A stretch of DNA of 64,000 bases from a virus, in the IMG/VR virus record IMGVR_UViG_3300035703_000069, positions 1-64,000 of that record. One strand, written 5' to 3'. The position numbers and the translations under genes were made by a program. Of the stretch, positions 1-64,000 are shown in pieces. Position 1 is the stretch's first letter. Every line of letters starts with the position of its first letter. The notes under the pieces were generated by a model. The model worked only from the letters and a program-made list of their open reading frames with translations. It was not told the DNA's origin and made no database searches.

Positions 1-211
1 TGTCGGGCTTGATGTTGTCGGGGAGCTCTTCGGGCTTCAGTTCCCAGCGGACGGGCTTGTTTTCGGTCGTCCAGGCGGTGTAGCCCGAGATGCCGTGGCC
101 CATGTAGCGCAAGCGCTTTTCGCCGTCGATCTTGCTGAGATTGACGTAGCGACCAGAGCCGCCGGACTCGGTGAGGACTTCTTCGAAGAAGGTTGCGTCG
201 AGGACTGCCAT
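1..211 (-). CDS. Phage protein of unknown function, 3' end cut off
   Basis: The ATG is at 211-209 and the frame stays open to the window edge, giving about 70 residues that begin MAVLDATFFEEVLTESG and continue GRYVNLSKIDGEKRLRYMG. The pattern of an N-terminal lead followed by 'NLSKIDGEKRLRYMGHGISG' and a Trp/Lys-rich stretch resembles small phage proteins that sit in replication modules and are sometimes guessed to bind single-stranded DNA; that role is a guess here. It is the downstream-most minus-strand gene visible at the left edge, so the phage genome continues to the left. Confidence concerns the gene being real, not its function. Confidence 0.7.
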   Translation of the reverse strand, partial: MAVLDATFFEEVLTESGGSGRYVNLSKIDGEKRLRYMGHGISGYTAWTTENKPVRWELKPEELPDNIKPD

Positions 212-227
212 TGGAAAGGGGGTGTTC

Positions 228-410
228 TTAAGTGAGGGGCGAAGTGCCCTTGGTTAGGACGAGGTGCGAGCGCACCAACACCTCGCATGCCTGCGAAGGT
301 GATCCGTCCGTGGCCTGGGCGAGGTCGACCAAATGCTTGTAGGCGGTGTCTGTGAGGTACAGGTGCCGCTTGCGCTTCAGCTCGCCGTAGAGGCGGTGCT
401 TGGTGCCCAA
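228..410 (-). CDS. Small ribbon-helix-helix-type DNA-binding protein
   Basis: A 60-residue protein. Its core KRHLYLTDTAYKHLVDLA followed by SPSQACEVLVR has the beta-strand, helix, turn, helix pattern of CopG/Arc-type ribbon-helix-helix repressors: a basic, hydrophobic-alternating strand, then a Ser-Pro-Ser turn before the second helix. Such proteins bind operators as dimers. It lies just upstream of the cut gene at 1-211 on the same strand, so it could autoregulate that small operon. Target unknown. Confidence 0.6.
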   Translation of the reverse strand: MGTKHRLYGELKRKRHLYLTDTAYKHLVDLAQATDGSPSQACEVLVRSHLVLTKGTSPLT

Positions 411-456
411 GGCATTTGGTCAACTGAAATCAGCCTAGTTCGGTCGAGGGGTGCCG

Positions 457-789
457 TCAACCGATCTCGGAAAGGTTGGCCGAGTCTCTTGAGTCCAGGA
501 ATGGATAGTCGTGCAGTGCGCCGCGTGTGCAGAAGGTGCGGTGACCTGACCGTTCTCGGGTGTAGGGGATCAAAGGGGGAGCGACTGCGGCGGGCGTCCG
601 GCGCCACGCGGCGTGCAGCTCGACGAAAGGAGCCAGAGCGTGTAACGACGCGCAGGCGACCTCGAATTCGGGGAAGTCGGCCTCGGTGCCACAAAGGAGC
701 GTCGCGCTGTCGCCTAAGGCGCGAACTTCGATCAGATAGGCGTAATCCCAATCAATGGTGCTGACTGGAACAGGGCGACAGCAGTTCAA
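457..789 (-). CDS. Hypothetical protein, 110 aa, TTG start
   Basis: An open frame on the same strand as its neighbours, starting at a TTG. The N-terminal half reads like a compact alpha/beta domain (TIDWDYAYLIEVRALG, then FPEFEVACASLHAL); the C-terminal half is Arg/Pro-rich and less protein-like. No family is recognised. Overlapping frames on both strands are also open because the DNA is GC-rich, so this is a modest-confidence call based on strand and spacing (47 bp before the ribbon-helix-helix gene, 97 bp after the next gene). Confidence 0.42.
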   Translation of the reverse strand: MNCCRPVPVSTIDWDYAYLIEVRALGDSATLLCGTEADFPEFEVACASLHALAPFVELHAAWRRTPAAVAPPLIPYTRERSGHRTFCTRGALHDYPFLDSRDSANLSEIG

Positions 790-885
790 AGCTGCGTTTG
801 GTTACGACACGGCAAATGTAGCGGCTATGCAGCGTTTAGGTGCTGGATTAGCACTACAGATGGTGTGAGAAATCTGCAGCAAAGC

Positions 886-1635
886 TTAAGGGCGTTTTTC
901 TTGTAGTAGATGCAGCAGCTCGTCTTCTGTGCGTGGGCCTCCCAAAGCGCTTGTCAGGGCTAGGACGGCGGGAAGCTCGGAGATCAGCTCGTCGGGGCTC
1001 CAGACATAGGTGTTTTGGATAACGCCGCGCGTGTTGGTTAGGCGTTCGGGCTCTTTGACCGGGTAGGACCCGCGCAGGATGCGGTCGAGATCAGTGATCA
1101 GATCGAGGTCCTGGTCGCGGATCAGCTTGCGGATCAGGGCGCCCCAGTTGGAAGAGATGTCTTCGGCCTGGGCGTCGGTGAAGAAGGCTTGGCGCAGGTC
1201 GATGTCCTGGGGGACGCGCAGGCCGCAGAAGACCTCGTAGAACCAGCCGGCTGAGGGGGGCTTGCCGTCCTCGGTGATGGCAAATGCTTGTGAGTAGAGA
1301 CGGCTGCTGTCCGTACCAGGAATAAGGCGCTTTTCCGTGCTATATCGGTAGACGTAGTAGTTCAGGCGTTCTATCGCGACGAAGGTGCGAGGTCCTGGGT
1401 TTTCGGTCTTGAGGTGGCGCAGACCACTGATTTGGGAGCTGTGCAGCCAGCGCACACCACCCATGGCGCAGGCGGCGAGCTCGGTCATCACAGGGTGGGA
1501 CCAGCAGTTGGTGTCCATCCAGCGGGAGAAGAGCAGCTTGAACGTGCGCCGTCCCTTTTCGTAAATCGCGGGGTAGTCCGGCACGTCCTCTTTGAAGGTG
1601 CTAGCGGGCGTGTACTCCAAAAGTGAACCGTGCAA
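886..1635 (-). CDS. Hypothetical protein, 249 aa
   Basis: A clear single-frame protein starting with ATG at 1635, rich in Trp, Tyr and Arg, predicted soluble and mostly helical. It has no motif I recognise and no obvious signal peptide, membrane segment or metal site. It is the first gene of the leftward group; the 190-bp gap to the divergent primase gene at 1829 must hold promoters for both directions. It could be a regulator or a lysogeny or early accessory function, but nothing in the sequence decides this. Confidence 0.7.
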   Translation of the reverse strand: MHGSLLEYTPASTFKEDVPDYPAIYEKGRRTFKLLFSRWMDTNCWSHPVMTELAACAMGGVRWLHSSQISGLRHLKTENPGPRTFVAIERLNYYVYRYSTEKRLIPGTDSSRLYSQAFAITEDGKPPSAGWFYEVFCGLRVPQDIDLRQAFFTDAQAEDISSNWGALIRKLIRDQDLDLITDLDRILRGSYPVKEPERLTNTRGVIQNTYVWSPDELISELPAVLALTSALGGPRTEDELLHLLQEKRP

Positions 1636-1766
1636 GGCGTGTCCTGACTCTAAATACCATATCTGCCTTAACTACTACGCTTCATACATTCTTCTTGCTT
1701 ATCGGACGCTGCCCAGAACTGGTTAGGCGGCTAGGTTGACCAGTACCTGAGAGCCGCTAGCGCAGT

Positions 1767-1797
1767 AAAAAGCCCCTCCCTGACGGGGGAAGGGGCT
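1767..1797 (-). terminator. Minus-strand intrinsic terminator in the divergent region, with a competing stem
   Basis: On the minus strand AGCCCCT (1797-1791) pairs with AGGGGCT (1777-1771), directly followed by TTTTT. The same arm also fits a second, longer-range stem: CCTGAGAGCC at 1746-1755 is perfectly complementary to GGCTCTCAGG at 1794-1803. The two helices share bases and exclude each other. As a leftward terminator it would stop transcripts running antisense out of the primase gene before the gene at 886-1635. On the plus strand it lies just upstream of the primase start (1829) and would be leader structure. Confidence 0.6.
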
Positions 1798-1828
1798 CTC
1801 AGGTGTCTCAATTACGTCTAGAGGCTAC

Positions 1829-4561
1829 ATGACGAATGGCACCAACGCAAGCGGTTTTCCCTGGAAAGGGGAGAGCGCGCTCAATTTGCTGCGTAACAAC
1901 GTCTTTCCTTCTGCTTGGCACTTTGTGCCGGTTGCTGGCAAGAAGACCTTCGTGAAGCAATGGGCTACACAGCCCCTGACGAAGGACCTCTGCATTGAGG
2001 CTTACAACGCCAACAAGGCATACAACGGCGTCGGTGTCGTTACGGGCTCCTTCTCTGATGGCTTGATCGCCCTCGATATCGACGGGCCTCTGGCTGATGC
2101 TCGCTACAAGGCGCTGGCCGGTGAGGAGTACGAGCCCTACGGCGAGGAGCAGACCATGGCCTGGACCTCGGGGAAGGAGGGCCGCAGGCAGATCCTCTAT
2201 CGGTTGCCGTCTCACATCACCGATGAGCTCTCGAGCCTCAAGACGCTGATCCTCAAGCTGGATGGCGAGTGGTATTCGGGCTCGGGCGACAAGGACCGCG
2301 TTGTCGGGGATGAGGCACTGCCCGAAGGCGAGGAGTACCAAGAGGTCGTCCTTCGGTTCAACAACTGCCAGAGCGTGCTGCCGGGCTCGGCGCACCCTGA
2401 AGGGCGGCGCTACAAGTTCCTCTCGTACAACGGGGGCATGCCGGCCAAGGCGCCGGGGTGGATCTTCGATGCTGTGCGGCCCTACCGCAAGCCGGTGGCC
2501 TTCCTCTCAGAGGAGATGGCTGAATCGGTCAAGGACCTCGGCGACACGATCATCCCGCCGCGGCAGATCCGGGGCTGGTTCTTCAAGGATGAGATCCAGG
2601 CGAAGCTCATGCCTCGGCTCACCGACCTCGTGTTCAACCACCCGGTGTTCGACGAGTACGGGTGGAAGGAGACGGGCGGCAGCAAGCCCCAGATGAAGTG
2701 CGGGTGCCCTTGGCACGGGGGGTCGTCCGGAACCACCTTCTCCTTTGCCATGGAGTCCGGCTGTTGGGATTGCAAGGCGTGCGACGTGCATGGGGACCTG
2801 CTGGACTTCGTTCACAAGATCCGCACCAACAACAAGCACGCGGGCAAGCCGTGCGGGGTGGACCTCGAGAACTACGTCGCGGAGATCACGACCGCCCTCG
2901 GATACAACTACCCGGAGGACGCCAGGGCACAGGTCGTCAAGGAGGTGCCGCGTCTCCTGCTTGATGAGGTCCAGTTCCACGAGGCACTGATCAAGATCAA
3001 CGACGAGGAGACCAACCCGGCGATTCGGATTGGCCGGATGGCGGGTCTCGCGGCTGAGACGGGGCGCCGCCTCACCGGGGTCCAGTGCCTCGCGGCGATG
3101 GAGGAGTACCGCTACTACAAGCGCTCGAAGGAGAAGAACGACAAGGCCGAGTGGTGGGAGAACGTCGAGAAGATGGACTTCCTGGTGCCGAACCTCTTGA
3201 TGAGGCCGACGCAGGTGATGCTCCACGCGGCGGGCGGTCTTGGTAAGACCTCGGCCTGTATGGGCCTCGCCAAGGCCGTGGGGCGCGGCGAGAGCATGCG
3301 AATCCGGGGGATCGACCTACCGGTGAAGCAGGGCACCGTCCTCTGGATTCAGAACGACCAGAACCCGGCGAAGCTGCTGCGTGACTGCGAGGACAACGGC
3401 ATCCACCCCGCCGTGGACAAGTGGTTCATCGTCAAGCGGGGGTGGCAGCTCAACCACGAGCAGGAGATGGTCTCCTGGATCAAGGCGTACAAGCCCGCCC
3501 TCGTGGTCGTGGACTCCATCGGCTCCTGCTCCACTCAGATGCAGATCGAGGAGAAGGACAAGGCGTTCGCACACCCCCTGTACTTCTACGCCGACAAGAA
3601 CGGGGATCCCACTGATGGGGGCTTCCCGGCGACGACGTTCATCTGGATCCACCACGACAACGCTCACGGGGACGCCAGGGGCACCCGCTACCTGATCAAT
3701 GCCATCGATGAGCAGTGGCACCTCCGGCCGACCACCGAGGACGAGCGTGAGGCAATCCGCGAGAAGGGCAGCAACCCCTCGAACTGCCGCATGATCGCGA
3801 TCAAGAAGTCACGCCTCGGGCGCCAGGGGGACTTGCTGGTGGTGGAGCGCGATGAGAACTTCGCGTACTCGGTTTCGGACTACACCCCGACTGAGCGGCG
3901 CGAGGACGACGGGAAGGGTGCTCCGGAGCCTCACACGATGGCGCTGCGCATCGTCAAGGACCGCGTCAGGGAGGCGTGCGAAGAGGGCGCGACCCTCAAG
4001 GACCGGATGACCGCCAAGGAGGTCTGGGAGCGCCTTGTGGAGGAGATGAACGGTCAGCTTCGTTTACCGCCCTCGAGCAAGACGGTGAAGCGCTGGTTGG
4101 ATCGGTGGGTGGAAGACGGGGTGCTCTCTCAGGGCAAGCCCCTGCCTGTTGAAGGACAGCGCAAACCGGCTCCTTCCTATACGCTTCCCCCCTCCTGTAC
4201 ACGCGCGTTGCGTATGGAGAAGAGGCTCGTGTCCGTCCTTCCCCGAGAACGGTTGCAGGAGAACGGATCTTTGAAAGAACACGCTGAGTGCCGGGAGGAG
4301 GGTGTCTCTTCATCCGAGGACGTGACCAACTCGCCCTTGGTTGGCGAGCAAACTACTCAGAGAATGAACGGACACGCGCCGGATGAGGTCAAGATGTCTG
4401 TTCAGGAGATCCCTGTCCCCGAGGGCGATCTCGTGGATGAGCGCCCAAAAGGCACTTCTAAGCACACTAAAGAGGAATCCGAAGCTCAACCCCCCGCTCG
4501 AAGGGAGCTGAGGTACTACCAGGGACCCGAGGACGACTTCTCCGCGCTGTTCGAGGAATGA
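1829..4561 (+). CDS. Primase-helicase: prim-pol-like N-terminus, zinc finger, RecA-like ATPase
   Basis: A 910-residue replication protein. Residues about 15-230 resemble the bifunctional primase/polymerase (prim-pol) fold, with LIALDIDG as the acidic metal-binding strand and a GSAHPEGRRY segment. About residues 285-330 carry a CHC2-type zinc-finger-like stretch (CGCPWHGG, then CWDCKACDVHGDLLDF). The RecA-like helicase core begins near residue 465 with Walker A HAAGGLGKTS and Walker B ALVVVDSIG. A long, charged, probably disordered tail ends the protein. It would prime and unwind DNA for the polymerase encoded just downstream. The last 46 bp overlap an antisense gene at 4516-4740. First gene of the rightward operon. 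Confidence 0.85.
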   Translation: MTNGTNASGFPWKGESALNLLRNNVFPSAWHFVPVAGKKTFVKQWATQPLTKDLCIEAYNANKAYNGVGVVTGSFSDGLIALDIDGPLADARYKALAGEEYEPYGEEQTMAWTSGKEGRRQILYRLPSHITDELSSLKTLILKLDGEWYSGSGDKDRVVGDEALPEGEEYQEVVLRFNNCQSVLPGSAHPEGRRYKFLSYNGGMPAKAPGWIFDAVRPYRKPVAFLSEEMAESVKDLGDTIIPPRQIRGWFFKDEIQAKLMPRLTDLVFNHPVFDEYGWKETGGSKPQMKCGCPWHGGSSGTTFSFAMESGCWDCKACDVHGDLLDFVHKIRTNNKHAGKPCGVDLENYVAEITTALGYNYPEDARAQVVKEVPRLLLDEVQFHEALIKINDEETNPAIRIGRMAGLAAETGRRLTGVQCLAAMEEYRYYKRSKEKNDKAEWWENVEKMDFLVPNLLMRPTQVMLHAAGGLGKTSACMGLAKAVGRGESMRIRGIDLPVKQGTVLWIQNDQNPAKLLRDCEDNGIHPAVDKWFIVKRGWQLNHEQEMVSWIKAYKPALVVVDSIGSCSTQMQIEEKDKAFAHPLYFYADKNGDPTDGGFPATTFIWIHHDNAHGDARGTRYLINAIDEQWHLRPTTEDEREAIREKGSNPSNCRMIAIKKSRLGRQGDLLVVERDENFAYSVSDYTPTERREDDGKGAPEPHTMALRIVKDRVREACEEGATLKDRMTAKEVWERLVEEMNGQLRLPPSSKTVKRWLDRWVEDGVLSQGKPLPVEGQRKPAPSYTLPPSCTRALRMEKRLVSVLPRERLQENGSLKEHAECREEGVSSSEDVTNSPLVGEQTTQRMNGHAPDEVKMSVQEIPVPEGDLVDERPKGTSKHTKEESEAQPPARRELRYYQGPEDDFSALFEE

Positions 4562-4740
4562 CGCAGGTCGCGGGCCATGTCCTCGAGGCCCTGCAGCATC
4601 AGGTTGCAGATCAGCGCCTTGGCGCTGAAGTGACCGCGGATCAGGGAGCTCGTCAATTTCTTGAGCTCCCCGAGGTCGGTGCATTCCTCAACCTGGCGTA
4701 AGGCTGCTTCCTCCGCAAATTTCAGCGAGAGGTTGTCCAT
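4516..4740 (-). CDS. Small antisense gene between primase and polymerase
   Basis: A 74-residue protein from ATG at 4740: MDNLSLKFAEEAALRQVEEC, then DLGELKKLTSSLIRGHFSAK and a hydrophobic ICNLMLQGLEDM segment. It reads as a genuine amphipathic helical protein and resembles short cyanobacterial/cyanophage hypotheticals with a LIRGHF-like core. Its frame is also open upstream, opposite the polymerase gene, but the natural start is the ATG in the gap. It is convergent with the primase-helicase and overlaps its last 46 bp. The plus strand of the 4562-4764 gap contains no gene. Function unknown. Confidence 0.65.
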   Translation of the reverse strand: MDNLSLKFAEEAALRQVEECTDLGELKKLTSSLIRGHFSAKALICNLMLQGLEDMARDLRHSSNSAEKSSSGPW

Positions 4741-4764
4741 CCGCTCAATCGCAGTTATTTCACG

Positions 4765-6717
4765 ATGCCGACGCTGACTACTGAGAGTGTGAAGAAAGTC
4801 CTCGATGATGTGGACTTCGCCGTTGTCCATGGCCCGCAAGATGCCGGGCTCGTGGCGCTTTGGGTTCGGCAGAACGCAGTTGCCGCAACGGCTTTGGGTG
4901 TTGACACAGAAACAACAGGCCTCGACCCGCATGCCAACCGAGTGCGTTTGATTCAGGTCGCATCTAAAGAATCCGTTCTGATTGTTGATCTCGATGGCTT
5001 TCGTCGTGGCGAGAGTCGCTACGTGGATTGGTATGCACCGGGACTTCGTGAATTGGCGGAGCTGCTTGAGGGGCCGAAGCTCAAGGTGTTGCAAAATGCT
5101 GCATTTGATCTGAACTTTCTGATGGGAGAGGGCATCGTCCTCGGTGGGCCAATCTTTGACACGATGGTTGCAGCTAAAATAATCAATAATGGTAGTGGTG
5201 TTAAAAACGACTTAGGTGCAATCGTTAGGCGCAATCTCAATTACGAGCTTCCCAAAGAGCTACAGAAAGCGAACTGGGCGGGTGAGATCACTGCTGAGAT
5301 GTTCGAGTACGGCGCTCGTGACGCGCTCTGCTTGCCGTGGTTGGCAGAGCTACTGGCAACGGCTCTGAAGAAGAGCCGGGTGCCGAGTGGAAAGCTGTTG
5401 TGGGAGGTGTTCGCACTCGAGATGAAGGTGCTTCGGCCCATTGCCCTGATGCAGTGGCATGGGTTCGGGTTCGACAAGGAGCCTGCGATCAAGTTGCGGG
5501 ACACCCTGCACGAGAACTCCGAAGCGCTCAAGATCGTTCTGCTGGAGCACCTCGACGCGGAGATCAGGCGACTCAATCCGAACGAGCCGCAGATCTGGCT
5601 GCCGCGTTACGAAGGCACGAACGAGTTCAACACGCAGGAGAAGGACACAGGCTCGATCCGGCTTGGGACCAAGAAAAAGAAAGGCTTCAATCCGAGGTCG
5701 ACTGATCAGATGGTCGTTCGCATGACGCAGGCTGGCATCAAGCTCAGGCCTAATGAGAAGGGAAAGCTGAGCCTTGATCAGAACTTGTTGGCATTTCTAA
5801 GGAAGACCAACCCGCTGATTGATGAGTATCTGATCTGGAAGGAATCAGTGACGCAGGTCACGCAGATCGAGAAGCTCATCGAGTCCGTCGGTGCTGATGG
5901 CAGGATTCACTGCAATTACAGGCAAATGGGTACAGATACAGGACGGCTGAGCGCGGCTTCTCCGAATCTGCAACAGGTGAACCGCTCGGCAGATTTCCGC
6001 AGCAAGTTCTTGGCCGCTCTCGGAAAAGTCCTTGTGGTGGCTGACTTCTCGCAGATCGAACTGCGTGTAGCGGCCGAGCTAAGCGGTGAAAAAATTATGA
6101 TTCAAGCGTATGCAGATGGAAGAGATCTGCATACAGAGACAGCAGCAAGGCTGAAAGGAGTAGATCAAGATAAGGTGACTAAAGATGATAGAACATCCGC
6201 AAAAATTGCCAACTTCGGATTGCTCTATGGAGCGGGTCCAGCCACACTCAGAAAGCAAGCGGTTGCTCAGTACGGTGTGGATATGACACCAACGGAAGCG
6301 AAGGAAATTGTTGACGGTTTCCGTGAGGCGTACCCACGTCTCTACGACTGGCAGCAGGAAGAAGGCACTTCTACATCCGAGTGCGTTTACACCGCCATTG
6401 GACGCAGGCGCCAACTGCACGGGTTCAACGATAAGTACACAACGCGGATCAATACGCAGGTACAAGGGACAGCAGGAGACATTGCCAAGATTGCTATCGG
6501 TAAAATCTGGGAGAAACTACGTGGTGTTCCTGCTGATACGGCAAAGCTCATCTCAATGGTGCATGACGAGATCGTTCTAGAGGTTCAGGAAGAAGAGGCT
6601 GAGCATTGGGCTACTGCCTTGAAGGAAGCGATGGAGTCTGCAGGAGCTGAGGTTTGTCAGCAAGTGCCGATCGTTGCTGAGGTGTCGTGGGGCAAAACTT
6701 GGGCTGATGCCAAATAA
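4765..6717 (+). CDS. polA-like: Family A DNA polymerase with 3'-5' exonuclease domain
   Basis: A 650-residue replicative polymerase of the phage Pol I type. The proofreading exonuclease is at about residues 30-210: Exo I GVDTETTGLD, Exo II NAAFDLNFL, Exo III YGARDAL. The polymerase domain has motif A VVADFSQIELRVAAE (metal-binding Asp), motif B KIANFGLLYGAG and motif C MVHDEIVLEV (catalytic His-Asp). No 5'-3' exonuclease domain is present, as is usual for phage enzymes. All catalytic residues looked for are there, so it should be active. It follows the primase-helicase and precedes the cyAbrB gene on the same strand. Confidence 0.95.
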   Translation: MPTLTTESVKKVLDDVDFAVVHGPQDAGLVALWVRQNAVAATALGVDTETTGLDPHANRVRLIQVASKESVLIVDLDGFRRGESRYVDWYAPGLRELAELLEGPKLKVLQNAAFDLNFLMGEGIVLGGPIFDTMVAAKIINNGSGVKNDLGAIVRRNLNYELPKELQKANWAGEITAEMFEYGARDALCLPWLAELLATALKKSRVPSGKLLWEVFALEMKVLRPIALMQWHGFGFDKEPAIKLRDTLHENSEALKIVLLEHLDAEIRRLNPNEPQIWLPRYEGTNEFNTQEKDTGSIRLGTKKKKGFNPRSTDQMVVRMTQAGIKLRPNEKGKLSLDQNLLAFLRKTNPLIDEYLIWKESVTQVTQIEKLIESVGADGRIHCNYRQMGTDTGRLSAASPNLQQVNRSADFRSKFLAALGKVLVVADFSQIELRVAAELSGEKIMIQAYADGRDLHTETAARLKGVDQDKVTKDDRTSAKIANFGLLYGAGPATLRKQAVAQYGVDMTPTEAKEIVDGFREAYPRLYDWQQEEGTSTSECVYTAIGRRRQLHGFNDKYTTRINTQVQGTAGDIAKIAIGKIWEKLRGVPADTAKLISMVHDEIVLEVQEEEAEHWATALKEAMESAGAEVCQQVPIVAEVSWGKTWADAK

Positions 6718-6773
6718 CCGCTTTCCTTTTGCTGACATCCTCCCTAACCTGGTTAGTCCATTTCTATATCCCA

Positions 6774-7160
6774 ATGCTGACTGGAGCGGACCTGATCGCC
6801 TTCGTCAAAGAAAACGACGGTATGAACCAGATGGAGCTTGCTCGTGGTGCGGGTTATCTCCGCGTTACTAAGACAGGTCGTGAGCAGGTACTTGTCAAGC
6901 AGTTCTACAACTCGCTGCTTGCTGCTAAAGGCATGCCTATTCCCCTGGGGCGTACTCCGGGTAAGAGCGCACAGTTTGCGACCTCGGTGCACAAGTCTGG
7001 TGTGATCCTGCTGGGCAAGACCTACTCGGAGAAGTTCGGCCTCAACCCGGGAGATGAGCTTGAGATTCTCCTTGAGGAGGACTGCATCAAGCTGGTGCCC
7101 CTGCCTGTGCAGCCTGTGGCGGCCCCTGTGGTCAAGAAGGTCGTTCTGACTGTGGCTTGA
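6774..7160 (+). CDS. cyAbrB-family transcription regulator
   Basis: A 128-residue protein when started at the ATG at 6774 (LTGADLIAFVKEN), which matches the usual N-terminus of the family better than the longer open frame. Residues about 15-50 (MELARGAGYLRVTKTGREQV, then FYNSLLAAKGMP) and the C-terminal AbrB-like swapped-hairpin part (VHKSGVILLGKTYSEKFGLN, then PGDELEILL) together are the signature of cyanobacterial AbrB-like regulators. Host cyAbrB proteins act broadly on carbon, nitrogen and stress genes. In a phage it could reprogramme host transcription or set the lysis/lysogeny choice. It lies 56 bp after the polymerase. Family call strong; target unknown. Confidence 0.85.
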   Translation: MLTGADLIAFVKENDGMNQMELARGAGYLRVTKTGREQVLVKQFYNSLLAAKGMPIPLGRTPGKSAQFATSVHKSGVILLGKTYSEKFGLNPGDELEILLEEDCIKLVPLPVQPVAAPVVKKVVLTVA

Positions 7161-7161
7161 G

Positions 7162-7380
7162 TTGAGCGCGTCAGAGGCCCGGGCTCGGTATTTGCGGAAG
7201 CTCGTCCACATTGCAGAGAAGCTGCCGAACGGGTTGCTTCAACGCCTGGTGGACGACGCTCAGTTCTTCGAGGACTGGAACCTCCGCAAGCGCCGGGCTC
7301 GGGCTTCCGCGCGTCTGGCTCAGTACAAGGGGTGGGAGGTCAAGGCCGAAGAGCGCTACTGGAAGGGCGTTCGGCGCTGA
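7162..7380 (+). CDS. Hypothetical helical protein, TTG start
   Basis: A 72-residue Arg/Ala-rich protein beginning at TTG 7162, one base after the cyAbrB stop codon, so probably translationally coupled. The sequence (ARYLRKLVHIAEKLPNGLLQ, then RLVDDAQFFEDW) predicts two or three amphipathic helices. No known domain is recognised. Its place between two regulators suggests a small accessory of the same switch, but that is inference only. Confidence 0.6.
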   Translation: MSASEARARYLRKLVHIAEKLPNGLLQRLVDDAQFFEDWNLRKRRARASARLAQYKGWEVKAEERYWKGVRR

Positions 7381-7474
7381 CCTGACGGGGACGCTCTGCA
7401 GATGCCCCCTAGATTGGTTGGGCCTGCGGTGCAACCACACCCAGGCCCCGGATCACCCAAGTCGCAAAGCGATC

Positions 7475-8236
7475 ATGAACATTCAAGCGCTTCAGAGCCG
7501 TTCGTGGAATGGCACCCCGATCTCGCGGCGTACGACGGATGGGTACGTCAACGCCACGGCCATGTGCCGCGCGAATGGCAGGCAGTGGTCTAAGTACCGC
7601 GAAACCGACCGATGCCAGGAGTACATCGACGCGCTCGCTGAAACCTCCGATTTTGGAGGTTTGAGCCCGATCGAGACACGAGCTGGAAATGGTGGAGGCA
7701 CCTGGGTTCATCCCCAGGTCGCTGTCGACCTAGCCCGTTGGATCAGCGCTCCCTTCGCCGTCTGGATGGACGGCTGGTTCCTGGAAGAGCTGGAGGTTCG
7801 AGGTTCTCAAGTGCGGGACACGCCACCTGAGTTCGCGGCTCTTCCTGTGGAAGCCATGCTCACCACGCTGGAGCGGGCTGCGATCCTCATGGAGCAGTTC
7901 GGCGGTCTCGACGATCGGGATCAGCTGCTGTTCCGAGATCTGACTCGCAATACCGTGCTGCGAGCTGCAGGCTCCACCATCGCGCTGCCTCCAGCCCCCG
8001 AGGACGAAGAACTCACGCTCTCGGATGCCTGGTTGGAAGTGACCGGGTCGCCTCTGCCTCGGCGGGATGGTCCGGGTGTCGGTCGTCTGGTTGCCGCGCT
8101 CTACCGGGAGGAGTTCGACAAGGAGCCACCGACTCGTATGCAATACGTCGATGGTGCCCCTCGTCAGGTCAAGAGCTACAAGCGTGGCTGGCTGGTGGAA
8201 GCGGTCAAAGCCGTGTGGAGCCGCGTCAGCGACTGA
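7475..8236 (+). CDS. KilA-N domain protein
   Basis: A 253-residue protein from the ATG at 7475 (MNIQALQSRSWNGTPISRR). Residues 10-100 form a KilA-N domain: RTTDGYVNATAMCRANGRQW and SKYRETDR at the start, and WVHPQVAVDLARWISAPFAV at the end. KilA-N proteins of temperate phages are DNA-binding anti-repressors or regulators. The C-terminal 150 residues are unrecognised. The upstream gap 7381-7474 holds an inverted repeat (GGGCCTG and CAGGCCC, about 14 nt apart) that may be leader structure. Same-strand gene of the regulatory operon. Confidence 0.8.
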   Translation: MNIQALQSRSWNGTPISRRTTDGYVNATAMCRANGRQWSKYRETDRCQEYIDALAETSDFGGLSPIETRAGNGGGTWVHPQVAVDLARWISAPFAVWMDGWFLEELEVRGSQVRDTPPEFAALPVEAMLTTLERAAILMEQFGGLDDRDQLLFRDLTRNTVLRAAGSTIALPPAPEDEELTLSDAWLEVTGSPLPRRDGPGVGRLVAALYREEFDKEPPTRMQYVDGAPRQVKSYKRGWLVEAVKAVWSRVSD

Positions 8237-8307
8237 CCAGTTCGCTCTGGGGTGGGGCTCCAACCAAGACGTGAATGCGCTAGTCTTCGCGTAGATGCAC
8301 GTGAGTC

Positions 8308-8580
8308 GTGGCTGCCGACCTCGGGGTTGTCATTCTTCAGGAGCTCCGCTCCATCAGTCAGCGTCTCGAGCAGTTGGAGCAAGCTCTGCCGGCTGTCGAT
8401 CGCACTTGGCTGACGCCCACTGAGATGAGCAAGCTTTGCGGGGTCACCCCTCGGACACTGCAGAGCTATGTCTCAAGCGGTCGCTTGGGGCAAGCCAGCT
8501 TCAAGCGTGAAGCTCGGGGTAAGACGTTCAACTACCGGTACCACCGCGAGTTGGCCTTGCGGGATCTCGGGCTCCGCTGA
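8308..8580 (+). CDS. Excisionase-like / MerR-type winged-helix protein
   Basis: A 90-residue protein from GTG 8308. An N-terminal helix (LQELRSISQRLEQLEQAL, coiled-coil-like) is followed by a small helix-turn-helix: TWLTPTEMSKLCGVTPRTLQ, SYVSSGRLGQA and a basic wing (FKREARGKTFNYRY). This is the arrangement of MerR-like/excisionase DNA-binding domains. It is convergent with the integrase, stop codons 2 bp apart, which fits a recombination directionality factor. It could instead be a plain repressor. Confidence 0.65.
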   Translation: MAADLGVVILQELRSISQRLEQLEQALPAVDRTWLTPTEMSKLCGVTPRTLQSYVSSGRLGQASFKREARGKTFNYRYHRELALRDLGLR

Positions 8581-8582
8581 GC

Positions 8583-9713
8583 TCAGTCGGCCTCGGTTGC
8601 CATGGCTGTTCGAAGGTCGGCGGCTTGGATGTGACGGTGGTAGGTCTGCTCGTGGACCGTGGCGCTGTGGCCCATCGCTCGGGCGCAGAGCGTCAGGCGT
8701 TTGCCGCCCTCGATGCTGCGGATTGCCCAACGGTGGCGCAGGTCGTACAGGTCGAACTCGGGGAGGTGAGCTTCGATGATTGGGCGGATCTCCTGCGAAC
8801 GACGACTGTGGCGCCAGGAGTCGACGAACTTTTTCCCGAGGGCGGAGTTGTACTCGTCAGGTTGAGTCCAGCGAGTCCCACCAGGGATTGAGATGTTTTG
8901 AAGGTCAAAGCGTGCGATCCATGCGCGCGGTAGTGCGAAGCAGGTGCGCTTGGCGGGGGCGCGGTTGCGGCGTTTGATGGTGAGGCAGTCGGCTGTGCCG
9001 TCCTCGTGGAGCACGAGCGAGGGGACTTCGGCGGGGCGGCAGCCGAACGCTGCCAGAGCGGCGTAGCACCAGCCCCACTTCGTCGGGCGGAGAGCGTCGA
9101 GTAGGGCGAGGATTGCTTCGTCCTCGGGGATGGTGCGGTCAGCGGGTTCGTAGTTGCCTTTGAGGGCGGAGAGCTCTTCGAGGTTGCCGGGGATTCCCTG
9201 GTGTTTTGCGAGGCGCTTGAAGACTTTGCAGCACTCGAGCCGCGTGCGGGTGCCGGGCGGTGTCGCAGCGGCGGTTTTTAAGAGCTGCTGAAGTGTGCAG
9301 GGGGCTTTAGTGGGAAGGCGTCTGAGCTCCAGGGAAATGCGAGACCAAGTGCGCTCCGAGGCCGGGGTGCGTGGGCGCACTTGCCAGTAGTGGGTCTCGA
9401 AGGCGTGGATCGCCGCGGCGCAGCTCAAGGGTGCGTCAGGGCGCTCCGCTGGGGTGTGGACCGGTGTGGACCACGGAAGATTCGGGGGATAGGAGCCCTT
9501 CGTGATGGCTTCCTGTAGCTGAAGGCAACGAAGCTCAGCCGTGACCAAGCTCGTTGGGACAGCGGGGAGATCCAGTGAGATCCGTTTGCGTTTGCGGGTT
9601 CCGTCGTCCTCGGGGAAGGTTCCTCGCACGACAAGCGCCTGGCGGCGTTGCTCGATCAGCATCCGGAGCCCTCGCGAACGGAGGGTTTCGTTCACAGGAG
9701 CCAGGTCAAGCAT
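8583..9713 (-). CDS. int: Tyrosine recombinase (phage integrase)
   Basis: A 376-residue site-specific recombinase using the ATG at 9713; a TTG further upstream would add 17 residues but would run through the repeat pair at 9718-9735. Catalytic residues of the family are visible in the C-terminal domain: Arg in CRPAEVPSLVL, His-x-x-Arg-like box in LYDLRHRWAIRS, the second His in MGHSATVHEQ and the nucleophile Tyr in QTYHRH. The N-terminus supplies arm-binding and core-binding domains. It would integrate the phage at the tRNA-Ser(UGA) gene whose 3' half lies at 9846-9901. Divergent from the endolysin and convergent with the excisionase-like gene. Confidence 0.92.
   Translation of the reverse strand: MLDLAPVNETLRSRGLRMLIEQRRQALVVRGTFPEDDGTRKRKRISLDLPAVPTSLVTAELRCLQLQEAITKGSYPPNLPWSTPVHTPAERPDAPLSCAAAIHAFETHYWQVRPRTPASERTWSRISLELRRLPTKAPCTLQQLLKTAAATPPGTRTRLECCKVFKRLAKHQGIPGNLEELSALKGNYEPADRTIPEDEAILALLDALRPTKWGWCYAALAAFGCRPAEVPSLVLHEDGTADCLTIKRRNRAPAKRTCFALPRAWIARFDLQNISIPGGTRWTQPDEYNSALGKKFVDSWRHSRRSQEIRPIIEAHLPEFDLYDLRHRWAIRSIEGGKRLTLCARAMGHSATVHEQTYHRHIQAADLRTAMATEAD
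9456..9472 (+). repeat. Paired GTGGACC repeats inside int (candidate arm site)
   Basis: Two GTGGACC units, at 9456-9462 and 9466-9472 (10-bp period), in the same orientation as the pairs at 9718-9735 and 9951-9968. They are inside the integrase coding region. Candidate extra integrase or excisionase binding site, or coincidence; weaker than the other two pairs. Confidence 0.4.
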
Positions 9714-9717
9714 GAGC

Positions 9718-9735
9718 GTGGACCATTTGTGGACC
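9718..9735 (+). repeat. Paired GTGGACC repeats at the int start (candidate arm-type site)
   Basis: GTGGACC at 9718-9724 and again at 9729-9735, an 11-bp period (one helical turn). The pair lies 5 bp upstream of the integrase ATG at 9713, so bound protein could both form the intasome and repress int. It is about 110 bp from the att core and matches the pair on the other side of the core. Confidence 0.6.
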
Positions 9736-9845
9736 ACTTTCCCACGCGTGCCGGTGCGAATCAACGCGAGAGCTCCTGGGAGAGGTGCCGCTCTCGGATG
9801 ATTGAAAAGCTTGTCGGGGCCTGAGATTTCAGGCCCTGACTGGAA

Positions 9846-9901
9846 CGGAGAGGGTGGGATTCGAACCCACGGAGGCTTTCACCTCGCCGGTTTTCAAGAC
9901 C
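9846..9901 (-). other. attP: attP core: 3' half of tRNA-Ser(UGA)
   Basis: Read on the minus strand, the DNA runs from the anticodon arm (GGTCTTGAAAACC, anticodon TGA) through a long class II variable arm, a T arm GTGGGTTCGAATCCCAC and the acceptor 3' strand CTCTCCG. The 5' half of the tRNA is absent. A 56-bp identity block of this kind is the usual recombination core for integrases that use tRNA-Ser. It lies between int and the endolysin, flanked on both sides by paired GTGGACC repeats, which favours a complete attP over a prophage junction. Confidence 0.8.
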
Positions 9902-9950
9902 AAAGACAAGATCAGTGGTAGCAGCGTGTTTGAAGGGTAGTGCGAAGAAT

Positions 9951-9968
9951 GTGGACCGTTTGTGGACC
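9951..9968 (+). repeat. Paired GTGGACC repeats beside the att core (candidate arm-type site)
   Basis: GTGGACC at 9951-9957 and 9962-9968, 11-bp period, in the same orientation as the pair at 9718-9735 but on the other side of the tRNA-Ser core, 50 bp away. Together the two pairs look like P and P' arm sites. Confidence 0.6.
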
Positions 9969-9996
9969 GTTAGCCTTGTGAGTACGCGGTTTGCAG

Positions 9997-11139
9997 ATGG
10001 CCGGCACGAAGGCGAAGACGTACCCCAATACCTGGGAGGGCGTTGAGCAGGCGGCCAAGGATGCGGGGGCGAAGCATGTGCCGTTGGTCGCCGCGCAGTG
10101 GGCTCTCGAGAGCGGATTCGGCAAGCACGCTCCCGGCCAGAACTACTTCGGTCTGAAGGGCACTGGGAAGGGGCGCAAGACCAAGGAGTTCGTCGACGGG
10201 AAGTGGGTGACGATCACGGACGAGTTTCTGGAGTTTCCCGATCTCGGGGCGTGTGTGCGTTACCTCGTGACGCGGTGGTACAAGGACTGGGATCAGTACG
10301 AGGGGGTGGACCGGGCGCCGACCTCCGAGGCCGGGGCCAAGGAGTTGGTCAAGCAGGGCTATGCGACGGATCCTCAGTACGCCCAGAAGCTGATCAAGCT
10401 GCTCGAGGAGCATGCGCCGCGGACCGAGCCCCCGAAGCCGGTGGTGAAGGCATCGCCGAAGGCGATCTTGTACCGGATCGAGGCAACGCAGGACACCTGG
10501 CTGAAGAAGGAGCCGGTGCAGGCCACCGAGCTCGGGGAGAAGGAGAGGGTGAGCTGCCCAAAGGGGCGGGATTATGCAGTTGTTGCATACGCCGAGTGCC
10601 CGGCAGATGGGCATGCGCAGGTGGAGTTGGCCGCGGGGGCGGGGACGTGGTTCCTGTATGAGCCGCACTGGCGCAAGGTGATCGGTGCAGGAGAAGCGAT
10701 GCGCCCCGAGGTCGACTGGAGTGACTTCAACTGCTTGGTGACGCCGAACCTCAGCGTCGGGGAAATTTTGCAATTTGACAGGCGCCGAATTCCCGGGCCG
10801 GCGGCGTCGGTGCGGACTCGACTGCTGCGGACTGCTGCAGAGTTCCAGCGGGTTCGCGAGGCGTGGGGGCGGCCCCTGGGGGTGACGAGCTTCTATAGGC
10901 CGGAGCCGATCAATGCCCAGGTGGGAGGGGTGCCGGGCTCGAGGCACGTCCTCGGGGAGGCGTTTGACCTCTACCCGGTGGACCGGAGCCTGGACAGCTT
11001 CTACCAGTGGATTCGCACTCGGTGGACCGGGGGGCTGGGAGATGGGCGATCGCGGGGCTTCGTGCACCTCGACGTGCGCGGTGGTGGCGGCTTTGTGCCG
11101 GGTGCCGGGGTTAGGCCTGCGGCCGAGTGGATCTACTGA
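9997..11139 (+). CDS. Two-domain endolysin: glucosaminidase-like plus M15-type peptidase
   Basis: A 380-residue protein, ATG 9997. Residues about 10-125 resemble the N-acetylglucosaminidase/muramidase domain (VPLVAAQWALESGFGKHAPG, NYFGLKG, and a catalytic-type Glu in ALESGFGKH). Residues about 255-380 match D-Ala-D-Ala carboxypeptidase-like M15 enzymes: TSFYRPEPINAQVGG, PGSRHVLGEAFDLYPVD (zinc His and Asp) and a final FVHLDVRG (second His). Two activities on different peptidoglycan bonds make a strong lysis enzyme. There is no signal peptide, so a holin is needed. On the plus strand, beside the att site and apart from the late operon. Confidence 0.85.
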   Translation: MAGTKAKTYPNTWEGVEQAAKDAGAKHVPLVAAQWALESGFGKHAPGQNYFGLKGTGKGRKTKEFVDGKWVTITDEFLEFPDLGACVRYLVTRWYKDWDQYEGVDRAPTSEAGAKELVKQGYATDPQYAQKLIKLLEEHAPRTEPPKPVVKASPKAILYRIEATQDTWLKKEPVQATELGEKERVSCPKGRDYAVVAYAECPADGHAQVELAAGAGTWFLYEPHWRKVIGAGEAMRPEVDWSDFNCLVTPNLSVGEILQFDRRRIPGPAASVRTRLLRTAAEFQRVREAWGRPLGVTSFYRPEPINAQVGGVPGSRHVLGEAFDLYPVDRSLDSFYQWIRTRWTGGLGDGRSRGFVHLDVRGGGGFVPGAGVRPAAEWIY

Positions 11140-11282
11140 TGGATGACCGCACTCGGGAGAACTGGGCGAAGGTCAAGGAGGCCCTGGAGCGCGCCGGCAA
11201 AACCAGCAGCCCCTTCTATACGAGGGCGGTGGCGGTACTGACGACGGGGCGCGACCCGGGGCCGGATTTCGGAAGGAAGTGA
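11139..11282 (+). CDS. Small protein coupled to the endolysin
   Basis: A 47-residue gene. Its ATG shares one base with the endolysin stop (TGATG), a typical coupled arrangement. The sequence MDDRTRENWAKVKEALERAG, followed by FYTRAVAVLTTGRDPGP, resembles short conserved hypotheticals of marine picocyanobacteria and their phages. No membrane segment, so it is not itself a holin. Role unknown. Confidence 0.7.
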   Translation: MDDRTRENWAKVKEALERAGKTSSPFYTRAVAVLTTGRDPGPDFGRK

Positions 11283-11318
11283 AGCGCCTAGATCCGTTGC
11301 GGGGCAGCGGGTTTGAGG

Positions 11319-11347
11319 TATTGGCGTTGACAATGTAATTGCCAATA
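11319..11347. promoter_or_regulatory. Inverted repeat around a TTGACA box
   Basis: TATTGGC at 11319-11325 and GCCAATA at 11341-11347 form a 7-bp perfect inverted repeat with a 15-bp spacer holding TTGACA (11327-11332), a -35-like hexamer. The -10 is poor (TATGTA 14 bp on, or TAGAGG 17 bp on). It could be an operator over a promoter in the 325-bp gap 11283-11607, which otherwise holds only the tRNA-like element at 11469-11540. Confidence 0.4.
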
Positions 11348-11468
11348 TGTAGAGGCGCCGGGGACCTTTCCTTTGGTGTGGGGATGACCCAGGCGTGCGG
11401 GGACAGGGGCCTGGGCGCTATCGCTCAAAGCCTAACGAACTCCTAATCAGCGCCAAATTTGGAGTTGA

Positions 11469-11540
11469 GGGGTCGTGTCGGAATCGAACCGACTTTCCGA
11501 GTGCGTTGTCCGCCTGTCCTTACCAATGGACTACCGACCC
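11469..11540 (-). tRNA. tRNA-like element with a broken anticodon arm
   Basis: On the minus strand the acceptor GGGTCGG pairs with ACGACCC at six of seven positions, the D arm is GTCC/GGAC around ATTGGTAA, and the T arm GTCGG-TTCGATT-CCGAC is perfect. The 22 nt between D and T arms have the right length for an anticodon arm plus variable loop. The expected stem (GGCGG with ACTCG) does not pair, and the T before the anticodon is missing. By simple counting the anticodon would be AAC. Either a decayed tRNA or a tRNA mimic. Confidence 0.5.
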
Positions 11541-11607
11541 AGCGACCCCCAGGTTTGAGCTTCCGCGGAGAGGCTGAGGGGGTGTTGCTGACACCAGGCT
11601 AGGTGCC

Positions 11608-12441
11608 TCAGTACGTGCCGCCGTCGATGGTGATGCCGTCGATGGAGCCGCCGGTGATGTTCACGTTGCTGGCGTTCTGGGTGCTCATCGTCCCGAGGCC
11701 GGTGATGTCGGTGTTGGGGATGGTGGCGGAGGCGGTTAAGGCGTTGGTGCCGGAGCCTTTGACGTAGCCGGTGAGGGTGGTGGCGCCGGTGCCGCCGTAG
11801 GCAACGCCGATGGTGGAGGCGTTCCAGACGCCGCTGGTCAAAGTGCCGACGGAGGTCAGCGAGCTGGAAACCACGCCGGAGCCGAGCCCGGTTTTACTCA
11901 GGACGCTGGTGCCATCGATGCGGAAGGAGAAGCCGGCGGCGAGCTCGATGTTCTGGTTGGACGTCCAGCTGTCAGTGGCGTCGTACCAGAGGAAGGTCTT
12001 GTCGGTGCCGGCTTTGAGGACGATGCCCCCGCCGTTTGCGCCGGCGTCGGTCGGGGAGGCCGTGGCACCGAGCTCGAGGGTCAGATCGTCAACACTGACC
12101 GTGGTGCTGTTGATCGTGGTCGTCGTGCCGTTGACGGTGAGGTTGCCGCCAACGGTGACGTTGCCGGTGGTCGCCAGGCTCGGGATGGTCGCACCACTTA
12201 GGTCGACCGTGCCAGTGAAGGTCTTGTTACCCGAGATCGTCTGGGCGCCAGTGAGATTGACGAAGGCGCCGGGGCCACCGATGGCAATGATTGCGGTGGC
12301 TGTGCCGTTCTGCCCGCCGGTACCTTTGCCGTAGTAGAGGATTTCGTTGACCTCGTTGAAGGCAACTTCAGCGTTCAGGAGCGAAGAAGGAGCTCCGGCT
12401 TCACCAGAGACGCGACGGCGGATGCGAACTGGATTGGCCAT
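11608..12441 (-). CDS. Tail fiber-like structural protein
   Basis: A 277-residue protein, low in charge and rich in Gly, Thr, Ser and Asn. The N-terminus MANPVRIRRR followed by an AEVAFNEVNEILYYGKG segment is the attachment-type leader seen in cyanophage fibers. The body holds short beta repeats (ISGNKTFTGTVDLSG, TTGNVTVGGNLTVNGTTTT) typical of trimeric fibers, and the end IDGITIDGGTY closes the protein at the surface. Last minus-strand gene of the late region. Likely a minor receptor-binding fiber. Confidence 0.75.
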   Translation of the reverse strand: MANPVRIRRRVSGEAGAPSSLLNAEVAFNEVNEILYYGKGTGGQNGTATAIIAIGGPGAFVNLTGAQTISGNKTFTGTVDLSGATIPSLATTGNVTVGGNLTVNGTTTTINSTTVSVDDLTLELGATASPTDAGANGGGIVLKAGTDKTFLWYDATDSWTSNQNIELAAGFSFRIDGTSVLSKTGLGSGVVSSSLTSVGTLTSGVWNASTIGVAYGGTGATTLTGYVKGSGTNALTASATIPNTDITGLGTMSTQNASNVNITGGSIDGITIDGGTY

Positions 12442-12444
12442 GGC

Positions 12445-12711
12445 TTAGAAGTTGCCTCCGTCGGTGGTTGTGAGGAAGGTGTGGGCGGCGTCTGCTCTGA
12501 AAGCGCCAACTGTGTTGTCGTAGTACACGAGAGAGCCGTCTACAGGGGAAACAGCGAGGACCGGAAGTTCGACACCCGCTGGGCCTTGAGGGCCTGCAGT
12601 GACGATCTCGACGGTGGCGGTCGCGCTCGGAGCTTCTACCAGCGTAAAAGCGCCGGATATTTCGGTCACTTCGACGAAGGCAGAGGTCGTTGTGGCGACG
12701 ACTGTTGTCAT
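12445..12711 (-). CDS. Small fiber accessory protein with collagen-like triplets
   Basis: 88 residues: a Thr/Val-rich N-terminal beta segment, a GPQGPAG collagen-like stretch near residue 40, then SPVDGSLVYYDNTVGAFRAD, a motif common in phage fiber tips. Its start overlaps the upstream gene by 4 bp and it lies 3 bp before the fiber gene at 12441. Probably a fiber linker or baseplate adaptor. Confidence 0.65.
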   Translation of the reverse strand: MTTVVATTTSAFVEVTEISGAFTLVEAPSATATVEIVTAGPQGPAGVELPVLAVSPVDGSLVYYDNTVGAFRADAAHTFLTTTDGGNF

Positions 12712-13046
12712 GGTGTTGTGTATCCTTGTTCTGCGATTATTCCGCCTTCTAAGTAATACTCTCTTTCGCCAATAGCATTTACAAGTAAGACGTCGTAAAC
12801 GGTCTGATCGGGTAGTGTTTCTGTGGCTGCTGCGGGAAGCGACATTTTAATTTTGCCGGCAGCACGATCTGTGTAGGTGATTGTGAAGTCGGCGTATTTC
12901 TTGCTACGGGCTTGATCCCAGATCTGGGAATAAACAGTCCAGCCTGCAAGGTTAATAGCGGCTTTATTGCTGTCGAGGAAGCGCAGTTGAACGCTGTAAT
13001 CAGCGCGGCGCTGCAACCTGATGTTGTAGACCCCGGGCTGGATCAT
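12708..13046 (-). CDS. Baseplate/fiber accessory protein (BppU-like N-terminus)
   Basis: A 112-residue beta-rich protein. The sequence GVYNIRLQRRADYSVQLRFL, then AAINLAGWTVYSQIWDQ, and a closing YYLEGGIIAEQGYT resemble the N-terminal immunoglobulin-like adaptor of lactococcal BppU-type baseplate proteins and many cyanophage fiber genes. It overlaps the collagen-like gene by 4 bp (ATGA). It would link fibers to the tail end. Family match by eye only. Confidence 0.6.
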   Translation of the reverse strand: MIQPGVYNIRLQRRADYSVQLRFLDSNKAAINLAGWTVYSQIWDQARSKKYADFTITYTDRAAGKIKMSLPAAATETLPDQTVYDVLLVNAIGEREYYLEGGIIAEQGYTTP

Positions 13047-13082
13047 TTGCGAGTCCTCCTGGGGTAGTTTACCGAGCTCGGA

Positions 13083-13391
13083 TTAGCGAGAAGCGTTGCG
13101 CAGCACGGCTTTGATTGGGGAGTAGAGCGCGACGACTTGGTCGATTTGACGGGCGGTGGCGGGGTTGCCTGTGGCTTGTGCGATGGTCGAGGCGATCTCG
13201 GCAGTCATGACCTCGGGGCTGGCTGTGCGGAGCAGCGTTGGCATTTCGTCGTCGAGGCGCTCGTAGACGTAGGGCAGGGCTTTGCGCAGCGGGCGGTCGA
13301 TGACGGCTTTAGCCAAGGGCTTGATCACGGCCTCGGTGAGACCCATGAAAAGGAAGGCGATCAGGCCGTCGATCAGGGTGCGGAGGGACAT
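13083..13391 (-). CDS. Small protein with N-terminal hydrophobic segment
   Basis: 102 residues from ATG 13391: LRTLIDGLIAFLFMGLTEAV is a hydrophobic, possibly membrane-inserting N-terminus, followed by a soluble helical part with a PATARQIDQVVALYSP segment. First of three consecutive small genes with membrane-like segments (13083-13883), the nearest thing to a lysis cassette besides the endolysin. Candidate holin partner or membrane-associated accessory. Confidence 0.6.
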   Translation of the reverse strand: MSLRTLIDGLIAFLFMGLTEAVIKPLAKAVIDRPLRKALPYVYERLDDEMPTLLRTASPEVMTAEIASTIAQATGNPATARQIDQVVALYSPIKAVLRNASR

Positions 13392-13395
13392 GAGG

Positions 13396-13641
13396 TCAGG
13401 AGGTAGGTGGGCTATTGCGTTTGCGCACCGAGCTCGTGCTGTTGGGGCTGTCGGTGATGTAGGCCCACATCGTTGAGGTCGCGCCCCCGGCGACGGTGAA
13501 GGCTTGGGTCCATTGGTTGCCACATTGGCCAGGGCGGCGCCATTCGCAGCTGGCGACGTTGGCGCTGGCCATCACCATCATGTAGCCGTAGCACCCGACC
13601 AAGAGGCGCAGAACCAGCGTCACGATGGTGGGGTGGTTCAT
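13396..13641 (-). CDS. Small membrane protein, holin candidate
   Basis: 81 residues. Residues about 5-28 (TIVTLVLRLLVGCYGYMMVM) form one clear hydrophobic helix, followed by a Trp/Cys-containing loop (CEWRRPGQCGNQW) and a Ser/Arg-rich tail. One membrane span with a small soluble domain fits class III holin-like or spanin-like accessories. Overlaps the next gene by 4 bp (13638-13641). Confidence 0.55.
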   Translation of the reverse strand: MNHPTIVTLVLRLLVGCYGYMMVMASANVASCEWRRPGQCGNQWTQAFTVAGGATSTMWAYITDSPNSTSSVRKRNSPPTS

Positions 13642-13883
13642 GTCGAGGTGGCCTCGAGCTTGGCGACGCGCTGCTCCAGGCCGTTGATGCGTTGGTAGGT
13701 CTCTTTGCGGTCGGCCTTGATGTCGACGTGGAGCTCCTCGAGGCGGAGGGCGACGTTCTCGACGGCGGCGGTGAGCTTGATGACGGCTTCGCGCCCGTCG
13801 CGTGCGCTGCGGTTAGCGCCACCGACGCCCATTGCTCCGACAGTGATGGCGGCGCCGACGACGGCTGCGGCTACTTCAATCAC
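13638..13883 (-). CDS. Membrane-anchored coiled-coil protein, holin-associated candidate
   Basis: 81 residues: an N-terminal Ala/Gly/Val-rich span (IEVAAAVVGAAITVGAMGVG) and then a long heptad-like helix (LEELHVDIKADRKETYQRIN, GLEQRVAKLEA). This is the layout of XhlA-type lysis proteins and of Rz-like spanins. It is the first gene of the small membrane-protein group and probably belongs to the lysis functions, although its strand is opposite to the endolysin. Confidence 0.6.
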   Translation of the reverse strand: MIEVAAAVVGAAITVGAMGVGGANRSARDGREAVIKLTAAVENVALRLEELHVDIKADRKETYQRINGLEQRVAKLEATST

Positions 13884-13921
13884 GACAGAGCGGATCGTAC
13901 AAACCAGCGTAGCGAAGCTGA

Positions 13922-14065
13922 TTAGCGGCCCTGTCCGCGTAGTTTTTTACGTCCGCGGCGACGAGGGCGGGAGTTTTGGCCTTGTCCTTGGGAGGTGGTC
14001 TTTGGCTTGCCGGGGGAGAAGACCAGACGCGATGCGGAGACGCCTGTTTTGCTCTTGACGGCCAA
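13922..14065 (-). CDS. Short Arg/Lys/Gly-rich basic protein
   Basis: A frame of 47 residues from TTG 14065: VSASRLVFSPGKPKTTSQGQ, then SRPRRRGRKKLRGQGR at the C-terminus. Very basic, low-complexity tails ending in K-x-RGQG(K/R) are seen in short cyanophage genes. Upstream in the same frame are two Cys (CTNC), with no better start codon before an in-frame stop. Probably a nucleic-acid-binding or virion-associated peptide. Start uncertain. The rest of the 13884-14170 gap shows only a divergent leader. Confidence 0.5.
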   Translation of the reverse strand: MAVKSKTGVSASRLVFSPGKPKTTSQGQGQNSRPRRRGRKKLRGQGR

Positions 14066-14170
14066 GGGTTTGGGGCAGTTGGTACAGGTTAGCCGCGCTC
14101 GGGATTCTTAGACTGCAGTGGCGACTTCGCCGGTTCGTATCTGCCTACATAGGCGAAAGAGGACAGCCAC

Positions 14171-14629
14171 ATGGCATCTCCGGTACAGATCAAACGTTCA
14201 GCTGTTGCTGGCAAGATTCCGCTGACGTCGGACTTAGCGCTTTCTGAACTTGCGATTAACACGCATGATGGCAAGCTTTATACGAAGACTGATCGCGGAG
14301 GTAGTGTTGCTATTACCGAGATCGGCAAGACAGGCGGGGAGTTCACCGAGTCGGTGCAGTTAGCTGCAGGTTCGACTGAGGTGTACAGCGGGGCGTACTA
14401 CCCGTTTGTGTCGCAGGTGGACATCGGGACGGACCCGAATCAGATCTCGGTGAATCACATGCTCGGACGGCTGGCGTTCCAGGATGAGCTGGCGAGTGTG
14501 ATTCCGGCGCAGACGGTGCCCGGCGGGGCGAAGGAGATCAACTTCGAGTATGTGTCCGACACCTCGATCAAGGTGAGGATGCGAGGGTCGGACGGTGTTG
14601 TGCGCTCGGCGACGCTGACGCTGAGTTAG
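14171..14629 (+). CDS. Virion/fiber protein with Mtd-like N-terminus, on the opposite strand
   Basis: 152 residues. The N-terminus (SPVQIKRSAVAGKIPLTSDL, ALSELAINTHDGKLYTK) matches the short attachment domain found in fibers and major tropism determinants. The C-terminus (LGRLAFQDELASVIPAQ, then INFEYVSDTSIKVRMRG) is a cyanophage fiber motif also echoed in the 1173-aa fiber at 18054-21575. It is the only structural gene here on the plus strand, with its stop overlapping the minus-strand gene at 14626. Confidence 0.75.
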   Translation: MASPVQIKRSAVAGKIPLTSDLALSELAINTHDGKLYTKTDRGGSVAITEIGKTGGEFTESVQLAAGSTEVYSGAYYPFVSQVDIGTDPNQISVNHMLGRLAFQDELASVIPAQTVPGGAKEINFEYVSDTSIKVRMRGSDGVVRSATLTLS

Positions 14630-14928
14630 TCCCCGGCGAATACACGGACAGGGCTGCTGGGGGTGACCAGGTAGGCATCCCAGCCGTCAGGTAGGCCAGC
14701 GGTGAACTTGGCGTTGACGTGCCAGCCATCGAGCGTGGTGGGTGGGGTGATCTCGTCGCCGGTCTCGGGATCCCACTCGCCGCCCTCGGTGATGGTGCCG
14801 ATCACATCGAGGATGTGCGTGTGGGATAAGAGCAGCGGGCGAGGGGACTCGTCAGCGATCCAGAGGCCAGCGGATTCGCAGGCGCTGGTGAAGGCGGCCT
14901 CGTCAGTGAAGCGCAGGAAGTAGGTCAT
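14626..14928 (-). CDS. Hypothetical protein of the fiber cluster
   Basis: 100 residues: MTYFLRFTDEAAFTSACESA, then ITEGGEWDPETGDEITPP and a DGWHVNAKFTAGLPDGWDAY ending. This pattern of a short FLRFTDE start and DGWHVN core is common in small phage genes placed after fibers, where such proteins may be fiber chaperones. Overlaps its upstream neighbour by 4 bp and is convergent with the plus-strand fiber gene. Confidence 0.65.
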   Translation of the reverse strand: MTYFLRFTDEAAFTSACESAGLWIADESPRPLLLSHTHILDVIGTITEGGEWDPETGDEITPPTTLDGWHVNAKFTAGLPDGWDAYLVTPSSPVRVFAGD

Positions 14929-15149
14929 TCGAGGGGCTCCAGGGGCAGGGGCTCGGGCAGGGCGTCGGGGTCGGGGAAGACGTAGCCCAGCTCTTCAGCG
15001 CGGGCGATGGCTTCGGCTTCGTCGGTGAAGATTTCGACGGTGTGGGGAGTCACCAGCTCGGTGCCGGGCTCCATCTCGCTGTATTGCAGATAGCCGTCGT
15101 CGTTGTGGATGACGACGTAGCTCAGTTCGGTGAAGGTGTGAACGGCCAT
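14925..15149 (-). CDS. Small acidic protein after the fiber gene
   Basis: 74 residues from ATG 15149 (a TTG nine bases upstream is also possible). Acidic, with FTELSYVVIHNDDGYLQYSE and a C-terminal Pro/Leu/Glu repeat (LPEPLPLEPLE). Follows the leucine-rich-type fiber by 5 bp and overlaps the next gene by 4 bp. Probably a fiber assembly accessory; no domain recognised. Confidence 0.6.
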   Translation of the reverse strand: MAVHTFTELSYVVIHNDDGYLQYSEMEPGTELVTPHTVEIFTDEAEAIARAEELGYVFPDPDALPEPLPLEPLE

Positions 15150-15154
15150 GGTGA

Positions 15155-18049
15155 TCAAGCGTTGCGGGTGATGGTCCAGCCGCGAGCGACCAGAGCGTTG
15201 TAAGCAGTGACGGCGTTAGCGGTCCAGGTGGAGGCGCCTGCGTTGGTGCCGCCCTGGAGGCTGAGATTGCCGTTGGAAGTACCAGCTGCGTTGATGCTCA
15301 CCAGGATGTTTTCGAGGGATGCGGCGGTCAGGGCGCAATCACGGAAAGCGTCGAGATAGCGGGTGCAGGTGGTGTTATCGAAGAGGTTGGCGGGGAAGAC
15401 CGCGAGAGCGCCGCAGCTGCGCCATGTTTCGCGGAAGCCGGTGTATGTGTTGCTTGCGTCGGACGCGAGGCCGGTTGCTGAGTCGAAGTCAAGTGCAGGC
15501 AAACTTGTTAATCCGTCGTTGTTGTACCAAGCTTGGCTAAAGTTGGTACCTGATCCAGTGTTGACCAACGGGAAGCTGGTGAGACTGGAGCAGTTTCCCC
15601 AGGTGCTGCTGAAGTTAGTTACTGCTGAGGTATCAATTAACGGGAAACTGGTGAGGCCGGAACAGTTATACCAAGCGTTGGTAAAGTTAGTGCCTGCTGA
15701 AGTATTGATCAGCGGGAAACTGGTGAGGCCGACGCAGTTGCGCCAAGCGTTAACGAAGCTTGTAGCCGCTGAGGTGGCAATCAACGGGAAACTGGTGAGG
15801 CCGGAACAGTCATACCAAGCGTTGTTAAAGTTAGTGCCTGCTGAAGTATTGATCAGCGGGAAGCTGGTAAGACTAGAGCAGTTGTACCAGGCGCCGCTAA
15901 AGTTAGTACCCGCTGCAGTGTTTATCAATGGGAAGCTGGTAAGGCTGGAGCAGTTGTACCAAGCTTCGGCAAAATTTGTACCTGCTGCAGTGTTTATTAA
16001 CGGAAAGCTGGTAAGATTAGAGCAGTTGAACCAAGCGGCGCTAAAGTTAGTGCCTGCTGCAGTGTTTATTAACGGAAAGCTGGTAAGATTAGAGCAGTTG
16101 AACCAAGCGGCGCTAAAGTTAGTGCCTGCTGCAGTGTTTATCAATGGGAAGCTGGTAAGGCTGGAGCAGTTGTACCAAGTAGAACCAAAATTGGTCACAT
16201 TCTGCGTTTGATCCCCAGCGGCAGTAAAGGCAGTCAAGCTGCTGCAGCCATTCCACGCAGCAAGGAGATTGGTAGCTGCGCTGAAGTTAAACGCCGGAAA
16301 TGTTCCAGTGATGCTGCTGCAACCACGAAACGCATTGCTCCAATCCGTCACCCCGCTCGTATCAGGCAGATTCGTGGTGCGCGCCGATGTGCTGAAGTTC
16401 ATCTGCGTGCAGCCGTAGAAGGCGTTGGCCATCGTGCTCGGGGTGCGGAACACGCTACTGCCGTTTGCGTTGGTACCCCAAGCGGCGATCTGCAGCAGGT
16501 CTGGCGCGTTGGCGATGTTGTTGAAGTAGATGTTCTGCATCTTGCCCTCAACCCAAACGGGGTAGATGCCAGCAGAGGGATAGGTGTGCGTCAGGCCAGC
16601 AGCGCCGACTTCGGCAGCGGCAAGCTCGAGGGCGGACTCGGTGCCGTCGCCCCAGGTGATCACGATGTCGTTGTCGTTGGCGGCGCTTTCGGCGGGCAGC
16701 GTGAAGGTCTTGTCGCCGGAGGTGCTGGAGCCTTGGGTGTTGATCACCAGCGCCAGTGAGCCGGCCGGGCCGACGGGGCTATAGGTGTCTGCGTTGATCG
16801 GGTCGAGGTCGTTGCGGACCAGGGCCTCAGCGACGGCGGGCGTCAGCTCACCGGACCAGGCGTAGACGGTGTTGATGTAGCCGTTGAACGCCTTGGTGGG
16901 GTCTACGGCGTCGTGGCCGATTGAGAGCTGGTTCAGGCCGGTGGGCACTGAGCTGCTCAGCGATGCTGCGTAGCGCGAGGAGTCGCGGGTGTATTGGTAG
17001 TTGTTGGCGCCCCAGGTGATGATGTTGCGCTCGCGGTTGGTGGTGGGCACCGGGAGCGGGAGGGAGCTTTTGCTGGTGCCGTCGTAGTTGGCGATCAGCG
17101 CCAGCGAGTTGTAGGTGCTGGTGTTGGAGAGGTAGGCCAGGTCTATCTTGTCGTTGCTGCTGTTTTTGAGGCTCAGCAGCGTGTCATTCTCGTTGGCCGT
17201 GATGGCGCGGGCGTCGATGTAGACGGAGCCGCTGGCGGGGAGCGGTGCCTCGATAGACAGGAGATCGGCATCCCTACTGACTTCTGTTGAGTCAGTAGGG
17301 ATGTAGGAAGTGAGTTCTGTCCCTACCTCCGTCTGCGCCCCCCAAGCATAAAAGTGTCGATTGATATCTCCTTGGTAACTGGGTACAGAAGCGTTATTTG
17401 GATTTACGGCTCCCGACAGAGCAAGGCCGTAGGTGGTCTGAGTACCCACTCGCGTCGCGTTAAAGTACAGCCTATACCATCCATTCGCAAGCTTATGCAC
17501 TCCGCTAAAGTTTGTATTGACAGAATAGACGATCGCTTCAGTGTCAAAATCGAATGTAATTACATGCCATGATTGGTCGCCTCGATCAGCAAGTATAACA
17601 TACTTGCCCGAACCGCGCTTGACATATGCTGACATTGTGTAACTTGCGCCAGCAGTAGCGCCTGCTGTGTTGCTGTAAAGATAGTGCGAATTAAGGACGG
17701 AGGTCTCTGCTACCTTGTCAGCTGTTGTGGTCCCATCGGGCGCAGCAACCTGATCTGCAGTTACAACTACAAATTCCTTAGTCCATGCAGTATTGTCATC
17801 AAATTGAGAACTTTTCTTTGTTTTGTTTGTCGAGCTTGGTTGAATGAGTAGTCCATTTAGGGTTCCGGTTGCATAGTCGTACTCGAACCTTGGCTCGCTG
17901 GCTGGTGCGGTTTTTAGAATCCCGTCGAGACCTATATAAGTCGCTGCCGTGTTCCGCGTAAACTTAAACCTCGGGTCAATCCGCTGCGACGCCCTCGGGT
18001 CCAGCAGCACCTGCGGGCGGTTGTCGTAGAAGAGCTCTTTGATGGCCAT
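15155..18049 (-). CDS. Large tail fiber with jelly-roll modules and ten BspA/DUF285-type repeats
   Basis: A 964-residue likely receptor-binding protein. The N-terminal 400 residues hold beta-sandwich modules common in phage fibers (YASYVKRGSGK-like strands, NGWYRLYFNATR, HFYAWGAQTE). About residues 410-500 have PKD/BspA-leader style segments (FTLPAESAANDNDIVITWGD). Residues about 600-840 hold ten 24-residue repeats of the form NCSSLTSFPLINTAAGTNF, the leucine-rich DUF285 type that forms a solenoid. Units 2 and 3 are identical. The repeats probably contact the cell surface. First of three large fiber genes downstream of the tail tip. Confidence 0.85.
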   Translation of the reverse strand: MAIKELFYDNRPQVLLDPRASQRIDPRFKFTRNTAATYIGLDGILKTAPASEPRFEYDYATGTLNGLLIQPSSTNKTKKSSQFDDNTAWTKEFVVVTADQVAAPDGTTTADKVAETSVLNSHYLYSNTAGATAGASYTMSAYVKRGSGKYVILADRGDQSWHVITFDFDTEAIVYSVNTNFSGVHKLANGWYRLYFNATRVGTQTTYGLALSGAVNPNNASVPSYQGDINRHFYAWGAQTEVGTELTSYIPTDSTEVSRDADLLSIEAPLPASGSVYIDARAITANENDTLLSLKNSSNDKIDLAYLSNTSTYNSLALIANYDGTSKSSLPLPVPTTNRERNIITWGANNYQYTRDSSRYAASLSSSVPTGLNQLSIGHDAVDPTKAFNGYINTVYAWSGELTPAVAEALVRNDLDPINADTYSPVGPAGSLALVINTQGSSTSGDKTFTLPAESAANDNDIVITWGDGTESALELAAAEVGAAGLTHTYPSAGIYPVWVEGKMQNIYFNNIANAPDLLQIAAWGTNANGSSVFRTPSTMANAFYGCTQMNFSTSARTTNLPDTSGVTDWSNAFRGCSSITGTFPAFNFSAATNLLAAWNGCSSLTAFTAAGDQTQNVTNFGSTWYNCSSLTSFPLINTAAGTNFSAAWFNCSNLTSFPLINTAAGTNFSAAWFNCSNLTSFPLINTAAGTNFAEAWYNCSSLTSFPLINTAAGTNFSGAWYNCSSLTSFPLINTSAGTNFNNAWYDCSGLTSFPLIATSAATSFVNAWRNCVGLTSFPLINTSAGTNFTNAWYNCSGLTSFPLIDTSAVTNFSSTWGNCSSLTSFPLVNTGSGTNFSQAWYNNDGLTSLPALDFDSATGLASDASNTYTGFRETWRSCGALAVFPANLFDNTTCTRYLDAFRDCALTAASLENILVSINAAGTSNGNLSLQGGTNAGASTWTANAVTAYNALVARGWTITRNA
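15535..16215 (-). repeat. 72-bp tandem coding repeats in the fiber gene
   Basis: About nine to ten copies of a 72-bp unit encoding the 24-residue DUF285-type repeat. Most copies differ by several bases, but 15981-16052 and 16053-16124 are identical over all 72 bases and the start of a third follows. Because the unit is a multiple of three, gain or loss of copies keeps the frame. Confidence 0.9.
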
Positions 18050-18053
18050 GGGA

Positions 18054-21000
18054 TCAGGCGGTGGTGGTGGACTTGATGATCACGAAGTTGAGAACCACCG
18101 CCTCAGACAGTGATCCAGCGGTGAGGTTGCGCAAGACGATCTTCACCGAACCGCTTGCAATGTCCAACGTACTGACCGAATAAGCGCCAGCTGTAGCGCC
18201 GGACTTAATGCTGACAGCAACAACATCCTGGGGCGAGATCTGGCTGTTTGTCAGTGTAAACGCGACGGCTGTATCAGCTGCCAACGCTGCACCGTTCATC
18301 GTGATCTGACCGCATGGCGTGTTCAGCGTGACGCCTGTGCTCTTGTCAGTCGACTGCGTGACGCTGCCGCCGCCCTGGGCGTAGCCGCACCACTCATCGA
18401 CGAATGCCATCCGGCCCAGCATCCCGGACACGGGCACCTCATCGGCGTCGGTGCCGGTCTCGAAGCTGAAGACCTTGGCGCTTAGCAGCGCGTTGTACTG
18501 GCGCCAGTAGTTCAGCCCAAGGTTGGTGATGACCTTGGGTTGGTTGTTGTCGAGGATCGCAGCGTCCGCACTCGGGATGGCACCGCCTTGGATGTCTTCG
18601 AGTGTGGCCAAAGCCACGGCGCCGAGTGGGCTCGGATCCGTCGATAGACTCGCGCTCAAGGAGAACGTCGGCTTGCCGAGGATGCTGACGTCGTTGAACG
18701 TGCTTGTGCCACCGGCGTTGATACCAGTGGGGAACTCGGTGACGGGATCTTCCTCCACCGTTGCCAAGGCTGTCAGGCTCTGGGACTGACCGGTGTTGAG
18801 GTCCTCAATGCCGGTGCTCTTGACGATGAAGCCCTCTTCGTTGAAGCCAGAGGGGTAGACGCGGCCACCGAGCTCGTTGGTGAAGTAGTAAGTGAACTTG
18901 TTAAGGGCGGAGAGCTGCTGCTGCACCGCCGGGAACGCCTTGGAGTAGTTGAGCGTGCCAGCCCACTCGAAGGCGTGCGCAAAGAGGCGCAGTACTGAGG
19001 GGCGGCGGAACTCGGCAGCCCAGCAGTTGCGCGAGGTGGCTAAGCCGCCGGATGGGGCGGTGGGGAAGTGGGTGGTGTTGTTGACCTTGCGGATGCGCTC
19101 AGTGGCCGCTCTCGGTTGGAGTGCGGTGTGTGCTGCGCTTTCGCTGAAACCCAGAGCGCGGAGGAATTGGTAGGCGCCGAGGTAGTCGTTGCTGGAGCGG
19201 TACTGATCCTGCAGCGACTTCGTTACACCGGTTGCACCGGTCGCGGTCCAGAGCGTCGAGAAGTCGAAGCCGAGCGTCGTGCTGGCTTGGACGTTTGCCG
19301 TGTCGTTGTCCAGGACCAGGGCGAAGCTCTCGTTGCTTTGCTTTTCGTCCGCCTGGTGGGCGTTAGGCATGTGGACATATGATTCCTGCCAGTCAGCCGC
19401 AGGAGGTGCACCCGAGCTCGGGGTGGTGGTGTCACGTAGAGCTGTGAAGTGCTTGCTGTTGTAGGTGACCGTTGTGCCTTCGCGGTAGAAGGTGCTGTTG
19501 GCGTAGATGATGCTGGGGTTTGTACGCCGCAGCTGGATCTCCATCCCCTTGTAGATGGCATTGAACTGCGGATAGTCCGCTGCTGTGATGTCGACGTTGA
19601 CAACACTGCTGATCGTCAGCGGCTCACTCGTGGGCAGGGTGCCGTTCACGTAGGGATCGACGTCCCCGAAGAGGGTCGGTGCTGTGGGGTCCAGCTGCAG
19701 GATGTAGTCCCGTTGCACCAGGCGGGTCGGTGCAACGACGGAGAACATACCGATGGAGAGGCGGCGCTCGGCGGCAGTGCGGGTGTCGACCAGACGACGG
19801 ATGTAAACGCGGCGGCCAACCGCTCGGTTGGTAACGCTGTTCGGAGGGATGCCCGGGCTGGTGCCGGCCTCGTCTTGGAGACCGGGGGCGTCGCCGGCTG
19901 TACCTTTCAGGCGGATCAGGTTGCCGTCGGCTGTGCTCCAGGCGTTGCTGGCTAGCTGGGCGCGCCAGTCCGTACCGTTGGGGTTTTCGACCCAGATGTA
20001 GCTGTCAGCGCGGAGGCTGTAACCGAGGTCGCCCAGGATCTTAGGCACCGTGGTGGATCCGTCCTGCGCGACGAGGTCATCGTTTAGGTAGATCCGAATG
20101 TCACCGTCGACGTAGCTTTCGACTGTGCCGAGGTAGTACTTTTGGATATTGCCTGTTTTCGCGCTCAAATTGAGCGGGGCTTTGAAGTAAGCAAAGCGCC
20201 ACTCTTTATCGAGATCGAATGCTTTGGACTTGTAGCCCGTGGAGATCGCGACGCAACCACCAAAGGAGCTGTTGGAGTTGGTGATCGAGATCTCGGCACC
20301 GCTCTCGGTGGCGTGGTGGACGCCTTGGCCGATGGCGAAGATCGAGACTTCTTGGATGAAGGCACCGTTGATCGCACGGATGTGGTAACTCCGGCGGGAG
20401 GGCTTCATCCGAACGTTGTTCGGATCGCTGGTGATGTAGGTCTCGTAGCTCGGCATCTGCTGCCAAGCGTTGGTTTGGTACAGCTCCCAGCAGGTCATGT
20501 CCTTCTGCAGGGACACGCCGGTGTAGTTGGCGGTCACCATGGACTTGAGGCCCTCGACCTTGGCGCCGTCTGCGTGGATCCCGCCCATGCCGTACTCGGA
20601 GCGGACCGAGCAGTTGAAGATGTAGGGCGAGGCGCTGGCGGTGGTGTCCCAGTCCGGGCCAGGGGTGTCGTCGATTGGGCCAACGATCTTGTACTCGGTG
20701 GCTCGGGTGACCGTCAGTGCGGCGCTGAGGTTGCCGCCGGAGCCCACCGAGCTGTACACCTTGGTATAGAAGGCATCGAGCTCGGTTTTGCTGGCGAAAC
20801 CAAAGCCGGAGAGCAGGTGATGGCTGCTGTTAGCATTCACCTTGTCCATGAAGGTGAAGCCGAAGAAGTAGCCGGTGCCGGTGATCTTGAAGATCTCGCT
20901 ACGGTTACTGCGATCAGCCAGCTCGTCGGTGTTGGCCGGTACCCAGGTAGGGCGGAAGGTGCATTTGCGCAGGTCCGGCCCGCAGAGTGAGCAGCCGCGG

Positions 21001-21575
21001 GGCAGGAGCACACCGCCGCTGGCGGGGTTGAACTTGATTAGCTCGGTTGAGTCGGGCTCGTAGCCGTCGACCCAGTTGCCGGTTGGGTTGCTGGTGCCGG
21101 GGTCGTTGTAGACCGTGTGGACACCGGGGGCGAGGACGATCGAGACGCAGTCGAGGTGCGCCCTCGGGTCGGTGTACGTGTACCAGCTCTTGCTGGTGAT
21201 GATGGCGGCTTCTATGACCGCCCGGTTGATTGTTTTGAAGGGGCGGCTCGGGGTATAGCCGCAGGTCAGGCGTTGCTTCTCAAGGCGTTTGAGCTTCGCG
21301 GCGATCTTTTCGTTATCGGTCGCGCCTGCTGGGAGCTCGTAGTCGTTGTAAGCACCAGCGGCGAATGTGTCGCTGCCGGTATAGGGGTTGACGTAGAGCG
21401 TGAAGGGTGCAGTGAGCGGGTCCACCATCTCGGTGTTGCCCGCCTTGACGTTGGCGTTACCCGCCAACTGACGCATCAGGTCGTTGAGCGTGGCGATCTG
21501 CTGCCGGAATTCGGCCTGCGTCGCATTGATGTTGTCGATGGCGCCTGTGACGCCGGCGTATTTCAGGCGAGCCAC
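18054..21575 (-). CDS. Large cyanophage-type tail fiber with beta-helix region
   Basis: 1173 residues, GTG start at 21575. The N-terminus (LKYAGVTGAIDNINATQAEF, RQQIATLNDLMRQLA) is a coiled-coil attachment part. About residues 60-470 are a right-handed beta-helix-like region of the pectate-lyase type (RPFKTINRAVIEAAI, a typical start, and SIFAIGQGVHHATESGAEIS). Later residues include RFAYFKAPLN and a C-terminal LGRMAFVDEWCGY motif related to the one in the 152-aa fiber at 14171. Probably a tail-spike or long fiber that binds or cleaves surface polysaccharide. Confidence 0.8.
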   Translation of the reverse strand: MARLKYAGVTGAIDNINATQAEFRQQIATLNDLMRQLAGNANVKAGNTEMVDPLTAPFTLYVNPYTGSDTFAAGAYNDYELPAGATDNEKIAAKLKRLEKQRLTCGYTPSRPFKTINRAVIEAAIITSKSWYTYTDPRAHLDCVSIVLAPGVHTVYNDPGTSNPTGNWVDGYEPDSTELIKFNPASGGVLLPRGCSLCGPDLRKCTFRPTWVPANTDELADRSNRSEIFKITGTGYFFGFTFMDKVNANSSHHLLSGFGFASKTELDAFYTKVYSSVGSGGNLSAALTVTRATEYKIVGPIDDTPGPDWDTTASASPYIFNCSVRSEYGMGGIHADGAKVEGLKSMVTANYTGVSLQKDMTCWELYQTNAWQQMPSYETYITSDPNNVRMKPSRRSYHIRAINGAFIQEVSIFAIGQGVHHATESGAEISITNSNSSFGGCVAISTGYKSKAFDLDKEWRFAYFKAPLNLSAKTGNIQKYYLGTVESYVDGDIRIYLNDDLVAQDGSTTVPKILGDLGYSLRADSYIWVENPNGTDWRAQLASNAWSTADGNLIRLKGTAGDAPGLQDEAGTSPGIPPNSVTNRAVGRRVYIRRLVDTRTAAERRLSIGMFSVVAPTRLVQRDYILQLDPTAPTLFGDVDPYVNGTLPTSEPLTISSVVNVDITAADYPQFNAIYKGMEIQLRRTNPSIIYANSTFYREGTTVTYNSKHFTALRDTTTPSSGAPPAADWQESYVHMPNAHQADEKQSNESFALVLDNDTANVQASTTLGFDFSTLWTATGATGVTKSLQDQYRSSNDYLGAYQFLRALGFSESAAHTALQPRAATERIRKVNNTTHFPTAPSGGLATSRNCWAAEFRRPSVLRLFAHAFEWAGTLNYSKAFPAVQQQLSALNKFTYYFTNELGGRVYPSGFNEEGFIVKSTGIEDLNTGQSQSLTALATVEEDPVTEFPTGINAGGTSTFNDVSILGKPTFSLSASLSTDPSPLGAVALATLEDIQGGAIPSADAAILDNNQPKVITNLGLNYWRQYNALLSAKVFSFETGTDADEVPVSGMLGRMAFVDEWCGYAQGGGSVTQSTDKSTGVTLNTPCGQITMNGAALAADTAVAFTLTNSQISPQDVVAVSIKSGATAGAYSVSTLDIASGSVKIVLRNLTAGSLSEAVVLNFVIIKSTTTA

Positions 21576-21614
21576 ACCGCTTTAGCGCTCAGTTAGTCGC
21601 AGTCTAGCGATGCT

Positions 21615-23210
21615 CTACGGGGTGATCTTGATGGCGATTTCACCGGTTACGACGAAATCACTGCTGCCTGCGATGAGTGCGTCAGCACGGGTATTGATGC
21701 GAGTATTAGTAAGTAATAAGTCGCATTGATAGTAGGCGGAGCCGCTTAGTTGTCCGCAATTATTATCGCGGTTCTGATAGAGCCAGAATCTGGCATTGCT
21801 CTTGCAGCCTTGCTGGGTCAACAGCACCAGCCGCAGTAGGGCCATGGAGTCCTGGCCTGCGCTCGTGGACTTGTGGTCTACGAGGAACTGGAGAGAGCCG
21901 GCGCCACGGACCAGGGCCTTGGTGTTTTCGCCGAAGGTCTCGCCGATGGCGGTCATGTCCAGGTTGGCAGCGTCGATGTCGAGAGCCCATTCCTGAAGGT
22001 CGGCTTGGAACAGCCAGCCGCGGCTAGCGGGGTCATCCAGAGTCGCTGTGATCGCACTCGGGACAGTGATTACGTCTGAGAGCGGCTGCGACGTGCTCGG
22101 GAGTGTCAGGGGCTTGATCGAATTGGCTGCGCTGTTCAGTGCTGTTTGGTAGGACGAGGAGTCGGCGTAGCGGGCGATGACGAAGTTGCCGCAATCGACG
22201 CGGCGTAGGGGCTTGGTATCGGCTGTGATCTGATTGTGTGCTGAGATCTCGGAGTCGTAGAGACAGATTCGACCGAGGGCGTCCTGCTCGATGAAGCCGT
22301 CGAATTGCGTTGTGAAGCCGGTGTCTGCGTTTCTGTTGTAATAGAAGAACTGAAGGAGAGCAGGCAGGGGAATCAAATCTTCTAGTGCTTGCTCTGCAGG
22401 GTTCAGTGTCAGAGTGCTCAGGTCAGCTGCAGCCGTATTGATCGCGGCTGTGTAACCGGGGTCGCTTTGGTATTTACTCAGAACGATATTGCCGCAGTCT
22501 GCTGGGAGGATGACGTACTCGGTGGCACCAGCACTGGGAGCGCTGTAGAAGCGGACTCGATTGTTAGCGTCCTTGACGATATATGCCGTGAAGTTGGTGG
22601 TCAGTCCTGTAGCGGCATTGCTGTTGTAGAAGGCAGCAGTGTCGTCCCCGGTTTGGTAGTAGGGATCGTTTTGGTTGGTGGTGTGATCTCGCGCTGGGCC
22701 GACTTGCCAGTAGGAGCCGGCATAGACACCGAGGCCGCTCGGGCAGTCGGCGTAACCGTCACCGTTGAAATCGATTGGTACACCGGTGATGCTGGCGAAG
22801 ATCACGCGGTCGCCGGTTTTGAAGTTGCTGGCGTTGACGGTTAACGAGGCCGGCAGGGGTGTGTTGTTGATCTGAGAGGACGCAATGCCGACGTGTTCAA
22901 CGCGGTAGTGCGGACCGTTCTCGTTGGTTTCGGGACCGTCGTAGAAGTCACGGGCGGGGCCGAGCTCGTAGATGGAGCCTCGGTAAATGCCGTGGCCTTC
23001 GGGGCAGTCGGCATACCCATCTCCGTTGAGGTCGAGTGGGATGCCGTTGGCGGCTGTGAAAAGAACGCGGTCGCCCGTCCAGTAGTTGTCGTTGCCGAGC
23101 TCGATGCGGACGGGGTTGGTGGTGAAGGTGATCGCCGCTGGGGCGAGCGCCATCGGCTCCGGCCATTCCCGGCTGAGCTCCAGGATTCCGCCGTTGCCGA
23201 GAAGTGCCAT
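21615..23210 (-). CDS. Structural protein with duplicated calcium-binding-like loops
   Basis: 531 residues. Two related N-terminal modules carry IPLDLNGDGYADCPEGHGIY and VPIDFNGDGYADCPSGLGVY, EF-hand/dockerin-style D-x-N-x-D-G loops, each followed by a GP-A-RD segment. Two further modules repeat FYYNRNADTGFTTQFDGF-like motifs. A C-terminal domain (ADLQEWALDIDAANLDMTAI and beyond) resembles phage tail proteins. The Asp-rich loops should bind Ca2+, plausible for a seawater-exposed tail protein. Its ATG overlaps the stop of the gene at 23210 (TGATG). Confidence 0.7.
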   Translation of the reverse strand: MALLGNGGILELSREWPEPMALAPAAITFTTNPVRIELGNDNYWTGDRVLFTAANGIPLDLNGDGYADCPEGHGIYRGSIYELGPARDFYDGPETNENGPHYRVEHVGIASSQINNTPLPASLTVNASNFKTGDRVIFASITGVPIDFNGDGYADCPSGLGVYAGSYWQVGPARDHTTNQNDPYYQTGDDTAAFYNSNAATGLTTNFTAYIVKDANNRVRFYSAPSAGATEYVILPADCGNIVLSKYQSDPGYTAAINTAAADLSTLTLNPAEQALEDLIPLPALLQFFYYNRNADTGFTTQFDGFIEQDALGRICLYDSEISAHNQITADTKPLRRVDCGNFVIARYADSSSYQTALNSAANSIKPLTLPSTSQPLSDVITVPSAITATLDDPASRGWLFQADLQEWALDIDAANLDMTAIGETFGENTKALVRGAGSLQFLVDHKSTSAGQDSMALLRLVLLTQQGCKSNARFWLYQNRDNNCGQLSGSAYYQCDLLLTNTRINTRADALIAGSSDFVVTGEIAIKITP

Positions 23211-23626
23211 CAGAACGCGCCGGTGGGTTTCCCGGAGATGGTGAAGCTGATGGGCACAGAGACCAGGTCGCCGACGGAGATGCCGGGGCCGGCGGCTGTG
23301 ATCAGGGCGTCGCCGGAGATTGTGCCGACTGTGCTGGCTGTGTCGAGGACAAGCTGCAGGCCGGAGAGCGTCTCGGTGTCGCTGAGGATCTGGTTCATCA
23401 GATCAGCGGTGCCGGTGTCGCTGGGGTCATAGAGCAGGGTGCCGCTACCGCTGGTGCTGCGGATGCCGTAGGCGTAGGTGCGGTCGCGCTGTCCAATGCC
23501 GGTGGTCTCGAGGGCATCACGGTTGATGTCGAGTTTGACGTCGCGGACTTTGGCGATGGTCGAGTAAGCGGCCGCGCTCGAGACTTTGAATTTGAGGAGC
23601 GCCGTGGCGCTTGTTTTGACGGCCAT
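23210..23626 (-). CDS. Tail tube-like protein, second copy type
   Basis: 138 residues. ALLKFKVSSAAAYSTIAKVR, then GIGQRDRTYAYGIRSTSGSG and TLLYDPSDTGTADLMNQIL match the pattern of small phage tail-tube/major-tail proteins (beta-barrel with a long loop, ending in VPISFTISGKPTGAF). A larger tail-tube protein lies at 35412-36416, so this copy may cap or extend the tube at the tip. 14 bp before the next gene. Confidence 0.55.
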   Translation of the reverse strand: MAVKTSATALLKFKVSSAAAYSTIAKVRDVKLDINRDALETTGIGQRDRTYAYGIRSTSGSGTLLYDPSDTGTADLMNQILSDTETLSGLQLVLDTASTVGTISGDALITAAGPGISVGDLVSVPISFTISGKPTGAF

Positions 23627-23639
23627 CGCTCTCGGGCTT

Positions 23640-24044
23640 TTAGGTCAGTCTAAGTTCGGCAACTAGGCGAAGATTCACTGATGAGCGGCCCGGAGCGATG
23701 CTATCGACGGTTGGGGGCTCTTCGGTGAAGAACCACTTCATGCCGGCACCGGTAGAGAATGTAGAGAGCCAGTTAGCTAGGTTTGTAGAGGCGCCGTTGA
23801 AGATGATGCTGGGTAATGTGAGATCTGTCGTAGCACCTTTGGCGTCGTTGTAAGCAGCAAGTATCAACGCCGCATTGTCGTCAGTGATGTTTGCGAAACC
23901 GAGTGTGAGTTGGGCCTGCGAGGGTCGGCTACCCCAGAGGCGCCGGGTGGTCACGCCTGACTGACTGGTGATGCCGGTGGTGGGCCACTTCGGGGCGACG
24001 AAGCTGCGGCTTGTCGGTTCGATAGTGGGGAAGGTGACAGCCAT
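23640..24044 (-). CDS. Tail-tip associated protein
   Basis: 134 residues of beta character: FPTIEPTSRSFVAPKWPTT, then RRLWGSRPSQAQLTLGFANI and a C-terminal PGRSSVNLRLVAELRLT. The GxRPSxAxLTLxF motif occurs in conserved cyanophage proteins next to the tail tip. Its start shares a base with the stop of the 1314-aa tip protein. Function unknown; structural by context. Confidence 0.6.
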   Translation of the reverse strand: MAVTFPTIEPTSRSFVAPKWPTTGITSQSGVTTRRLWGSRPSQAQLTLGFANITDDNAALILAAYNDAKGATTDLTLPSIIFNGASTNLANWLSTFSTGAGMKWFFTEEPPTVDSIAPGRSSVNLRLVAELRLT

Positions 24045-27000
24045 CAGCCTTGAATCGTCCAGTTGCTAGAGGACGTGGTGCTACCGAGCTCGATGTTCTC
24101 GGCGAGGTTCAATACACCAGATCCGTTGGTGGGCATGTGCACCGCCTCAATCGTAAAGGTGCCGTCGTCGTTGGGCGTAATGCGCTCGATTTGGTAGGTG
24201 CGGACTTGCGTGCTCGGGATTTTGACGGTGAAGACGATGCCGGCGGGTGTGGCTTGGCTGCCGTTGGCGCTGACAGCGAGGGTCGTGTCGTAAGGAGCGG
24301 TGGCGGCTTCGCCGTTCCAGGCGATGACGTCGTAGGCACCGTCGGCCAGGGTCTTGGTGGAGACCAGGGAGCCGCTAGGCGTGACGACGCCGTTGTTGAA
24401 CTGGTCGTACTCGGTGCTATCCATGGCGACACGGATGTAGTCGCTGGGGGCCATCTGAGCGAGGACGCCCTCGTGGGTTGTGGTGAAGCGGATCGAGTGC
24501 GTGGGGATCCGGCGCATCCGGATGATGTACTTCGCTGCGTCGATGGCGTGCGCCGGGTTGGTGCAGTAGTCGCTCATGTCGAGGGACTGCATCGTGGCGC
24601 CCTCGGGGGTAGAGGCTTCGCGGACGATCACCTCGCGGACGACGGGGAAGAGGCCGGGGTTGGTCAGGTCCGTGGAGGCACGCTCTTCGCGGTAACGGAC
24701 GGAGACCTGAATGGGGTCGCGGTCTTCGGGGTCCAGGTATTGGAGCTGGAAGGATCCCTCGGCGATATTGCCTGCGGTGAAAAGGCCACGGATCGTGACT
24801 GCGGTGGTGGGCAATGCCCGGCGCAGGAAGAACTTGCCATCGCGCTCGCCGAAGATCAGCAGATGGGTAGCGGCGATGTCCGCGGCCCACTGGCGAAGGT
24901 TGACGCGGTCCGCGATCACGCCGTCGTAGAAATACCTACTGTCCTGGCACCATTGAGCGGCCTCCTGGAAGGAGGTGAAGTCGATCATCTGGTCGGTGAT
25001 CAGATTTCCGGCGCCGTAGGTGGTGTTCGTCAGCAGGTCGAGCAGGACGTCCGGGAAGAGGTGCGTGGAACCGGTGCTGAGGCCGTTGAGCAGGCGCCGG
25101 CAGGTCTTGCCCGCGGTGACGTAGCAGGAGAACTGGTTGAACTGCTGCCACTCGACCGAGGACATGATGTTGACCCCGAGCAGGGCCAAGTTGTCGTAGA
25201 GGGGCGCTGTGGCGTTGGGGACGATCTCGTTGATGTAGACGACCTCGTGCTCGGGGCCATTGGCGGCTGAGGATTGGATTTCCTCGTAAACGAAGGCTTC
25301 GGCGAGCTTGCCCCATGTGTCGATGTGGGAGAAATCGCCGTTGGCGTAGGGGGTGTCGGAGCGGGCGATTCCTAGGCCGTTCTTGGCACTGCGTCGGCGA
25401 CCAACAGGGATGGAGAAGGTGTTTTCGGAGTGGGCGACGGAGGTGCCGGTGAAGCGCACTGTGACACCGCCCTCGCTGACTGTTTGCGCGGTGGTCAACG
25501 CAGAGTCGAGCACGTACAGCGTGCCGATACCCCCGTTGCGCACTTCATAGCTCGAGTAGGGCTCGATTTGGAATTCCCACTGCTTCACAGAGGGCATGTC
25601 CAGTTGGATATAGTTGAAGACGTTTTGCTGGGTAGCTCCGCGGACGCCGTAGGCGTTGCTAAGTTTGGTGAATGTGTTGGTGCTGCCAGCTTCTCGGTAA
25701 TAGATAGCGAAGAACGAGTATCGCTCAACCGGAGCAGAGATCGTGTTCGACTGGTGAATGTCTGTTTTGAGGGTGCTGCCTTTTTCGATGATGTCGTCCT
25801 TGTAGTCGAGGCAGGCACGGTTATCACAGTCGTCGAAGCTGAGCGACTCTTTGAAGTTGCAGATGCCGCCGACCCGGATGCCGAGCCGAGAGCGGATGCC
25901 AAATTCGACGGTCTTGCAGGCTCGGGTTGTCGAGATGCTGGCGATCGCGCAGCGGAGAATGTGACCGTCGGTTGAGGCGACGTTGCGCCATTCGACGGAG
26001 GGGCGTGATTCGTTCCAGGTCCAGCCGTCCAGTTGCGCTTGGCTTGAGCTGTTGGTTGTGACGGAGCCGGTGCGCACCGTGGTGAATGAGGCGGTGACGG
26101 AGCTCCCTGAGCCCGAGCTGATATCCGCGTCGGACACGAAGGCGCTTGGCGTGCGGTCGGTGCAGATTGCGAGGCCGGATCCAATCTTGTAGAGCTCGCC
26201 CTCGATGAGGTTGTCGTCCCAGGTCTTCTGTCGACCGGAGACACTGGCAGCTACGTCATCAGCGGTTTCGATGTAGGCCTTCTTGGCGTTGAACTTGAGG
26301 GTGAAGGTTGCGGTTACGTTTGACCCCGCGTTGACCTTGCCGGAACTGGCGATCATCTGGGGGATTTTCTTGAATTTGAACTGAGGGGTGCTGAACGATT
26401 GCGTGGTGGATAAGCCCGAAATTGAGCCTCCTCCGCCAGATATGGATACGTTCGTAACAAGTCCGTCCCCGTTTTTGGTCACACTCAATGTCGGTGCCGA
26501 GACCGTTCCTCCATCGGATGTGAACTGCTGCTTGACTTTTGTCCTGACAAGAATCTGCAGGGGCAGGCGAACTACGACGTCGTCCTCAGGGTCGTCGGCC
26601 GTTAGGTCGTTCTTCCACTTCAGAATGAAACGGACAGCTTTCAGCGTCTGGAGATAGAGGTTCAAGTTCTCGTTGTTGTTATCGCTGTCCTCGAGGCCGT
26701 TTGTGTTGAAGATGACGTTGACGTTGAACGAGCCCTTCCCCTTGGAATCAACAGTGATCGGGCCCGAGATGCTGGCGCTGATACGACCTTCGAGGTCTCC
26801 GATGATGTCTGTGTTCTCGTCCTCGGTGTCGTCGTGGTAATGAGCAAAGCCCTTGTTGATCGACTTGACGAAGGTTCCGGCGCCTTGTTTCGCCCTGGTT
26901 TCTTTTGAGAACACCCAGTCGCTTGGGGTGGTCAGGCTCTTGACGTCCCTGCTGAAAACGGTGTCTTTATCGGTGCTGTTGTATAGCGTGTAGGAGGTGG

Positions 27001-27988
27001 TGCCGCCGATGCTGCCCAGGCCGCTGCTAGTGATGGCCGCCCGCGATGAGAAGTAGGTCTGGGCCTTCTTCTTCTGGACCCACGCGACGTCATCGATGGT
27101 GCATTTGACTTTGGCGTCGCCGTCATCGCCCTCGGGGATGAGCTGGGCTTGGACGATGGGTTTGACCGTGGGGTTCAGGCGGAAGCCGAAGTCGTTGCCG
27201 ATCAGGTTGTAGACGCCGAAAGTGGTCTGGTTGTTGGGGCGGTTGGCGCTGCTGAAGCTGGCGGCTCCATTGACCAGGAAGATGTCGCCGCTGCTGGCGG
27301 CGCCCTTGTCCGTGCTCGGGTTGCGGCCGAAGACGTAGTGCGTGGAGTTGATGCGGCTGGTTAAGCCGTGGGCTGCGGTGTAGCGCCCGTACACCGTCAT
27401 GCGGCTACCTGCGGCGGTGGCGCTGCCGTAGTTGTAGGAGGCAAGGGTGTTGCCACCGGCGGCGAAGTTCTGAATGTCGATGGCACCGATGGGGCCTTCG
27501 CCGATCAGGAAGATGGCCCGCAGCATCTGGGAGCCACCAAGGCTGTAGATCTGGGACCAGAGCAGGGAGGTGTTGACGCGGACGCCGCCGTAGGTCACGC
27601 CGCTGACGGACTCGCGCAGGGCGTAGACCAGGGGGACGATGGCGCCGAGGGTGGTGATGTCCTGGGCGGAGTCGAAGCCGTAGCGCGGGGCGAAGCGTTC
27701 GTTCTCGGTGCGGGCGCGGCCCCCGCGGTTGCGGCTCTTGAGTTGGGCGGGGCGCGTGTCGTCGGGTTGAGGTTTGAAGAAGGACGCCGCGATGGTGAAG
27801 CCGACCGAGAGGACGGTCAGCACCAGGGAGATGATCGCGAGGGTTTCGGCGCCGGCTACGACCGACGGCTGGGGGCCTTCGGCGGCGCGTTTTTCGACCT
27901 CGGCTTTGAAGAGGGCGTAGTCCTCGTCGCTGATGCCCAGCAGGGAGGCGAGGTAGCGGTCGGCGGGGAGGATCCGAGGGTCGGACAT
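24044..27988 (-). CDS. Tail tip / host-specificity protein, gpJ-like
   Basis: 1314 residues. Near residues 50-72 there is a hydrophobic segment (TLAIISLVLTVLSVGFTIAA), then RYGFDSAQDITTLGAIVPLV, the hallmark start of lambda gpI/gpJ-type tip proteins. The centre contains a Cys-rich section (CKTVEFGIRSRLG, CNFKESLSFDDCDNRACLDY) and the C-terminal third carries fibronectin-like strands (VIAWNGEAATAPYDTTLAVS, TIEAVHMPTNGSG). It would form the tail hub through which DNA leaves. It lies between the NlpC-like tail gene and the small tip proteins. Confidence 0.85.
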   Translation of the reverse strand: MSDPRILPADRYLASLLGISDEDYALFKAEVEKRAAEGPQPSVVAGAETLAIISLVLTVLSVGFTIAASFFKPQPDDTRPAQLKSRNRGGRARTENERFAPRYGFDSAQDITTLGAIVPLVYALRESVSGVTYGGVRVNTSLLWSQIYSLGGSQMLRAIFLIGEGPIGAIDIQNFAAGGNTLASYNYGSATAAGSRMTVYGRYTAAHGLTSRINSTHYVFGRNPSTDKGAASSGDIFLVNGAASFSSANRPNNQTTFGVYNLIGNDFGFRLNPTVKPIVQAQLIPEGDDGDAKVKCTIDDVAWVQKKKAQTYFSSRAAITSSGLGSIGGTTSYTLYNSTDKDTVFSRDVKSLTTPSDWVFSKETRAKQGAGTFVKSINKGFAHYHDDTEDENTDIIGDLEGRISASISGPITVDSKGKGSFNVNVIFNTNGLEDSDNNNENLNLYLQTLKAVRFILKWKNDLTADDPEDDVVVRLPLQILVRTKVKQQFTSDGGTVSAPTLSVTKNGDGLVTNVSISGGGGSISGLSTTQSFSTPQFKFKKIPQMIASSGKVNAGSNVTATFTLKFNAKKAYIETADDVAASVSGRQKTWDDNLIEGELYKIGSGLAICTDRTPSAFVSDADISSGSGSSVTASFTTVRTGSVTTNSSSQAQLDGWTWNESRPSVEWRNVASTDGHILRCAIASISTTRACKTVEFGIRSRLGIRVGGICNFKESLSFDDCDNRACLDYKDDIIEKGSTLKTDIHQSNTISAPVERYSFFAIYYREAGSTNTFTKLSNAYGVRGATQQNVFNYIQLDMPSVKQWEFQIEPYSSYEVRNGGIGTLYVLDSALTTAQTVSEGGVTVRFTGTSVAHSENTFSIPVGRRRSAKNGLGIARSDTPYANGDFSHIDTWGKLAEAFVYEEIQSSAANGPEHEVVYINEIVPNATAPLYDNLALLGVNIMSSVEWQQFNQFSCYVTAGKTCRRLLNGLSTGSTHLFPDVLLDLLTNTTYGAGNLITDQMIDFTSFQEAAQWCQDSRYFYDGVIADRVNLRQWAADIAATHLLIFGERDGKFFLRRALPTTAVTIRGLFTAGNIAEGSFQLQYLDPEDRDPIQVSVRYREERASTDLTNPGLFPVVREVIVREASTPEGATMQSLDMSDYCTNPAHAIDAAKYIIRMRRIPTHSIRFTTTHEGVLAQMAPSDYIRVAMDSTEYDQFNNGVVTPSGSLVSTKTLADGAYDVIAWNGEAATAPYDTTLAVSANGSQATPAGIVFTVKIPSTQVRTYQIERITPNDDGTFTIEAVHMPTNGSGVLNLAENIELGSTTSSSNWTIQG

Positions 27989-28365
27989 CAGACGAACTCG
28001 TAGTAGGGGAGGCGCTTCATCACTGCGAGGGGGATCCAGCAGACGCCGCGTTTGTGGTGGACCATGAGCAGGCCGTCATCGACCACCACGCCGACGCCCA
28101 GGCCGTTGGGGCCGTTGTGGAACAACGTGACCGCGTAGGGCTGGGGCTCCGCGAGTATTCGGGTGCCGGCATCCCATAACTTCTGCAGGTCACGCCAGTG
28201 CCCCTCCCTGGCCAAGTCAAGCCATTCCTGGACAAAGGGGGGATGGTGGACGCCGGCCTCGTCGAGGACGGACCAAACCATCAGTAGGCAGTCGCAGGCG
28301 ATGCCGTCCTCGGGGTGGGCGCCGAAGCCGTGGGGGAGGCCGATCCAGTGCATCCAGGTCGGCAT
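27988..28365 (-). CDS. NlpC/P60-like tail assembly protein (gpK-like)
   Basis: 125 residues from ATG 28365 (TGATG overlap with the gene before it). EDGIACDCLLMVWSVLDEAG has the candidate nucleophile Cys at the start of a helix, and DGLLMVHHKRGVCWIPL gives a candidate His. This fits the papain-like fold of lambda gpK-type proteins placed between gpL-like and gpJ-like genes. Shorter than gpK, without the Mov34-type half. It may cut peptidoglycan at entry. Confidence 0.7.
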   Translation of the reverse strand: MPTWMHWIGLPHGFGAHPEDGIACDCLLMVWSVLDEAGVHHPPFVQEWLDLAREGHWRDLQKLWDAGTRILAEPQPYAVTLFHNGPNGLGVGVVVDDGLLMVHHKRGVCWIPLAVMKRLPYYEFV

Positions 28366-28844
28366 CAGCTCACCACCAACGTTGCTGAGGTCGGGAGGGC
28401 GCCGACCAGGCGCGTGTTCAGGTAGCGGTTGGGTACCTGCTCGCGGACGGCGTCCAGGGGTGAGGTGAGTTTGAGCAGGATCTTCTCCGTGTCCATCTCG
28501 TAGCGGGCGACGCGCCAGATCTCGGTGCGGATCAGGGCGGTGTCGGCGAAGGTCTCGGGGTTCAAGGAGACGGTCTTGAGCTCGAGCAGCCAGCCGGAGT
28601 TCACGGCCTCGGCGAAGACATTGACGGTGATGGCGTTGGTGCCGGCACCGAGGGTGGCTTCGGAGCGGTCGCCTCCTTTGCTGCCGGCGCCGGTGGAGAC
28701 GGCGAAGGGGACGAATTGGTAGGTCACGCCGCCGTAGATGCGGGGCTGGTTCACCGAGAAGTTCTGGTAGGCGTGTACCGGTGAGGTGGCCGTGCCGTTG
28801 CGCTGGGTGAAGCGGGCGTAGTTGACGAAGGCGAAGGTGCTCAT
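28365..28844 (-). CDS. Minor tail protein, DUF1833-like
   Basis: 159 residues. FVNYARFTQRNGTATSPVHA at the start, RIYGGVTYQFVPFAV, and VFAEAVNSGWLLELKTVSLN fit the DUF1833 minor tail family found between tape measure and NlpC-like genes. The position (directly after the tape measure, overlapping by one codon region) supports it. Forms part of the distal tail end. Confidence 0.7.
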   Translation of the reverse strand: MSTFAFVNYARFTQRNGTATSPVHAYQNFSVNQPRIYGGVTYQFVPFAVSTGAGSKGGDRSEATLGAGTNAITVNVFAEAVNSGWLLELKTVSLNPETFADTALIRTEIWRVARYEMDTEKILLKLTSPLDAVREQVPNRYLNTRLVGALPTSATLVVS

Positions 28845-31800
28845 CAGTTGATACCGACCTTGCGGCGGGAGGTGACACTGTTCTGCAGCGCTTCGAGGGT
28901 CAAGGCGCGACCGCGCTCGGCGGCTTGGGCCATACCGCGCTGGTGCTGCTCGGCGGTGACGTAGGTCACGTTGTTGATGACCTGGGACTCGAAGCGGACG
29001 TCGAGGGGCTTGGGGTTGTTGATGGCGGAGACGGTTTCGCGCTCGGAGCGCTCGGCCAGGACGCGCTCGGTGGACTTGGTGAAGGGAATCGAGGCGCCGT
29101 AGAGGGTGGAGAAGGCGTTGGAGACCGAGGAGCTGGAGCCCTGTTGGAAGGGCACGGTCATGCCGTTGGCTTCGGTGCTGGAGCCTGCTCCGGACCTGCC
29201 CGTGAAAGCGATCTTGTCGTTGGGGATGATCGTGCCGTTGCCCTCGGGGACGAAGAGCTCGGGGCCGATCTCACCGACGATGTATGGGCGGCGGGCGGAG
29301 ACGGGGCCGCCGGCGGCACGTTTACCCAGGCTGGAGATGCCGCCGAAGATGGAACCGAGGCCGCCGAGGACGCCGGCGATGCCCATGAGGGTGCCGTAGG
29401 TGCCGCCCTCGGAGTCCTGCATGGCTTGGATGGCGCCGGTGATGGCGAGGGCGCCGGTGGCGACACCGGTCATGGCGCCAAGGAACTTGCCGAAGCCTTG
29501 CTCGCCGGATTTGGCGGCGTTACCGGTCTGCTTGCCTGTGGTATCGGCCACCGTGCCGAGGTGAGTGAGGGATTCACCGATGCCAGCGAATGAATCGGCT
29601 AAGTAGCTCTCCATTTCGGCTACGTACTCGGGGCCTTTACCTGCTAGGCGGGTCATCATTTCGTAGTCAGATTCGGGGCCTGCCCCTAGGCGCCCTTGCT
29701 GCTGCAACGCGGCGGTGTTGGCCTGAATGGCCTGGGTATTCAGGTCGAGGTTCAGGTTGTTCTGTTCCTGAAGTGCCTTGGTGGGGTCCTGCATGCCGAA
29801 GACGTCTTGGAGGGTCTTAACGAAGAGGTCCTCCATTGGCTTGAAGGCGGCGTCGAGCACCATGCCGGTGAGCTTGTCGGTAATAGAGCGGGACATCTGG
29901 GCGACCGCTTCGCTTAAGTCGCCGCCGCTCAGGAAGCTTTGGGCGAGGCCCTTGTAGCCATCAGTGACGGCGCGGGAGGCTTCGCGGATGGCGGCCATTT
30001 GGCTGACGAAGCGCTTGACCTGCTCGTCCATGGCACCGAGCTCGGTTGCTGCGGAGCGGGTTTTCTCGGCGAAGGCGGTGAGCTCGCGTGTGACGTCCTC
30101 GGTGGTCTTGGTGGCGTCTTGCTCGAGGCGGATCCGCTCCTCGGCGATGCGTTGCTCGGCTTCGATGCTGCGCAACGCCCTTGAGTTGTCGCCGACGAAG
30201 GCTTGCGCCATGGTTGCTTGGGCTTGGACGCCGGCGCGTTGCACGTCGAAGCGGATGGCGCCGGTGGCGCGTTTCAGTGCCTCGACGGCGTTTTGCTGCT
30301 TAGTGAGCTCGAGGTTGCGTCTGCGGGCTGCGGCCTCTTTGGCGAGTTCGTCGACGTACTTCTTCTGGCGCTCTGCGAGTTGGGCGGTGAGCTTGTCGAA
30401 CTCGGCCTGGGTGATCTGGTTCTTCTTGAGACGGTCGCCTGCGGCGGTGAGGATTTGGCCGCGCTCGCGTTCGGCGATGAGCTCTTTGGACTTCTGCTCG
30501 ACAGCGATGCGGATCTGCTCGGGGTCGTAGAGCTCGGCAGAGATGCCGCGGAGAGCAGCGAGCGTGCCGGTGAGCTCGATGGCTTGGTTGTCGTACTCCT
30601 CGAGGGCGACCTTGGGGAATGCGGCCTTGGCGATGGCCTCGAAAGCGGCGGCGGTGCGGGCGTTGGTGAGTGCCGCTTGCAGCGAGTTAGCGCGTTCCAT
30701 GGCGGAGGCGACGCCACGCACGGCTTCGGCGTACTTCTCAACGGCGGGGGCGCCGATGTCGTCGAAGGAGGGGGCTTGGGGAGGGGCGATCGGTGCGGCA
30801 CCACCTGCTTTGGACCCTGGTGCGAGGTGCCCTACCCAGGATTTGCCTGTGCCTGGCAGCGCTCCAGTGATGCCTCCGCGGCCTGTGTTTCCTGAAATGT
30901 TGGCGAGCGGCACTGGAACTTTGGTGCCTTCAGGGACGAAAAGATCGATGGACCGTCCGTCTCCGCTGTGACGGTGCTGTTGAGCGGCTTGGGAAAGTGT
31001 TCTGCGGTAATAGCTGTCGTCTTTACCGCTCTGGATCTTGGTGCCGTCTGATAGTTCGACGGGAATGCCTTTGTCCAGGAGCCCTTTCAGGACCGGGATG
31101 ACGTCACTAATGAGGTCGTTGAGGCTGCCGGTGTTGGTCTGGAAATGACCGTGGACCCAGCCGGCTGCGTTGTCGACCCTGCCGGTTGAGCCGAAGGTTG
31201 CGGCTCCGCCACCAGTGCCGGCTGCGGTCTGCCCAGCGGCTTGGCGTTGGTAGTCAGCAATGTTCTTTTCGTAGTCGCCGGCGCGTTTGCGGATCTCGGC
31301 GATCTTTTTCTCGTTCTCGAGGCGGTAGTTGGCAATTTCCCGCTCGAGGTTGGCGGCCTCGATGACGATCGACTTCTTGGCGGCCTCGATGTCAAGCTCG
31401 CCGCGCTCGCGAGTAGAGAGGTAGTTGTTGAGCGAGTCAAGGGCGGCGGCGGAGGCACCTTCTTCTCCCTCGATGAGCTTGGCGTTGGCCTGCTCCATCT
31501 GGAAGATGCGGAGCTCGCCGGCGGCGCGGAAGATCTCGACTTCCTTTTGGGCGAGGTTCTGGCGCTGCTGGAAGAGATCGTTGTCGAGCTGGCGGCGGTA
31601 GTCGCCAATTTCTTTCTCAAGGTTGACGCGGTTCTGGGCTTCGAGGCGGATGTTGTCAGCTGCGGCTTTCTTGTTGACTTCTTGTGACCACTTGGCTTTC
31701 TCGGTCTCGGCTCGTTTTTCCTGCTCCAACCGCTTACGGAGGACCGCGTCGGAGAATAGTTCTCCTGGTCTCTGGTCTAAGAATGCGTCAAAGTTGGCTG

Positions 31801-34123
31801 GATTAAATAGCTGGGCCAAACGACGTGCGTAATCACCTAGGTCAAGTTCATTTCCAGATGTGAGATCTTTGATCTCTTCTATCTTCTTTCTGACGTCTTC
31901 GAGACGCTGTACGGCCTCGTCATACTTGGAGTTTACAAGTGACTCTTCAAATGCCTTGGCTCGTTTGGTTGCTTCGTCCGCGGAGTCTCCAATGTCCTTG
32001 TATGTGGTGTTAAGTCGCCTCAGCGCTTCTTCTGCTCGTTTGTCACTCGCGAGCTTGTCCTGTGCTTCCTTCCATGCGCTGAAACGCTCGAGCAATAGGC
32101 CCAGTGCCGCGGTGATGGCAAACATCATTAGGTTGAATTTAATGAAGTTGCCGATCAGGCCGACAATTCCGCCGCCTGCGGCTTTGCCTTGTGTGTTAAG
32201 AGAGCCAATTTTGGAACCCGCTTGTTGGGCGGCTGCGCCCACAGCATTCAGTTGAACGACAACCTGCTCAAGTTCGGACTTAAGGGCTTTGAGTGCGACA
32301 CCTGACGGCTGCCATGCAGTTAGGAGACTTTTCCCTGCTGTACTGGCAGCTACTGCGACTGTTCCTATGTAGGCAATAAGACCACCTATGATTGCCCTGA
32401 GTTTATTGAACTGGGTAATTACGAACTCAGTTGCTTTTCCCCAGTTCTCTAGGACGCCTTTGAATAGGAAGCCTGCTTTGATAAGGGGGATCACTCCAGT
32501 TATCTGCAGAAGCCGCATATTCGCGCTTATCTGCGAGATTTCTTGAACTAGGGGTAGTTTCAGAAATTCGCCCCACATGGCCAGGAAGCCGCTCAAGCCT
32601 TTTGTTGCGGCAAGGAGTGCGGGTGATATGGCTTCAAACGCCCCGATCAGGGCCTTTAACTGCTCCAGTTTTAAGCTGAGTAACCCGAGTGCGAGAGCAG
32701 AAAGTCCTTTTGTAATCGCACCAAATGCGTTGATTACGCGCTCTGTGAGCGTAGCCAGCTGTAAGTAAACACTGTCCAGCGCTTTGTTGACTTCTACGGT
32801 GACACGCTTGATGGCGGCTTCTACGCCCTTAAGTACATCGTCGGCACCGAAGCCGGCTTCGCTCACGGAGCTCCGAGCGTTTGTGGTTCCTCGACTACCG
32901 GCCCCACCACCGCCCCCTTCAGTGCGCCTTGCGCCTCCAGATGCACCCGATGTCCGCCCGAATCCAATGCTGAGTAAATTCCCAAGTGACGAGCCGGCCT
33001 GCGAAGAAATGCTGAATAGCTCTTTTCGGATGCTGAATAGGAAACCGAAGACCTTTGACAGACCGTCGATCAGTGGATCCAGTAATCCGCGCCCGAAGTT
33101 CTGATTGATGAGCTCAGAGAGATCCTTGATGTTGGAGATGACACCTGCGAAGCCTTCGGCCGCGATGCGCTGACCAGCAACGGCTCCTGCAAGGCGGTCT
33201 TCGAGGAATTTGACGACACCACCGGCCTGGGTTTTGGCCTTGGCGATGTCTTCGTTGGTGATACCTAGCGATTTCGCCAGGTAGGAGTCCATGGTGATGT
33301 CACCACGGAGGATGGAACCGATCTCCTGGCGGGCCTGGTAGAGCGGGATACCGAAGGTACCGAGAGCGGCGGCAAAGTTGATGGCAAGGTCTTCAGCTTC
33401 TTTTAGCCCTCCTCCGATTTGCCCCACCTGCGACGCGACAATGCCGAAGACCTCGATGACGTCATTAGAAGTCACTCCGGCTAGCTCGATTGACCGCTCT
33501 CGAATGGAATCGATTCGCTTGCCCACCTCACCGGTAAGTGAAACGATCTTCTCGTACGGATCAGTTATTTCGGTGTTGCCTTTGAATACTCTGTTGGTCG
33601 AGGCCAGTGTTGTCTGCGTCTTAAGGATCGTTTCCCTAAGCTGGATCTCGCGACCGATGGTCTCTTTGAACAGGCCGCCGAATGCGGATTGAGTTATCTT
33701 TACTGCTTCGTTGATTGCGTAAAGGCTAAAGGCAATTCTCGTTAGTTTACCTACAAGTGTTTCTGCTGCTTTTCCCGCTGTATCAAGTGTTCCTTTGATT
33801 ACAGCGCCGGCGTCTCCTACGCTTTTGCTGCTTTCGCCAGCCGCCGTGCCAACAGCACGTAACTGCCCAGCGACTTCATTAAGATTACTGATTGGTCCTA
33901 CAGGGAGTCTGCTAGCAACTCTGTAAAACTCTTGTATACTATTTGTTGCACTTGTTACGTCCTTCTTGAGATCTGAAAAGTTTTTGCTTACATCAGAGTA
34001 GTTTGGTATTTCAATCTTGATCTGACGAAGTTTTGACGCTTCATCTGCAAGACGCTGAACTGTTCCGAGTTTCTTCTCGGCTTCCTGAGTTTCAGCTGTA
34101 ACTTTGAGCTGAAAATCAGCCAC
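28844..34123 (-). CDS. Tail tape measure protein, 1759 aa
   Basis: Long helical protein: coiled-coil start (DFQLKVTAETQEAEKKLGTV), hydrophobic segments near residues 480-720 (AFGAITKGLSALALGLLSLK, IIGGLIAYIGTVAVAAS, LMMFAITAALGLLL) and Gln/Glu/Arg-rich coiled coils in the middle. About residues 1010-1110 form a distinct globular module (GWVHGHFQTNTGSLND, AAQQHRHSGDGRSIDLFVPE) that resembles a degenerate peptidase. The C-terminus GGPVSARRPYIVGEIGPELF is the usual tape-measure end motif. At about 1.5 angstrom per residue the tail would be roughly 260 nm long. Follows the frameshifted chaperones. Confidence 0.92.
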   Translation of the reverse strand: MADFQLKVTAETQEAEKKLGTVQRLADEASKLRQIKIEIPNYSDVSKNFSDLKKDVTSATNSIQEFYRVASRLPVGPISNLNEVAGQLRAVGTAAGESSKSVGDAGAVIKGTLDTAGKAAETLVGKLTRIAFSLYAINEAVKITQSAFGGLFKETIGREIQLRETILKTQTTLASTNRVFKGNTEITDPYEKIVSLTGEVGKRIDSIRERSIELAGVTSNDVIEVFGIVASQVGQIGGGLKEAEDLAINFAAALGTFGIPLYQARQEIGSILRGDITMDSYLAKSLGITNEDIAKAKTQAGGVVKFLEDRLAGAVAGQRIAAEGFAGVISNIKDLSELINQNFGRGLLDPLIDGLSKVFGFLFSIRKELFSISSQAGSSLGNLLSIGFGRTSGASGGARRTEGGGGGAGSRGTTNARSSVSEAGFGADDVLKGVEAAIKRVTVEVNKALDSVYLQLATLTERVINAFGAITKGLSALALGLLSLKLEQLKALIGAFEAISPALLAATKGLSGFLAMWGEFLKLPLVQEISQISANMRLLQITGVIPLIKAGFLFKGVLENWGKATEFVITQFNKLRAIIGGLIAYIGTVAVAASTAGKSLLTAWQPSGVALKALKSELEQVVVQLNAVGAAAQQAGSKIGSLNTQGKAAGGGIVGLIGNFIKFNLMMFAITAALGLLLERFSAWKEAQDKLASDKRAEEALRRLNTTYKDIGDSADEATKRAKAFEESLVNSKYDEAVQRLEDVRKKIEEIKDLTSGNELDLGDYARRLAQLFNPANFDAFLDQRPGELFSDAVLRKRLEQEKRAETEKAKWSQEVNKKAAADNIRLEAQNRVNLEKEIGDYRRQLDNDLFQQRQNLAQKEVEIFRAAGELRIFQMEQANAKLIEGEEGASAAALDSLNNYLSTRERGELDIEAAKKSIVIEAANLEREIANYRLENEKKIAEIRKRAGDYEKNIADYQRQAAGQTAAGTGGGAATFGSTGRVDNAAGWVHGHFQTNTGSLNDLISDVIPVLKGLLDKGIPVELSDGTKIQSGKDDSYYRRTLSQAAQQHRHSGDGRSIDLFVPEGTKVPVPLANISGNTGRGGITGALPGTGKSWVGHLAPGSKAGGAAPIAPPQAPSFDDIGAPAVEKYAEAVRGVASAMERANSLQAALTNARTAAAFEAIAKAAFPKVALEEYDNQAIELTGTLAALRGISAELYDPEQIRIAVEQKSKELIAERERGQILTAAGDRLKKNQITQAEFDKLTAQLAERQKKYVDELAKEAAARRRNLELTKQQNAVEALKRATGAIRFDVQRAGVQAQATMAQAFVGDNSRALRSIEAEQRIAEERIRLEQDATKTTEDVTRELTAFAEKTRSAATELGAMDEQVKRFVSQMAAIREASRAVTDGYKGLAQSFLSGGDLSEAVAQMSRSITDKLTGMVLDAAFKPMEDLFVKTLQDVFGMQDPTKALQEQNNLNLDLNTQAIQANTAALQQQGRLGAGPESDYEMMTRLAGKGPEYVAEMESYLADSFAGIGESLTHLGTVADTTGKQTGNAAKSGEQGFGKFLGAMTGVATGALAITGAIQAMQDSEGGTYGTLMGIAGVLGGLGSIFGGISSLGKRAAGGPVSARRPYIVGEIGPELFVPEGNGTIIPNDKIAFTGRSGAGSSTEANGMTVPFQQGSSSSVSNAFSTLYGASIPFTKSTERVLAERSERETVSAINNPKPLDVRFESQVINNVTYVTAEQHQRGMAQAAERGRALTLEALQNSVTSRRKVGIN

Positions 34124-34150
34124 TGCACCGCCTTATTCGTTATCCGTATG

Positions 34151-34630
34151 TTACGGCTGCCTTTCGGCCGGGGTTAGAAGCGCCGTAAGGACGTGAACGG
34201 GTAGGCGGCGTTGTTTACCGAGCTCGGTGAGGATGAAGCGCGTGGGCTGGTCAGGCCCTTCTGCTTCGGTTGTGGAGGGTCGCCAGTCGGGGAAGGGCAA
34301 GAACTCCTGCACCTTTGTCTTGGGTGCGGCGCGTTTGGAGCCGGAGAAGCCGTGCGCGATTTGGAGAAGGATTTGGGTGAGGCGAGCTGTGGGTAGAGCC
34401 GCGAGGTTCGCTCGGGACTGTTCGTGATCGTCGAGTTGCCGTAGTGCCCAGCGGACGGCGTTGATGGGGGTGCGGAGGAAGCGCTCTCGGGGGAAGTCGT
34501 CCCCAAGAGGGGACATGCGGAGGCGGACGTAGATCGCATCCCAATCGGTGATCGGAGAGCGCAGGTGCTCCTCACACTGCTTCAGGATTTGCTCGGGGGT
34601 GGGCTGAATTCTGGCTCGTCCTCGGGGGGC
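34151..34630 (-). CDS. Tail assembly chaperone gpT-like part, reached by -1 frameshift
   Basis: In the -1 frame relative to the gene at 34582-35130 an open stretch of 160 codons runs from the slippery site to a stop at 34151. It continues smoothly across the end of the upstream gene (PTPEQILKQCEEHLRSPITD, then WDAIYVRLRMSPLGDDF). An ATG at 34516 exists, but conserved-looking sequence extends upstream of it, which favours frameshift expression as a gpG-gpGT pair. Such fusions guide tail-tube proteins onto the tape measure, encoded 27 bp downstream. Confidence 0.75.
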   Translation of the reverse strand, partial: APRGRARIQPTPEQILKQCEEHLRSPITDWDAIYVRLRMSPLGDDFPRERFLRTPINAVRWALRQLDDHEQSRANLAALPTARLTQILLQIAHGFSGSKRAAPKTKVQEFLPFPDWRPSTTEAEGPDQPTRFILTELGKQRRLPVHVLTALLTPAERQP

Positions 34631-35130
34631 TTTCCCTCGCTTGCGGGCTCGGGCCAGCCGTCACGCTCCCAGGCGATCATCTGGAAGACCTCTTCCATGA
34701 GCTTGGTGGGCATGGATTCGGTGTCGGACTCGGTCCAGTCGGGCACCTTTTGCCAGTCCTTGGTTTTGGGCAGCTTGACCTCGGCGCGGTGCTGCATGAA
34801 GAGGGTGACGAAGGCCACCTGCTGCTCAACAGCGCCGATGCTGTTGCGCTGCATGTCTTCGAGCTCGGTGGCGTAGTCGTAGAGAACGTCTTGGTTATCG
34901 GTGCTGGCGTTGCTGAGGAGGTCGATTGCTTCTTTAGTAGAGATGCCCTTGTCTTCGGCTATACGTTTCGCGAGTTTGATGGATGCGAAGGTTGATCGTG
35001 ACTGTTTACGCGAAAGAGCCTCGATTCCTTTGGCTTCACCTGGGACGAGATCGTGGTAGATGGGAAAACGGAAGGGGCCGATCTCGTGGTATTCCTCGGG
35101 GGCAAAGAGAAGTGAAGCGTACTTACTCAT
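34582..35130 (-). CDS. Tail assembly chaperone gpG-like
   Basis: 182 residues from ATG 35130. YASLLFAPEEYHEIGPFRFP opens the protein; the middle is helical (LDLLSNASTDNQ-like, LYDYATELEDMQRNS) and the tail is acidic and Pro-rich. Position between the tube protein and the tape measure, plus the GGGAAAG site near the end and the long -1 extension, mark it as the shorter chaperone product. Overlaps the previous gene by 8 bp. Confidence 0.75.
   Translation of the reverse strand: MSKYASLLFAPEEYHEIGPFRFPIYHDLVPGEAKGIEALSRKQSRSTFASIKLAKRIAEDKGISTKEAIDLLSNASTDNQDVLYDYATELEDMQRNSIGAVEQQVAFVTLFMQHRAEVKLPKTKDWQKVPDWTESDTESMPTKLMEEVFQMIAWERDGWPEPASEGKPPEDEPEFSPPPSKS
34630..34636 (-). promoter_or_regulatory. 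Slippery heptamer GGGAAAG
   Basis: On the minus strand the zero-frame codons GAG-GGA-AAG give G_GGA_AAG, exactly the X_XXY_YYZ pattern and the same heptamer used in the lambda gpG-gpGT frameshift. It lies 48 bp before the zero-frame stop, and the -1 frame stays open for 160 codons. Confidence 0.85.
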
Positions 35131-35356
35131 CACGAAGGGGGAGCGCTACCTGCCACGCACGGAATGGCGTGAGTTGGTTGACGAGCTCGGGGGGAAGTTC
35201 AACCTCAAGACTAGCGCCGTTATACGCTAAGCGTATACGATGGCTCTGGACGAGGGGTTCCAGGTAGAGGGCGCCACAGTGGAGCGTGTCGCCTTCTTCC
35301 ACACAATTAACTGCAAAGACCGTGTTGAGTGGGTCTATAAGAATGTCGTGCTGCAT
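35123..35356 (-). CDS. Small tail-module protein
   Basis: 77 residues. AVNCVEEGDTLHCGALYLEP and VELPPELVNQLTPFRAWQVA suggest a small beta protein. It starts just 10 bp downstream of a strong terminator that separates it from the tail-tube gene, so its expression depends on readthrough, and overlaps the chaperone start by 8 bp. Unknown function, probably tail assembly. Confidence 0.65.
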   Translation of the reverse strand: MQHDILIDPLNTVFAVNCVEEGDTLHCGALYLEPLVQSHRIRLAYNGASLEVELPPELVNQLTPFRAWQVALPLRDE

Positions 35357-35365
35357 AAGTGCAAA

Positions 35366-35389
35366 GAAAAAGGCCCCTTTACGGGGCCT
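35366..35389 (-). terminator. Intrinsic terminator after the tail-tube gene
   Basis: Minus strand: AGGCCCC (35389-35383), loop GTAAA, GGGGCCT (35377-35371), then TTTTTC. It lies 22 bp after the tail-tube stop and inside the late operon. It should reduce transcription of chaperones and tape measure relative to the abundant tube protein. Confidence 0.85.
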
Positions 35390-35411
35390 GGGTGTTTGAC
35401 GCGCTCGGGGA

Positions 35412-36416
35412 TCAGGCGGTGCGGAAGGTGGTCGTGAGACCTTGCACGGGGCGCTTCACGCCCGATGCCGAAGCGGTGCCGTTGGCATCGACCGCTTGGG
35501 TGATGGCGCCGTCGGCGACAACCAGCCGGAAGATGGTGCCAGCAGCGAGGTCCGCGCTCGGGTTGATGGTCACCACGTTGGATGCCAGAGACACTGTCGC
35601 GGGCACCTTCACGCCGGTGGAGGCGTTCTCCAGGCTGAAGCCGGAGCCGTCGGTTTGACCCAGGGCGAGTTGGGTCAGGGCGATGGTGCCGTTGCTGGTG
35701 TAGGTGACCGTGATGTTGTCGCCCACGGCTACAGCCGATACGTTGTTGGCCGGGCTCGTGGCAGCTTGGCGGGTGCCATTCACCAGGAAGAGCAGGCTGG
35801 ACTGGACGCCGCCGCTGCTGATGGCCGAGGCGCCGGCGTCATAGCGACCGAAAACGGGGCGGGCGCGTGACATCAGGTCGAACGAGATCTCGGTGAGCCC
35901 CTCAGCGGTGAGGTTCTCCGAGTAGTTCTGGATCACCGCGTTGAAGCCGGTGAAGTCGTAGATGTAGTTGCCCGAAGCGCCGTCGGCCTGGCCCAGCTCC
36001 TTGAGGAACTCGATGTAGATCTCGTAGTCCTTGTTGTAACGGGCCTTCTGGATCAGGGAGAAGCCCTCGTTGTAACCGCCGCGGAAGACCGGGCAGTTTT
36101 GGCCGGCGGGGACTTCGGTGTCCTTGAGGAAGTAGGCGGTCACCGAGGCTTGCACGGAGGAGCCCGTGATCACGCTGTCCATCCAGCCGTCATCTCCCAG
36201 GAGGCGGAACTCCTGGTTGTTGTCGTTGATCTGGAAGCTCGTGTTGGTGATGCCCTGGAGCTCGACGTAGCTGGCGCCGGCGTCGAGGGTGGGCAGGGTG
36301 ATGGCGCCCGCGGTGGAACGCGAGGCGAAGTAGCGACAGGGAGGGGTCAGATCCACGGCGCGGACGATGGTCCGGTGCGCCTTGTGGAACGACAGCCCGA
36401 TGGCGTAGTCAGCCAT
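35412..36416 (-). CDS. Major tail tube protein with C-terminal Ig-like domain
   Basis: 334 residues. The N-terminal 220 residues form the tube domain (YAIGLSFHKAHRTIVRAVDL, then ASYVELQGITNTSFQIND and NYIYDFTGFNAVIQNYSENL). The last 100 residues look like a bacterial Ig-like domain (SAVAVGDNITVTYTSNGTIA, VVADGAITQAVDANGTASAS), as in tail proteins displaying decorations on the tube surface. A terminator follows directly, in keeping with high-level expression. Preceded by the tail terminator and completion genes. Confidence 0.85.
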   Translation of the reverse strand: MADYAIGLSFHKAHRTIVRAVDLTPPCRYFASRSTAGAITLPTLDAGASYVELQGITNTSFQINDNNQEFRLLGDDGWMDSVITGSSVQASVTAYFLKDTEVPAGQNCPVFRGGYNEGFSLIQKARYNKDYEIYIEFLKELGQADGASGNYIYDFTGFNAVIQNYSENLTAEGLTEISFDLMSRARPVFGRYDAGASAISSGGVQSSLLFLVNGTRQAATSPANNVSAVAVGDNITVTYTSNGTIALTQLALGQTDGSGFSLENASTGVKVPATVSLASNVVTINPSADLAAGTIFRLVVADGAITQAVDANGTASASGVKRPVQGLTTTFRTA

Positions 36417-36428
36417 TGTTGGGACTCC

Positions 36429-36902
36429 TTAAGGGATCGGGGGGTTCAGGACGGCGCCGCGGATGCGTGCCGTGAGGGACTCGAAAGTCGCCTCGGTTCG
36501 GGCCAGGTAGGTGACCGGGTCCCGGGGGAAGGCACGGGAGAGGCGACGGGCAATGTCCAGCAGAGATGCCGGCATGCGAGTGCCCTCCTTGGTGCCGTAG
36601 TTCGTGAAGCGGACGGTCCAGCTCTCGAAGGAGATGACGCCGCCGACCGAACCGGGGCTGGTGATCTCGGGAACGTCCTCGATGACGCACTCGATGCCGG
36701 TGATGGTCCAGTTGGAGGGGACCATGGAGGCGCCGGTGACGTAGACCGCGGGAACGCGGCTGGAGTCGGGGAGCGTGTAGTACCCGGGCCAGGCGGTGTA
36801 TGCCTTGAGGGTGGTCCTGTCGCTCTGGTAGAGGTCGAGGATGTGGAGCTCAAGGGTCCGCCGCAGCGCGGTGACCGGTGGGCACTGGGTGGAGATCGTC
36901 AC
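36429..36902 (-). CDS. Tail terminator-like protein
   Basis: 157 residues from GTG 36902, overlapping the upstream stop as GTGA. RRTLELHILDLYQSDRTTLK, SSRVPAVYVTGASMVPSNW and a DIARRLSRAFPRDPVTYL end resemble small alpha/beta tail-terminator (gpU-type) proteins. Located between the HK97-gp10-like gene and the tube, the canonical slot. Would cap the growing tail and join it to the head. Confidence 0.65.
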   Translation of the reverse strand: MTISTQCPPVTALRRTLELHILDLYQSDRTTLKAYTAWPGYYTLPDSSRVPAVYVTGASMVPSNWTITGIECVIEDVPEITSPGSVGGVISFESWTVRFTNYGTKEGTRMPASLLDIARRLSRAFPRDPVTYLARTEATFESLTARIRGAVLNPPIP

Positions 36903-37273
36903 TGCTGGGCCTCCAGCGCAGAGCGCAGCAGTTGGCCGAACTTGGCCGGGGCCTCCTCGAGGGGGGCTTTGGTCCAGGGGCGGCCGGGGAAGCGGAGGCC
37001 GGTGGTGGCAACTCCGCCCTCGTGGACTTGGCCGGCGTATTCGACGGGCCAGGTGAAGGTGATGGAGCCGTCGGCGTTGACGACTCGGGTCTGGCTGGCG
37101 CGCAGGCGACCGGTGTCCACGATGTCCCGCACTTGGGGCGGGGTGGGGTACTCCCACTTCACGGCGGAGATTTCCTCGGTGAAGCGGGTGTCGAGCCAGG
37201 TGCCGAGTTGGCGGGTCGCCTGGGCGACGGCCGTGTTCAGCGCTTGGTTCAGTTCGCGGCGGCGGGGGGCCAT
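36899..37273 (-). CDS. Tail completion protein, HK97 gp10-like
   Basis: 124 residues: an N-terminal helix (LNQALNTAVAQATRQLGTWL), then RDIVDTGRLRASQTRVVNAD and YAGQVHEGGVATTGLRFPGR. The V-D-T-G-x-L-R-x-S and Y-A-x-x-V-H-E-G pattern is characteristic of HK97 gp10-type tail-completion proteins. Overlaps both neighbours by 1-4 bp within the connector block. Confidence 0.8.
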   Translation of the reverse strand: MAPRRRELNQALNTAVAQATRQLGTWLDTRFTEEISAVKWEYPTPPQVRDIVDTGRLRASQTRVVNADGSITFTWPVEYAGQVHEGGVATTGLRFPGRPWTKAPLEEAPAKFGQLLRSALEAQQ

Positions 37274-37671
37274 CAGTTGGGTCCTCCAACGACGCGGAAG
37301 GTGCCTTCGATGGATTGGCGCAGGTCCTGCCGGTGGTAGGAATCCATGGCCAGATCGAAGACGAGCTCGAAACGTCCTCGGTATCCGTTGATCACTGCTT
37401 CGGCTTGAGAGCCGTTGGTGATGCGGGGGTCGAGGATCGCTGGGCTGAGCAGGCGGCCTCGGCAGGAGTAGGTCGTGTTGTCCATGCCGGCCTCGGCTTT
37501 CCAGGACGGTGCCTGGAGAGTGAGGGCGGCGAGGTATTCGACGATCTCGGTGGATTGGGTGGCGTTGCCAGTGGCGGGATCTGTTGTGGCCAAACCGGTG
37601 CCGACCTCGAACGCAAGCTGGGCGTTACCCCAGGGGGCGTAGGCGGCAAGGGTGGTGGCCGAGATCGCCAT
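37273..37671 (-). CDS. Head closure / neck protein
   Basis: 132 residues of beta character (VEYLAALTLQAPSWKAEAG, YSCRGRLLSPAILDPRITNG, NGYRGRFELVFDL). The arrangement matches short head-closure proteins located between the connector and the completion protein. No motif of its own is recognised, so the call rests on gene order. Confidence 0.6.
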   Translation of the reverse strand: MAISATTLAAYAPWGNAQLAFEVGTGLATTDPATGNATQSTEIVEYLAALTLQAPSWKAEAGMDNTTYSCRGRLLSPAILDPRITNGSQAEAVINGYRGRFELVFDLAMDSYHRQDLRQSIEGTFRVVGGPN

Positions 37672-37673
37672 GG

Positions 37674-37982
37674 CTAGAGGGCGAATCCACTGAGGGCGAG
37701 GCTGTCGAGCAGCCGCTTGTACTCCTGGCCGTAGAGCGTGGCGTCGAGGCCGGAACCCGCAGGGGCACCGGCTTTTGCCTCGATCTGGAGGCCGATCTGC
37801 ATCGTTCGAGTCGCTAAAAGATGCGCAGTGAGGTAACCGACAGCGTCTGTGTGAACAGCGCCGAAGACGGTGGCGGAGGCGTAGCGTCCGGCCTCGGCCA
37901 GCGCGCCTTCAACCACCGAGAGCGATTGTTCGCCGAACTCGGGGAAGCGAAGGAGGAATGCGCTGGTCGAGGGAACTGCCAT
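37674..37982 (-). CDS. Head-tail connector (DUF4054-like)
   Basis: 102 residues. The start AFLLRFPEFGEQSLSVVEGA, then AHLLATRTMQIGLQ and a final YGQEYKRLLDSL match the F-x-x-R-F-P-E-F family of head-completion/connector proteins. Helical. Shares one base with the stop of the gene before it. It would sit under the portal. Confidence 0.75.
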   Translation of the reverse strand: MAVPSTSAFLLRFPEFGEQSLSVVEGALAEAGRYASATVFGAVHTDAVGYLTAHLLATRTMQIGLQIEAKAGAPAGSGLDATLYGQEYKRLLDSLALSGFAL

Positions 37983-38398
37983 TAGCCGTTACCTTCAGTG
38001 ATCGCAGTGATCCGCTTGCCGATGGCATTGCGGACTTTGATGCGCTGCTCTTTAGCGGCCCACTTGTTGAGCTGTTCGATGTCGAAGGATGCTTCGACGA
38101 GCTCAAGTGCCTGGGTGATGGGCAGATCCGCGATGGTGTCTGCGTTCACCGAGGTGGTTACACCGTCCTCGGTTGTCACCTCCTCGGCTTCGATGCGCAG
38201 GGCACCGAGCTTGAGGAGGCTTTTCACCACGTCGTAGTCCTTGATCTTTTCCCAGACGGCCTCGGGGAAATTCCGAGTGACGCCAGAGGCGACTTGAATG
38301 TGGTCAGAGAGACCTGCGCCGCCTACGAACGAGAAACCGATGGTGCATTCTTTGTCCATCGGGGGATTTTCAAGTTCGGGTCGGTAAACGAGGATCAT
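37982..38398 (-). CDS. Hypothetical head-neck protein
   Basis: 138 residues. VYRPELENPPMDKECTIGFS starts it; RNFPEAVWEKIKDYDVVKSL and SFDIEQLNKWAAKEQRIKVR suggest a mixed fold ending in a basic helix. Lies between the major capsid and the connector, where phages often carry a small protein of this size. No family recognised. Confidence 0.65.
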   Translation of the reverse strand: MILVYRPELENPPMDKECTIGFSFVGGAGLSDHIQVASGVTRNFPEAVWEKIKDYDVVKSLLKLGALRIEAEEVTTEDGVTTSVNADTIADLPITQALELVEASFDIEQLNKWAAKEQRIKVRNAIGKRITAITEGNG

Positions 38399-38437
38399 GA
38401 CTAAGACGAGATGAATGGATAACCGATTCTGAAAAGG

Positions 38438-39355
38438 TCAAGCCTTCTCAAGGACGATGGCGCTCTTGGGGTAGTAGAGCGCGAGGCCGCCGATGCGTGC
38501 GTGAGCAGCAACGGAGAACTCCAGGGCCTGACGCAGGGGAGGCAGGAACTCCAGGGGCTGGGGGATGTGCAGTTGCAGCTTGTCGGGGCTGCGGTCGTAC
38601 ACCACGATGCGGTCCTTGGAGAGGGAGCCGCCCGATTTGCCGGCCTCGAGCTCGTTGATGGGCTCGATGGCGGAGATCATCGGGTTGGTGCGCAGGAAGA
38701 ACTCCATCACCGTGGTGTCGGAGGTGGTGCTGCGCGGGGTGGTGGAGATGACGCGGTACACGTTGTAGGGCACCAGCATCGTGTTAGGCATCTCCTTCAT
38801 GTTGGAGTTCTGCACGAGGCGGGTGGGCGCCTCGTTGAGCAGTTCCAGCATTTCGTCGGTGGTAACACCGGCGGTGTCGAACCACTTGTTGGGGACAAGT
38901 TTGTCGACTTGGTCGTTGTTGAAGAAGCCCTTCATGCCGGAGGGGGCATCGCCGAAGTAGGCGATCTCCTGCACTTTCTCCTCGTAGGCGCGGCGCACAG
39001 CGTTGGCGCGACGCTGCTCCAGGTTCATGCCGGGCACCATGGCGGCGGCACGGGTTTCCTGGATGGTGTAGGCGAAGGATGCACCGAGGGAGCGAACCGG
39101 GTGGGTCACTTCCTTGCGGAGCACGTCAGCGCGGGGCAGGTCTTGGGCCTTGTCCCCGATCACCTTCATCGAGCCTTGCTTGTCGAAGACGCGATAGGTG
39201 AAGGAGTCAGCACCATTGCCCACTTCAGAAGAAATGGGGATCAGGCTGCTGTACTTGATGTCGGCGTACTCGACCTCGAAGGTGCGAGCCAGGATGGTTT
39301 CCAGCTCGCGGGCGAGAAAGATGCCGACCTCGTCGTTACGGATTTCGGTGGTCAT
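38438..39355 (-). CDS. Major capsid protein (DUF2184-like)
   Basis: 305 residues from ATG 39355, which has GGAG nine bases upstream; a TTG at 39376 would add seven residues. TEIRNDEVGIFLARELETIL begins it and SLGASFAYTIQETRAAAMVP, RRAYEEKVQEIAYFGDAPSG and MLVPYNVYRVISTT follow, the layout of the DUF2184 branch of HK97-fold capsid proteins. The C-terminal PLEFLPPLRQALEFSVAAHA completes the P domain. Placed directly after the decoration protein and protease/scaffold genes. Confidence 0.9.
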   Translation of the reverse strand: MTTEIRNDEVGIFLARELETILARTFEVEYADIKYSSLIPISSEVGNGADSFTYRVFDKQGSMKVIGDKAQDLPRADVLRKEVTHPVRSLGASFAYTIQETRAAAMVPGMNLEQRRANAVRRAYEEKVQEIAYFGDAPSGMKGFFNNDQVDKLVPNKWFDTAGVTTDEMLELLNEAPTRLVQNSNMKEMPNTMLVPYNVYRVISTTPRSTTSDTTVMEFFLRTNPMISAIEPINELEAGKSGGSLSKDRIVVYDRSPDKLQLHIPQPLEFLPPLRQALEFSVAAHARIGGLALYYPKSAIVLEKA

Positions 39356-39372
39356 GGGAGGAAGCTCCGTGA

Positions 39373-39984
39373 TCAAGTGTCGGCGGAGTAGGTCATGCCG
39401 GGGATGTCAATCTCCAGCAGAACCAGGCCCGCGGCGGTGGTTTCAGACAGCCAACGAGCGCCGGTGATGGCGACGGTCTTGTTGGCGACGGCGGTCTTGG
39501 TGAAGCGACCGAGGAAAGCCCCGGCGACGGTGCCGGAGTGGTCCGCGTTGTAGAAGCGGACTGCGTCGCCCAGGGCGATGGCAGTGGCGCTATACACCCA
39601 GACCACGCCTTTGGAGACCACGTTCACGGTCTCTTTGTCGGGATAGCCCAGACGACCATCCGAATAAATCGGGGTCGGGATGGGGGTGTACACCATGCCC
39701 GCCTTGGCACCCTCGATGGTGAGGGTGTCTACGGTGATGCCCTGAATCAGGGTGGTGCCGGTCGCGATCTCGACGGCGAGGGCGTCGTTGCTGGTGGGGC
39801 TGTTGTCGGTTGCAACCAGCACGCCATAAGGGATGGCGGCGCCGGATTGGTTGCGATAGCTGCGGCAGACGTAGGCCTGCAGGTCAGCCAGCATGCCCTC
39901 GTGACCGGCAACTTCGCGCATCGGGTAGCTGCCCTGGGCGCCGGTGGGGTTGGTGACGGTAGTGGCGGTGAAGGTAACGGCCAT
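39373..39984 (-). CDS. Capsid decoration/cement-like protein
   Basis: 203 residues, Gly/Thr/Val-rich beta protein. GSYPMREVAGHEGMLADLQA, then SYRNQSGAAIPYGVLVATDN, and SKGVVWVYSATAIALGDAVR follow the pattern of cyanophage and DUF2190-type head-decoration proteins between the protease and the capsid gene. Would stabilise the expanded capsid. Confidence 0.7.
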   Translation of the reverse strand: MAVTFTATTVTNPTGAQGSYPMREVAGHEGMLADLQAYVCRSYRNQSGAAIPYGVLVATDNSPTSNDALAVEIATGTTLIQGITVDTLTIEGAKAGMVYTPIPTPIYSDGRLGYPDKETVNVVSKGVVWVYSATAIALGDAVRFYNADHSGTVAGAFLGRFTKTAVANKTVAITGARWLSETTAAGLVLLEIDIPGMTYSADT

Positions 39985-39996
39985 GGAAGGAACTCC

Positions 39997-41259
39997 TTAC
40001 TTAGTGGCGGTGAGGGGACGCTTCCAGGCTTCCGCTTGCTTGGCGCGGTAGGTGTCTACCGAGGAAGCAGAGCCACGGCCGGCACCTTTCAGTGCGTCGC
40101 GGAGGGAAGTGGTGCTGTCGGCGCGGTCCTCCTTGGTTTCAGGCTCATCGCCTGCGTCCTCGGGGGTTTCTTCGCCTGCTTCGTCCTCGTCGGCATCAGC
40201 GCGGGCGGCGAGAATGCCGTCCACAACGCCTTGGACGTAGCCAGATTCAGCGTCTTCGCGAGGAGCGGAGCCTGTGAGGTTCTCGAACGCCTGGGCGTAG
40301 AGGTCCTCGTTATCGATGCCGTCGAATTTGAAGTCTTCGGCGAAGGCGGGTGCCAGCTTCTGCAGCGTGGCGAGGCGAGCAGCGACGAGTTGGTCGAGCT
40401 CGGCTGTGTCGATGCGGCTGGAGGAGGTGGATTCGAGCTCGGTGACACGCTCTTCGAGAGCGTCGGCTCGGCCTTCAGCGGCCTCTTTTTCGTAGGCAAG
40501 GGCGTCGATCTCTTCCTGCTGCGCATCGAGCTTGGTGGCAAGCTGATCGCGCTCAGTAGTCACAGACTTGAGCTGGCGCTCCATGTCCCGTGCGAAGGAC
40601 TGGACCGCGCTAGCTGCTTCTGCGGGCAGATCGATCTCCAGGCCGTCGAGTTTGACGGAAGCCATTACGGGAGATGCAGGTGTACAGGGCTGGAGCGCCG
40701 GATCGAAGGCGACGGCATCGGCCGCATCCATGCGATCCATGAGCAGGCGAACCTCCGGGCCAGCCCGGCCGCGGGGGACGATCGCGATGTGGTTCACCCG
40801 GATGTTGCGCTGAACGCCGTCGTAGGACTCGCCCTCGGGGGTGATACCGGGAGTCGGGTCGAAGTCGACCTTGTAGCCGGCAGAGACCTCAGTGGCGTCT
40901 TTGCGCTTGATCTTTTCGATGCTGTCCTGGTCAGTGACGACTAGGGCAACTTCGACAAAACCGTCGTTGTACCGGACCTGGCTACCGGAGTAACCGACCT
41001 GGAACTGCTTGGTATTGGCGGAATCGAGAAGAACAGGTGGGTGACCCCACGTTGCGGGTTTCATGCCGAACGTGGAGAGCGATTCCGGGGAACTGACCTC
41101 TTCTGGAGGACGGTATTCCCGGACCTGGGAGCCATCCGCGCGCTTGTAGAGCTGAGTGCCTACACGCGCAGCACGACACCAGACGCGGAGATAACCCTCG
41201 TCGGTGGTTTCGCTGCCCGTAATGGGCGCGAAATCGTAGCGAGAAACGGATGTTTCCAT
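39997..41259 (-). CDS. Prohead protease (DUF2213) fused to a scaffold-like coiled coil
   Basis: 420 residues. The first 190 match the DUF2213 capsid-protease family: TDEGYLRVWCRAARVGTQLY, WGHPPVLLDSANTKQFQVGY, DATEVSAGYKVDFDPTPGI and HIAIVPRGRAGPEVRLLMD (His and Ser-type positions). Residues about 215-300 form a coiled coil (RQLKSVTTERDQLATKLDAQ, EEIDALAYEKEAAEGRADAL), and the end is acidic. Protease plus scaffold in one chain shapes and then processes the prohead. Divergent from the XRE gene. Confidence 0.85.
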   Translation of the reverse strand: METSVSRYDFAPITGSETTDEGYLRVWCRAARVGTQLYKRADGSQVREYRPPEEVSSPESLSTFGMKPATWGHPPVLLDSANTKQFQVGYSGSQVRYNDGFVEVALVVTDQDSIEKIKRKDATEVSAGYKVDFDPTPGITPEGESYDGVQRNIRVNHIAIVPRGRAGPEVRLLMDRMDAADAVAFDPALQPCTPASPVMASVKLDGLEIDLPAEAASAVQSFARDMERQLKSVTTERDQLATKLDAQQEEIDALAYEKEAAEGRADALEERVTELESTSSSRIDTAELDQLVAARLATLQKLAPAFAEDFKFDGIDNEDLYAQAFENLTGSAPREDAESGYVQGVVDGILAARADADEDEAGEETPEDAGDEPETKEDRADSTTSLRDALKGAGRGSASSVDTYRAKQAEAWKRPLTATK

Positions 41260-41321
41260 GGCGTCAGCTTAAGGCTTATCGCTGCAAGCGTTAGGCTTAT
41301 TCGGATAGCGTATGGCCGGAA
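41260..41321. promoter_or_regulatory. Divergent promoter/operator region between protease and XRE genes
   Basis: A 62-bp gap between outward-reading genes. Two TTAGGCTTAT/TTAAGGCTTATC-like copies occur near 41270-41300 (taaggcttatcgc and ttaggcttattcgg), a possible repeated operator for the XRE repressor. Confidence 0.45.
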
Positions 41322-41537
41322 GTGGCGATCTATCGTCAGCTCGCACTTTGTGAGCGTATTAGACAGCTAAGAGGGAAGACGGGATACACGCAGACGCAGA
41401 TAGCGGAGAAACTTGCTATCAGTCAAGCAGCTTATTGTCGCTTGGAAAAGGGGGAAATTGAGTTCGCAGTATCAAAGCTATTTGAGTTAGCAGACTTGTA
41501 TGGGATCTCGGCCTCGGGGCTGATCGAAGGGCTCTAA
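41322..41537 (+). CDS. XRE-family helix-turn-helix repressor on the opposite strand
   Basis: 71 residues from GTG 41322. RIRQLRGKTGYTQTQIAEKL, AISQAAYCRLEKGEIEFAV is a textbook XRE/Cro helix-turn-helix (Q-x-x-I-A-x-x-x-x-I-S-x-x-x-Y-x-x-x-E-x-G) with a tail FELADLYGISASGLI. It is the only plus-strand gene between 15 and 50 kb apart from the HNH gene. Its position, between capsid protease and head-internal genes, resembles a moron expressed from the lysogen that could mute the late operon or confer immunity. Confidence 0.85.
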   Translation: MAIYRQLALCERIRQLRGKTGYTQTQIAEKLAISQAAYCRLEKGEIEFAVSKLFELADLYGISASGLIEGL

Positions 41538-41746
41538 GGGTTATAGATCTCGGTGTGGTAGACCACGGCGCCCTCGGCGATCAGGCGACGTCGGATGTCT
41601 GTCGCTTCGTGGGCGGGGCACAGAAGTGTCTGGGCTCCGGCGTGGTTCCAGAACCAGAGGCGGGTGATGGCGTGCTCGGGGGGATGAGCGGGTTTCACCG
41701 GCGTGAGGTCTTTCCAGAGCACTTCCATTTCGCCCGGGAGAGGCAT
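41534..41746 (-). CDS. Small hypothetical protein
   Basis: 70 residues: EMEVLWKDLTPVKPAHPPEH, then ITRLWFWNHAGAQTLLCPAH and TDIRRRLIAEGAVVYHTEIY. A small alpha/beta pattern resembling protein-interaction domains of host accessory proteins. It overlaps the end of the next gene by 52 bp and is convergent with the XRE gene by 4 bp. Unknown function. Confidence 0.55.
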   Translation of the reverse strand: MPLPGEMEVLWKDLTPVKPAHPPEHAITRLWFWNHAGAQTLLCPAHEATDIRRRLIAEGAVVYHTEIYNP

Positions 41747-42756
41747 AGGGGCGTGTTGCGATCAGGGCCGGAGCAGTCCTTGCCGTGCGACTTCATGTCA
41801 CCGAAGCTGCGGGCGCAGTAGCGGTCGCCCTTGTCGGTGCCGGGGGCGATCTTGTAGCCCTTGGCGCCGTAGCGAACGGTGTTTTTGCGGCCGGTCTCGG
41901 GGTTGGTGACGACCTTGGTGTACTTCTTGCCGTCCTCGGTGTCGTTTTGCGCTTGCTTCTGGGCGGTAGGGACGCAGTTGGGCACCTTGCGCTTGCCTTT
42001 GCGCTTCATACCGATCTGCTCGTAGCCCTCCCAGCAGGCGTCGCGGCGGGTGGGTGGTTGGAGTTGGACCGGGGCGTAGTGCTGGATGTAGTTGTCGCGG
42101 CGGCCGAAGCCTTGGGCCCGGCGGCGCCGCGGTTGGCCGGTGCGGGGATCGATGGGGATGCCTTCGCGCTCGGGGGTGCTTCGAGGGAGCTGGGCTTGGA
42201 TTCCGCCAGGTAAGCGGCGTTGGTCCGGGGAGCGGTAGCCGGGTTCGTAGCGGCGGCGAGCGGCTTCGGTACGGAGACGCAGCTCGCGCAGGCCGGTCTT
42301 GATCGCCATGCCGGTGGCTTCACCGGTTGTGGCCATGGTGTTGCCGATTTGACCGAGGCGGCGGACTTCCTCGCGGGCGGTCTGGGCGATGGCGCCCTCG
42401 GCATTACGTACTGCAGCCGCGGTGTTGGCTCGCATGCGCTGAGTCTTGGATTGGCGCGGAGGTGCGGGTTTGAGAAGGGCTCGAGGTGTTAGGCCAGGAA
42501 GGCGTGGCTGCACGGTGGGGCCCAGTCTCGGAAGGCGCGGAGGTCCCGAGGATGTAGCTCCAGTGGCTGGAGAGTTTCCTTGGCGGGTGAGGGCATAGGC
42601 CCCGGCTCCGAGAGCAGCGACACCGAGTCCGGCGGCGATGGCTTTGCGTGTAGGGAACGAGCCCTTTTGGCGGCAGGTTTTGCTCGCCGCGATGTGGCTT
42701 TGACCGCAGGGGCGGCCTTTGGCGTCAAGTCGGAGCGTGGCGGGGGTCAGATCCAC
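41695..42756 (-). CDS. Head-internal protein with Cys tag and C-terminal basic module
   Basis: 353 residues. Starts DLTPATLRLDAKGRPCGQSH, completing the Cys tag with IAASKTCRQKG; a Gly/Ala hydrophobic segment follows (AIAAGLGVAALGAGAYALT). The middle is Arg-rich. Near residues 245-262 is CWEGYEQIGMKRKGKRKVPN, and the last 70 residues (YGAKGYKIAPGTDKGDRYCA, then SRAKWKCSGK) are a Lys-rich Cys module known from many phage and virus head proteins of unknown function. Likely packaged with DNA. Third downstream of the MuF-like gene. Confidence 0.75.
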   Translation of the reverse strand: MDLTPATLRLDAKGRPCGQSHIAASKTCRQKGSFPTRKAIAAGLGVAALGAGAYALTRQGNSPATGATSSGPPRLPRLGPTVQPRLPGLTPRALLKPAPPRQSKTQRMRANTAAAVRNAEGAIAQTAREEVRRLGQIGNTMATTGEATGMAIKTGLRELRLRTEAARRRYEPGYRSPDQRRLPGGIQAQLPRSTPEREGIPIDPRTGQPRRRRAQGFGRRDNYIQHYAPVQLQPPTRRDACWEGYEQIGMKRKGKRKVPNCVPTAQKQAQNDTEDGKKYTKVVTNPETGRKNTVRYGAKGYKIAPGTDKGDRYCARSFGDMKSHGKDCSGPDRNTPLCLSRAKWKCSGKTSRR

Positions 42757-42759
42757 GGC

Positions 42760-43449
42760 TCAGATTGCGAGTCGGTCGAGCTCGGGGGAGAAGCCGGCGG
42801 CGTAGACGGAGTCGCGGCGACCGCTCAGGGGGCGGTCGTACGCGGAAGAGGCCCAACCAGTGCCGCTGGTTGTGGAGCGCATACCAGAGGTGCGCATGCG
42901 AGTGCCCTGGTAGGCACGACGCACGCTCCTACGAACACCAGCTGCACCTCCAGCACGCTGGAACCCTGCAAATGCCCCGATAGCGGCTTCTTGGCCCACA
43001 CCAATAGCGGCGTTGCGTCCGGCACTCTTGAGGAATTCTTTGGAGAGCTCTTTTTTGCCCATGCGAGAAGCTTTGCTTGCGGCCGCTACTTGAATCGCGG
43101 AAGCGCCGAGCTGCATGTTGCGGTAGCCACGGCTCGCTTCGCCAAGGTTGCCCCTCATCGCACCTTCAAAGGTCTGCATTAGACCGAAACCGACAGCAGC
43201 GCCACCACCAAGGCGTGCTGCAAGTTCGCCGGTGGCTTTGATTTTGTTGCCAACGCCCTTGGTGCTGCCCTTCGCTTTGTTGAAACGGTTTGCTGCGATG
43301 GGGTCACGCATCAATGTGCGGAACTCTTTCTTTGCTGCAGCTTGGGGATCGACCTTCTGCGCCGTGCCCTTGGTGCACTTTTCGCCCTCGGAGATGGCGC
43401 CGTTGCCGCATTTGAGGTCGAGGCGGAGGGTGGCGGGGGTGAGAGTCAT
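42760..43449 (-). CDS. Head-internal protein with Cys tag
   Basis: 229 residues. It begins TLTPATLRLDLKCGNGAISE with Cys pair CGNGAISEGEKCTKG, almost the same opening as the gene at 41695. A Gly/Ala stretch (AARLGGGAAVGFGLM) follows near residue 75, and the C-terminus DSVYAAGFSPELDRLAI copies the end of the next gene. Basic overall. Likely co-packaged, role unknown. Confidence 0.75.
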   Translation of the reverse strand: MTLTPATLRLDLKCGNGAISEGEKCTKGTAQKVDPQAAAKKEFRTLMRDPIAANRFNKAKGSTKGVGNKIKATGELAARLGGGAAVGFGLMQTFEGAMRGNLGEASRGYRNMQLGASAIQVAAASKASRMGKKELSKEFLKSAGRNAAIGVGQEAAIGAFAGFQRAGGAAGVRRSVRRAYQGTRMRTSGMRSTTSGTGWASSAYDRPLSGRRDSVYAAGFSPELDRLAI

Positions 43450-43452
43450 TGA

Positions 43453-44448
43453 TCAGAACTCCAGAGTTGCGGTATCGAGCTCGAAACCGGCGGCGTAGAC
43501 CGAATCTTTGCGCCGGCGCTTAAATGGTTTGATGCGGTTAGGGCCCCAAACTCCGATCTCGGTGCGCAGGCGCTTTAGCTCCGCTCGCGTGTTCTCTAAG
43601 GCTTTCCGGACTTCAGCGTTACGCGCTTTTGATACTTCCATCTGAGCTTCCAGAGCGGGATTGTTACCCCGGGCCAGCGACTCAAGCTCATTCAGTCGAC
43701 CGCGATCTGCTGCTTTAGCCAAGTCACTCGCTGTTCCAGGCTTATTGATAGCACCTGGTTTTGGTACGCGAATGTTTCCAAGATCAAAAGGTACGGCAGG
43801 CTTATTTCCTTTGTTTCGCACCTTGTTGACTAAAGCAGCCGCACCCACCCCGGCTCCAACGGCCAGAGCAGTAATACCTAAAGCTTTGATCTTGTCTTTA
43901 TTGGAGGTCTTAGGCCGCTTCCCGTAACGTGCTTCCCACGTCTTATTGGCTGCTTTGAGTCGGCCTACCGGGCCTTTACCTCTACCTACATGGCACGTTT
44001 TATTGTCTGCGATGCCAGAAGCCCCGCACTTCTTGTCCAGGCGCTCAGCGGTGTCGAGGCGGGCGCGGATGTAAGAGCGGGTGCGGTTTTGGATACCGAG
44101 CTCGCAAGCAGCGAGGTACTCCTGAGGGGTCAGGGCGTCGTTGCGGTCCATCTTCTTGCCACAGTTGCCGTCGCACTTGGCTTTGCGCTTACCGCAGTTG
44201 CAGCCTTCGCCGTCCATCGGCTTTTTGCCGTACATGCCACCGTCCATGGGGGCTTTGGTGTGCTTGGCGCCCTTGGCGCTGCGCTTACGGGAATGGGACT
44301 TGGCGCCATCCATCTCTTCGGTGCCCATTTCCTCTTCCTCTTCGCCCTCGGGCTTGATTTCGATCTCGATGGAGGGCTTGTTCTTGTCGGCGTGGCCTTC
44401 GCGAAGTCCTTTCTCGTAGGCGCCGGACTTCTTGGTGGAGGCGGGCAT
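43453..44448 (-). CDS. Head-internal protein with Cys tag, acidic and Cys-rich N-terminus
   Basis: 331 residues. The N-terminus has an acidic run (KPEGEEEEEMGTEEMDG), then a Cys/Lys-rich patch (GCNCGKRKAKCDGNCGKK). The tag is at about residues 130-155 (RLDKKCGASGIADNKTCHVG), followed by a hydrophobic stretch (LGITALAVGAGVGAAALVN) and a helical region. It ends DSVYAAGFELDTATLEF, shared with the previous gene. The acidic part could mimic DNA or act as a scaffold. Confidence 0.75.
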   Translation of the reverse strand: MPASTKKSGAYEKGLREGHADKNKPSIEIEIKPEGEEEEEMGTEEMDGAKSHSRKRSAKGAKHTKAPMDGGMYGKKPMDGEGCNCGKRKAKCDGNCGKKMDRNDALTPQEYLAACELGIQNRTRSYIRARLDTAERLDKKCGASGIADNKTCHVGRGKGPVGRLKAANKTWEARYGKRPKTSNKDKIKALGITALAVGAGVGAAALVNKVRNKGNKPAVPFDLGNIRVPKPGAINKPGTASDLAKAADRGRLNELESLARGNNPALEAQMEVSKARNAEVRKALENTRAELKRLRTEIGVWGPNRIKPFKRRRKDSVYAAGFELDTATLEF

Positions 44449-44523
44449 GGCTATAGGGCGCGTCCGCCCGGTTCCTGATACGGTCAGTTTATGGACGTGT
44501 CATAAAGGGGATAAATCACGTCT

Positions 44524-45399
44524 CTATCCCACGGGCGTTGGGGCGAGTTGCTCGAAGACGGCGGCGCGGTTGAGGTTGACGAGCTCGGGGGACAGGCGGG
44601 CGATGGCGGTGCTCACTTCTTTGGTGTGGCGTTCGCGCTGTCCCGCGTAGTCGGCGTCGATAGCAGCGAGATCGGCATCCCATGGGGCGAGATAGCAGCG
44701 ACACCGTGGGTGACAGGGGGCTTTGATCTCGGCGCGTTTGTAGATCTGGCCCGCTCGGGGGGCACAGATGTCGCAGGAGCGGTCGTCCGCGGTGGCGTAC
44801 CACATACAAAGATCGATGCCTTGTGTGGCGTAGTACGTGTTGGAGGCGTCGTTGTAGGCCCGCAGCGACTCGGTGCGGACGATGGCTTCGGCGCGGGCTT
44901 TGACGACACCGAGGCGGGAGCGCATGTCGCGGACCATGTCATCGGTGGGGCGGCCTTCAGCGACACCCTGGGCGACGATCTCGGCTGAGGTGGTGGCGAA
45001 GTATTCGCCGTGTTTGCGGAGGTAGCCCTTGGATTGGGCGGCGGCTGCAGCGGTGGCTTCGAGGGGGATCGAGACGTCGATGCGGGAGCGGTCGGGGCGC
45101 ATTTGTTCGGTGAGGTTGGACGCGACCTCGATCCCGCGGGTGCTGGCTTCTCCGACGAGGTTGCGCAGCAGCGTGTCGTAGGCGTCGACTCGGTCGGGGC
45201 GGAAGGCGGGGACGAGGTTTCGAAACTCCTGCAGTAGGGCGAGGTTGCGTGATGCAGGATCTGCATAACCCACGCGCATGTGAACCCGAGCGCGGCGCAC
45301 CAGGCGGTTGAAGCTTTGATCGAGGACGCGGTTCAGCAGGCGCAGCGTGCCGTCCTCGGTGGTGCGGAGGGTCAGGTTGTAGCGCTCAACGACGTCCAC
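44524..45399 (-). CDS. Head morphogenesis protein, SPP1 gp7 / MuF-like
   Basis: 291 residues. The C-terminal part DRSCDICAPRAGQIYKRAEI, then APCHPRCRCYLAPW, is the conserved C-x-x-C and P-x-H-x-x-C-R-C signature of SPP1 gp7/MuF head proteins. The N-terminus is helical. Such proteins join the portal and are carried inside the head. Overlaps the large tagged gene by 14 bp. A 75-bp gap follows with nothing recognisable. Confidence 0.88.
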   Translation of the reverse strand: MDVVERYNLTLRTTEDGTLRLLNRVLDQSFNRLVRRARVHMRVGYADPASRNLALLQEFRNLVPAFRPDRVDAYDTLLRNLVGEASTRGIEVASNLTEQMRPDRSRIDVSIPLEATAAAAAQSKGYLRKHGEYFATTSAEIVAQGVAEGRPTDDMVRDMRSRLGVVKARAEAIVRTESLRAYNDASNTYYATQGIDLCMWYATADDRSCDICAPRAGQIYKRAEIKAPCHPRCRCYLAPWDADLAAIDADYAGQRERHTKEVSTAIARLSPELVNLNRAAVFEQLAPTPVG

Positions 45400-48271
45400 G
45401 GTCCATCTCCACCTGGGAGCGCTGGATCAGGAGGTAGTCCGCCATGGCTTGTGCCCGCACCGCAGGGCCGTAGGTCTTGATGCGAGACCAAAGCTCGTCC
45501 GGGCTGATCAAGCCGCCGGCAGCGCGCTCCGCATCAAGGCGGGAGCCCTCGAAGTACTGGGCGTACTGCCTGGCGAGGTCTTTGCCTGCCGGGGAGCTGA
45601 ATTCGCGTTGGCCTTGGAGGAAGGTGACGAACTCGGTTGCGGTGTAGCCACGGCCTTGAGCGCGACCTTGATAGATGGCTTCGCGCCCTTCGCGGCGTTG
45701 CCCGCGAGAGACACCGACGTCGACCACTGCGCGGGTGGCGCGACGGAAACGCTGGAGCTGTTCAGACTCGGGGACGCCGTAAGCGATGCCATTGGCGAGG
45801 GCCTCGCAGTTGTCCTTGGTCAGGGAGAACTTGTAGTCAGTGCCGGCGATGCGGATGGCGCGCTTGACGACTTCTTCGTTGGTTAAGGGAGTGCCTGTGG
45901 TGGCTTTGAACTTGGGATCGGGGGCTTTGACCAGGGGCGTCATGAGGGCTTGAGAGGTTTTCAGGCCCGGCTTGGTGGCGCCGATCTCGGCAACGTCGGT
46001 CCAGCTGAAGCGGGACTTGTTCGTGTTGGCAATAACGGCTCGGACCTTGCCGTCTTTCCCTTCTCCCAGGTAGATGCCGAAGTGCGCGGCGGGGTCTTTC
46101 TCGTTGCGGAAATAGACCACGTCACCCGGTTTGAGGCCGGATTTCTGGGTGTAGTAGTAGCCCATGGCTTCGCTGGCACTTTTGGTGCCGGCCTCTTGCT
46201 TCATGGACTTGACGAGGTCTTTGATGCCCGGGCTCGGAGCCAGGGGAGACTTCGTTGGATCGCTCAGGGTCTTGAGGTTGTAGGCGACGCTTCCGGCTAC
46301 AGCCAGGGCGACTGCGCCCCCGGCGACAGCCGCGATGATTGCGGCTTTGCGTTTTTGGTCGCTCTCGGGGGTAGGGGCGCCTTGGCCCTTCCGGCATTCA
46401 TGCGCCTTCGGAATGTGCGAGGCGCCACAGGGCTTTCCCAGGCGCTTGCCCTCCTGAAAGTCGGCGCGGGCGGCGAGGTAGGTGGCAGTGCGGACGAGCT
46501 CGGGGGAGCAGTCGGCTTCGTCGCCGCGGCTGGCGATGATCCGATCCGCTTCGGCAGCGGCGGCTTCGGGGGAGAGGCCACCCTGCGTGAGGGTGCGGAT
46601 CAGCTCGGAACGGGAGCGAACACGGCGGCGGGCGGGGCGGGGTTGGCCGGTGGTGCTGGGTGCTGCAGCGCGGGGTGTGGCTTCGCGGGGGGAGCGGACG
46701 CGGACAGCGCCGGTGAAGCCGTAATCGGATTGGAGTAGGCGCATGGCGTCTGCGGTCGTTGTGATCGGACGGCCTGCGAGCTCGGAAGCGGCGCTGAGGG
46801 CGAGGCGGTCGGTGATGGAGTAGGTGCTGCTCCGGGTGCCGGCGACGCGGGTGGCGAAGTAGGCGGTGCGGATCAGCTCAGCGTGGGCGTCACCTGCTAC
46901 GGGGCGGGTCAGCCCCATCCGGCCTGAGAGGTATCGCGCTCGAGTGAGGTCGGCGGAACCGAGGATCTCGCCGTAGCCGCGTTGACGGAGGGAAGGGTCA
47001 AGAGTGCTGGCGCCCGCGGTGTTGCGGGCGATGTCGCCGACTTCCTTGTAGAAGTCGTTGAAACCACGGACCGTGCGGCCGTAGATGGTGTTGGCATAGG
47101 CAGCGGGGCTGCGGGTGAGGACGCCCTCGATATGACCTTCGAGCTCACGGCGGATTGCTGGGGAGTAGCCGGCAGAGCCTCCGCTGCTGCGGACCACGCC
47201 GCGCATGAAGGTACCGAGGTCGGCTTCGTTGATGGATTCGCGGCCACCAGAGCGGGAGACGCGGAAGCCTTGTTGTTTGGCCAGGGCGATGAGGTCACCA
47301 CGCTCGGTTTCGACCCGGGCGGTGATGGCGTCTTTGATGGAGCGGGTGGTCAGGGCCTCGTCGCCGGTGAGATTGAACTGGCGGGCGAGGTGTTCTTCAG
47401 CGGTGGGGCGAGCGAAGACGCTGAACTTGGAGTTGCGGTCAGCGCCGACGCCGGATTCATTGATGCTGGAAGTCCAGAAGGCTTCGCGGTGCTTTTGGTT
47501 CCAGGTGTAAAAGTTGTCGGAGCTGGATTCGCGGTCGACGCGGTTGGTGTCGACGACGAGTTGGCCCGCGTTGTCGCGCAGTGGGGCGCGGGAGAGCATC
47601 GCTTCGCCACCTGTGCCCAGGGTGGCGCGCATGACGTCGGGACCGGATACGGCCTCGGTGGCGAAGCGCGCAGTGGCAGCTCCAACGGCACCTGATACAG
47701 ATTCGCGGGTACGAGCTCGTTGTGCCCCTACTAACGGCAGCGAGTCGAGGACTCTGCTGATGCCGGCACGGGTGGCACTGTTGATGTCGGCGCCGAGGCC
47801 GTTTCGGTAGCCGAAGGTGTTGTTCTTCATCAGGATCGCGTGGATCCCGAGGCCGCCGGTGACGACGGCTAGGCCGATGCCGATGGCACGGGTGCGATCT
47901 TCGAGCTTCTTCTGGAGCTCTTTCTTCTGCTGGATGTTGCCCGGGGCGACTTTGACGGCGCCGCGGATGATGGCGCGTTTGCCGCCCTCGACCTCGGAGA
48001 AGTTGCCGCGGACGACTCCTCGGCTGATTCGACCGAAGCCGCGTTGGATGTTGGCGAGGCCGCCGAGGGGGTCGGTCTTGACGGCACGCAGGTGGGGGTC
48101 AGTCCCTTGACCCTTGAGGCGGCAATCCCAGGTAGGAGGGATGCAACGGTTGCCGCACCGAATGTTGGGCGGGTTGCACTGGACGTTGCGCGTGGTCTTG
48201 CGAGCGTCGAGGCGTTCTCGAGCTGCGAGGTACGCCGCGGTGCGGATGGTCTCAGGAGTCTGGTTTCCCAT
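45386..48271 (-). CDS. Large head-internal protein: two Cys tags, hydrophobic segments, LRAT-like hydrolase domain
   Basis: 961 residues from ATG 48271 (TGATG with the portal stop). First tag about residues 32-55 (CGNRCIPPTWDCRLKG) with hydrophobic AIGIGLAVVTGGLGIHAIL later; second tag about 605-632 (LGKPCGASHIPKAHECRKG), then AAVAGGAVALAVAGSVAYNL. Each tag is preceded by a similar 'P-E-x-(I/V)-R-T-A-x-Y-L-A-A-R' helix. Residues about 715-850 match LRAT/NlpC-type hydrolases: PGDVVYFRNEKDPAAHFGIY (His) and DNCEALANGIAYG (Cys nucleophile, the N-C-E box). Predicted ejected or capsid-internal enzyme, perhaps acting on envelope lipids or peptides. Confidence 0.75.
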   Translation of the reverse strand: MGNQTPETIRTAAYLAARERLDARKTTRNVQCNPPNIRCGNRCIPPTWDCRLKGQGTDPHLRAVKTDPLGGLANIQRGFGRISRGVVRGNFSEVEGGKRAIIRGAVKVAPGNIQQKKELQKKLEDRTRAIGIGLAVVTGGLGIHAILMKNNTFGYRNGLGADINSATRAGISRVLDSLPLVGAQRARTRESVSGAVGAATARFATEAVSGPDVMRATLGTGGEAMLSRAPLRDNAGQLVVDTNRVDRESSSDNFYTWNQKHREAFWTSSINESGVGADRNSKFSVFARPTAEEHLARQFNLTGDEALTTRSIKDAITARVETERGDLIALAKQQGFRVSRSGGRESINEADLGTFMRGVVRSSGGSAGYSPAIRRELEGHIEGVLTRSPAAYANTIYGRTVRGFNDFYKEVGDIARNTAGASTLDPSLRQRGYGEILGSADLTRARYLSGRMGLTRPVAGDAHAELIRTAYFATRVAGTRSSTYSITDRLALSAASELAGRPITTTADAMRLLQSDYGFTGAVRVRSPREATPRAAAPSTTGQPRPARRRVRSRSELIRTLTQGGLSPEAAAAEADRIIASRGDEADCSPELVRTATYLAARADFQEGKRLGKPCGASHIPKAHECRKGQGAPTPESDQKRKAAIIAAVAGGAVALAVAGSVAYNLKTLSDPTKSPLAPSPGIKDLVKSMKQEAGTKSASEAMGYYYTQKSGLKPGDVVYFRNEKDPAAHFGIYLGEGKDGKVRAVIANTNKSRFSWTDVAEIGATKPGLKTSQALMTPLVKAPDPKFKATTGTPLTNEEVVKRAIRIAGTDYKFSLTKDNCEALANGIAYGVPESEQLQRFRRATRAVVDVGVSRGQRREGREAIYQGRAQGRGYTATEFVTFLQGQREFSSPAGKDLARQYAQYFEGSRLDAERAAGGLISPDELWSRIKTYGPAVRAQAMADYLLIQRSQVEMDRGRR

Positions 48272-50145
48272 CAGTACTGCTCCCATCCGGCGCGGAGGGC
48301 TTCTGCTTCGCCCTCGGATACAGGGGAGAGCCCGGCTACAGTCTGCCGCGGGTAGAACGAGGCGACTGCCCGCCTGGCGCTTTGCAGTGTGCGGAAACCA
48401 ATGGCATAGGGACCGTCAGACAGCTGCCCCTCCACATCGAATCGAGCTCGGTAGAGCTTGCGTCCGTGAGCGCGCTGAGGACCTACTACGAATAGCGGAG
48501 CGTTTACTCCTGCATCAATTCTTTGCCCATCAGGTGCTACTAAAAACCCTATACATACATCGTTTTTCCGATGCGTTTCTTTAATGCGGTATCCGTGTAC
48601 GTAAATCTGTTCTGCTGAATCTGTTTTTGATTCTTGCTCTGGTTGGGGTGACTCTGCAGTCTCCTCCTGCGGCTGTTCACCTTCAATAGGTGCAGGCGGG
48701 TTGTTCAGTGCGTCCGCTTGGGCCTGATAGCTCATCATTTGGCTCTGGAATGATGCGTCTGCTTGAGTAACGAGCTGCTCAGTGATGACTTCACTAAGGG
48801 TTGTCTCAATGCTGTACTCCGTGCCTCCAAAGCGGGCTTCGCGCACCTCGAGAGCGTTTAGGACACCAAGATTGATGTATTGGGCGTCGATCTGAGCAAC
48901 CTGAAGACGTAAGGCAGTCTTTTCACTTGCCGTCTCGGTGAAAACGCTCGGGAACTCGACGCTCCACTTCTGAGGGGGCCGCCCTCGGGTTGGTCCTTCG
49001 CGCGAGGCGAGGATGTAAGTGAAGACTTCGGTCACCGCCGTTCGGCAGTAGAGCTCCTGCCACTGCTCGACAAGGGTTGCCCAGACGCGCTCTTCGAAGC
49101 GTCCCTCTTTGCCCAGGCCCCCGGGGGAGTCGCCCATGAGGATCGAGGCAGGCCAACCGGTCGCTGCTTGGAGATCCTTTACGAAGGGATCGGTCGCCGA
49201 GGCGATGTTGCTGAGTGCGCGGTTGAGAAAGCTCAGCTCCTCCTCGGTGTCGACGACCATGCCGCCGTAGACCGAGCGGCTGAGGTTGTTGGCCTCGAGG
49301 CGCTTGCGCAGATCGCTCTCGTTGCCGGAAGCGATGCGGTTGAAAAGACCGGGGATCTTGTGGACAAAGAGATCGGAGTCGGTGGTCATCGACTCCAGGC
49401 CCGACATCGCGGTCTCGTAGCGCTTGTACGCCTCCCAGACGAGTTGGAGCACCGGAAGGCCCCAGCCGGTGTTCCGCACTCGGACGTTCCAGGGCAGGTA
49501 CAGCCCGTCGAAGCGCGCTACGCGGGATGAGTGTATGCGCACATTGACATATTGCCCTTGTTGCTCAGATGTGAGCCGCTGCGCGGTGGTGATCCGGTAG
49601 TGCGAGGGCTTGGTGTAGTCGGTGATCGAGAAGTCTTCCGGAATCAGCTCCCAGCGGGAGAGGGGCACATAGCCCCGGACAGCGCGTATCCGCGCGGGGT
49701 CGACGGGCTCCTCCGGAGGGAGACCGTCATCGATCAGAAGCACCAGGCCGGCACCGCCGTAGAGGCGCTGAAGCTTGACGACCTCGGCAAAGGCGTGGTG
49801 AAACTGGGTGACCTTGAGGTACTCCTCGAAGTCGGCGATCAGGTCGTTGGCGTTCTGCTGCTCGTCACCGCCAAGCTTGATCGTGGTCCTGTGGCGCAGG
49901 ATTTCATCGGAAATGGCATCGACGTAGCGTCTGGGGATGCCGTGGACGTAGAGGGCTTCGAGCTCGCCCTCGCTGAGAATGGGTTTAGAGCCTACAGAAG
50001 TAGCAACTGTCTTGTCCTTGGTCGTTAGACCCATGCCGGACAGTACATTTACTAACGCACCATCATTCCGGAAATTATCAGCATTCATTTCCACGGTGGC
50101 CGTAGGGCTGATTGATATAGAAAGATTATCGCTGAGCGTCGACAC
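48271..50145 (-). CDS. Portal protein (DUF1073-like) with C-terminal extension
   Basis: 624 residues. RRYVDAISDEILRHRTTIKL, LQRLYGGAGLVLLIDDG and LSRWELIPEDFSITDYTKPS match the DUF1073 portal family; VLQLVWEAYKRYETAMSGLE and LFVHKIPGLFNRI continue it. After about residue 470 comes a Gln/Glu/Pro-rich linker, then a separate compact domain (YRIKETHRKNDVCIGFLVAP, then RKLYRARFDVEGQLSDGPYA) that most relatives probably lack. It would form the DNA gate at the capsid vertex. Confidence 0.85.
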   Translation of the reverse strand: MSTLSDNLSISISPTATVEMNADNFRNDGALVNVLSGMGLTTKDKTVATSVGSKPILSEGELEALYVHGIPRRYVDAISDEILRHRTTIKLGGDEQQNANDLIADFEEYLKVTQFHHAFAEVVKLQRLYGGAGLVLLIDDGLPPEEPVDPARIRAVRGYVPLSRWELIPEDFSITDYTKPSHYRITTAQRLTSEQQGQYVNVRIHSSRVARFDGLYLPWNVRVRNTGWGLPVLQLVWEAYKRYETAMSGLESMTTDSDLFVHKIPGLFNRIASGNESDLRKRLEANNLSRSVYGGMVVDTEEELSFLNRALSNIASATDPFVKDLQAATGWPASILMGDSPGGLGKEGRFEERVWATLVEQWQELYCRTAVTEVFTYILASREGPTRGRPPQKWSVEFPSVFTETASEKTALRLQVAQIDAQYINLGVLNALEVREARFGGTEYSIETTLSEVITEQLVTQADASFQSQMMSYQAQADALNNPPAPIEGEQPQEETAESPQPEQESKTDSAEQIYVHGYRIKETHRKNDVCIGFLVAPDGQRIDAGVNAPLFVVGPQRAHGRKLYRARFDVEGQLSDGPYAIGFRTLQSARRAVASFYPRQTVAGLSPVSEGEAEALRAGWEQY

Positions 50146-50276
50146 TGCGAGAGAAACTTGTTAGTGAGCCTTTTTGTATAGACTAAAGTTATCGATGCTA
50201 GTTAGATACGTAAGGTAACCTTTTCAATGCTTCGCTTAGCCGGTCTCGGTACGCTTGGTCAGCGGCCGGACGGCGC

Positions 50277-50597
50277 ATGTTGGACCATCACATCGATGGG
50301 TCCCTCCTCTGCTCGAAACGCTTTGCGAAGTTGCGATTCCGCCAGGGCATCTTGAGCTCCTGGGATGGTTGCTGCGCGTACTGCGGAGCCCCAGCGGGCA
50401 CGCTGGATCACGTCAAGGCGAAACGTCGCGGCGGGCCCACAGTGCAGCGCAACTTGGTGGCGGCCTGCGCGACGTGCAACCGGGCGAAGGGTTCCGAGGA
50501 GTGGCTCGTGTGGTTCCGGGCTCAGTGCTTCTGGGAAGCGCACCGGGAAGACGCGATCTACGAATGGATGGGGGCTGCGAGGATCGAACTCGCCTGA
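50277..50597 (+). CDS. HNH endonuclease on the opposite strand, overlapping a tRNA
   Basis: 106 residues from ATG 50277. [20 protein letters not shown], then [20 protein letters not shown] is a complete HNH motif: C-x-x-C, D-H-V, N and C-x-x-C. It runs against the late genes. Its final 29 bp lie inside the tRNA gene on the other strand. A free-standing homing-type nuclease is likely. The AT-rich 130-bp gap 50146-50276 could hold its promoter. Confidence 0.8.
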
Positions 50598-50641
50598 GGC
50601 CGATTATGAGTCGGCTGCTTTCACCAGATAGCTAAGCCCCC
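50569..50641 (-). tRNA. tRNA with CAU anticodon (Met or lysidine-Ile2)
   Basis: Acceptor GGGGGCT pairs with AGCCCCC over seven positions with discriminator A; D arm GCT/AGC; anticodon arm GCCGA-CTCATAA-TCGGC, fully paired; T arm GCGAG-TTCGATC-CTCGC, fully paired. The loop CTCATAA fits both elongator Met and Ile2 (C34 modified to lysidine). No CCA is encoded. The only clearly intact tRNA of the window, sandwiched between the AP2 and HNH genes. Confidence 0.9.
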
Positions 50642-50904
50642 GGACTCGGGATGTCGTTGAGAATCGCGTAGTCCCCAACAATGCGCAAGGCAGCTTCGTT
50701 GTAGGCACGGGCGGCTTCGATTTCACAGGTGTAGACGCCAATCTGGTAGCGCACTCCCATGTGAGTGATAGCAGCTCGATAGGGATGCGTGGCAGTACCT
50801 TTGGTCACGCCGCGAAAGCGAGAGAAGGCGTCTTTACGTAATGGACGGCGCGCTTGCGATAAGTAGAAGTCCTTATCGCTCATGCGTTTGCGGTAATACG
50901 GCAT
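50632..50904 (-). CDS. Stand-alone AP2-domain DNA-binding protein
   Basis: 90 residues from ATG 50904. SRFRGVTKGTATHPYRAAIT, HMGVRYQIGVYTCEIEAARA and YNEAALRIVGDYAILND form an AP2/ERF-type DNA-binding domain, typically attached to HNH homing endonucleases in phages. Here it stands alone, directly after TerL (4-bp gap); its last codons overlap the tRNA by 10 bp. The HNH partner lies 35 bp beyond on the opposite strand, so the pair may be two halves of one former endonuclease gene. Confidence 0.8.
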   Translation of the reverse strand: MPYYRKRMSDKDFYLSQARRPLRKDAFSRFRGVTKGTATHPYRAAITHMGVRYQIGVYTCEIEAARAYNEAALRIVGDYAILNDIPSPGA

Positions 50905-50908
50905 ACAA

Positions 50909-52390
50909 TTAAATGTGAGCGAAGAATCCTGCAGTATTTGGAGTCTCTGGAATGGCGTGACAGGCGAACGCTAGAGCCATGACGCAATCGTCGTGTGCTC
51001 CAGATGCAGCTTCTCGTTGGCCGGATTCTTTCTGTTGGAAAGCGCGAAGCTCATTAGGAATGGCGCCCTCGGGGAAGATCAGGTCGTCGTGCTCCATCAG
51101 GAACAGGATGCGATCGGTAGCAACGATCTTGCTAGGGCGGCTGGTGTTGAAGGTTTCGATAGCATATTTGGGCAAAGCAGTGGAGAGCGCTTCTGCGATC
51201 ACAGCGCCCATTGCTTGTTTCTCCACGATTACCCGCTCTGGAAGGTAATCTTCTATGAGGCTTTTCACATGGCGCAAGCTGTAATCGGTGCTCTTGCCGT
51301 TCTCGTGGTACATGCCAACGACCTCGTAGGGCGTTTCGGTGATGTCCAGCACGATCGCTGTGAAGTAATCGTTGCCACCGGCGTTGGGGTCGACACCGAT
51401 CACGTAGGTGCGGCCGACGGAGCCACACTCACGCCAGTGGCCTCGGGTGGCGCGGCGCACCAGTTCCGATGGGAACACCTGGGTGTCGGTCGCGCCGAAC
51501 GCCAGCTCGTATTCGGAGTCCCATGCGGCCTGGGTCATCCGGCGCGATTCGCGGGTCTTCCGGGCCCACTGGGGGTCGTGGCCGTAGATCGGGTGCTGTG
51601 AGTAGTGGATCGCGACGCGGTTCCAGCTGTCGTTCACCAGGGCCAGGCGGTCGTTGAGCGCTTCGATCTCGCGGCGGCGGACGTAGTCGTACCAGTCTTC
51701 GGGGGTGCCTTGGTGCCAGAGCTGACCGAACCAATCGAGCTCTGTGTCGGGTGTCGAGGTGACGATCACCTTGGCCGCGTCGCCCACCATGGAGAGCGTG
51801 GGCATGGCGCCTCGGTAGATCTCGGCAGCGCCGTCGAGGAAGGCGCCTTCGTCCATGAAGAGGACGGAGCAGCTGGGGATACCGCGGGCGGCGCGAGGAG
51901 AAGCCGGGAGGAAGTACAACGTGCCACGCCCTTCGATGGCGATCTGCGTGTTGGAGTCCGTTAAGTAGCGGATCGCTTCGCCCTCGATGCTGTTCGCCAT
52001 GGCGCGCACACGGCGGCCGAGCTCGGAGGCGTCCTGCTGCGTCTTGGAGAAAATCACCGCTGCGAAGCCGCGCTCGGTGAGCGCCCGGCAGAGCAGGTAG
52101 GAGCAGACCGTCTCCGAGGCGCCCATCTGGCGCGACTTGTTGATGATCGTGTTGGGGTGCTTGTTGATGGAGCGCACCAGCGCCTCTTGGTACTCGTAAG
52201 GGACAAAGGGGGCCACGGTGCCGCTCGTGCGGATCCAGGTGCGCTTGGCGAAGGCGGGCCAGTCCTCCACGCCGGGGAGCTTCGTCGGGGCGACGGCGGG
52301 GTCGAAGTTGGCGGAGCGCGCCTTGCGGCGGGCGAGCTCGAGGCGGAGCTTGTCGGCCCGGCGCTGCAGCTGCGCGAGGGAGGCGGTCAT
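50909..52390 (-). CDS. terL: Terminase large subunit
   Basis: 493 residues. Motor domain: adenine-binding EYQEALVRSI, Walker A-type NKSRQMGASETVCSY, Walker B SVLFMDEGAFLDG and coupling motif KVIVTSTPD. Nuclease domain: VIGVDPNAGGNDYFTAIVLD (first metal Asp), VIVEKQAMGAVIAEAL (second acidic) and HDDCVMALAFACHAI (third). All needed residues are visible. Pumps DNA into the head through the portal. Overlaps TerS by 4 bp (ATGA). Confidence 0.95.
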   Translation of the reverse strand: MTASLAQLQRRADKLRLELARRKARSANFDPAVAPTKLPGVEDWPAFAKRTWIRTSGTVAPFVPYEYQEALVRSINKHPNTIINKSRQMGASETVCSYLLCRALTERGFAAVIFSKTQQDASELGRRVRAMANSIEGEAIRYLTDSNTQIAIEGRGTLYFLPASPRAARGIPSCSVLFMDEGAFLDGAAEIYRGAMPTLSMVGDAAKVIVTSTPDTELDWFGQLWHQGTPEDWYDYVRRREIEALNDRLALVNDSWNRVAIHYSQHPIYGHDPQWARKTRESRRMTQAAWDSEYELAFGATDTQVFPSELVRRATRGHWRECGSVGRTYVIGVDPNAGGNDYFTAIVLDITETPYEVVGMYHENGKSTDYSLRHVKSLIEDYLPERVIVEKQAMGAVIAEALSTALPKYAIETFNTSRPSKIVATDRILFLMEHDDLIFPEGAIPNELRAFQQKESGQREAASGAHDDCVMALAFACHAIPETPNTAGFFAHI

Positions 52391-52863
52391 TCGTCCTCGG
52401 GGTCAGCGCTTCGCAGCAGCTCGGGGTACTCGTCCTCGGGGGATTCTTTGACCTCTTCGCTGGGGATCTGGAGAAGTCCGTACATCTGGTGCTCGAGGTC
52501 GGACACCGTGCGCTCGAGCATCTTGCGCTCCTGGTAGGCGGCGGCGCCGTTGAGCAAGGCGCGAGAGGCGGCGATGCGGTCGGATGCCCTTGCGTTGGGG
52601 TCGTTCATGATCTCGGTCAGCGTGGAGATCGCCTCGGGCATGAGGGCGAGGCCACGCGACTCGCTGGTATCGATTAGTTCTTGCTGGAGAGTGTAAATAG
52701 CACGTTGAACAACGGGCTTTTTACGCCAGTTGTAGAGAGCGCGTTCGCTAATACCTAAAGCTCGAGAGACTTCACGGCAGTTCTTTCCGCGGGCGAGAAG
52801 TTCTGCCGCCATGCGTTCTTGCTCACGGAGGCCGTCGATCGGCGATGGATTCGTCCTCGGCAT
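52387..52863 (-). CDS. terS: Terminase small subunit
   Basis: 158 residues. LREQERMAAELLARGKNCRE, VSRALGISERALYNWRKKPV is an N-terminal helix-turn-helix, followed by a long helical central oligomerisation part (LMPEAISTLTEIMNDPNARA) and an acidic end (PEDEYPELLRSADPEDE), the standard layout. Recognises the packaging site and loads TerL, whose start overlaps its stop. Confidence 0.85.
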   Translation of the reverse strand: MPRTNPSPIDGLREQERMAAELLARGKNCREVSRALGISERALYNWRKKPVVQRAIYTLQQELIDTSESRGLALMPEAISTLTEIMNDPNARASDRIAASRALLNGAAAYQERKMLERTVSDLEHQMYGLLQIPSEEVKESPEDEYPELLRSADPEDE

Positions 52864-52902
52864 GTGCGGATTTGTACTGCTTATGGCTGATACGTTCCGA
52901 GT

Positions 52903-53130
52903 CTAGGTAGGTTTGCGCATGGCGTATTCGAGCGCTGCGCAGAACTCATAAAGGGAGCGGTGGTCGTAGCGCAGCAGGTCTCGGGCAGCGGCAAGGCGCG
53001 CGGCGTCGGTGACGTCGTGGAGAACGGCACGAAGCCCGTGCTCGATGCAATCGCCCTCGGGATGGAGGGCGGCTGCGCGTTTGAATGTTGCTACTAAATG
53101 GGGCAGGGAATAGTGCTCGTTAAGCCGCAT
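52903..53130 (-). CDS. Small hypothetical protein upstream of the terminase
   Basis: 75 residues, helical: RLNEHYSLPHLVATFKRAAA, EGDCIEHGLRAVLHDVTD and RYDHRSLYEFCAALEYAMRK. Overlaps its upstream neighbour by 11 bp. No domain recognised; may link early and late regions. Confidence 0.6.
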   Translation of the reverse strand: MRLNEHYSLPHLVATFKRAAALHPEGDCIEHGLRAVLHDVTDAARLAAARDLLRYDHRSLYEFCAALEYAMRKPT

Positions 53131-53389
53131 CGGACTGCGCCAGGGTTGTCACCACTGAAGCAACGATGGCTTCGAGATGCGGGCGTGGTACGCCGGAAAC
53201 AACACGAGCGGCGTTCTCGACGGCCTGGGCGTAGGCGCGAGGTGTAGGGCGAGGCGCCGGAGCCTTACCTAGGGCTCGCTCGCGGATGAGTTGACCGCGG
53301 GGGATGAGGAGCGCTGCGGCTTCGGTGTCGAGGCGGAGGCGTTCTTCGGGGGTGAGGAAGACTTTGGTTTCGAGGCGCTTTGACGACAT
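53120..53389 (-). CDS. Small DNA-binding candidate (ribbon-helix-helix-like)
   Basis: 89 residues. RLETKVFLTPEERLRLDTEA then ALLIPRGQLIRERALGK has the strand-helix-helix look of MobC/ParD-type ribbon-helix-helix proteins, followed by an Ala/Pro linker and a C-terminal helix. Possible regulator of the junction between early and late genes. Confidence 0.6.
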   Translation of the reverse strand: MSSKRLETKVFLTPEERLRLDTEAAALLIPRGQLIRERALGKAPAPRPTPRAYAQAVENAARVVSGVPRPHLEAIVASVVTTLAQSDAA

Positions 53390-53431
53390 CGTTATGACGT
53401 TATGTGGGGTGTGAGAGGGCTGGGAAGGTGT

Positions 53432-53668
53432 CTATTGGGCTTCGAGCTCGGTGGCGATAGCGAGGAGGCGATAGCGCACCATCAACAGGCTCGGAATCAT
53501 GGCCGGAGATCCCGGCAAAACCTGATCTGCAGCAGCTCGCAAAGCGGCAGCGACATCGGATTTGATCTGGTCAATCGAGTTCGGACAGGCGTAATACGGC
53601 ACGTCGTAGCGCTTAAGCGTCACGGCGTTCAGCACTGCTTGTGTGGCGGGTGAAAGTTCTTGAGTCAT
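53432..53668 (-). CDS. Small conserved cyanobacterial/cyanophage-type protein
   Basis: 78 residues: MTQELSPATQAVLNAVTL, then NSIDQIKSDVAAALRAAADQ and LMVRYRLLAIATELEAQ. All-helical. Short proteins with an 'LSPA-x-Q-A-V-x-x-A' start are frequent in picocyanobacterial phages and genomic islands. Role unknown. Confidence 0.65.
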   Translation of the reverse strand: MTQELSPATQAVLNAVTLKRYDVPYYACPNSIDQIKSDVAAALRAAADQVLPGSPAMIPSLLMVRYRLLAIATELEAQ

Positions 53669-53692
53669 TGTTAAACCTCGTAGTGTGTAGTA

Positions 53693-54274
53693 CTAAACCC
53701 GCGCCAAGGTGACGCTCTCGGGTTGGTTTTGATACTTGCCTTCGCGGTTCTCGTAGGAGACGGCGCAGGGTTCGCCCTCGAAGAACAGGGCTTGGACAAT
53801 GCCTTCGTTCGCGTAGATGCGGCAGTCAGCGCCGGATGAGTTGCTGAACTCCAGGGTGAGGTGGCCTTTCCAGCCGGCTTCGCCCGGGGTCGTATTGGCG
53901 ATCACGCCCATGCGGGCGTAGGTGGATTTACCTATGAACAGGCAGGTGATGCTCGAGGGGATGGCGAGGTACTCCAGGGCGACCCCGAGGCCGTAGCTGT
54001 GGCCAGGGAGGATGAAGTAGCTGCCGCGCTCGTCCTCGTGCAAGGGGACGGCCTCGAGGTTGGCGGGGTTGAATTCCTTGGGATCCATCACGGTGCCGGG
54101 GACGTGGCGGAACACGAGGAATTCGCGGGGTGACAGGCGAAGGTCGTAGCCGTAGGAGCTGCAGCCATAGCTCAATACCTTGCGGTCTTCGATCTGGCGG
54201 ATGAGGTCAGGCTCGAAGGGCTGGATCATGCCGCCAGCAGCGCGGACGCGGATCCAGATGTCGTTTTTCAGCAT
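53693..54274 (-). CDS. dcd: dCTP deaminase / dUTPase-family enzyme
   Basis: 193 residues from ATG 54274. SYGCSSYGYDLRLSPREFLV, GKSTYARMGVIANTTPGEAG and WKGHLTLEFSNSSGADCRIY are the conserved nucleotide-binding and catalytic segments (Ser/Arg and the Glu of LEFSN). The GKSTYAR and E-F-S-N features are typical of bifunctional dCTP deaminase/dUTPase. Supplies dUMP for thymidylate or limits dUTP during replication. Starts 7 bp inside the previous gene. Confidence 0.9.
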   Translation of the reverse strand: MLKNDIWIRVRAAGGMIQPFEPDLIRQIEDRKVLSYGCSSYGYDLRLSPREFLVFRHVPGTVMDPKEFNPANLEAVPLHEDERGSYFILPGHSYGLGVALEYLAIPSSITCLFIGKSTYARMGVIANTTPGEAGWKGHLTLEFSNSSGADCRIYANEGIVQALFFEGEPCAVSYENREGKYQNQPESVTLARV

Positions 54275-54522
54275 GTGGATAGGAGCTTGGCGAGGTGAGA
54301 GCGGAAGTCGGCCCAATGGATGCGGACGTTGTGCCCGCTCCATTCCACGGAGCCGGTCGGAATCACGATCTCGGTGTGTTGGATCGTTTGGAACCGGTGA
54401 CCACAGCAGGGACAGTCGCGGCGCCGCCAGAAGTGGCCTTGGGTACTGCGGGTCGTGCGCTTCACGTCGGTGACGAGGGAGCCGCACTCGGGGCATGGAG
54501 GACCTATGCGATTTACTCCCAT
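54268..54522 (-). CDS. Zinc-ribbon protein, NrdR-like N-terminus
   Basis: 84 residues. CPECGSLVTDVKRTTRS, then RRDCPCCGHRFQTIQ gives two C-x-x-C pairs spaced like the zinc ribbon of NrdR or Ogr-type regulators, but no ATP-cone domain follows. A small DNA-binding regulator or transcription-factor fragment. Directly upstream of dcd, so control of nucleotide genes is conceivable. Confidence 0.65.
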   Translation of the reverse strand: MGVNRIGPPCPECGSLVTDVKRTTRSTQGHFWRRRDCPCCGHRFQTIQHTEIVIPTGSVEWSGHNVRIHWADFRSHLAKLLSTC

Positions 54523-54632
54523 TGGTCGGGGGCGTTAGGCGAGGTGGTGGGGTTAATCGGGCTGGTGGCCCAGCGGAGGGTGGCACCGACCACAAGGCCC
54601 AGGGCGATGACGAGGACGGCGTAGCGCTTCAT
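54513..54632 (-). CDS. Very small single-span membrane protein
   Basis: 39 residues from ATG 54632: KRYAVLVIALGLVVGATLRW is one hydrophobic span after a basic start, then a Pro/Ser/Thr tail. Overlaps both neighbours (4 and 10 bp). Could be an inner-membrane modulator, such as an antiholin-like peptide or superinfection factor; nothing distinguishes these. Confidence 0.55.
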   Translation of the reverse strand: MKRYAVLVIALGLVVGATLRWATSPINPTTSPNAPDQWE

Positions 54633-54709
54633 GCGAGTTGAGTGAGATAGATCGTGACGGCGAGGATTCCCAGGAGCCAGGTCAATCCGAAGACGATGAC
54701 GGGGGGCAT
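54629..54709 (-). CDS. 26-residue membrane peptide
   Basis: ATG 54709, stop TGA overlapping the next ATG as ATGA. The sequence MPPVIVFGLTWLLGILAVTI followed by YLTQLA is nearly all one membrane helix. The coupled arrangement with the 39-residue membrane gene argues that it is translated. Confidence 0.5.
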   Translation of the reverse strand: MPPVIVFGLTWLLGILAVTIYLTQLA

Positions 54710-54864
54710 TGGGGATACATGCGGAGGAGTTGCGTCTTGCGCTCATCGATGAGATGGGCGGAGGAGACGATGGAACAAGGGCCGCTCTCGGGGATGCAGA
54801 TCCGGTAACAGTCGTGGCCGTGGGCATCGACGTAGTAATCGACAAGGAGATCGTCTGAGTTCAT
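54682..54864 (-). CDS. Small acidic hypothetical protein
   Basis: 60 residues from ATG 54864: SDDLLVDYYVDAHGHDCYRI, then SGPCSIVSSAHLIDERKTQL and a Pro/Ser tail. A beta-strand pattern with two Cys and two His. Overlaps its neighbours on both sides. Confidence 0.55.
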   Translation of the reverse strand: MNSDDLLVDYYVDAHGHDCYRICIPESGPCSIVSSAHLIDERKTQLLRMYPQCPPSSSSD

Positions 54865-55043
54865 GCGACCTCGTAGGTGCTGCCGACGTACTTCTGCCAG
54901 AGGCCCGTGTAGGTGTGGTGCAATGGGTGGTCGCTCCGATCGCGGCCGTCGTAGGCGTAGAGCGTGTCGAGGAGCTCGGTGCGGGCCAACTGCACCAGGG
55001 GGTCGCACCCTGGCATGAACGAGTGGGAAGTGGTCTCAGACAT
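54861..55043 (-). CDS. Small hypothetical protein
   Basis: 60 residues: SFMPGCDPLVQLARTELLDT, then RDRSDHPLHHTYTGLWQKYV. Overlaps the next gene as ATGA. No domain recognised; early operon member. Confidence 0.55.
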   Translation of the reverse strand: MSETTSHSFMPGCDPLVQLARTELLDTLYAYDGRDRSDHPLHHTYTGLWQKYVGSTYEVA

Positions 55044-55064
55044 GAACAGGGTGCGATGGGGTGA

Positions 55065-55253
55065 TTAGAAGTCGTCCTCGGTGGCGAGGAGGTCTGCCTC
55101 GAGCGCGCGCGAAGCGGAGCGGAGTGACTTCGTCTGGCGACCGGCGCGGTCGACAGCCTCGGCGGTGTCACCGACGGCACTAAGCAGAGGGCCGGCGACA
55201 GGGGCGAGCTCTTGGCAATACGAGGCGAGTGAAGTCCAGAACGATTGAGTCAT
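55065..55253 (-). CDS. Small helical hypothetical protein
   Basis: 62 residues from ATG 55253: TQSFWTSLASYCQELAPVAG, then TAEAVDRAGRQTKSLRSASR. A short amphipathic helix and an acidic tail (LATEDDF). Early operon member of unknown role. Confidence 0.5.
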   Translation of the reverse strand: MTQSFWTSLASYCQELAPVAGPLLSAVGDTAEAVDRAGRQTKSLRSASRALEADLLATEDDF

Positions 55254-55273
55254 GACGAGATGCGTGGATGATT

Positions 55274-55465
55274 TCAGAACAGCGGAGCGCGGAGCGCCAC
55301 GATGCGGAGGTTGGACCAACCGAGCTTGAGAAGAGCTCGGGCACGTAGGCCGGCGGTGTCCAGATCCGCGAAGCGGACCGCGGCGAAGGGGTCTGAGACC
55401 TCTTCGACAGGGACGCCACCGATGCCGGTGCAGGCGGCGAGGAAGCCGGCCTCGGTGCGAATCAC
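55274..55465 (-). CDS. Small hypothetical protein, start uncertain
   Basis: 63 residues if begun at the GTG at 55465 (VIRTEAGFLAACTGIGGVPV, then SDPFAAVRFADLDTAGLRAR and LKLGWSNLRIVALRAPLF). The frame can extend to 55549, but that would overlap the upstream gene by 80 bp, so the short form is preferred. A small alpha/beta layout; unknown. Confidence 0.5.
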   Translation of the reverse strand: MIRTEAGFLAACTGIGGVPVEEVSDPFAAVRFADLDTAGLRARALLKLGWSNLRIVALRAPLF

Positions 55466-55469
55466 ATAC

Positions 55470-55655
55470 CTAGTGGTGTAGTGACGGCATGACAAAGGAT
55501 CCTGCAGGAACAAAGCGGGAATCGATGCCACGTTGTTTGAGATTTGCATTGGCTTTTAGGATTTCATTGGCTGTAGCAAAGGTGGTGTAAAGCGCTATTC
55601 CTGTGGTGATCTGCATTAGTTCATACGCAGCAAAACCTGCCATGGATGTGTCCAT
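55470..55655 (-). CDS. Small hypothetical protein
   Basis: 61 residues: DTSMAGFAAYELMQITTGIA, LYTTFATANEILKANANLKQ, then RGIDSRFVPAGSFVMPSLHH. A second ATG at codon 5 is equally likely. GC content is lower than in its neighbours. Helical. Unknown. The 165-bp gap 55656-55820 holds only the plus-strand terminator. Confidence 0.5.
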   Translation of the reverse strand: MDTSMAGFAAYELMQITTGIALYTTFATANEILKANANLKQRGIDSRFVPAGSFVMPSLHH

Positions 55656-55789
55656 GTCGACGGGCGGTGAAGAACGCGGTGCGGGTTGGTGCGGCTGAGG
55701 GCAGGGCCCGCTTGGTCATTCTGCCGCGCTTCCCATAGGGTGGGAGCGCGCAGGCTCGGTGAACTCACAGCGACCTGCGTGGATGATCC

Positions 55790-55819
55790 GCCCTGGGGGT
55801 GAGAGCCCAGGGCGTTTTT
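55790..55819 (+). terminator. Plus-strand terminator inside a minus-strand operon
   Basis: GCCCTGGG (55790-55797) and CCCAGGGC (55806-55813), loop GGTGAGAG, then GTTTTT. The T tract is on the plus strand, so it ends rightward transcripts although all genes here run leftward. It starts one base beyond the stop of the Csx16-like gene. Either an antisense RNA ends here or the hairpin protects the 3' end of that mRNA. Confidence 0.7.
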
Positions 55820-55820
55820 C

Positions 55821-56114
55821 TCAAACGCGGCGCACTCGGTAGGTGACGAGCTCGGCGCCTGCGGCGTCCATCTCTTGGACGGAGAGGACACCGCGGTTGA
55901 AGCGGTCGCGGTCAGCGCGGTCAAGGCCGGGCATGGTGACTTCGGAGACGCACTCGGCGAAGGCGGCCATCCAGTAGGGGACGATGCCGTAGACGTGACG
56001 GTGCGCGACATCACCAGGGTTGGCGTACTCGAGCACGGGTGCTTTGACGCCCTTGTCATTGAGCCAAGCGATCAGGCTTTGGTTCTTAGTAACGATGATG
56101 TTGCTTTCGGACAT
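55821..56114 (-). CDS. Csx16-family protein (Cas_VVA1548-like), candidate anti-CRISPR
   Basis: 97 residues. The family pattern is followed along the whole length: IIVTKNQSLIAWLNDKGVKA, a loop with EYANPGDVAHRHVYGIVPYW (the family has G-D-x-V-x-G-x-L-P-V), MAAFAECVSEVTMPGLDR, then RGVLSVQEMDAAGAELVTYR (family R-G-x-E-L-s-x-e-e-M-x-x-x-G-A). Csx16 genes normally accompany type III CRISPR systems, which signal through cyclic oligoadenylate; I recall that such accessories include enzymes that remove the signal. In a phage, a signal-degrading or signal-binding protein would act against the host defence. Lies between a terminator and a plus-strand terminator, as if separately controlled. Confidence 0.7.
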   Translation of the reverse strand: MSESNIIVTKNQSLIAWLNDKGVKAPVLEYANPGDVAHRHVYGIVPYWMAAFAECVSEVTMPGLDRADRDRFNRGVLSVQEMDAAGAELVTYRVRRV

Positions 56115-56143
56115 TAGAGAAAGAGTGAAAGAATTGTGTGGAT

Positions 56144-56161
56144 AAAAGGGGCTGAAGCCCC
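56144..56161 (-). terminator. Short terminator 29 bp before the Csx16-like gene
   Basis: Minus strand GGGGC-TTCA-GCCCC (56161-56148) followed by TTTTAT. It lies in the 103-bp gap after the HNH gene. Partial termination here would lower expression of the Csx16-like gene and the genes after it. Confidence 0.65.
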
Positions 56162-56217
56162 GAAATCACACAAGGGCAAGACAAGCTTGCCGCGGGCAAC
56201 GAGTGGAGGACGTAAGG

Positions 56218-56715
56218 TTAGGCCACGTGTTTCCATACCTTGCGGAGTCGGACAAGGCTAATTAAAGATGCGTCTACGCCAAAGCGTTCTGCCATGACAT
56301 TAAGAGGAGCGTCCGAGTCGCGAATGATCCGCACAGCCCCTTCAGTAAGTTTGGCCCTGGGGTTTGCTGAGCCTTTCAGCCCTACCCTGCGGTTTCTCAA
56401 TGCCGTGTCTTTCATGTTTTGTACATGATCACCGACATAAAGATGCGCTGGATTGCAGCAACGTGTGTTGTCACAGGTATGCAAAGCATGCTCAGTAGGT
56501 AAAAGCTCTCTATTAAGTGAGAGGGCTAATGCAACACGATGGGCGCGGACCATCCGTCCTCGTAGACAGATGGCGCCGTAACCGAGACCGGAGCCTTTAA
56601 GGCATCCTTGCCATTCCCAACACTCATTGCCCATTCCCCTTTGCACCTTGGACCAGAAGCGCTGCTCAAACAAACTGCGCTCTTCCGAATCACACGGAGG
56701 TAAAAGCAACGTCAT
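56218..56715 (-). CDS. HNH homing endonuclease with C-terminal helix-turn-helix
   Basis: 165 residues from ATG 56715 (ATGA with the DUF932 stop; a GTG at 56730 is also open). RFWSKVQRGMGNECWEWQGC, GYGAICLRGRMVRAHRVALA and HALHTCDNTRCCNPAHLYVG, then DHVQNMKD, form the HNH_3-type nuclease (H, N-P-x-H-L). NPRAKLTEGAVRIIRDSD and FGVDASLISLVRLRKVW add a DNA-binding end. A free-standing mobile gene within the early operon; lower GC fits later arrival. Confidence 0.85.
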   Translation of the reverse strand: MTLLLPPCDSEERSLFEQRFWSKVQRGMGNECWEWQGCLKGSGLGYGAICLRGRMVRAHRVALALSLNRELLPTEHALHTCDNTRCCNPAHLYVGDHVQNMKDTALRNRRVGLKGSANPRAKLTEGAVRIIRDSDAPLNVMAERFGVDASLISLVRLRKVWKHVA

Positions 56716-57785
56716 ACCAATGCCAGACACGCTTCACGTGCACGGGTGATGCGGCGTGCACTTTCCCCGCCCCAAAGACTGGTAAGGCGGATGCGGGCGC
56801 GCTCGGTTTCGTCTTTGGCGCGGCCGACGTCGTGTGTTTCGGCCTGGGTGATGGCGTTGAACAAGCCGTAGACGGTGCCGGCCACGCCGGGGATGTCGCG
56901 GATCCCTAGGCCGGTTTCGCCGGCGTAGTGGCTGCGGATCGTGGCGACCTCGGGGATGTCACCGAGGGTGCGGGGACGGGTGGCACCGGACTTGTCCTTG
57001 TAAGGGGTGGCGAGCTTGTCGGCGTAGGTGGTCTCGAGGACGCGACGGGCGATCTCAGTGGTGAGTTGCACGTTGGTGAGGTCGCGCAGTTCGTTGATTG
57101 ATTGGCGGAAGCTCCGGCGCTCCAGGTCGATCAGCAGCGGGAGGCGCTCGGCGAACTGCGTGACGGATGCGGTGTGCTTGGCGCGGAGCCCGGCGCCCTT
57201 GGCGACGGCTTTGCCCACCGCTTTGCCGGTGAGATAGGCGAGCTGGTTGGCGCAGCGCAGGCGGACGTCGCTGAAGAACACGCCGAAGCCGGAGCTCCCG
57301 TCATGGGAGTTGAACAGATGCAAGTAGCGGCGCACCTTGTCGCCGGGGACGACCTCGTCCTCGGTGTCGATTGAGGCGGTGGCGAACACCTTGCGGCCGT
57401 CACGGATCGAGAGGACGTTCTCGATGGTGACGTCCTCGTGGAGGTAGTCGAGGAGGTTGATCAGGGCGTCGTTCTGCACCGGGGTGTAGCCGGAGCCGTG
57501 GATGCCGAGCAGGGCGTCGGTGTCGCTGCGGACGATGGAGCAGTGCTCGGGGGACTGCATCGGGCCGTCCGGTCCCATGAAGAACGCGGGGCGCTTGTCG
57601 GCGGTCCAGTTGAGGCCGGCGATCTCGAAGGCGTCACGGGCGGTGACGTTCTCGGGGACCATGGTGCCGACGCGGCCGATGAGCGGGTTCACGGCGTAGC
57701 CCTTGTCGCGGTAGCGGCCGTAGACCAGCGGGCCGGTGCCGTCGGCGGCGTAGGCGGTGCTGACGCGGTTGGCGGTGAAAGTCAC
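56712..57785 (-). CDS. DUF932 / YfjQ-like phage-plasmid protein
   Basis: 357 residues from GTG 57785; a TTG at 57845 is also possible. NVTARDAFEIAGLNWTADKR, LLGIHGSGYTPVQNDALINL, RKVFATASIDTEDEVVPGDK and FNSHDGSSGFGVFFSDVRLR, then CANQL, match the DUF932 family found in many phages and plasmids and often next to replication or recombination functions. Biochemical role unknown. Its stop overlaps the HNH start. Confidence 0.8.
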   Translation of the reverse strand: MTFTANRVSTAYAADGTGPLVYGRYRDKGYAVNPLIGRVGTMVPENVTARDAFEIAGLNWTADKRPAFFMGPDGPMQSPEHCSIVRSDTDALLGIHGSGYTPVQNDALINLLDYLHEDVTIENVLSIRDGRKVFATASIDTEDEVVPGDKVRRYLHLFNSHDGSSGFGVFFSDVRLRCANQLAYLTGKAVGKAVAKGAGLRAKHTASVTQFAERLPLLIDLERRSFRQSINELRDLTNVQLTTEIARRVLETTYADKLATPYKDKSGATRPRTLGDIPEVATIRSHYAGETGLGIRDIPGVAGTVYGLFNAITQAETHDVGRAKDETERARIRLTSLWGGESARRITRAREACLALV

Positions 57786-57869
57786 TTGAGTCGATTGGCT
57801 GCGTAGATGAGTGCGCGTTGTGCCGAGGCGCGCCCCTCGGGGCAAGACTAGAGGGGTTGGGGCGAGAGC

Positions 57870-58055
57870 TCAACCTAAACGGGTTGAGTCAGACGAGGGG
57901 AAAAGGATCTCAACGGCGCGCTCGAGCATGTAGGCCATGAGATTCGAGTTGGAGCGGCCCTGCTCGTTAGCAATGCTGCAGATGCGCTCGTGGACGTGGA
58001 AGGGAACGGTGATCGTGACGCGCTGGCTGGAGCGCCGGGAATGGGGGTGGATCAT
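57870..58055 (-). CDS. Ribbon-helix-helix regulator
   Basis: 61 residues. SQRVTITVPFHVHERICSIA, NEQGRSNSNLMAYMLERAVE is a clear CopG/Arc-type ribbon-helix-helix: beta strand, helix A, turn, helix B. Overlaps the clamp-like gene by 4 bp. A likely repressor of the early operon. Confidence 0.8.
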   Translation of the reverse strand: MIHPHSRRSSQRVTITVPFHVHERICSIANEQGRSNSNLMAYMLERAVEILFPSSDSTRLG

Positions 58056-58837
58056 GCGACTGCGGCGAGGGATTGTTTGCCGCGGATGCCTTCGCGGCGG
58101 CGTTGGATGGGCATGAGTTGCGCCCAGGCGGTGAAGGCGTCGGGGTCGTCCCAGCGCTGGGCGGTGAGGTCGACGAGGACCGGGGCGCCTTCGAGGGGGT
58201 GGTCGGTGAAGAACTCGAGCGACGGCGTGTCGCCGTAGAGGTCGCCGTGGATGCTCTTGACGAGCACGGCCCGGGCGAGGAGCTCCGAAGCACGGGAGAG
58301 CAGGCCGAGGTAGCGGCCGTTCACGCGGGCCGAGATACCGGCGACGTAGTTGCCGGGTACGAACTCGCGCAGGAGCTTGTGCAGGCGGGGGATCTCGAGC
58401 AGGGTCGAGGTGTGCGGATCGCCGGGGATGCGGTCGCCGGGCAGCATCTCGAGGCGGGTGTCGCCGTCAAGGATGCGCCAGGTTTGGAGGTCGCTCTCGG
58501 GGATCCAGGCGCTGTCGTCGGCGATCTCGCGCTGGGTAGGTTTGCGCTTGGGGACGCTGTCGGCCCAGATCAAGGTGACGACGCCCTCGGGGAGCTGGGT
58601 GTCTTCGAGGGGGACGCGGTGCTGCTCCGTGGCGTAAGTGCCGGCGCGCGTCGCGGAGACGGTCTGCTCGCAGCGGTGGTCGCAGGCGATGGCGATGTGG
58701 CCATCGCAAGTGGCGAGGTAGCGGTGGCCGCCCCCGGGGCGGCGCACGACCTGCACCAGGCGCAAGGGGTAGCGCTCTTTCTGAGAGGCGGAAGCGATGT
58801 GGGCTGCCGCCTGGAGCGAGGGGAGGTGGAACTTCAT
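58052..58837 (-). CDS. Beta-clamp-like protein (weak)
   Basis: 261 residues from ATG 58837. LPSLQAAAHIASASQKERYP, then RYLATCDGHIAIACDH reads like one sliding-clamp repeat (the ATDGH-type strand); LVDLTAQRWDDPDAFTAWA and AGISARVNGRYLGLLSRASE suggest others. DnaN-like phage proteins of this size exist and support a Pol I-type polymerase. Resemblance is by eye and short; an unrelated beta protein is possible. Confidence 0.5.
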   Translation of the reverse strand: MKFHLPSLQAAAHIASASQKERYPLRLVQVVRRPGGGHRYLATCDGHIAIACDHRCEQTVSATRAGTYATEQHRVPLEDTQLPEGVVTLIWADSVPKRKPTQREIADDSAWIPESDLQTWRILDGDTRLEMLPGDRIPGDPHTSTLLEIPRLHKLLREFVPGNYVAGISARVNGRYLGLLSRASELLARAVLVKSIHGDLYGDTPSLEFFTDHPLEGAPVLVDLTAQRWDDPDAFTAWAQLMPIQRRREGIRGKQSLAAVA

Positions 58838-59112
58838 GGGGCGGCAGCGTCGAGGGTGTCGTAGTGGTAGAAGGCTGCAGCCCAGGCGGGGAACTCGGGG
58901 TCTTCGGGGAAGGGGTAGCCCTCGAGCTCCCAGTCGGATTCGTGCATGCCGCAGGGGGCGTACCAGCCGCCCTCGTCGCCGGTCCATCCGGCGCGCCAGC
59001 GGGCACCGTCAATGCGGTCTTGCTCAGCCATGGCGGCCTCGACCTGGGAGAGGTGGTCGTACCAGTTGGGACGGCGCTCGAGTTGGAGCAGGTTGAAGGT
59101 GGGGTCGTTCAT
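58834..59112 (-). CDS. Small acidic Trp-rich protein
   Basis: 92 residues: LLQLERRPNWYDHLSQVEAA, then RWRAGWTGDEGGWYAPCGMH and a PFPEDPEFPAWAAAFYHYD end. Strongly acidic and aromatic, properties of DNA mimics or host-enzyme inhibitors, but not diagnostic. Overlaps neighbours by 4 bp. Confidence 0.6.
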   Translation of the reverse strand: MNDPTFNLLQLERRPNWYDHLSQVEAAMAEQDRIDGARWRAGWTGDEGGWYAPCGMHESDWELEGYPFPEDPEFPAWAAAFYHYDTLDAAAP

Positions 59113-59372
59113 TCGCCTAGGTGAATCAGGTGGGCTTCGAGGTATTCCTGCACGGAGCGCAGGTGGGAGCGCATCACGTCGCGTTGCGTCGCGGCCTGGG
59201 GCCAGGCGCCGGGACCGGCGACGTAGTAATCCCGTGCGTTGTGCTCGATCTCGTTGAAGGTGCGGATGGCGTTTTGCAGGGCGCGGTAGGCGTTGAAGTA
59301 GCCCTCGGCCAGCATCTGGCGGGAGGTGCCGTTCAGGTGAACGGTGGGAAGGGTGAGAGATGTTGTTTGCAT
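59109..59372 (-). CDS. Small helical hypothetical protein
   Basis: 87 residues from ATG 59372: TSRQMLAEGYFNAYRALQNA, IRTFNEIEHNARDYY, then QRDVMRSHLRSVQEYLEAHL. Two helices forming a likely four-helix dimer. Unknown. Confidence 0.6.
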   Translation of the reverse strand: MQTTSLTLPTVHLNGTSRQMLAEGYFNAYRALQNAIRTFNEIEHNARDYYVAGPGAWPQAATQRDVMRSHLRSVQEYLEAHLIHLGE

Positions 59373-59376
59373 TTGA

Positions 59377-59697
59377 TCAGTAGCTGATGTGAACGTCGGC
59401 GATGCCGTCGAGGGGTACGCCCAGGCGATAGGCGGCACCGGCCGAGAGATCGAGCGAGGCGCAATCACACCGGTCGGTGATGGGCACCGTGAGGGATCGC
59501 CCTCGGTGAGAAACGCGCACTCGGGTGCCGCAGGGGAGCCAGGGATGGGCGGCGCTCACGCCCCAGTGCTGGTAGGTCTGGCCGCAATAGGTGGTGCGGC
59601 CTTGGTACCAATCCGAATAAACAGTGCTTGTCACGACGCGGGCCTGCGCTGGGGCGCAGAGTGCGGCCACAAGGGCGAGGGAAAGGCGGCGCATCAC
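59377..59697 (-). CDS. Secreted RlpA-like double-psi barrel protein
   Basis: 106 residues. MRRLSLALVAALCAPAQA is a signal peptide. Then TTYCGQTYQHWGVSAAHPWL, PCGTRVRVSHRGRSLTVPI, TDRCDCASLDLSAGAAYRLG is the RlpA-like double-psi beta-barrel (A-A-H, G-T-x-V-x-V, D-R-C, D-L-S). Three or four Cys could form disulfides in the periplasm. Host RlpA is a lytic transglycosylase at septa; a short secreted version in the early operon may alter the wall or exclude other phages. Confidence 0.8.
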   Translation of the reverse strand: MMRRLSLALVAALCAPAQARVVTSTVYSDWYQGRTTYCGQTYQHWGVSAAHPWLPCGTRVRVSHRGRSLTVPITDRCDCASLDLSAGAAYRLGVPLDGIADVHISY

Positions 59698-59858
59698 TCC
59701 TCCAGCGGGGGGAGTGCGGCGATAAAGCCCTGGATCCAGGGGCCGACGTCCTCGGGGGCAAGCGACGCGAGGCCAATGTGACGGCCGTCGACTTGGACGG
59801 AGAGGCGCGGCTCGCTGCCGAGCTCGCGAATGATGTCGAAGGTGATAGTGCGCGTCAC
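59694..59858 (-). CDS. Small hypothetical protein, GTG start
   Basis: 54 residues, GTGA overlap with the gene before: TRTITFDIIRELGSEPRLSV, QVDGRHIGLASLAPEDVGPW, then IQGFIAALPPLEE. A compact beta-alpha layout. Unknown. Confidence 0.55.
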   Translation of the reverse strand: MTRTITFDIIRELGSEPRLSVQVDGRHIGLASLAPEDVGPWIQGFIAALPPLEE

Positions 59859-60067
59859 TGGTTCTGCATGTAGAAGAACGAGGAATTGGGGCCGAAGCTT
59901 TCCAATAGGTGGGGAAAGGCGATTTCGATACGGCGCTTGTTGTTTTGGTCGGCTTTGTACCAGGCCTGCGCTAGAGCGGAGCAAAAGCCGCCGCCGTGTT
60001 TCTCCATAGCGAGGAAGGTGCGCCACTGATCGTGTGCTGTCAGCGTTGTGAAAGTCGTAGGGCTCAT
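59855..60067 (-). CDS. Small hypothetical protein
   Basis: 70 residues: TAHDQWRTFLAMEKHGGGFC, SALAQAWYKADQNNKRRIEI, then AFPHLLESF. Helical; the 'GGGFCSALAxAWxKAD-x-x-N-x-R-R-I-E-x-A-F-P' pattern is a familiar small phage hypothetical without known function. Confidence 0.65.
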   Translation of the reverse strand: MSPTTFTTLTAHDQWRTFLAMEKHGGGFCSALAQAWYKADQNNKRRIEIAFPHLLESFGPNSSFFYMQNQ

Positions 60068-60270
60068 TTGACGAGGTTGATGTTGTTAGATACAGGGCGA
60101 CTCGTGGAGCCGTCCCAGAAGAGGCGCATGCGGTGAACCACGCAGCGGGATGGGGGATGCGTGGCCTCAAACAGCGCCCAGGCTTCGGCGGCGCTGGGCG
60201 CGTCGACATAGCAACCCCAGTTGGAGGTGCCGTTGTTGAGGTAGGTGTACTCGAAGCGGTATTTGTTCAT
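60064..60270 (-). CDS. Small hypothetical protein
   Basis: 68 residues: RFEYTYLNNGTSNWGCYVDA, then PSAAEAWALFEATHPPSRCV. One beta hairpin, a helix and a strand. Overlaps both neighbours by 4 bp. Confidence 0.6.
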   Translation of the reverse strand: MNKYRFEYTYLNNGTSNWGCYVDAPSAAEAWALFEATHPPSRCVVHRMRLFWDGSTSRPVSNNINLVK

Positions 60271-60614
60271 GCGCTAGCCCCACTGAGGGCGACATAGAAA
60301 GAGGGTTCGTTACTAGCGATGCCGCGGGATTGTTCCCACTTCTGGGTGATCTGTAGGCGCTCCATCTCGCGCTGCGTTTCGATGGAGTAGATCCAGCGAT
60401 TGCGCTGCTTGAGTACGCACTTGACCTCGCCTAGGGCGACGTTGGTGAGCGCTTTGGTTTGCATGTGGCTCAGGAGCCAGTCGCGTTCTGCGTCATACGC
60501 AGCGGTTAGGCGCTGGATCTCGAGTTGAAGTTCACGCGCTCGGGAGAGGTGCTGGCCGACTTCGCCGGTGGGCACATAGGTGCGCTCGCGGCGCTTTACG
60601 AAAGAGATGGTCAT
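60267..60614 (-). CDS. Coiled-coil hypothetical protein
   Basis: 115 residues: LSRARELQLEIQRLTAAYDA, RDWLLSHMQTKALTNVALGE and YSIETQREMERLQITQKWEQ. Two helices around a beta hairpin, like small siphovirus Gp157-type or nuclease-inhibitor proteins, but the match is not specific. Confidence 0.6.
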   Translation of the reverse strand: MTISFVKRRERTYVPTGEVGQHLSRARELQLEIQRLTAAYDAERDWLLSHMQTKALTNVALGEVKCVLKQRNRWIYSIETQREMERLQITQKWEQSRGIASNEPSFYVALSGASA

Positions 60615-60649
60615 AGTTCTTTGAAAACGGTTGGCTGCTGACTGGTTCG

Positions 60650-60856
60650 CTAATCGGTCACCAGTAGCTGGCGGAAGGTGAAGGGTTCGCCACGTTTGGC
60701 GTACTCGCTGAGGAGTAGGTCGACCTCGGTGGGGTCTTCCACCCAGTGCTCGTGCTCCCAGTCGTCTGACAGGAAGTGCCAGACGGGGTGGGGCTCGAGC
60801 ACGGGCTCGGGTGCGTCCGGTGGGGAGAGCGGACGCGGATCAGGGCAGTAGGTCAT
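60650..60856 (-). CDS. Small acidic hypothetical protein
   Basis: 68 residues from ATG 60856: CPDPRPLSPPDAPEPVLEPH, then PVWHFLSDDWEHEHWVEDPT. Acidic, Trp-rich. ATGA overlap with the membrane gene before it. Confidence 0.55.
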   Translation of the reverse strand: MTYCPDPRPLSPPDAPEPVLEPHPVWHFLSDDWEHEHWVEDPTEVDLLLSEYAKRGEPFTFRQLLVTD

Positions 60857-61032
60857 GGGCCTGCGTAGACGGTGGGCGTCGGGGGCAGCGTCTGCGAGGG
60901 GCGCTGGTAGCCGTAGTCGATGGCCATGGCGGCGAGCGCCAGGCCGAGAAGGAAGCCGGCGACGTGCTCGGCAGCGATCCATGGGGGCATGGGGCGGCGG
61001 CGCGGTGCGCGCTTGGAGCGTAGATGGGTCAT
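60853..61032 (-). CDS. Small single-span membrane protein
   Basis: 59 residues from ATG 61032. A basic start (THLRSKRAPRRRPMPPW) followed by one hydrophobic span (AGFLLGLALAAMAIDYGYQ) and a short Pro-rich tail. The positive-inside layout suggests an inner-membrane peptide. Candidate superinfection-exclusion or lysis modulator. Confidence 0.55.
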   Translation of the reverse strand: MTHLRSKRAPRRRPMPPWIAAEHVAGFLLGLALAAMAIDYGYQRPSQTLPPTPTVYAGP

Positions 61033-61061
61033 GGCAATAGGTCAACTGATTCAGGAACAGG

Positions 61062-61790
61062 TCAGACGCCGACGAACGAAGCGCCGACGCCGTGGGCCTC
61101 GACAAAGATGTCGGTTTTGGCGCCGTCGCACAGGCGGCATGTCAGGCATTGAGCCTGGGAGTCGGCGGCGGTGGCGGGGCAAAGCTTGCCGCTGTAGGGG
61201 GTGTCGCCCTGGGGGACGACAGCGAAGGTGCGCCAGCCCATGGCGGAGGCGTCCAGATAGTCCTGGAAGCTGTCGCACGAGGCCTGGAACAGGCCAACCG
61301 CCCATTGCGCCCATGGTTGGCGCCACTGGTGGCAGTAGCCGGTGTGGCCATCGGCGATGGCGTTGAGGTTACGCACTACGGGCGCGTTGAGGATGCCCGG
61401 ATCGCCATAGGCACCCCAGCGGATGCGGCGACCGCGTAGGTAGCGGGCGTGGAGCGTGGGGTCGTACTCGGGATACGAGCCCCGGGCGAAGGCGTGCCAG
61501 ACGTTGCCTACGCTTTTGCCCACGTCGACATAGCAAGAGCGCACCCACTTGAAGCGCTTGCGCTTGGCGTCCCACACTTGGCGACGGCGGTGCGGGCAGT
61601 CACCGCAGATCGTTCGGTCGTCGCCGGACGCGATGGCGTCGAGCGGGTGCACATCCGGGCGGAGGATGAAGACCTGCACCATGTCGCCGGTCTTGGCGTT
61701 GGTGCTTTTGAGTGTCGCGATGGCGACATATGGTTGGCCGTCGATTGGCGAGATGCCACGGTCGATCACGAAGCCGATTGGCTTACGCAT
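61062..61790 (-). CDS. Cys-rich phage/plasmid protein, DUF7227-like
   Basis: 242 residues from ATG 61790. TGDMVQVFILRPDVHPLDAI, ICGDCPHRRR, VRSCYVDVGKSVGNVWHAFA, RWGAYGDPG, TGYCHQW, and a final CLTCRLCDGAKTDIFVEAHG match a widespread family of phage and plasmid proteins with a probable zinc or iron-sulfur site (C-x-x-C, C, C-x-x-C). It is often near replication origins; function unknown. The largest protein of this end of the early operon. Confidence 0.75.
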   Translation of the reverse strand: MRKPIGFVIDRGISPIDGQPYVAIATLKSTNAKTGDMVQVFILRPDVHPLDAIASGDDRTICGDCPHRRRQVWDAKRKRFKWVRSCYVDVGKSVGNVWHAFARGSYPEYDPTLHARYLRGRRIRWGAYGDPGILNAPVVRNLNAIADGHTGYCHQWRQPWAQWAVGLFQASCDSFQDYLDASAMGWRTFAVVPQGDTPYSGKLCPATAADSQAQCLTCRLCDGAKTDIFVEAHGVGASFVGV

Positions 61791-61830
61791 TGCTTGTAAC
61801 TCACAGCGAGAGAGGATGAGGCGCGATGCG

Positions 61831-61866
61831 CCCAGAGAGCCCACCCGCAAGGGGAAGGGCTCTGGG
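61831..61866. other. Hairpin between early genes
   Basis: CCCAGAGAGCCC (61831-61842) can pair with GGGCTCTGGG (61857-61866) with a 2-nt bulge. There is no T tract on either strand. Located in the 82-bp gap 61791-61872; could be an RNA-processing or stability element. Confidence 0.45.
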
Positions 61867-61872
61867 GGCGAG

Positions 61873-62097
61873 TCAGGCGTAGGAACGCAGGAGCGACTCA
61901 GCGGCTTTGCGCTGGGCCTCGTTAAAGGTGGCGGCGAGCTCTACGTCGCCTGACGTTGAGACGAACTTCCAGCCTTGCTGGATGCGGTGAGGATCCACTC
62001 CTACGATGTTTTCTAGGATCATTCCGTGCACGGAGTCGTCGTAACGCACAAGGGTTACAGAGAACTTGCGCGTGAATTGGATGTTGTCGATTTTCAT
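61873..62097 (-). CDS. Small hypothetical protein
   Basis: 74 residues: KIDNIQFTRKFSVTLVRYDD, SVHGMILENIVGVDPHRIQQ, then GWKFVSTSGDVELAATFNEA and a helix. Beta sheet then helix. Unknown. Confidence 0.65.
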   Translation of the reverse strand: MKIDNIQFTRKFSVTLVRYDDSVHGMILENIVGVDPHRIQQGWKFVSTSGDVELAATFNEAQRKAAESLLRSYA

Positions 62098-62141
62098 GGC
62101 TTAACAGGGAGATAGCTGGGCATAATTGCGGATGCGGGTTT

Positions 62142-62303
62142 TCATTGGCCGGATACCTCTATGTCGTGCTGGATTGTTTCAACCCGGTCCATGCAGTTGG
62201 ACACGTCGCGGTGTACATGGATGTAGTCCGGATCGTTGATAATCAACTGCTCCACCTGATGGAGCAGGAACCACACTTCTGTGGCTTTGGTGTGGGGATC
62301 CAT
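62142..62303 (-). CDS. Small hypothetical protein
   Basis: 53 residues from ATG 62303 (TGATG with the previous stop): TEVWFLLHQVEQLIINDPDY, then IHVHRDVSNCMDRVETIQHD. Short helical protein. Unknown. Confidence 0.55.
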   Translation of the reverse strand: MDPHTKATEVWFLLHQVEQLIINDPDYIHVHRDVSNCMDRVETIQHDIEVSGQ

Positions 62304-62506
62304 CAGGCGTCGGGGTGAGGGGTGAGGCCGAGCTTTGCGAGGGTGGCGCCGGTGGTGGCGTATGGGTTCTGTGCAGAGAGAGGGCCGCAAAACATCCAGC
62401 TGTGGAAGGTGGGCGACCACCAGAGGTCGGAGGGATTGACGCCGACCGAGCGGAGTTGTTCGGCCGTCACGGGAGGGATGGCTCGGTTGGTGAAATGGGT
62501 CTTCAC
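62303..62506 (-). CDS. Small hypothetical protein, GTG start
   Basis: 67 residues from GTG 62506, with AGGA about 9 bases upstream. TNRAIPPVTAEQLRSVGVNP, SDLWWSPTFHSWMFCGPLS, then a LAKLGLTPHPDA end. Trp-rich. Unknown. Confidence 0.55.
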   Translation of the reverse strand: MKTHFTNRAIPPVTAEQLRSVGVNPSDLWWSPTFHSWMFCGPLSAQNPYATTGATLAKLGLTPHPDA

Positions 62507-62526
62507 TTGTGCGGTTCCTGAATGGG

Positions 62527-62709
62527 TTAGTAGGTGTTGAAAGCGTCCTCGGGGCACACTTCTTCTATGTAGAAGGTGCAGTCCGGGTGACGGCGGGTTA
62601 GGCCAGCGAGTTCCAGCACGACATCGGCACGGCTGTAGCCCCAGATGCCGGTGGGGGCGGTACGGGTGCCGAGCTCGTCGGTGATGGTGGCGTAGATCTC
62701 GTAGGTCAT
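62527..62709 (-). CDS. Small hypothetical protein
   Basis: 60 residues: TYEIYATITDELGTRTAPTG, IWGYSRADVVLELAGLTRRH, then CTFYIEEVCPED. Alpha/beta. ATGA overlap with the gene before. Confidence 0.6.
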   Translation of the reverse strand: MTYEIYATITDELGTRTAPTGIWGYSRADVVLELAGLTRRHPDCTFYIEEVCPEDAFNTY

Positions 62710-62924
62710 TGTTTGGCCTCGATGAGGGAGAAGAGTTCCGCCTTGCAGGCGGAGACGGTGAAAGCAACCACGGTGTGGAGGCCGTACATGCCGTGGAAGG
62801 CGCCGCCGGCCTCGGTGATGAGGGCTATGGCTTGAGGGTTGACGCCTGGTTCGCGGGGGACATCGGCGCGCCAGATGAATTCCAGGTAACCAGGGCAGGT
62901 GGCCCGACGAGATGCAAACTGCAT
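62706..62924 (-). CDS. Small hypothetical protein
   Basis: 72 residues: FASRRATCPGYLEFIWRADV, then AIALITEAGGAFHGMYGLHT and VVAFTVSACKAELFSLIEAK. Alpha/beta. Unknown. Confidence 0.55.
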   Translation of the reverse strand: MQFASRRATCPGYLEFIWRADVPREPGVNPQAIALITEAGGAFHGMYGLHTVVAFTVSACKAELFSLIEAKQ

Positions 62925-62960
62925 GGGAATCAGTGAAAAGACGTTCAGTTCAGGAATCAG

Positions 62961-63218
62961 TCAAGCGGGGTGCCAAACAACGCCCATGCGAGGGCCGAAC
63001 TGGAGTTCGTAATCGGGGGACAAATCTGTTACGTCGGCGTGCTCGCCTTTCCAGACAAGGGCGGAGGCGCACCGTTTGTCGTCGTAACGCCCAACAGTAT
63101 CTGCCCAATCATGCAGAAGGTCTGCGACCTCTTGCTTATTGAAGGCGTGCTTGACATCAATACCAGTGGGACAGGCCCAGTTGCCGGAATCGGCGTGGAG
63201 CTGAAGTGTGTAGGACAT
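62961..63218 (-). CDS. Small hypothetical protein
   Basis: 85 residues from ATG 63218: SYTLQLHADSGNWACPTGID, VKHAFNKQEVADLLHDWADT, then VWKGEHADVTDLSPDYELQF. Alpha/beta. A longer frame upstream is read-through only. Confidence 0.6.
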   Translation of the reverse strand: MSYTLQLHADSGNWACPTGIDVKHAFNKQEVADLLHDWADTVGRYDDKRCASALVWKGEHADVTDLSPDYELQFGPRMGVVWHPA

Positions 63219-63252
63219 GGCTAGGGTGCGGGGTAACTGGTTCGGGAATCGG

Positions 63253-63492
63253 TCAGACAAATACGGTGCGATACCACTTGCCGGTCCAGACGCACAAGGC
63301 GCCTGAGATGTACTGGACATTGCAGAACGCAATGCGGTAATGGGGTGAGCCCCAGTGCCCGTAGGGCACGATGGCCTGCGCCACCATGCGTTCAATGCGC
63401 GCAAGGCGCATGCCGTGGAAACGGCACGACCCGTGGGCCTTGAGATAACGGGCAAACAAAGCGATGGCGTAGTTGCGATCGGCGAGGTTCAT
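63253..63492 (-). CDS. First gene of the early operon, hypothetical
   Basis: 79 residues from ATG 63492: NLADRNYAIALFARYLKAHG, SCRFHGMRLARIERMVAQAI, then WGSPHYRIAFCNVQYISGAL. Alpha/beta with Cys/Trp. It is the most upstream recognisable minus-strand gene, next to the structured leader. Confidence 0.55.
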   Translation of the reverse strand: MNLADRNYAIALFARYLKAHGSCRFHGMRLARIERMVAQAIVPYGHWGSPHYRIAFCNVQYISGALCVWTGKWYRTVFV

Positions 63493-64000
63493 AGCAGTAC
63501 TCACTGCGAGAGGATGAAGGTGCAAAGCACCTCAGCCAAACAACCCCCGGACGCAGTGCGCCAGGGGGAATGTTTGGGGGAGATGGTTTGTGCTCGCCGG
63601 CCGATGTGTAGTGCTCGGAGCACTATCCCACGATCGGCAGGGCGAGATGGTTTGTGCGTGCTGAGCAGAGCCGAATGCTCTTGGCCACGGTGGGCACGCT
63701 GGCCACCGCTGTGGGGTGTCACCCCACTCCGGTTCGCATTATTAGTGCGGTGTCCGGACTTATTCCCATAGGTAACGGCAAGACAGTCGCGCCCCCAATC
63801 GCCGGGGTTGCGCTGTCAGCTTCACCGCCTACCACGTATCAGCTTCGTAGGACTTACGTCCGCACCTAGGCTGATCAGCGATTGGATCGTCGCTGTGTGG
63901 TTGGCGTCATGCCGCCGCACCTATCTCCCCATCGCTCCCAGGTCGGTCAGGGCCACGGCCGGTCCCCCGGCCTACGTGTGGCTTGTCCCTCTGGTGTGGC
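63493..64000. other. Structured non-coding control region
   Basis: About 500 bp with no convincing gene on either strand. It contains GAGATGGTTTGTGC twice (63580-63593 and 63644-63657, 64 bp apart), a CCCCC/GGGGG stem at 63543-63568, an AGGTGC/GCACCT stem near 63514-63528, the palindromes TAGTGCTCGGAGCACTA (63608-63624) and TGGGGTGTCACCCCA (63711-63725), and AGGAC-TTAC-GTCC near 63849. Likely the leader or promoter of the early operon and possibly an origin. Confidence 0.55.

Follow-up and report, generated by a model that had tools for sequence, protein, structure and literature searches.

The window, a stretch of 64,000 nucleotides that is part of a 70,476-bp IMG/VR virus record, carries a gene (positions 55821-56114, minus strand; open reading frame with an ATG start, 97 aa) whose product is, by sequence comparison, a homologue of Csx16, an accessory protein of type III CRISPR loci. 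In the clade of cyanophages that encode it, the motif-I His found in host Csx16 has been replaced by Asn, and the gene is maintained by purifying selection. Our tentative reading, to which we give somewhat less than an even chance, is that the product serves in counter-defence by binding a cyclic-nucleotide signal, as a sponge or with altered specificity, rather than by canonical cleavage.

Homology of the phage protein to Csx16

In hmmscan, residues 7-94 of the window protein aligned with positions 2-90 of the 91 in the PF09652 profile (Cas_VVA1548, Csx16) at E = 1.1e-5, which agrees with the full-length Csx16 pattern recognised in the preliminary description. The individual elements named there are also in place: the N-terminal strand and helix (beta strand 5-8 and helix 12-20 in the predicted structure), the G-x-V/P core (G43-I-V-P46) and the C-terminal motif R74-G-x-x-S-x-x-E-M-x-x-x-G-A87. 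The score, 26 bits where the curated cut-off is 25, leaves a margin that is thin by itself, and the whole family of homologues was therefore tested. Three PADLOC Csx16 models matched as well (E = 2.7e-6, 0.0017 and 0.017), while NCBIfam returned zero matches at E<=1, so that the check suggested earlier against PF09652/TIGR02620 succeeded for the former and failed for the TIGR02620 type.

Relatives of the gene were present in viral contigs at 16 loci, and at 25 after a second scan. The 12 phage homologues that were aligned are 61-100% identical to the window protein, and all of them match both PF09652 (best E = 1.1e-7) and PADLOC Csx16 (best E = 5.7e-9), with matches counted at E<=10. Among ten other virus records, PF09652 scored above the cut-off in eight and reached 24 and 22.9 bits in two. 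Set against a second alignment, built from 28 Csx16 sequences of which 27 came from bacterial genomes and one from the viral contig L107, the phage alignment reached a probability of 97.4% and E = 8.9e-12 in hhalign; together with the 12/12 matches, this shows that the resemblance goes beyond chance and reflects homology. Pairwise dN/dS among the relatives is 0.06-0.38, and the gene is thus under purifying selection. The first scan of bacterial genome contigs with the window protein yielded zero relatives, and tblastn against the phage collection gave nothing convincing, the best matches being phage exonuclease genes at E = 0.07. Designed proteins (DARPins, a TIM barrel) returned by a search of the sequences of solved structures were put down to chance.

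Genomic neighbourhood and probable host

The virus record encodes a terminase, a major capsid protein, a Mu F-like protein, a DNA polymerase A and a primase-polymerase. The tail-fibre region matched 460 records, all of the cyanophage type (Synechococcus, Prochlorococcus and other cyanophages, together with seven marine virus records), and the closest matches of the terminase are from Cylindrospermopsis and Nodularia phages, which makes a cyanobacterial host likely. The tail-fibre protein at 18054-21575 is related to those of T4-like cyanophages and is found here in a 70-kb phage with a family A DNA polymerase.

A scan of approximately 25 window proteins turned up no cas genes, and the window contained no CRISPR-like direct repeats, in line with the earlier remark that CRISPR genes are missing from the vicinity; the setting of the gene is a phage neighbourhood, not a type III CRISPR locus at or near it. 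AcrIII-1/Crn2 was rejected as a second anti-CRISPR, with PF08960 absent from all 11 records (the window's own and ten related virus records). The preliminary description had placed the gene in an early operon, for which we found no support: it lies between a DUF932 gene and a block of small genes toward dCTP deaminase and terminase. The DUF932/TIGR03299 phage gene (56712-57845, minus strand; assigned by domain matches) is its conserved upstream neighbour. In 24 of the 25 loci found first, the neighbourhood is shared, with the csx16-like gene downstream of DUF932 wherever the contig extends that far and the same small genes, then dCTP deaminase and terminase, on its 3' side; the exception is L029, a phage whose genes are organised differently.

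In the window, an HNH endonuclease gene (56218-56730, minus strand) separates DUF932 from the csx16-like gene, an arrangement that is unique to it among close relatives. The HNH gene looks like a mobile insertion, since it is missing from L002, whose csx16-like protein is identical, and from L003, yet adjoins DUF932 in L244 and L256. In L003 (3813-5291), DUF932 and the csx16-like protein form a single 492-aa open frame that does not recur in the near-identical L004 and may be either a fusion or a sequencing error.

Is the csx16-like gene, then, a core gene of these phages? In a comparison anchored on DUF932, 18 relatives possessed it and 34 did not, the latter counted only where enough flank was available around DUF932. 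This distribution rejects a core role, and the gene is therefore accessory and was gained within one clade. Many phages without it have a gene for approximately 113-133 aa in the same slot, and some phages have both; one such protein family, of approximately 133 aa with the motif M-Q-I-P-D-T-P-E-x-L-F-E, is present in L239 (9145-9546), L241 (9292-9690) and L232 (9592-9999).

Another question is whether the gene is controlled individually, as had been proposed from an upstream terminator and a downstream hairpin. A terminator-like hairpin (GGGGCTTCAGCCCC TTTTATCC; fold z -3.2) does exist upstream at 56148-56161 on the minus strand, but it lacks clear conservation and is distinct in the window and L002 only. 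A 9-bp hairpin just 3' of the gene (55789-55814, plus strand) is kept in L003, L008/L009, L016, L031, L033 and L037 with differing stem sequences, apparently through compensatory change, and is absent from L005, L006, L010-L012 and L015. It is no intrinsic terminator for the csx16-like gene, because its T-run is on the plus strand and the gene on the minus strand. The stretch 55000-57000 yielded no sigma-70-like promoter. Individual control is a weak proposition, possible at most.

Conserved residues and predicted structure

The host Csx16 set of 82 sequences was assembled from plasmids, bacterial genome contigs and two HMM searches covering genomes from the phylum and from the order to which L072 belongs, in which 13 of 399 and 13 of 300 were positive. 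The search for host Csx16 used a consensus-like query, and only annotated records found in this way counted as evidence; the host scan pattern partly demanded SRHP, and His conservation was rechecked on 26 sequences gathered without this demand. The motif-I His is invariant in all 81 host sequences with a residue at this position, as are the second His, the G and P of G-x-L-P, and R-G (82/82 each).

The window protein lacks the [ST]-R-H of motif I and has Asn11 at the position of the His (codon 56082-56084, minus strand), as do all 17 distinct cyanophage sequences (15/15, plus L193 and L278). The second host His (H29) corresponds to Tyr30 (codon 56025-56027, minus strand), and of 15 phage sequences, 12 have Tyr there and 3 have His. 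The G-x-L-P loop is kept as G43-I-V-P46, Leu being replaced by Val in 10 of 15 phage sequences. In the R-G-x-E region, R74-G75 is there and the E is missing; alignment with canonical intermediates pairs the host R with R69 instead of R74, and L193 and L278 have Ala where the window protein has R74. His38 (codon 56001-56003, minus strand), Gly in most hosts, is invariant in the Asn clade, as are R66, R69 and R71. The last three belong to a segment fixed in this clade, L-D-R-x-D-R-D-R-F-N, of which residues 66-73 (RADRDRFN; 55896-55919, minus strand), in a clade-specific insert region, are modelled by AF2 as an added helix that the host model does not have. Thus, G-x-x-P, Trp17 and one Arg are retained, so that the residues conserved in hosts are by no means all lost, whereas the motif-I His has become Asn and the second His Tyr. 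On account of these two replacements, the first of them in 17/17 sequences, the activity of the host enzyme need not carry over to the window protein.

The AF2 models (pLDDT 88.8 for the phage protein and 95.6 for a host Csx16) share an alpha/beta derived-Rossmann core with the same order of secondary-structure elements, apart from the one additional helix and a shortened helix 3 in the phage model. His38 is predicted just before or at the start of beta 3. With Foldseek, the phage model matched nothing in the PDB and viral libraries at E<=0.001, and its best CARF match in the PDB, Cad1, was not significant (E = 0.21); the host model matched the PDB weakly, its best matches being CARF ring nucleases and an effector bound to cA4.

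A mobile-element branch of Csx16

Viral contigs L302, L303, L305 and L306/L307 encode Csx16 in which R/K-H and the second His are intact, as is R-G except in L305 (K-G). Against the host profile these proteins score at approximately 1e-17 to 1e-23, and against the phage profile at 1e-19 to 1e-24; those of L302-L306 have the E-M-D-A-A-G-A block in common with the cyanophage clade. In a tree of 50 sequences, rooted at the midpoint and with a bootstrap that has not fully settled, Csx16 of mobile elements is split from a branch consisting mainly of CRISPR-locus sequences (support 100/98). The mobile-element branch comprises phages of the L302-L306 type and two Deinococcota plasmids, and nested inside it as a single group is the Asn clade (support 100/99). 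The change from His to Asn needs just one event on this tree, and the 17 Asn sequences are therefore not independent observations of the change; within the same tree, their divergence shows that Asn has been retained since. Since some phages carry Csx16 with the canonical residues and the Asn clade is nested in their branch, that clade probably descends from a functional Csx16 already carried by a phage.

Canonical residues are also seen in the Csx16 of the Methanobacterium viruses Drs3 and PhiF3, which are grouped apart from the clade of the window; phage Csx16 has already been reported in 2 of 28,114 phage genomes (PMC12409355), and these are probably the same two viruses. In plasmid pMESIL02 of Allomeiothermus silvanus (L045:2995-5010), a 671-aa protein has a canonical Csx16 domain at its N-terminus and a second, degenerate Csx16-like domain with the motif-I Asn as in the cyanophage clade; the displayed flanks contain zero cas genes. 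The viral contig L107 (5884-6303; IMGVR_UViG_3300033149_003399), possibly from an archaeal virus, encodes a canonical Csx16 close to that of L043, a plasmid of an uncultured archaeon.

Discussion

The window protein resembles Csx16 of type III CRISPR loci (PF09652) in length, element order, the G-x-x-P loop, the helix-1 Trp and the C-terminal E-M-x-x-x-G-A-x-x-x-x-Y-x-V block, and differs from it in having Asn for the motif-I His, Tyr for the second His, an R-G-x-E that is not intact, an added Arg-rich helix and no cas genes nearby. The canonical proteins of L302, L303, L305, L306, Drs3 and PhiF3 are likewise borne by mobile elements but still have R/K-H and the second His, together with R-G or, in L305, K-G; moreover, Drs3 and PhiF3 are archaeal viruses, unlike the probable cyanophage of the window. 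Csx15, a small protein of the CARF superfamily, as is the window protein, is comparable by its mechanism as described in PMC13148439, although it retains the motif-I His. AcrIII-1/Crn2 offers a parallel as phage counter-defence through cA4 removal and differs in that PF08960 has no match in the 11 records.

By experiment, Csx16 is a cA4-specific ring nuclease (PMC12409355). In Csx15, mutation of the motif-I His abolishes cleavage in CliCsx15 (H13A), whereas the orphan PfCsx15 sequesters cA4, cleaves it barely or not at all and no longer binds it when the corresponding His is mutated (H11A) (PMC13148439). By analogy, the motif-I His would be catalytic in Csx16 itself.

These data raise a key question: what could a phage gain from a Csx16 without this His? 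In the reading that we favour, the small CARF-like (derived Rossmann) protein would bind a cyclic-nucleotide alarm signal of the infected cyanobacterium, most simply a cyclic oligoadenylate made by the Cas10 of a type III CRISPR system, and withhold it from its effector, which would amount to counter-defence. We infer sequestration, or else an altered ligand or catalytic site, to be more likely than canonical cA4 ring nuclease activity, because no member of the clade has the motif-I His, yet the fold, G-x-x-P and an enlarged set of conserved Arg residues stay. The suggestion of the preliminary description that the phage copy blunts a type III signal survives in part: the protein is a phage homologue within a family of cA4 ring nucleases (PMC12409355) and no cas genes were found, but Asn11 and Tyr30 occupy the positions of the host His residues. 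Homology to Csx16 and the matching element order of the models would favour such a binding role, as would the assayed activity of host Csx16 and the weak CARF and cA4 matches of its model; PfCsx15 offers a sponge precedent in the related Csx15. The gene itself is an accessory gain in one clade (18 relatives with it, 34 without), is present in L029 and has dN/dS of 0.06-0.38. On the other side, Asn at this position might abolish cA4 binding, as H11A does in PfCsx15 (PMC13148439), and CRISPR occurs in just a few freshwater picocyanobacteria (PMC9361551), which counts against the reading if those are the hosts; these are the strongest counter-arguments. The phage model also has no significant PDB match, the best CARF candidate being Cad1.

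Canonical anti-CRISPR activity, in which the protein would cleave cA4 catalytically as host Csx16 and AcrIII-1 do but through other residues (e.g., His38, His40 or Arg69), seems improbable to us. Cleavage is the activity of the family, phage relatives retain the full motif, and His38 and the Arg cluster are newly fixed in the Asn clade; yet both host His residues have been replaced, the second one mostly, and the topology would put His38, where beta 3 begins, and the motif-I loop on opposite edges, except in stacked dimers. Less doubtful, though still unlikely, is that the protein has left nucleotide signalling and, with its fold kept and another ligand or partner, has become a regulatory or structural helper of the phage, tied to DUF932. 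The loss of both His residues in the window protein, the single neighbourhood in 24/25 loci and the divergence of the phage model (new helix, shortened helix 3) are consistent with this role. However, the accessory distribution and the presence of the gene in the differently organised L029 are more easily reconciled with cargo than with a core function, and the branch within which the Asn clade falls is one of mobile Csx16 with canonical residues. A chance or spurious likeness of the open reading frame to PF09652, for which the single bit above the cut-off and the silence of NCBIfam could be cited, has next to no probability in view of the 12/12 matching homologues and the profile-profile E of 8.9e-12; the canonical phage intermediates, with their scores of 1e-17 to 1e-24 against host and phage profiles, already refute it.

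If the sponge reading is carried further, the Asn clade would make up a class of its own among viral sponges for cyclic nucleotides, a ring nuclease minus its catalytic His with the site rebuilt around His38 and the Arg-rich helix, possibly for a signal of cyanobacteria other than cA4 (CBASS-type or another); we regard this extension as improbable. Within Csx16, which had been reported from only two phage genomes (PMC12409355), a mobile-element branch is now resolved, and it includes a whole phage clade in which the predicted fold has been kept under purifying selection with the likely catalytic residue replaced. Calls of viral ring nucleases based on HMMs can thus exaggerate activity. Moreover, it becomes testable whether a ring nuclease can be converted to a sponge, and which signal such a protein would meet in cyanobacterial hosts.
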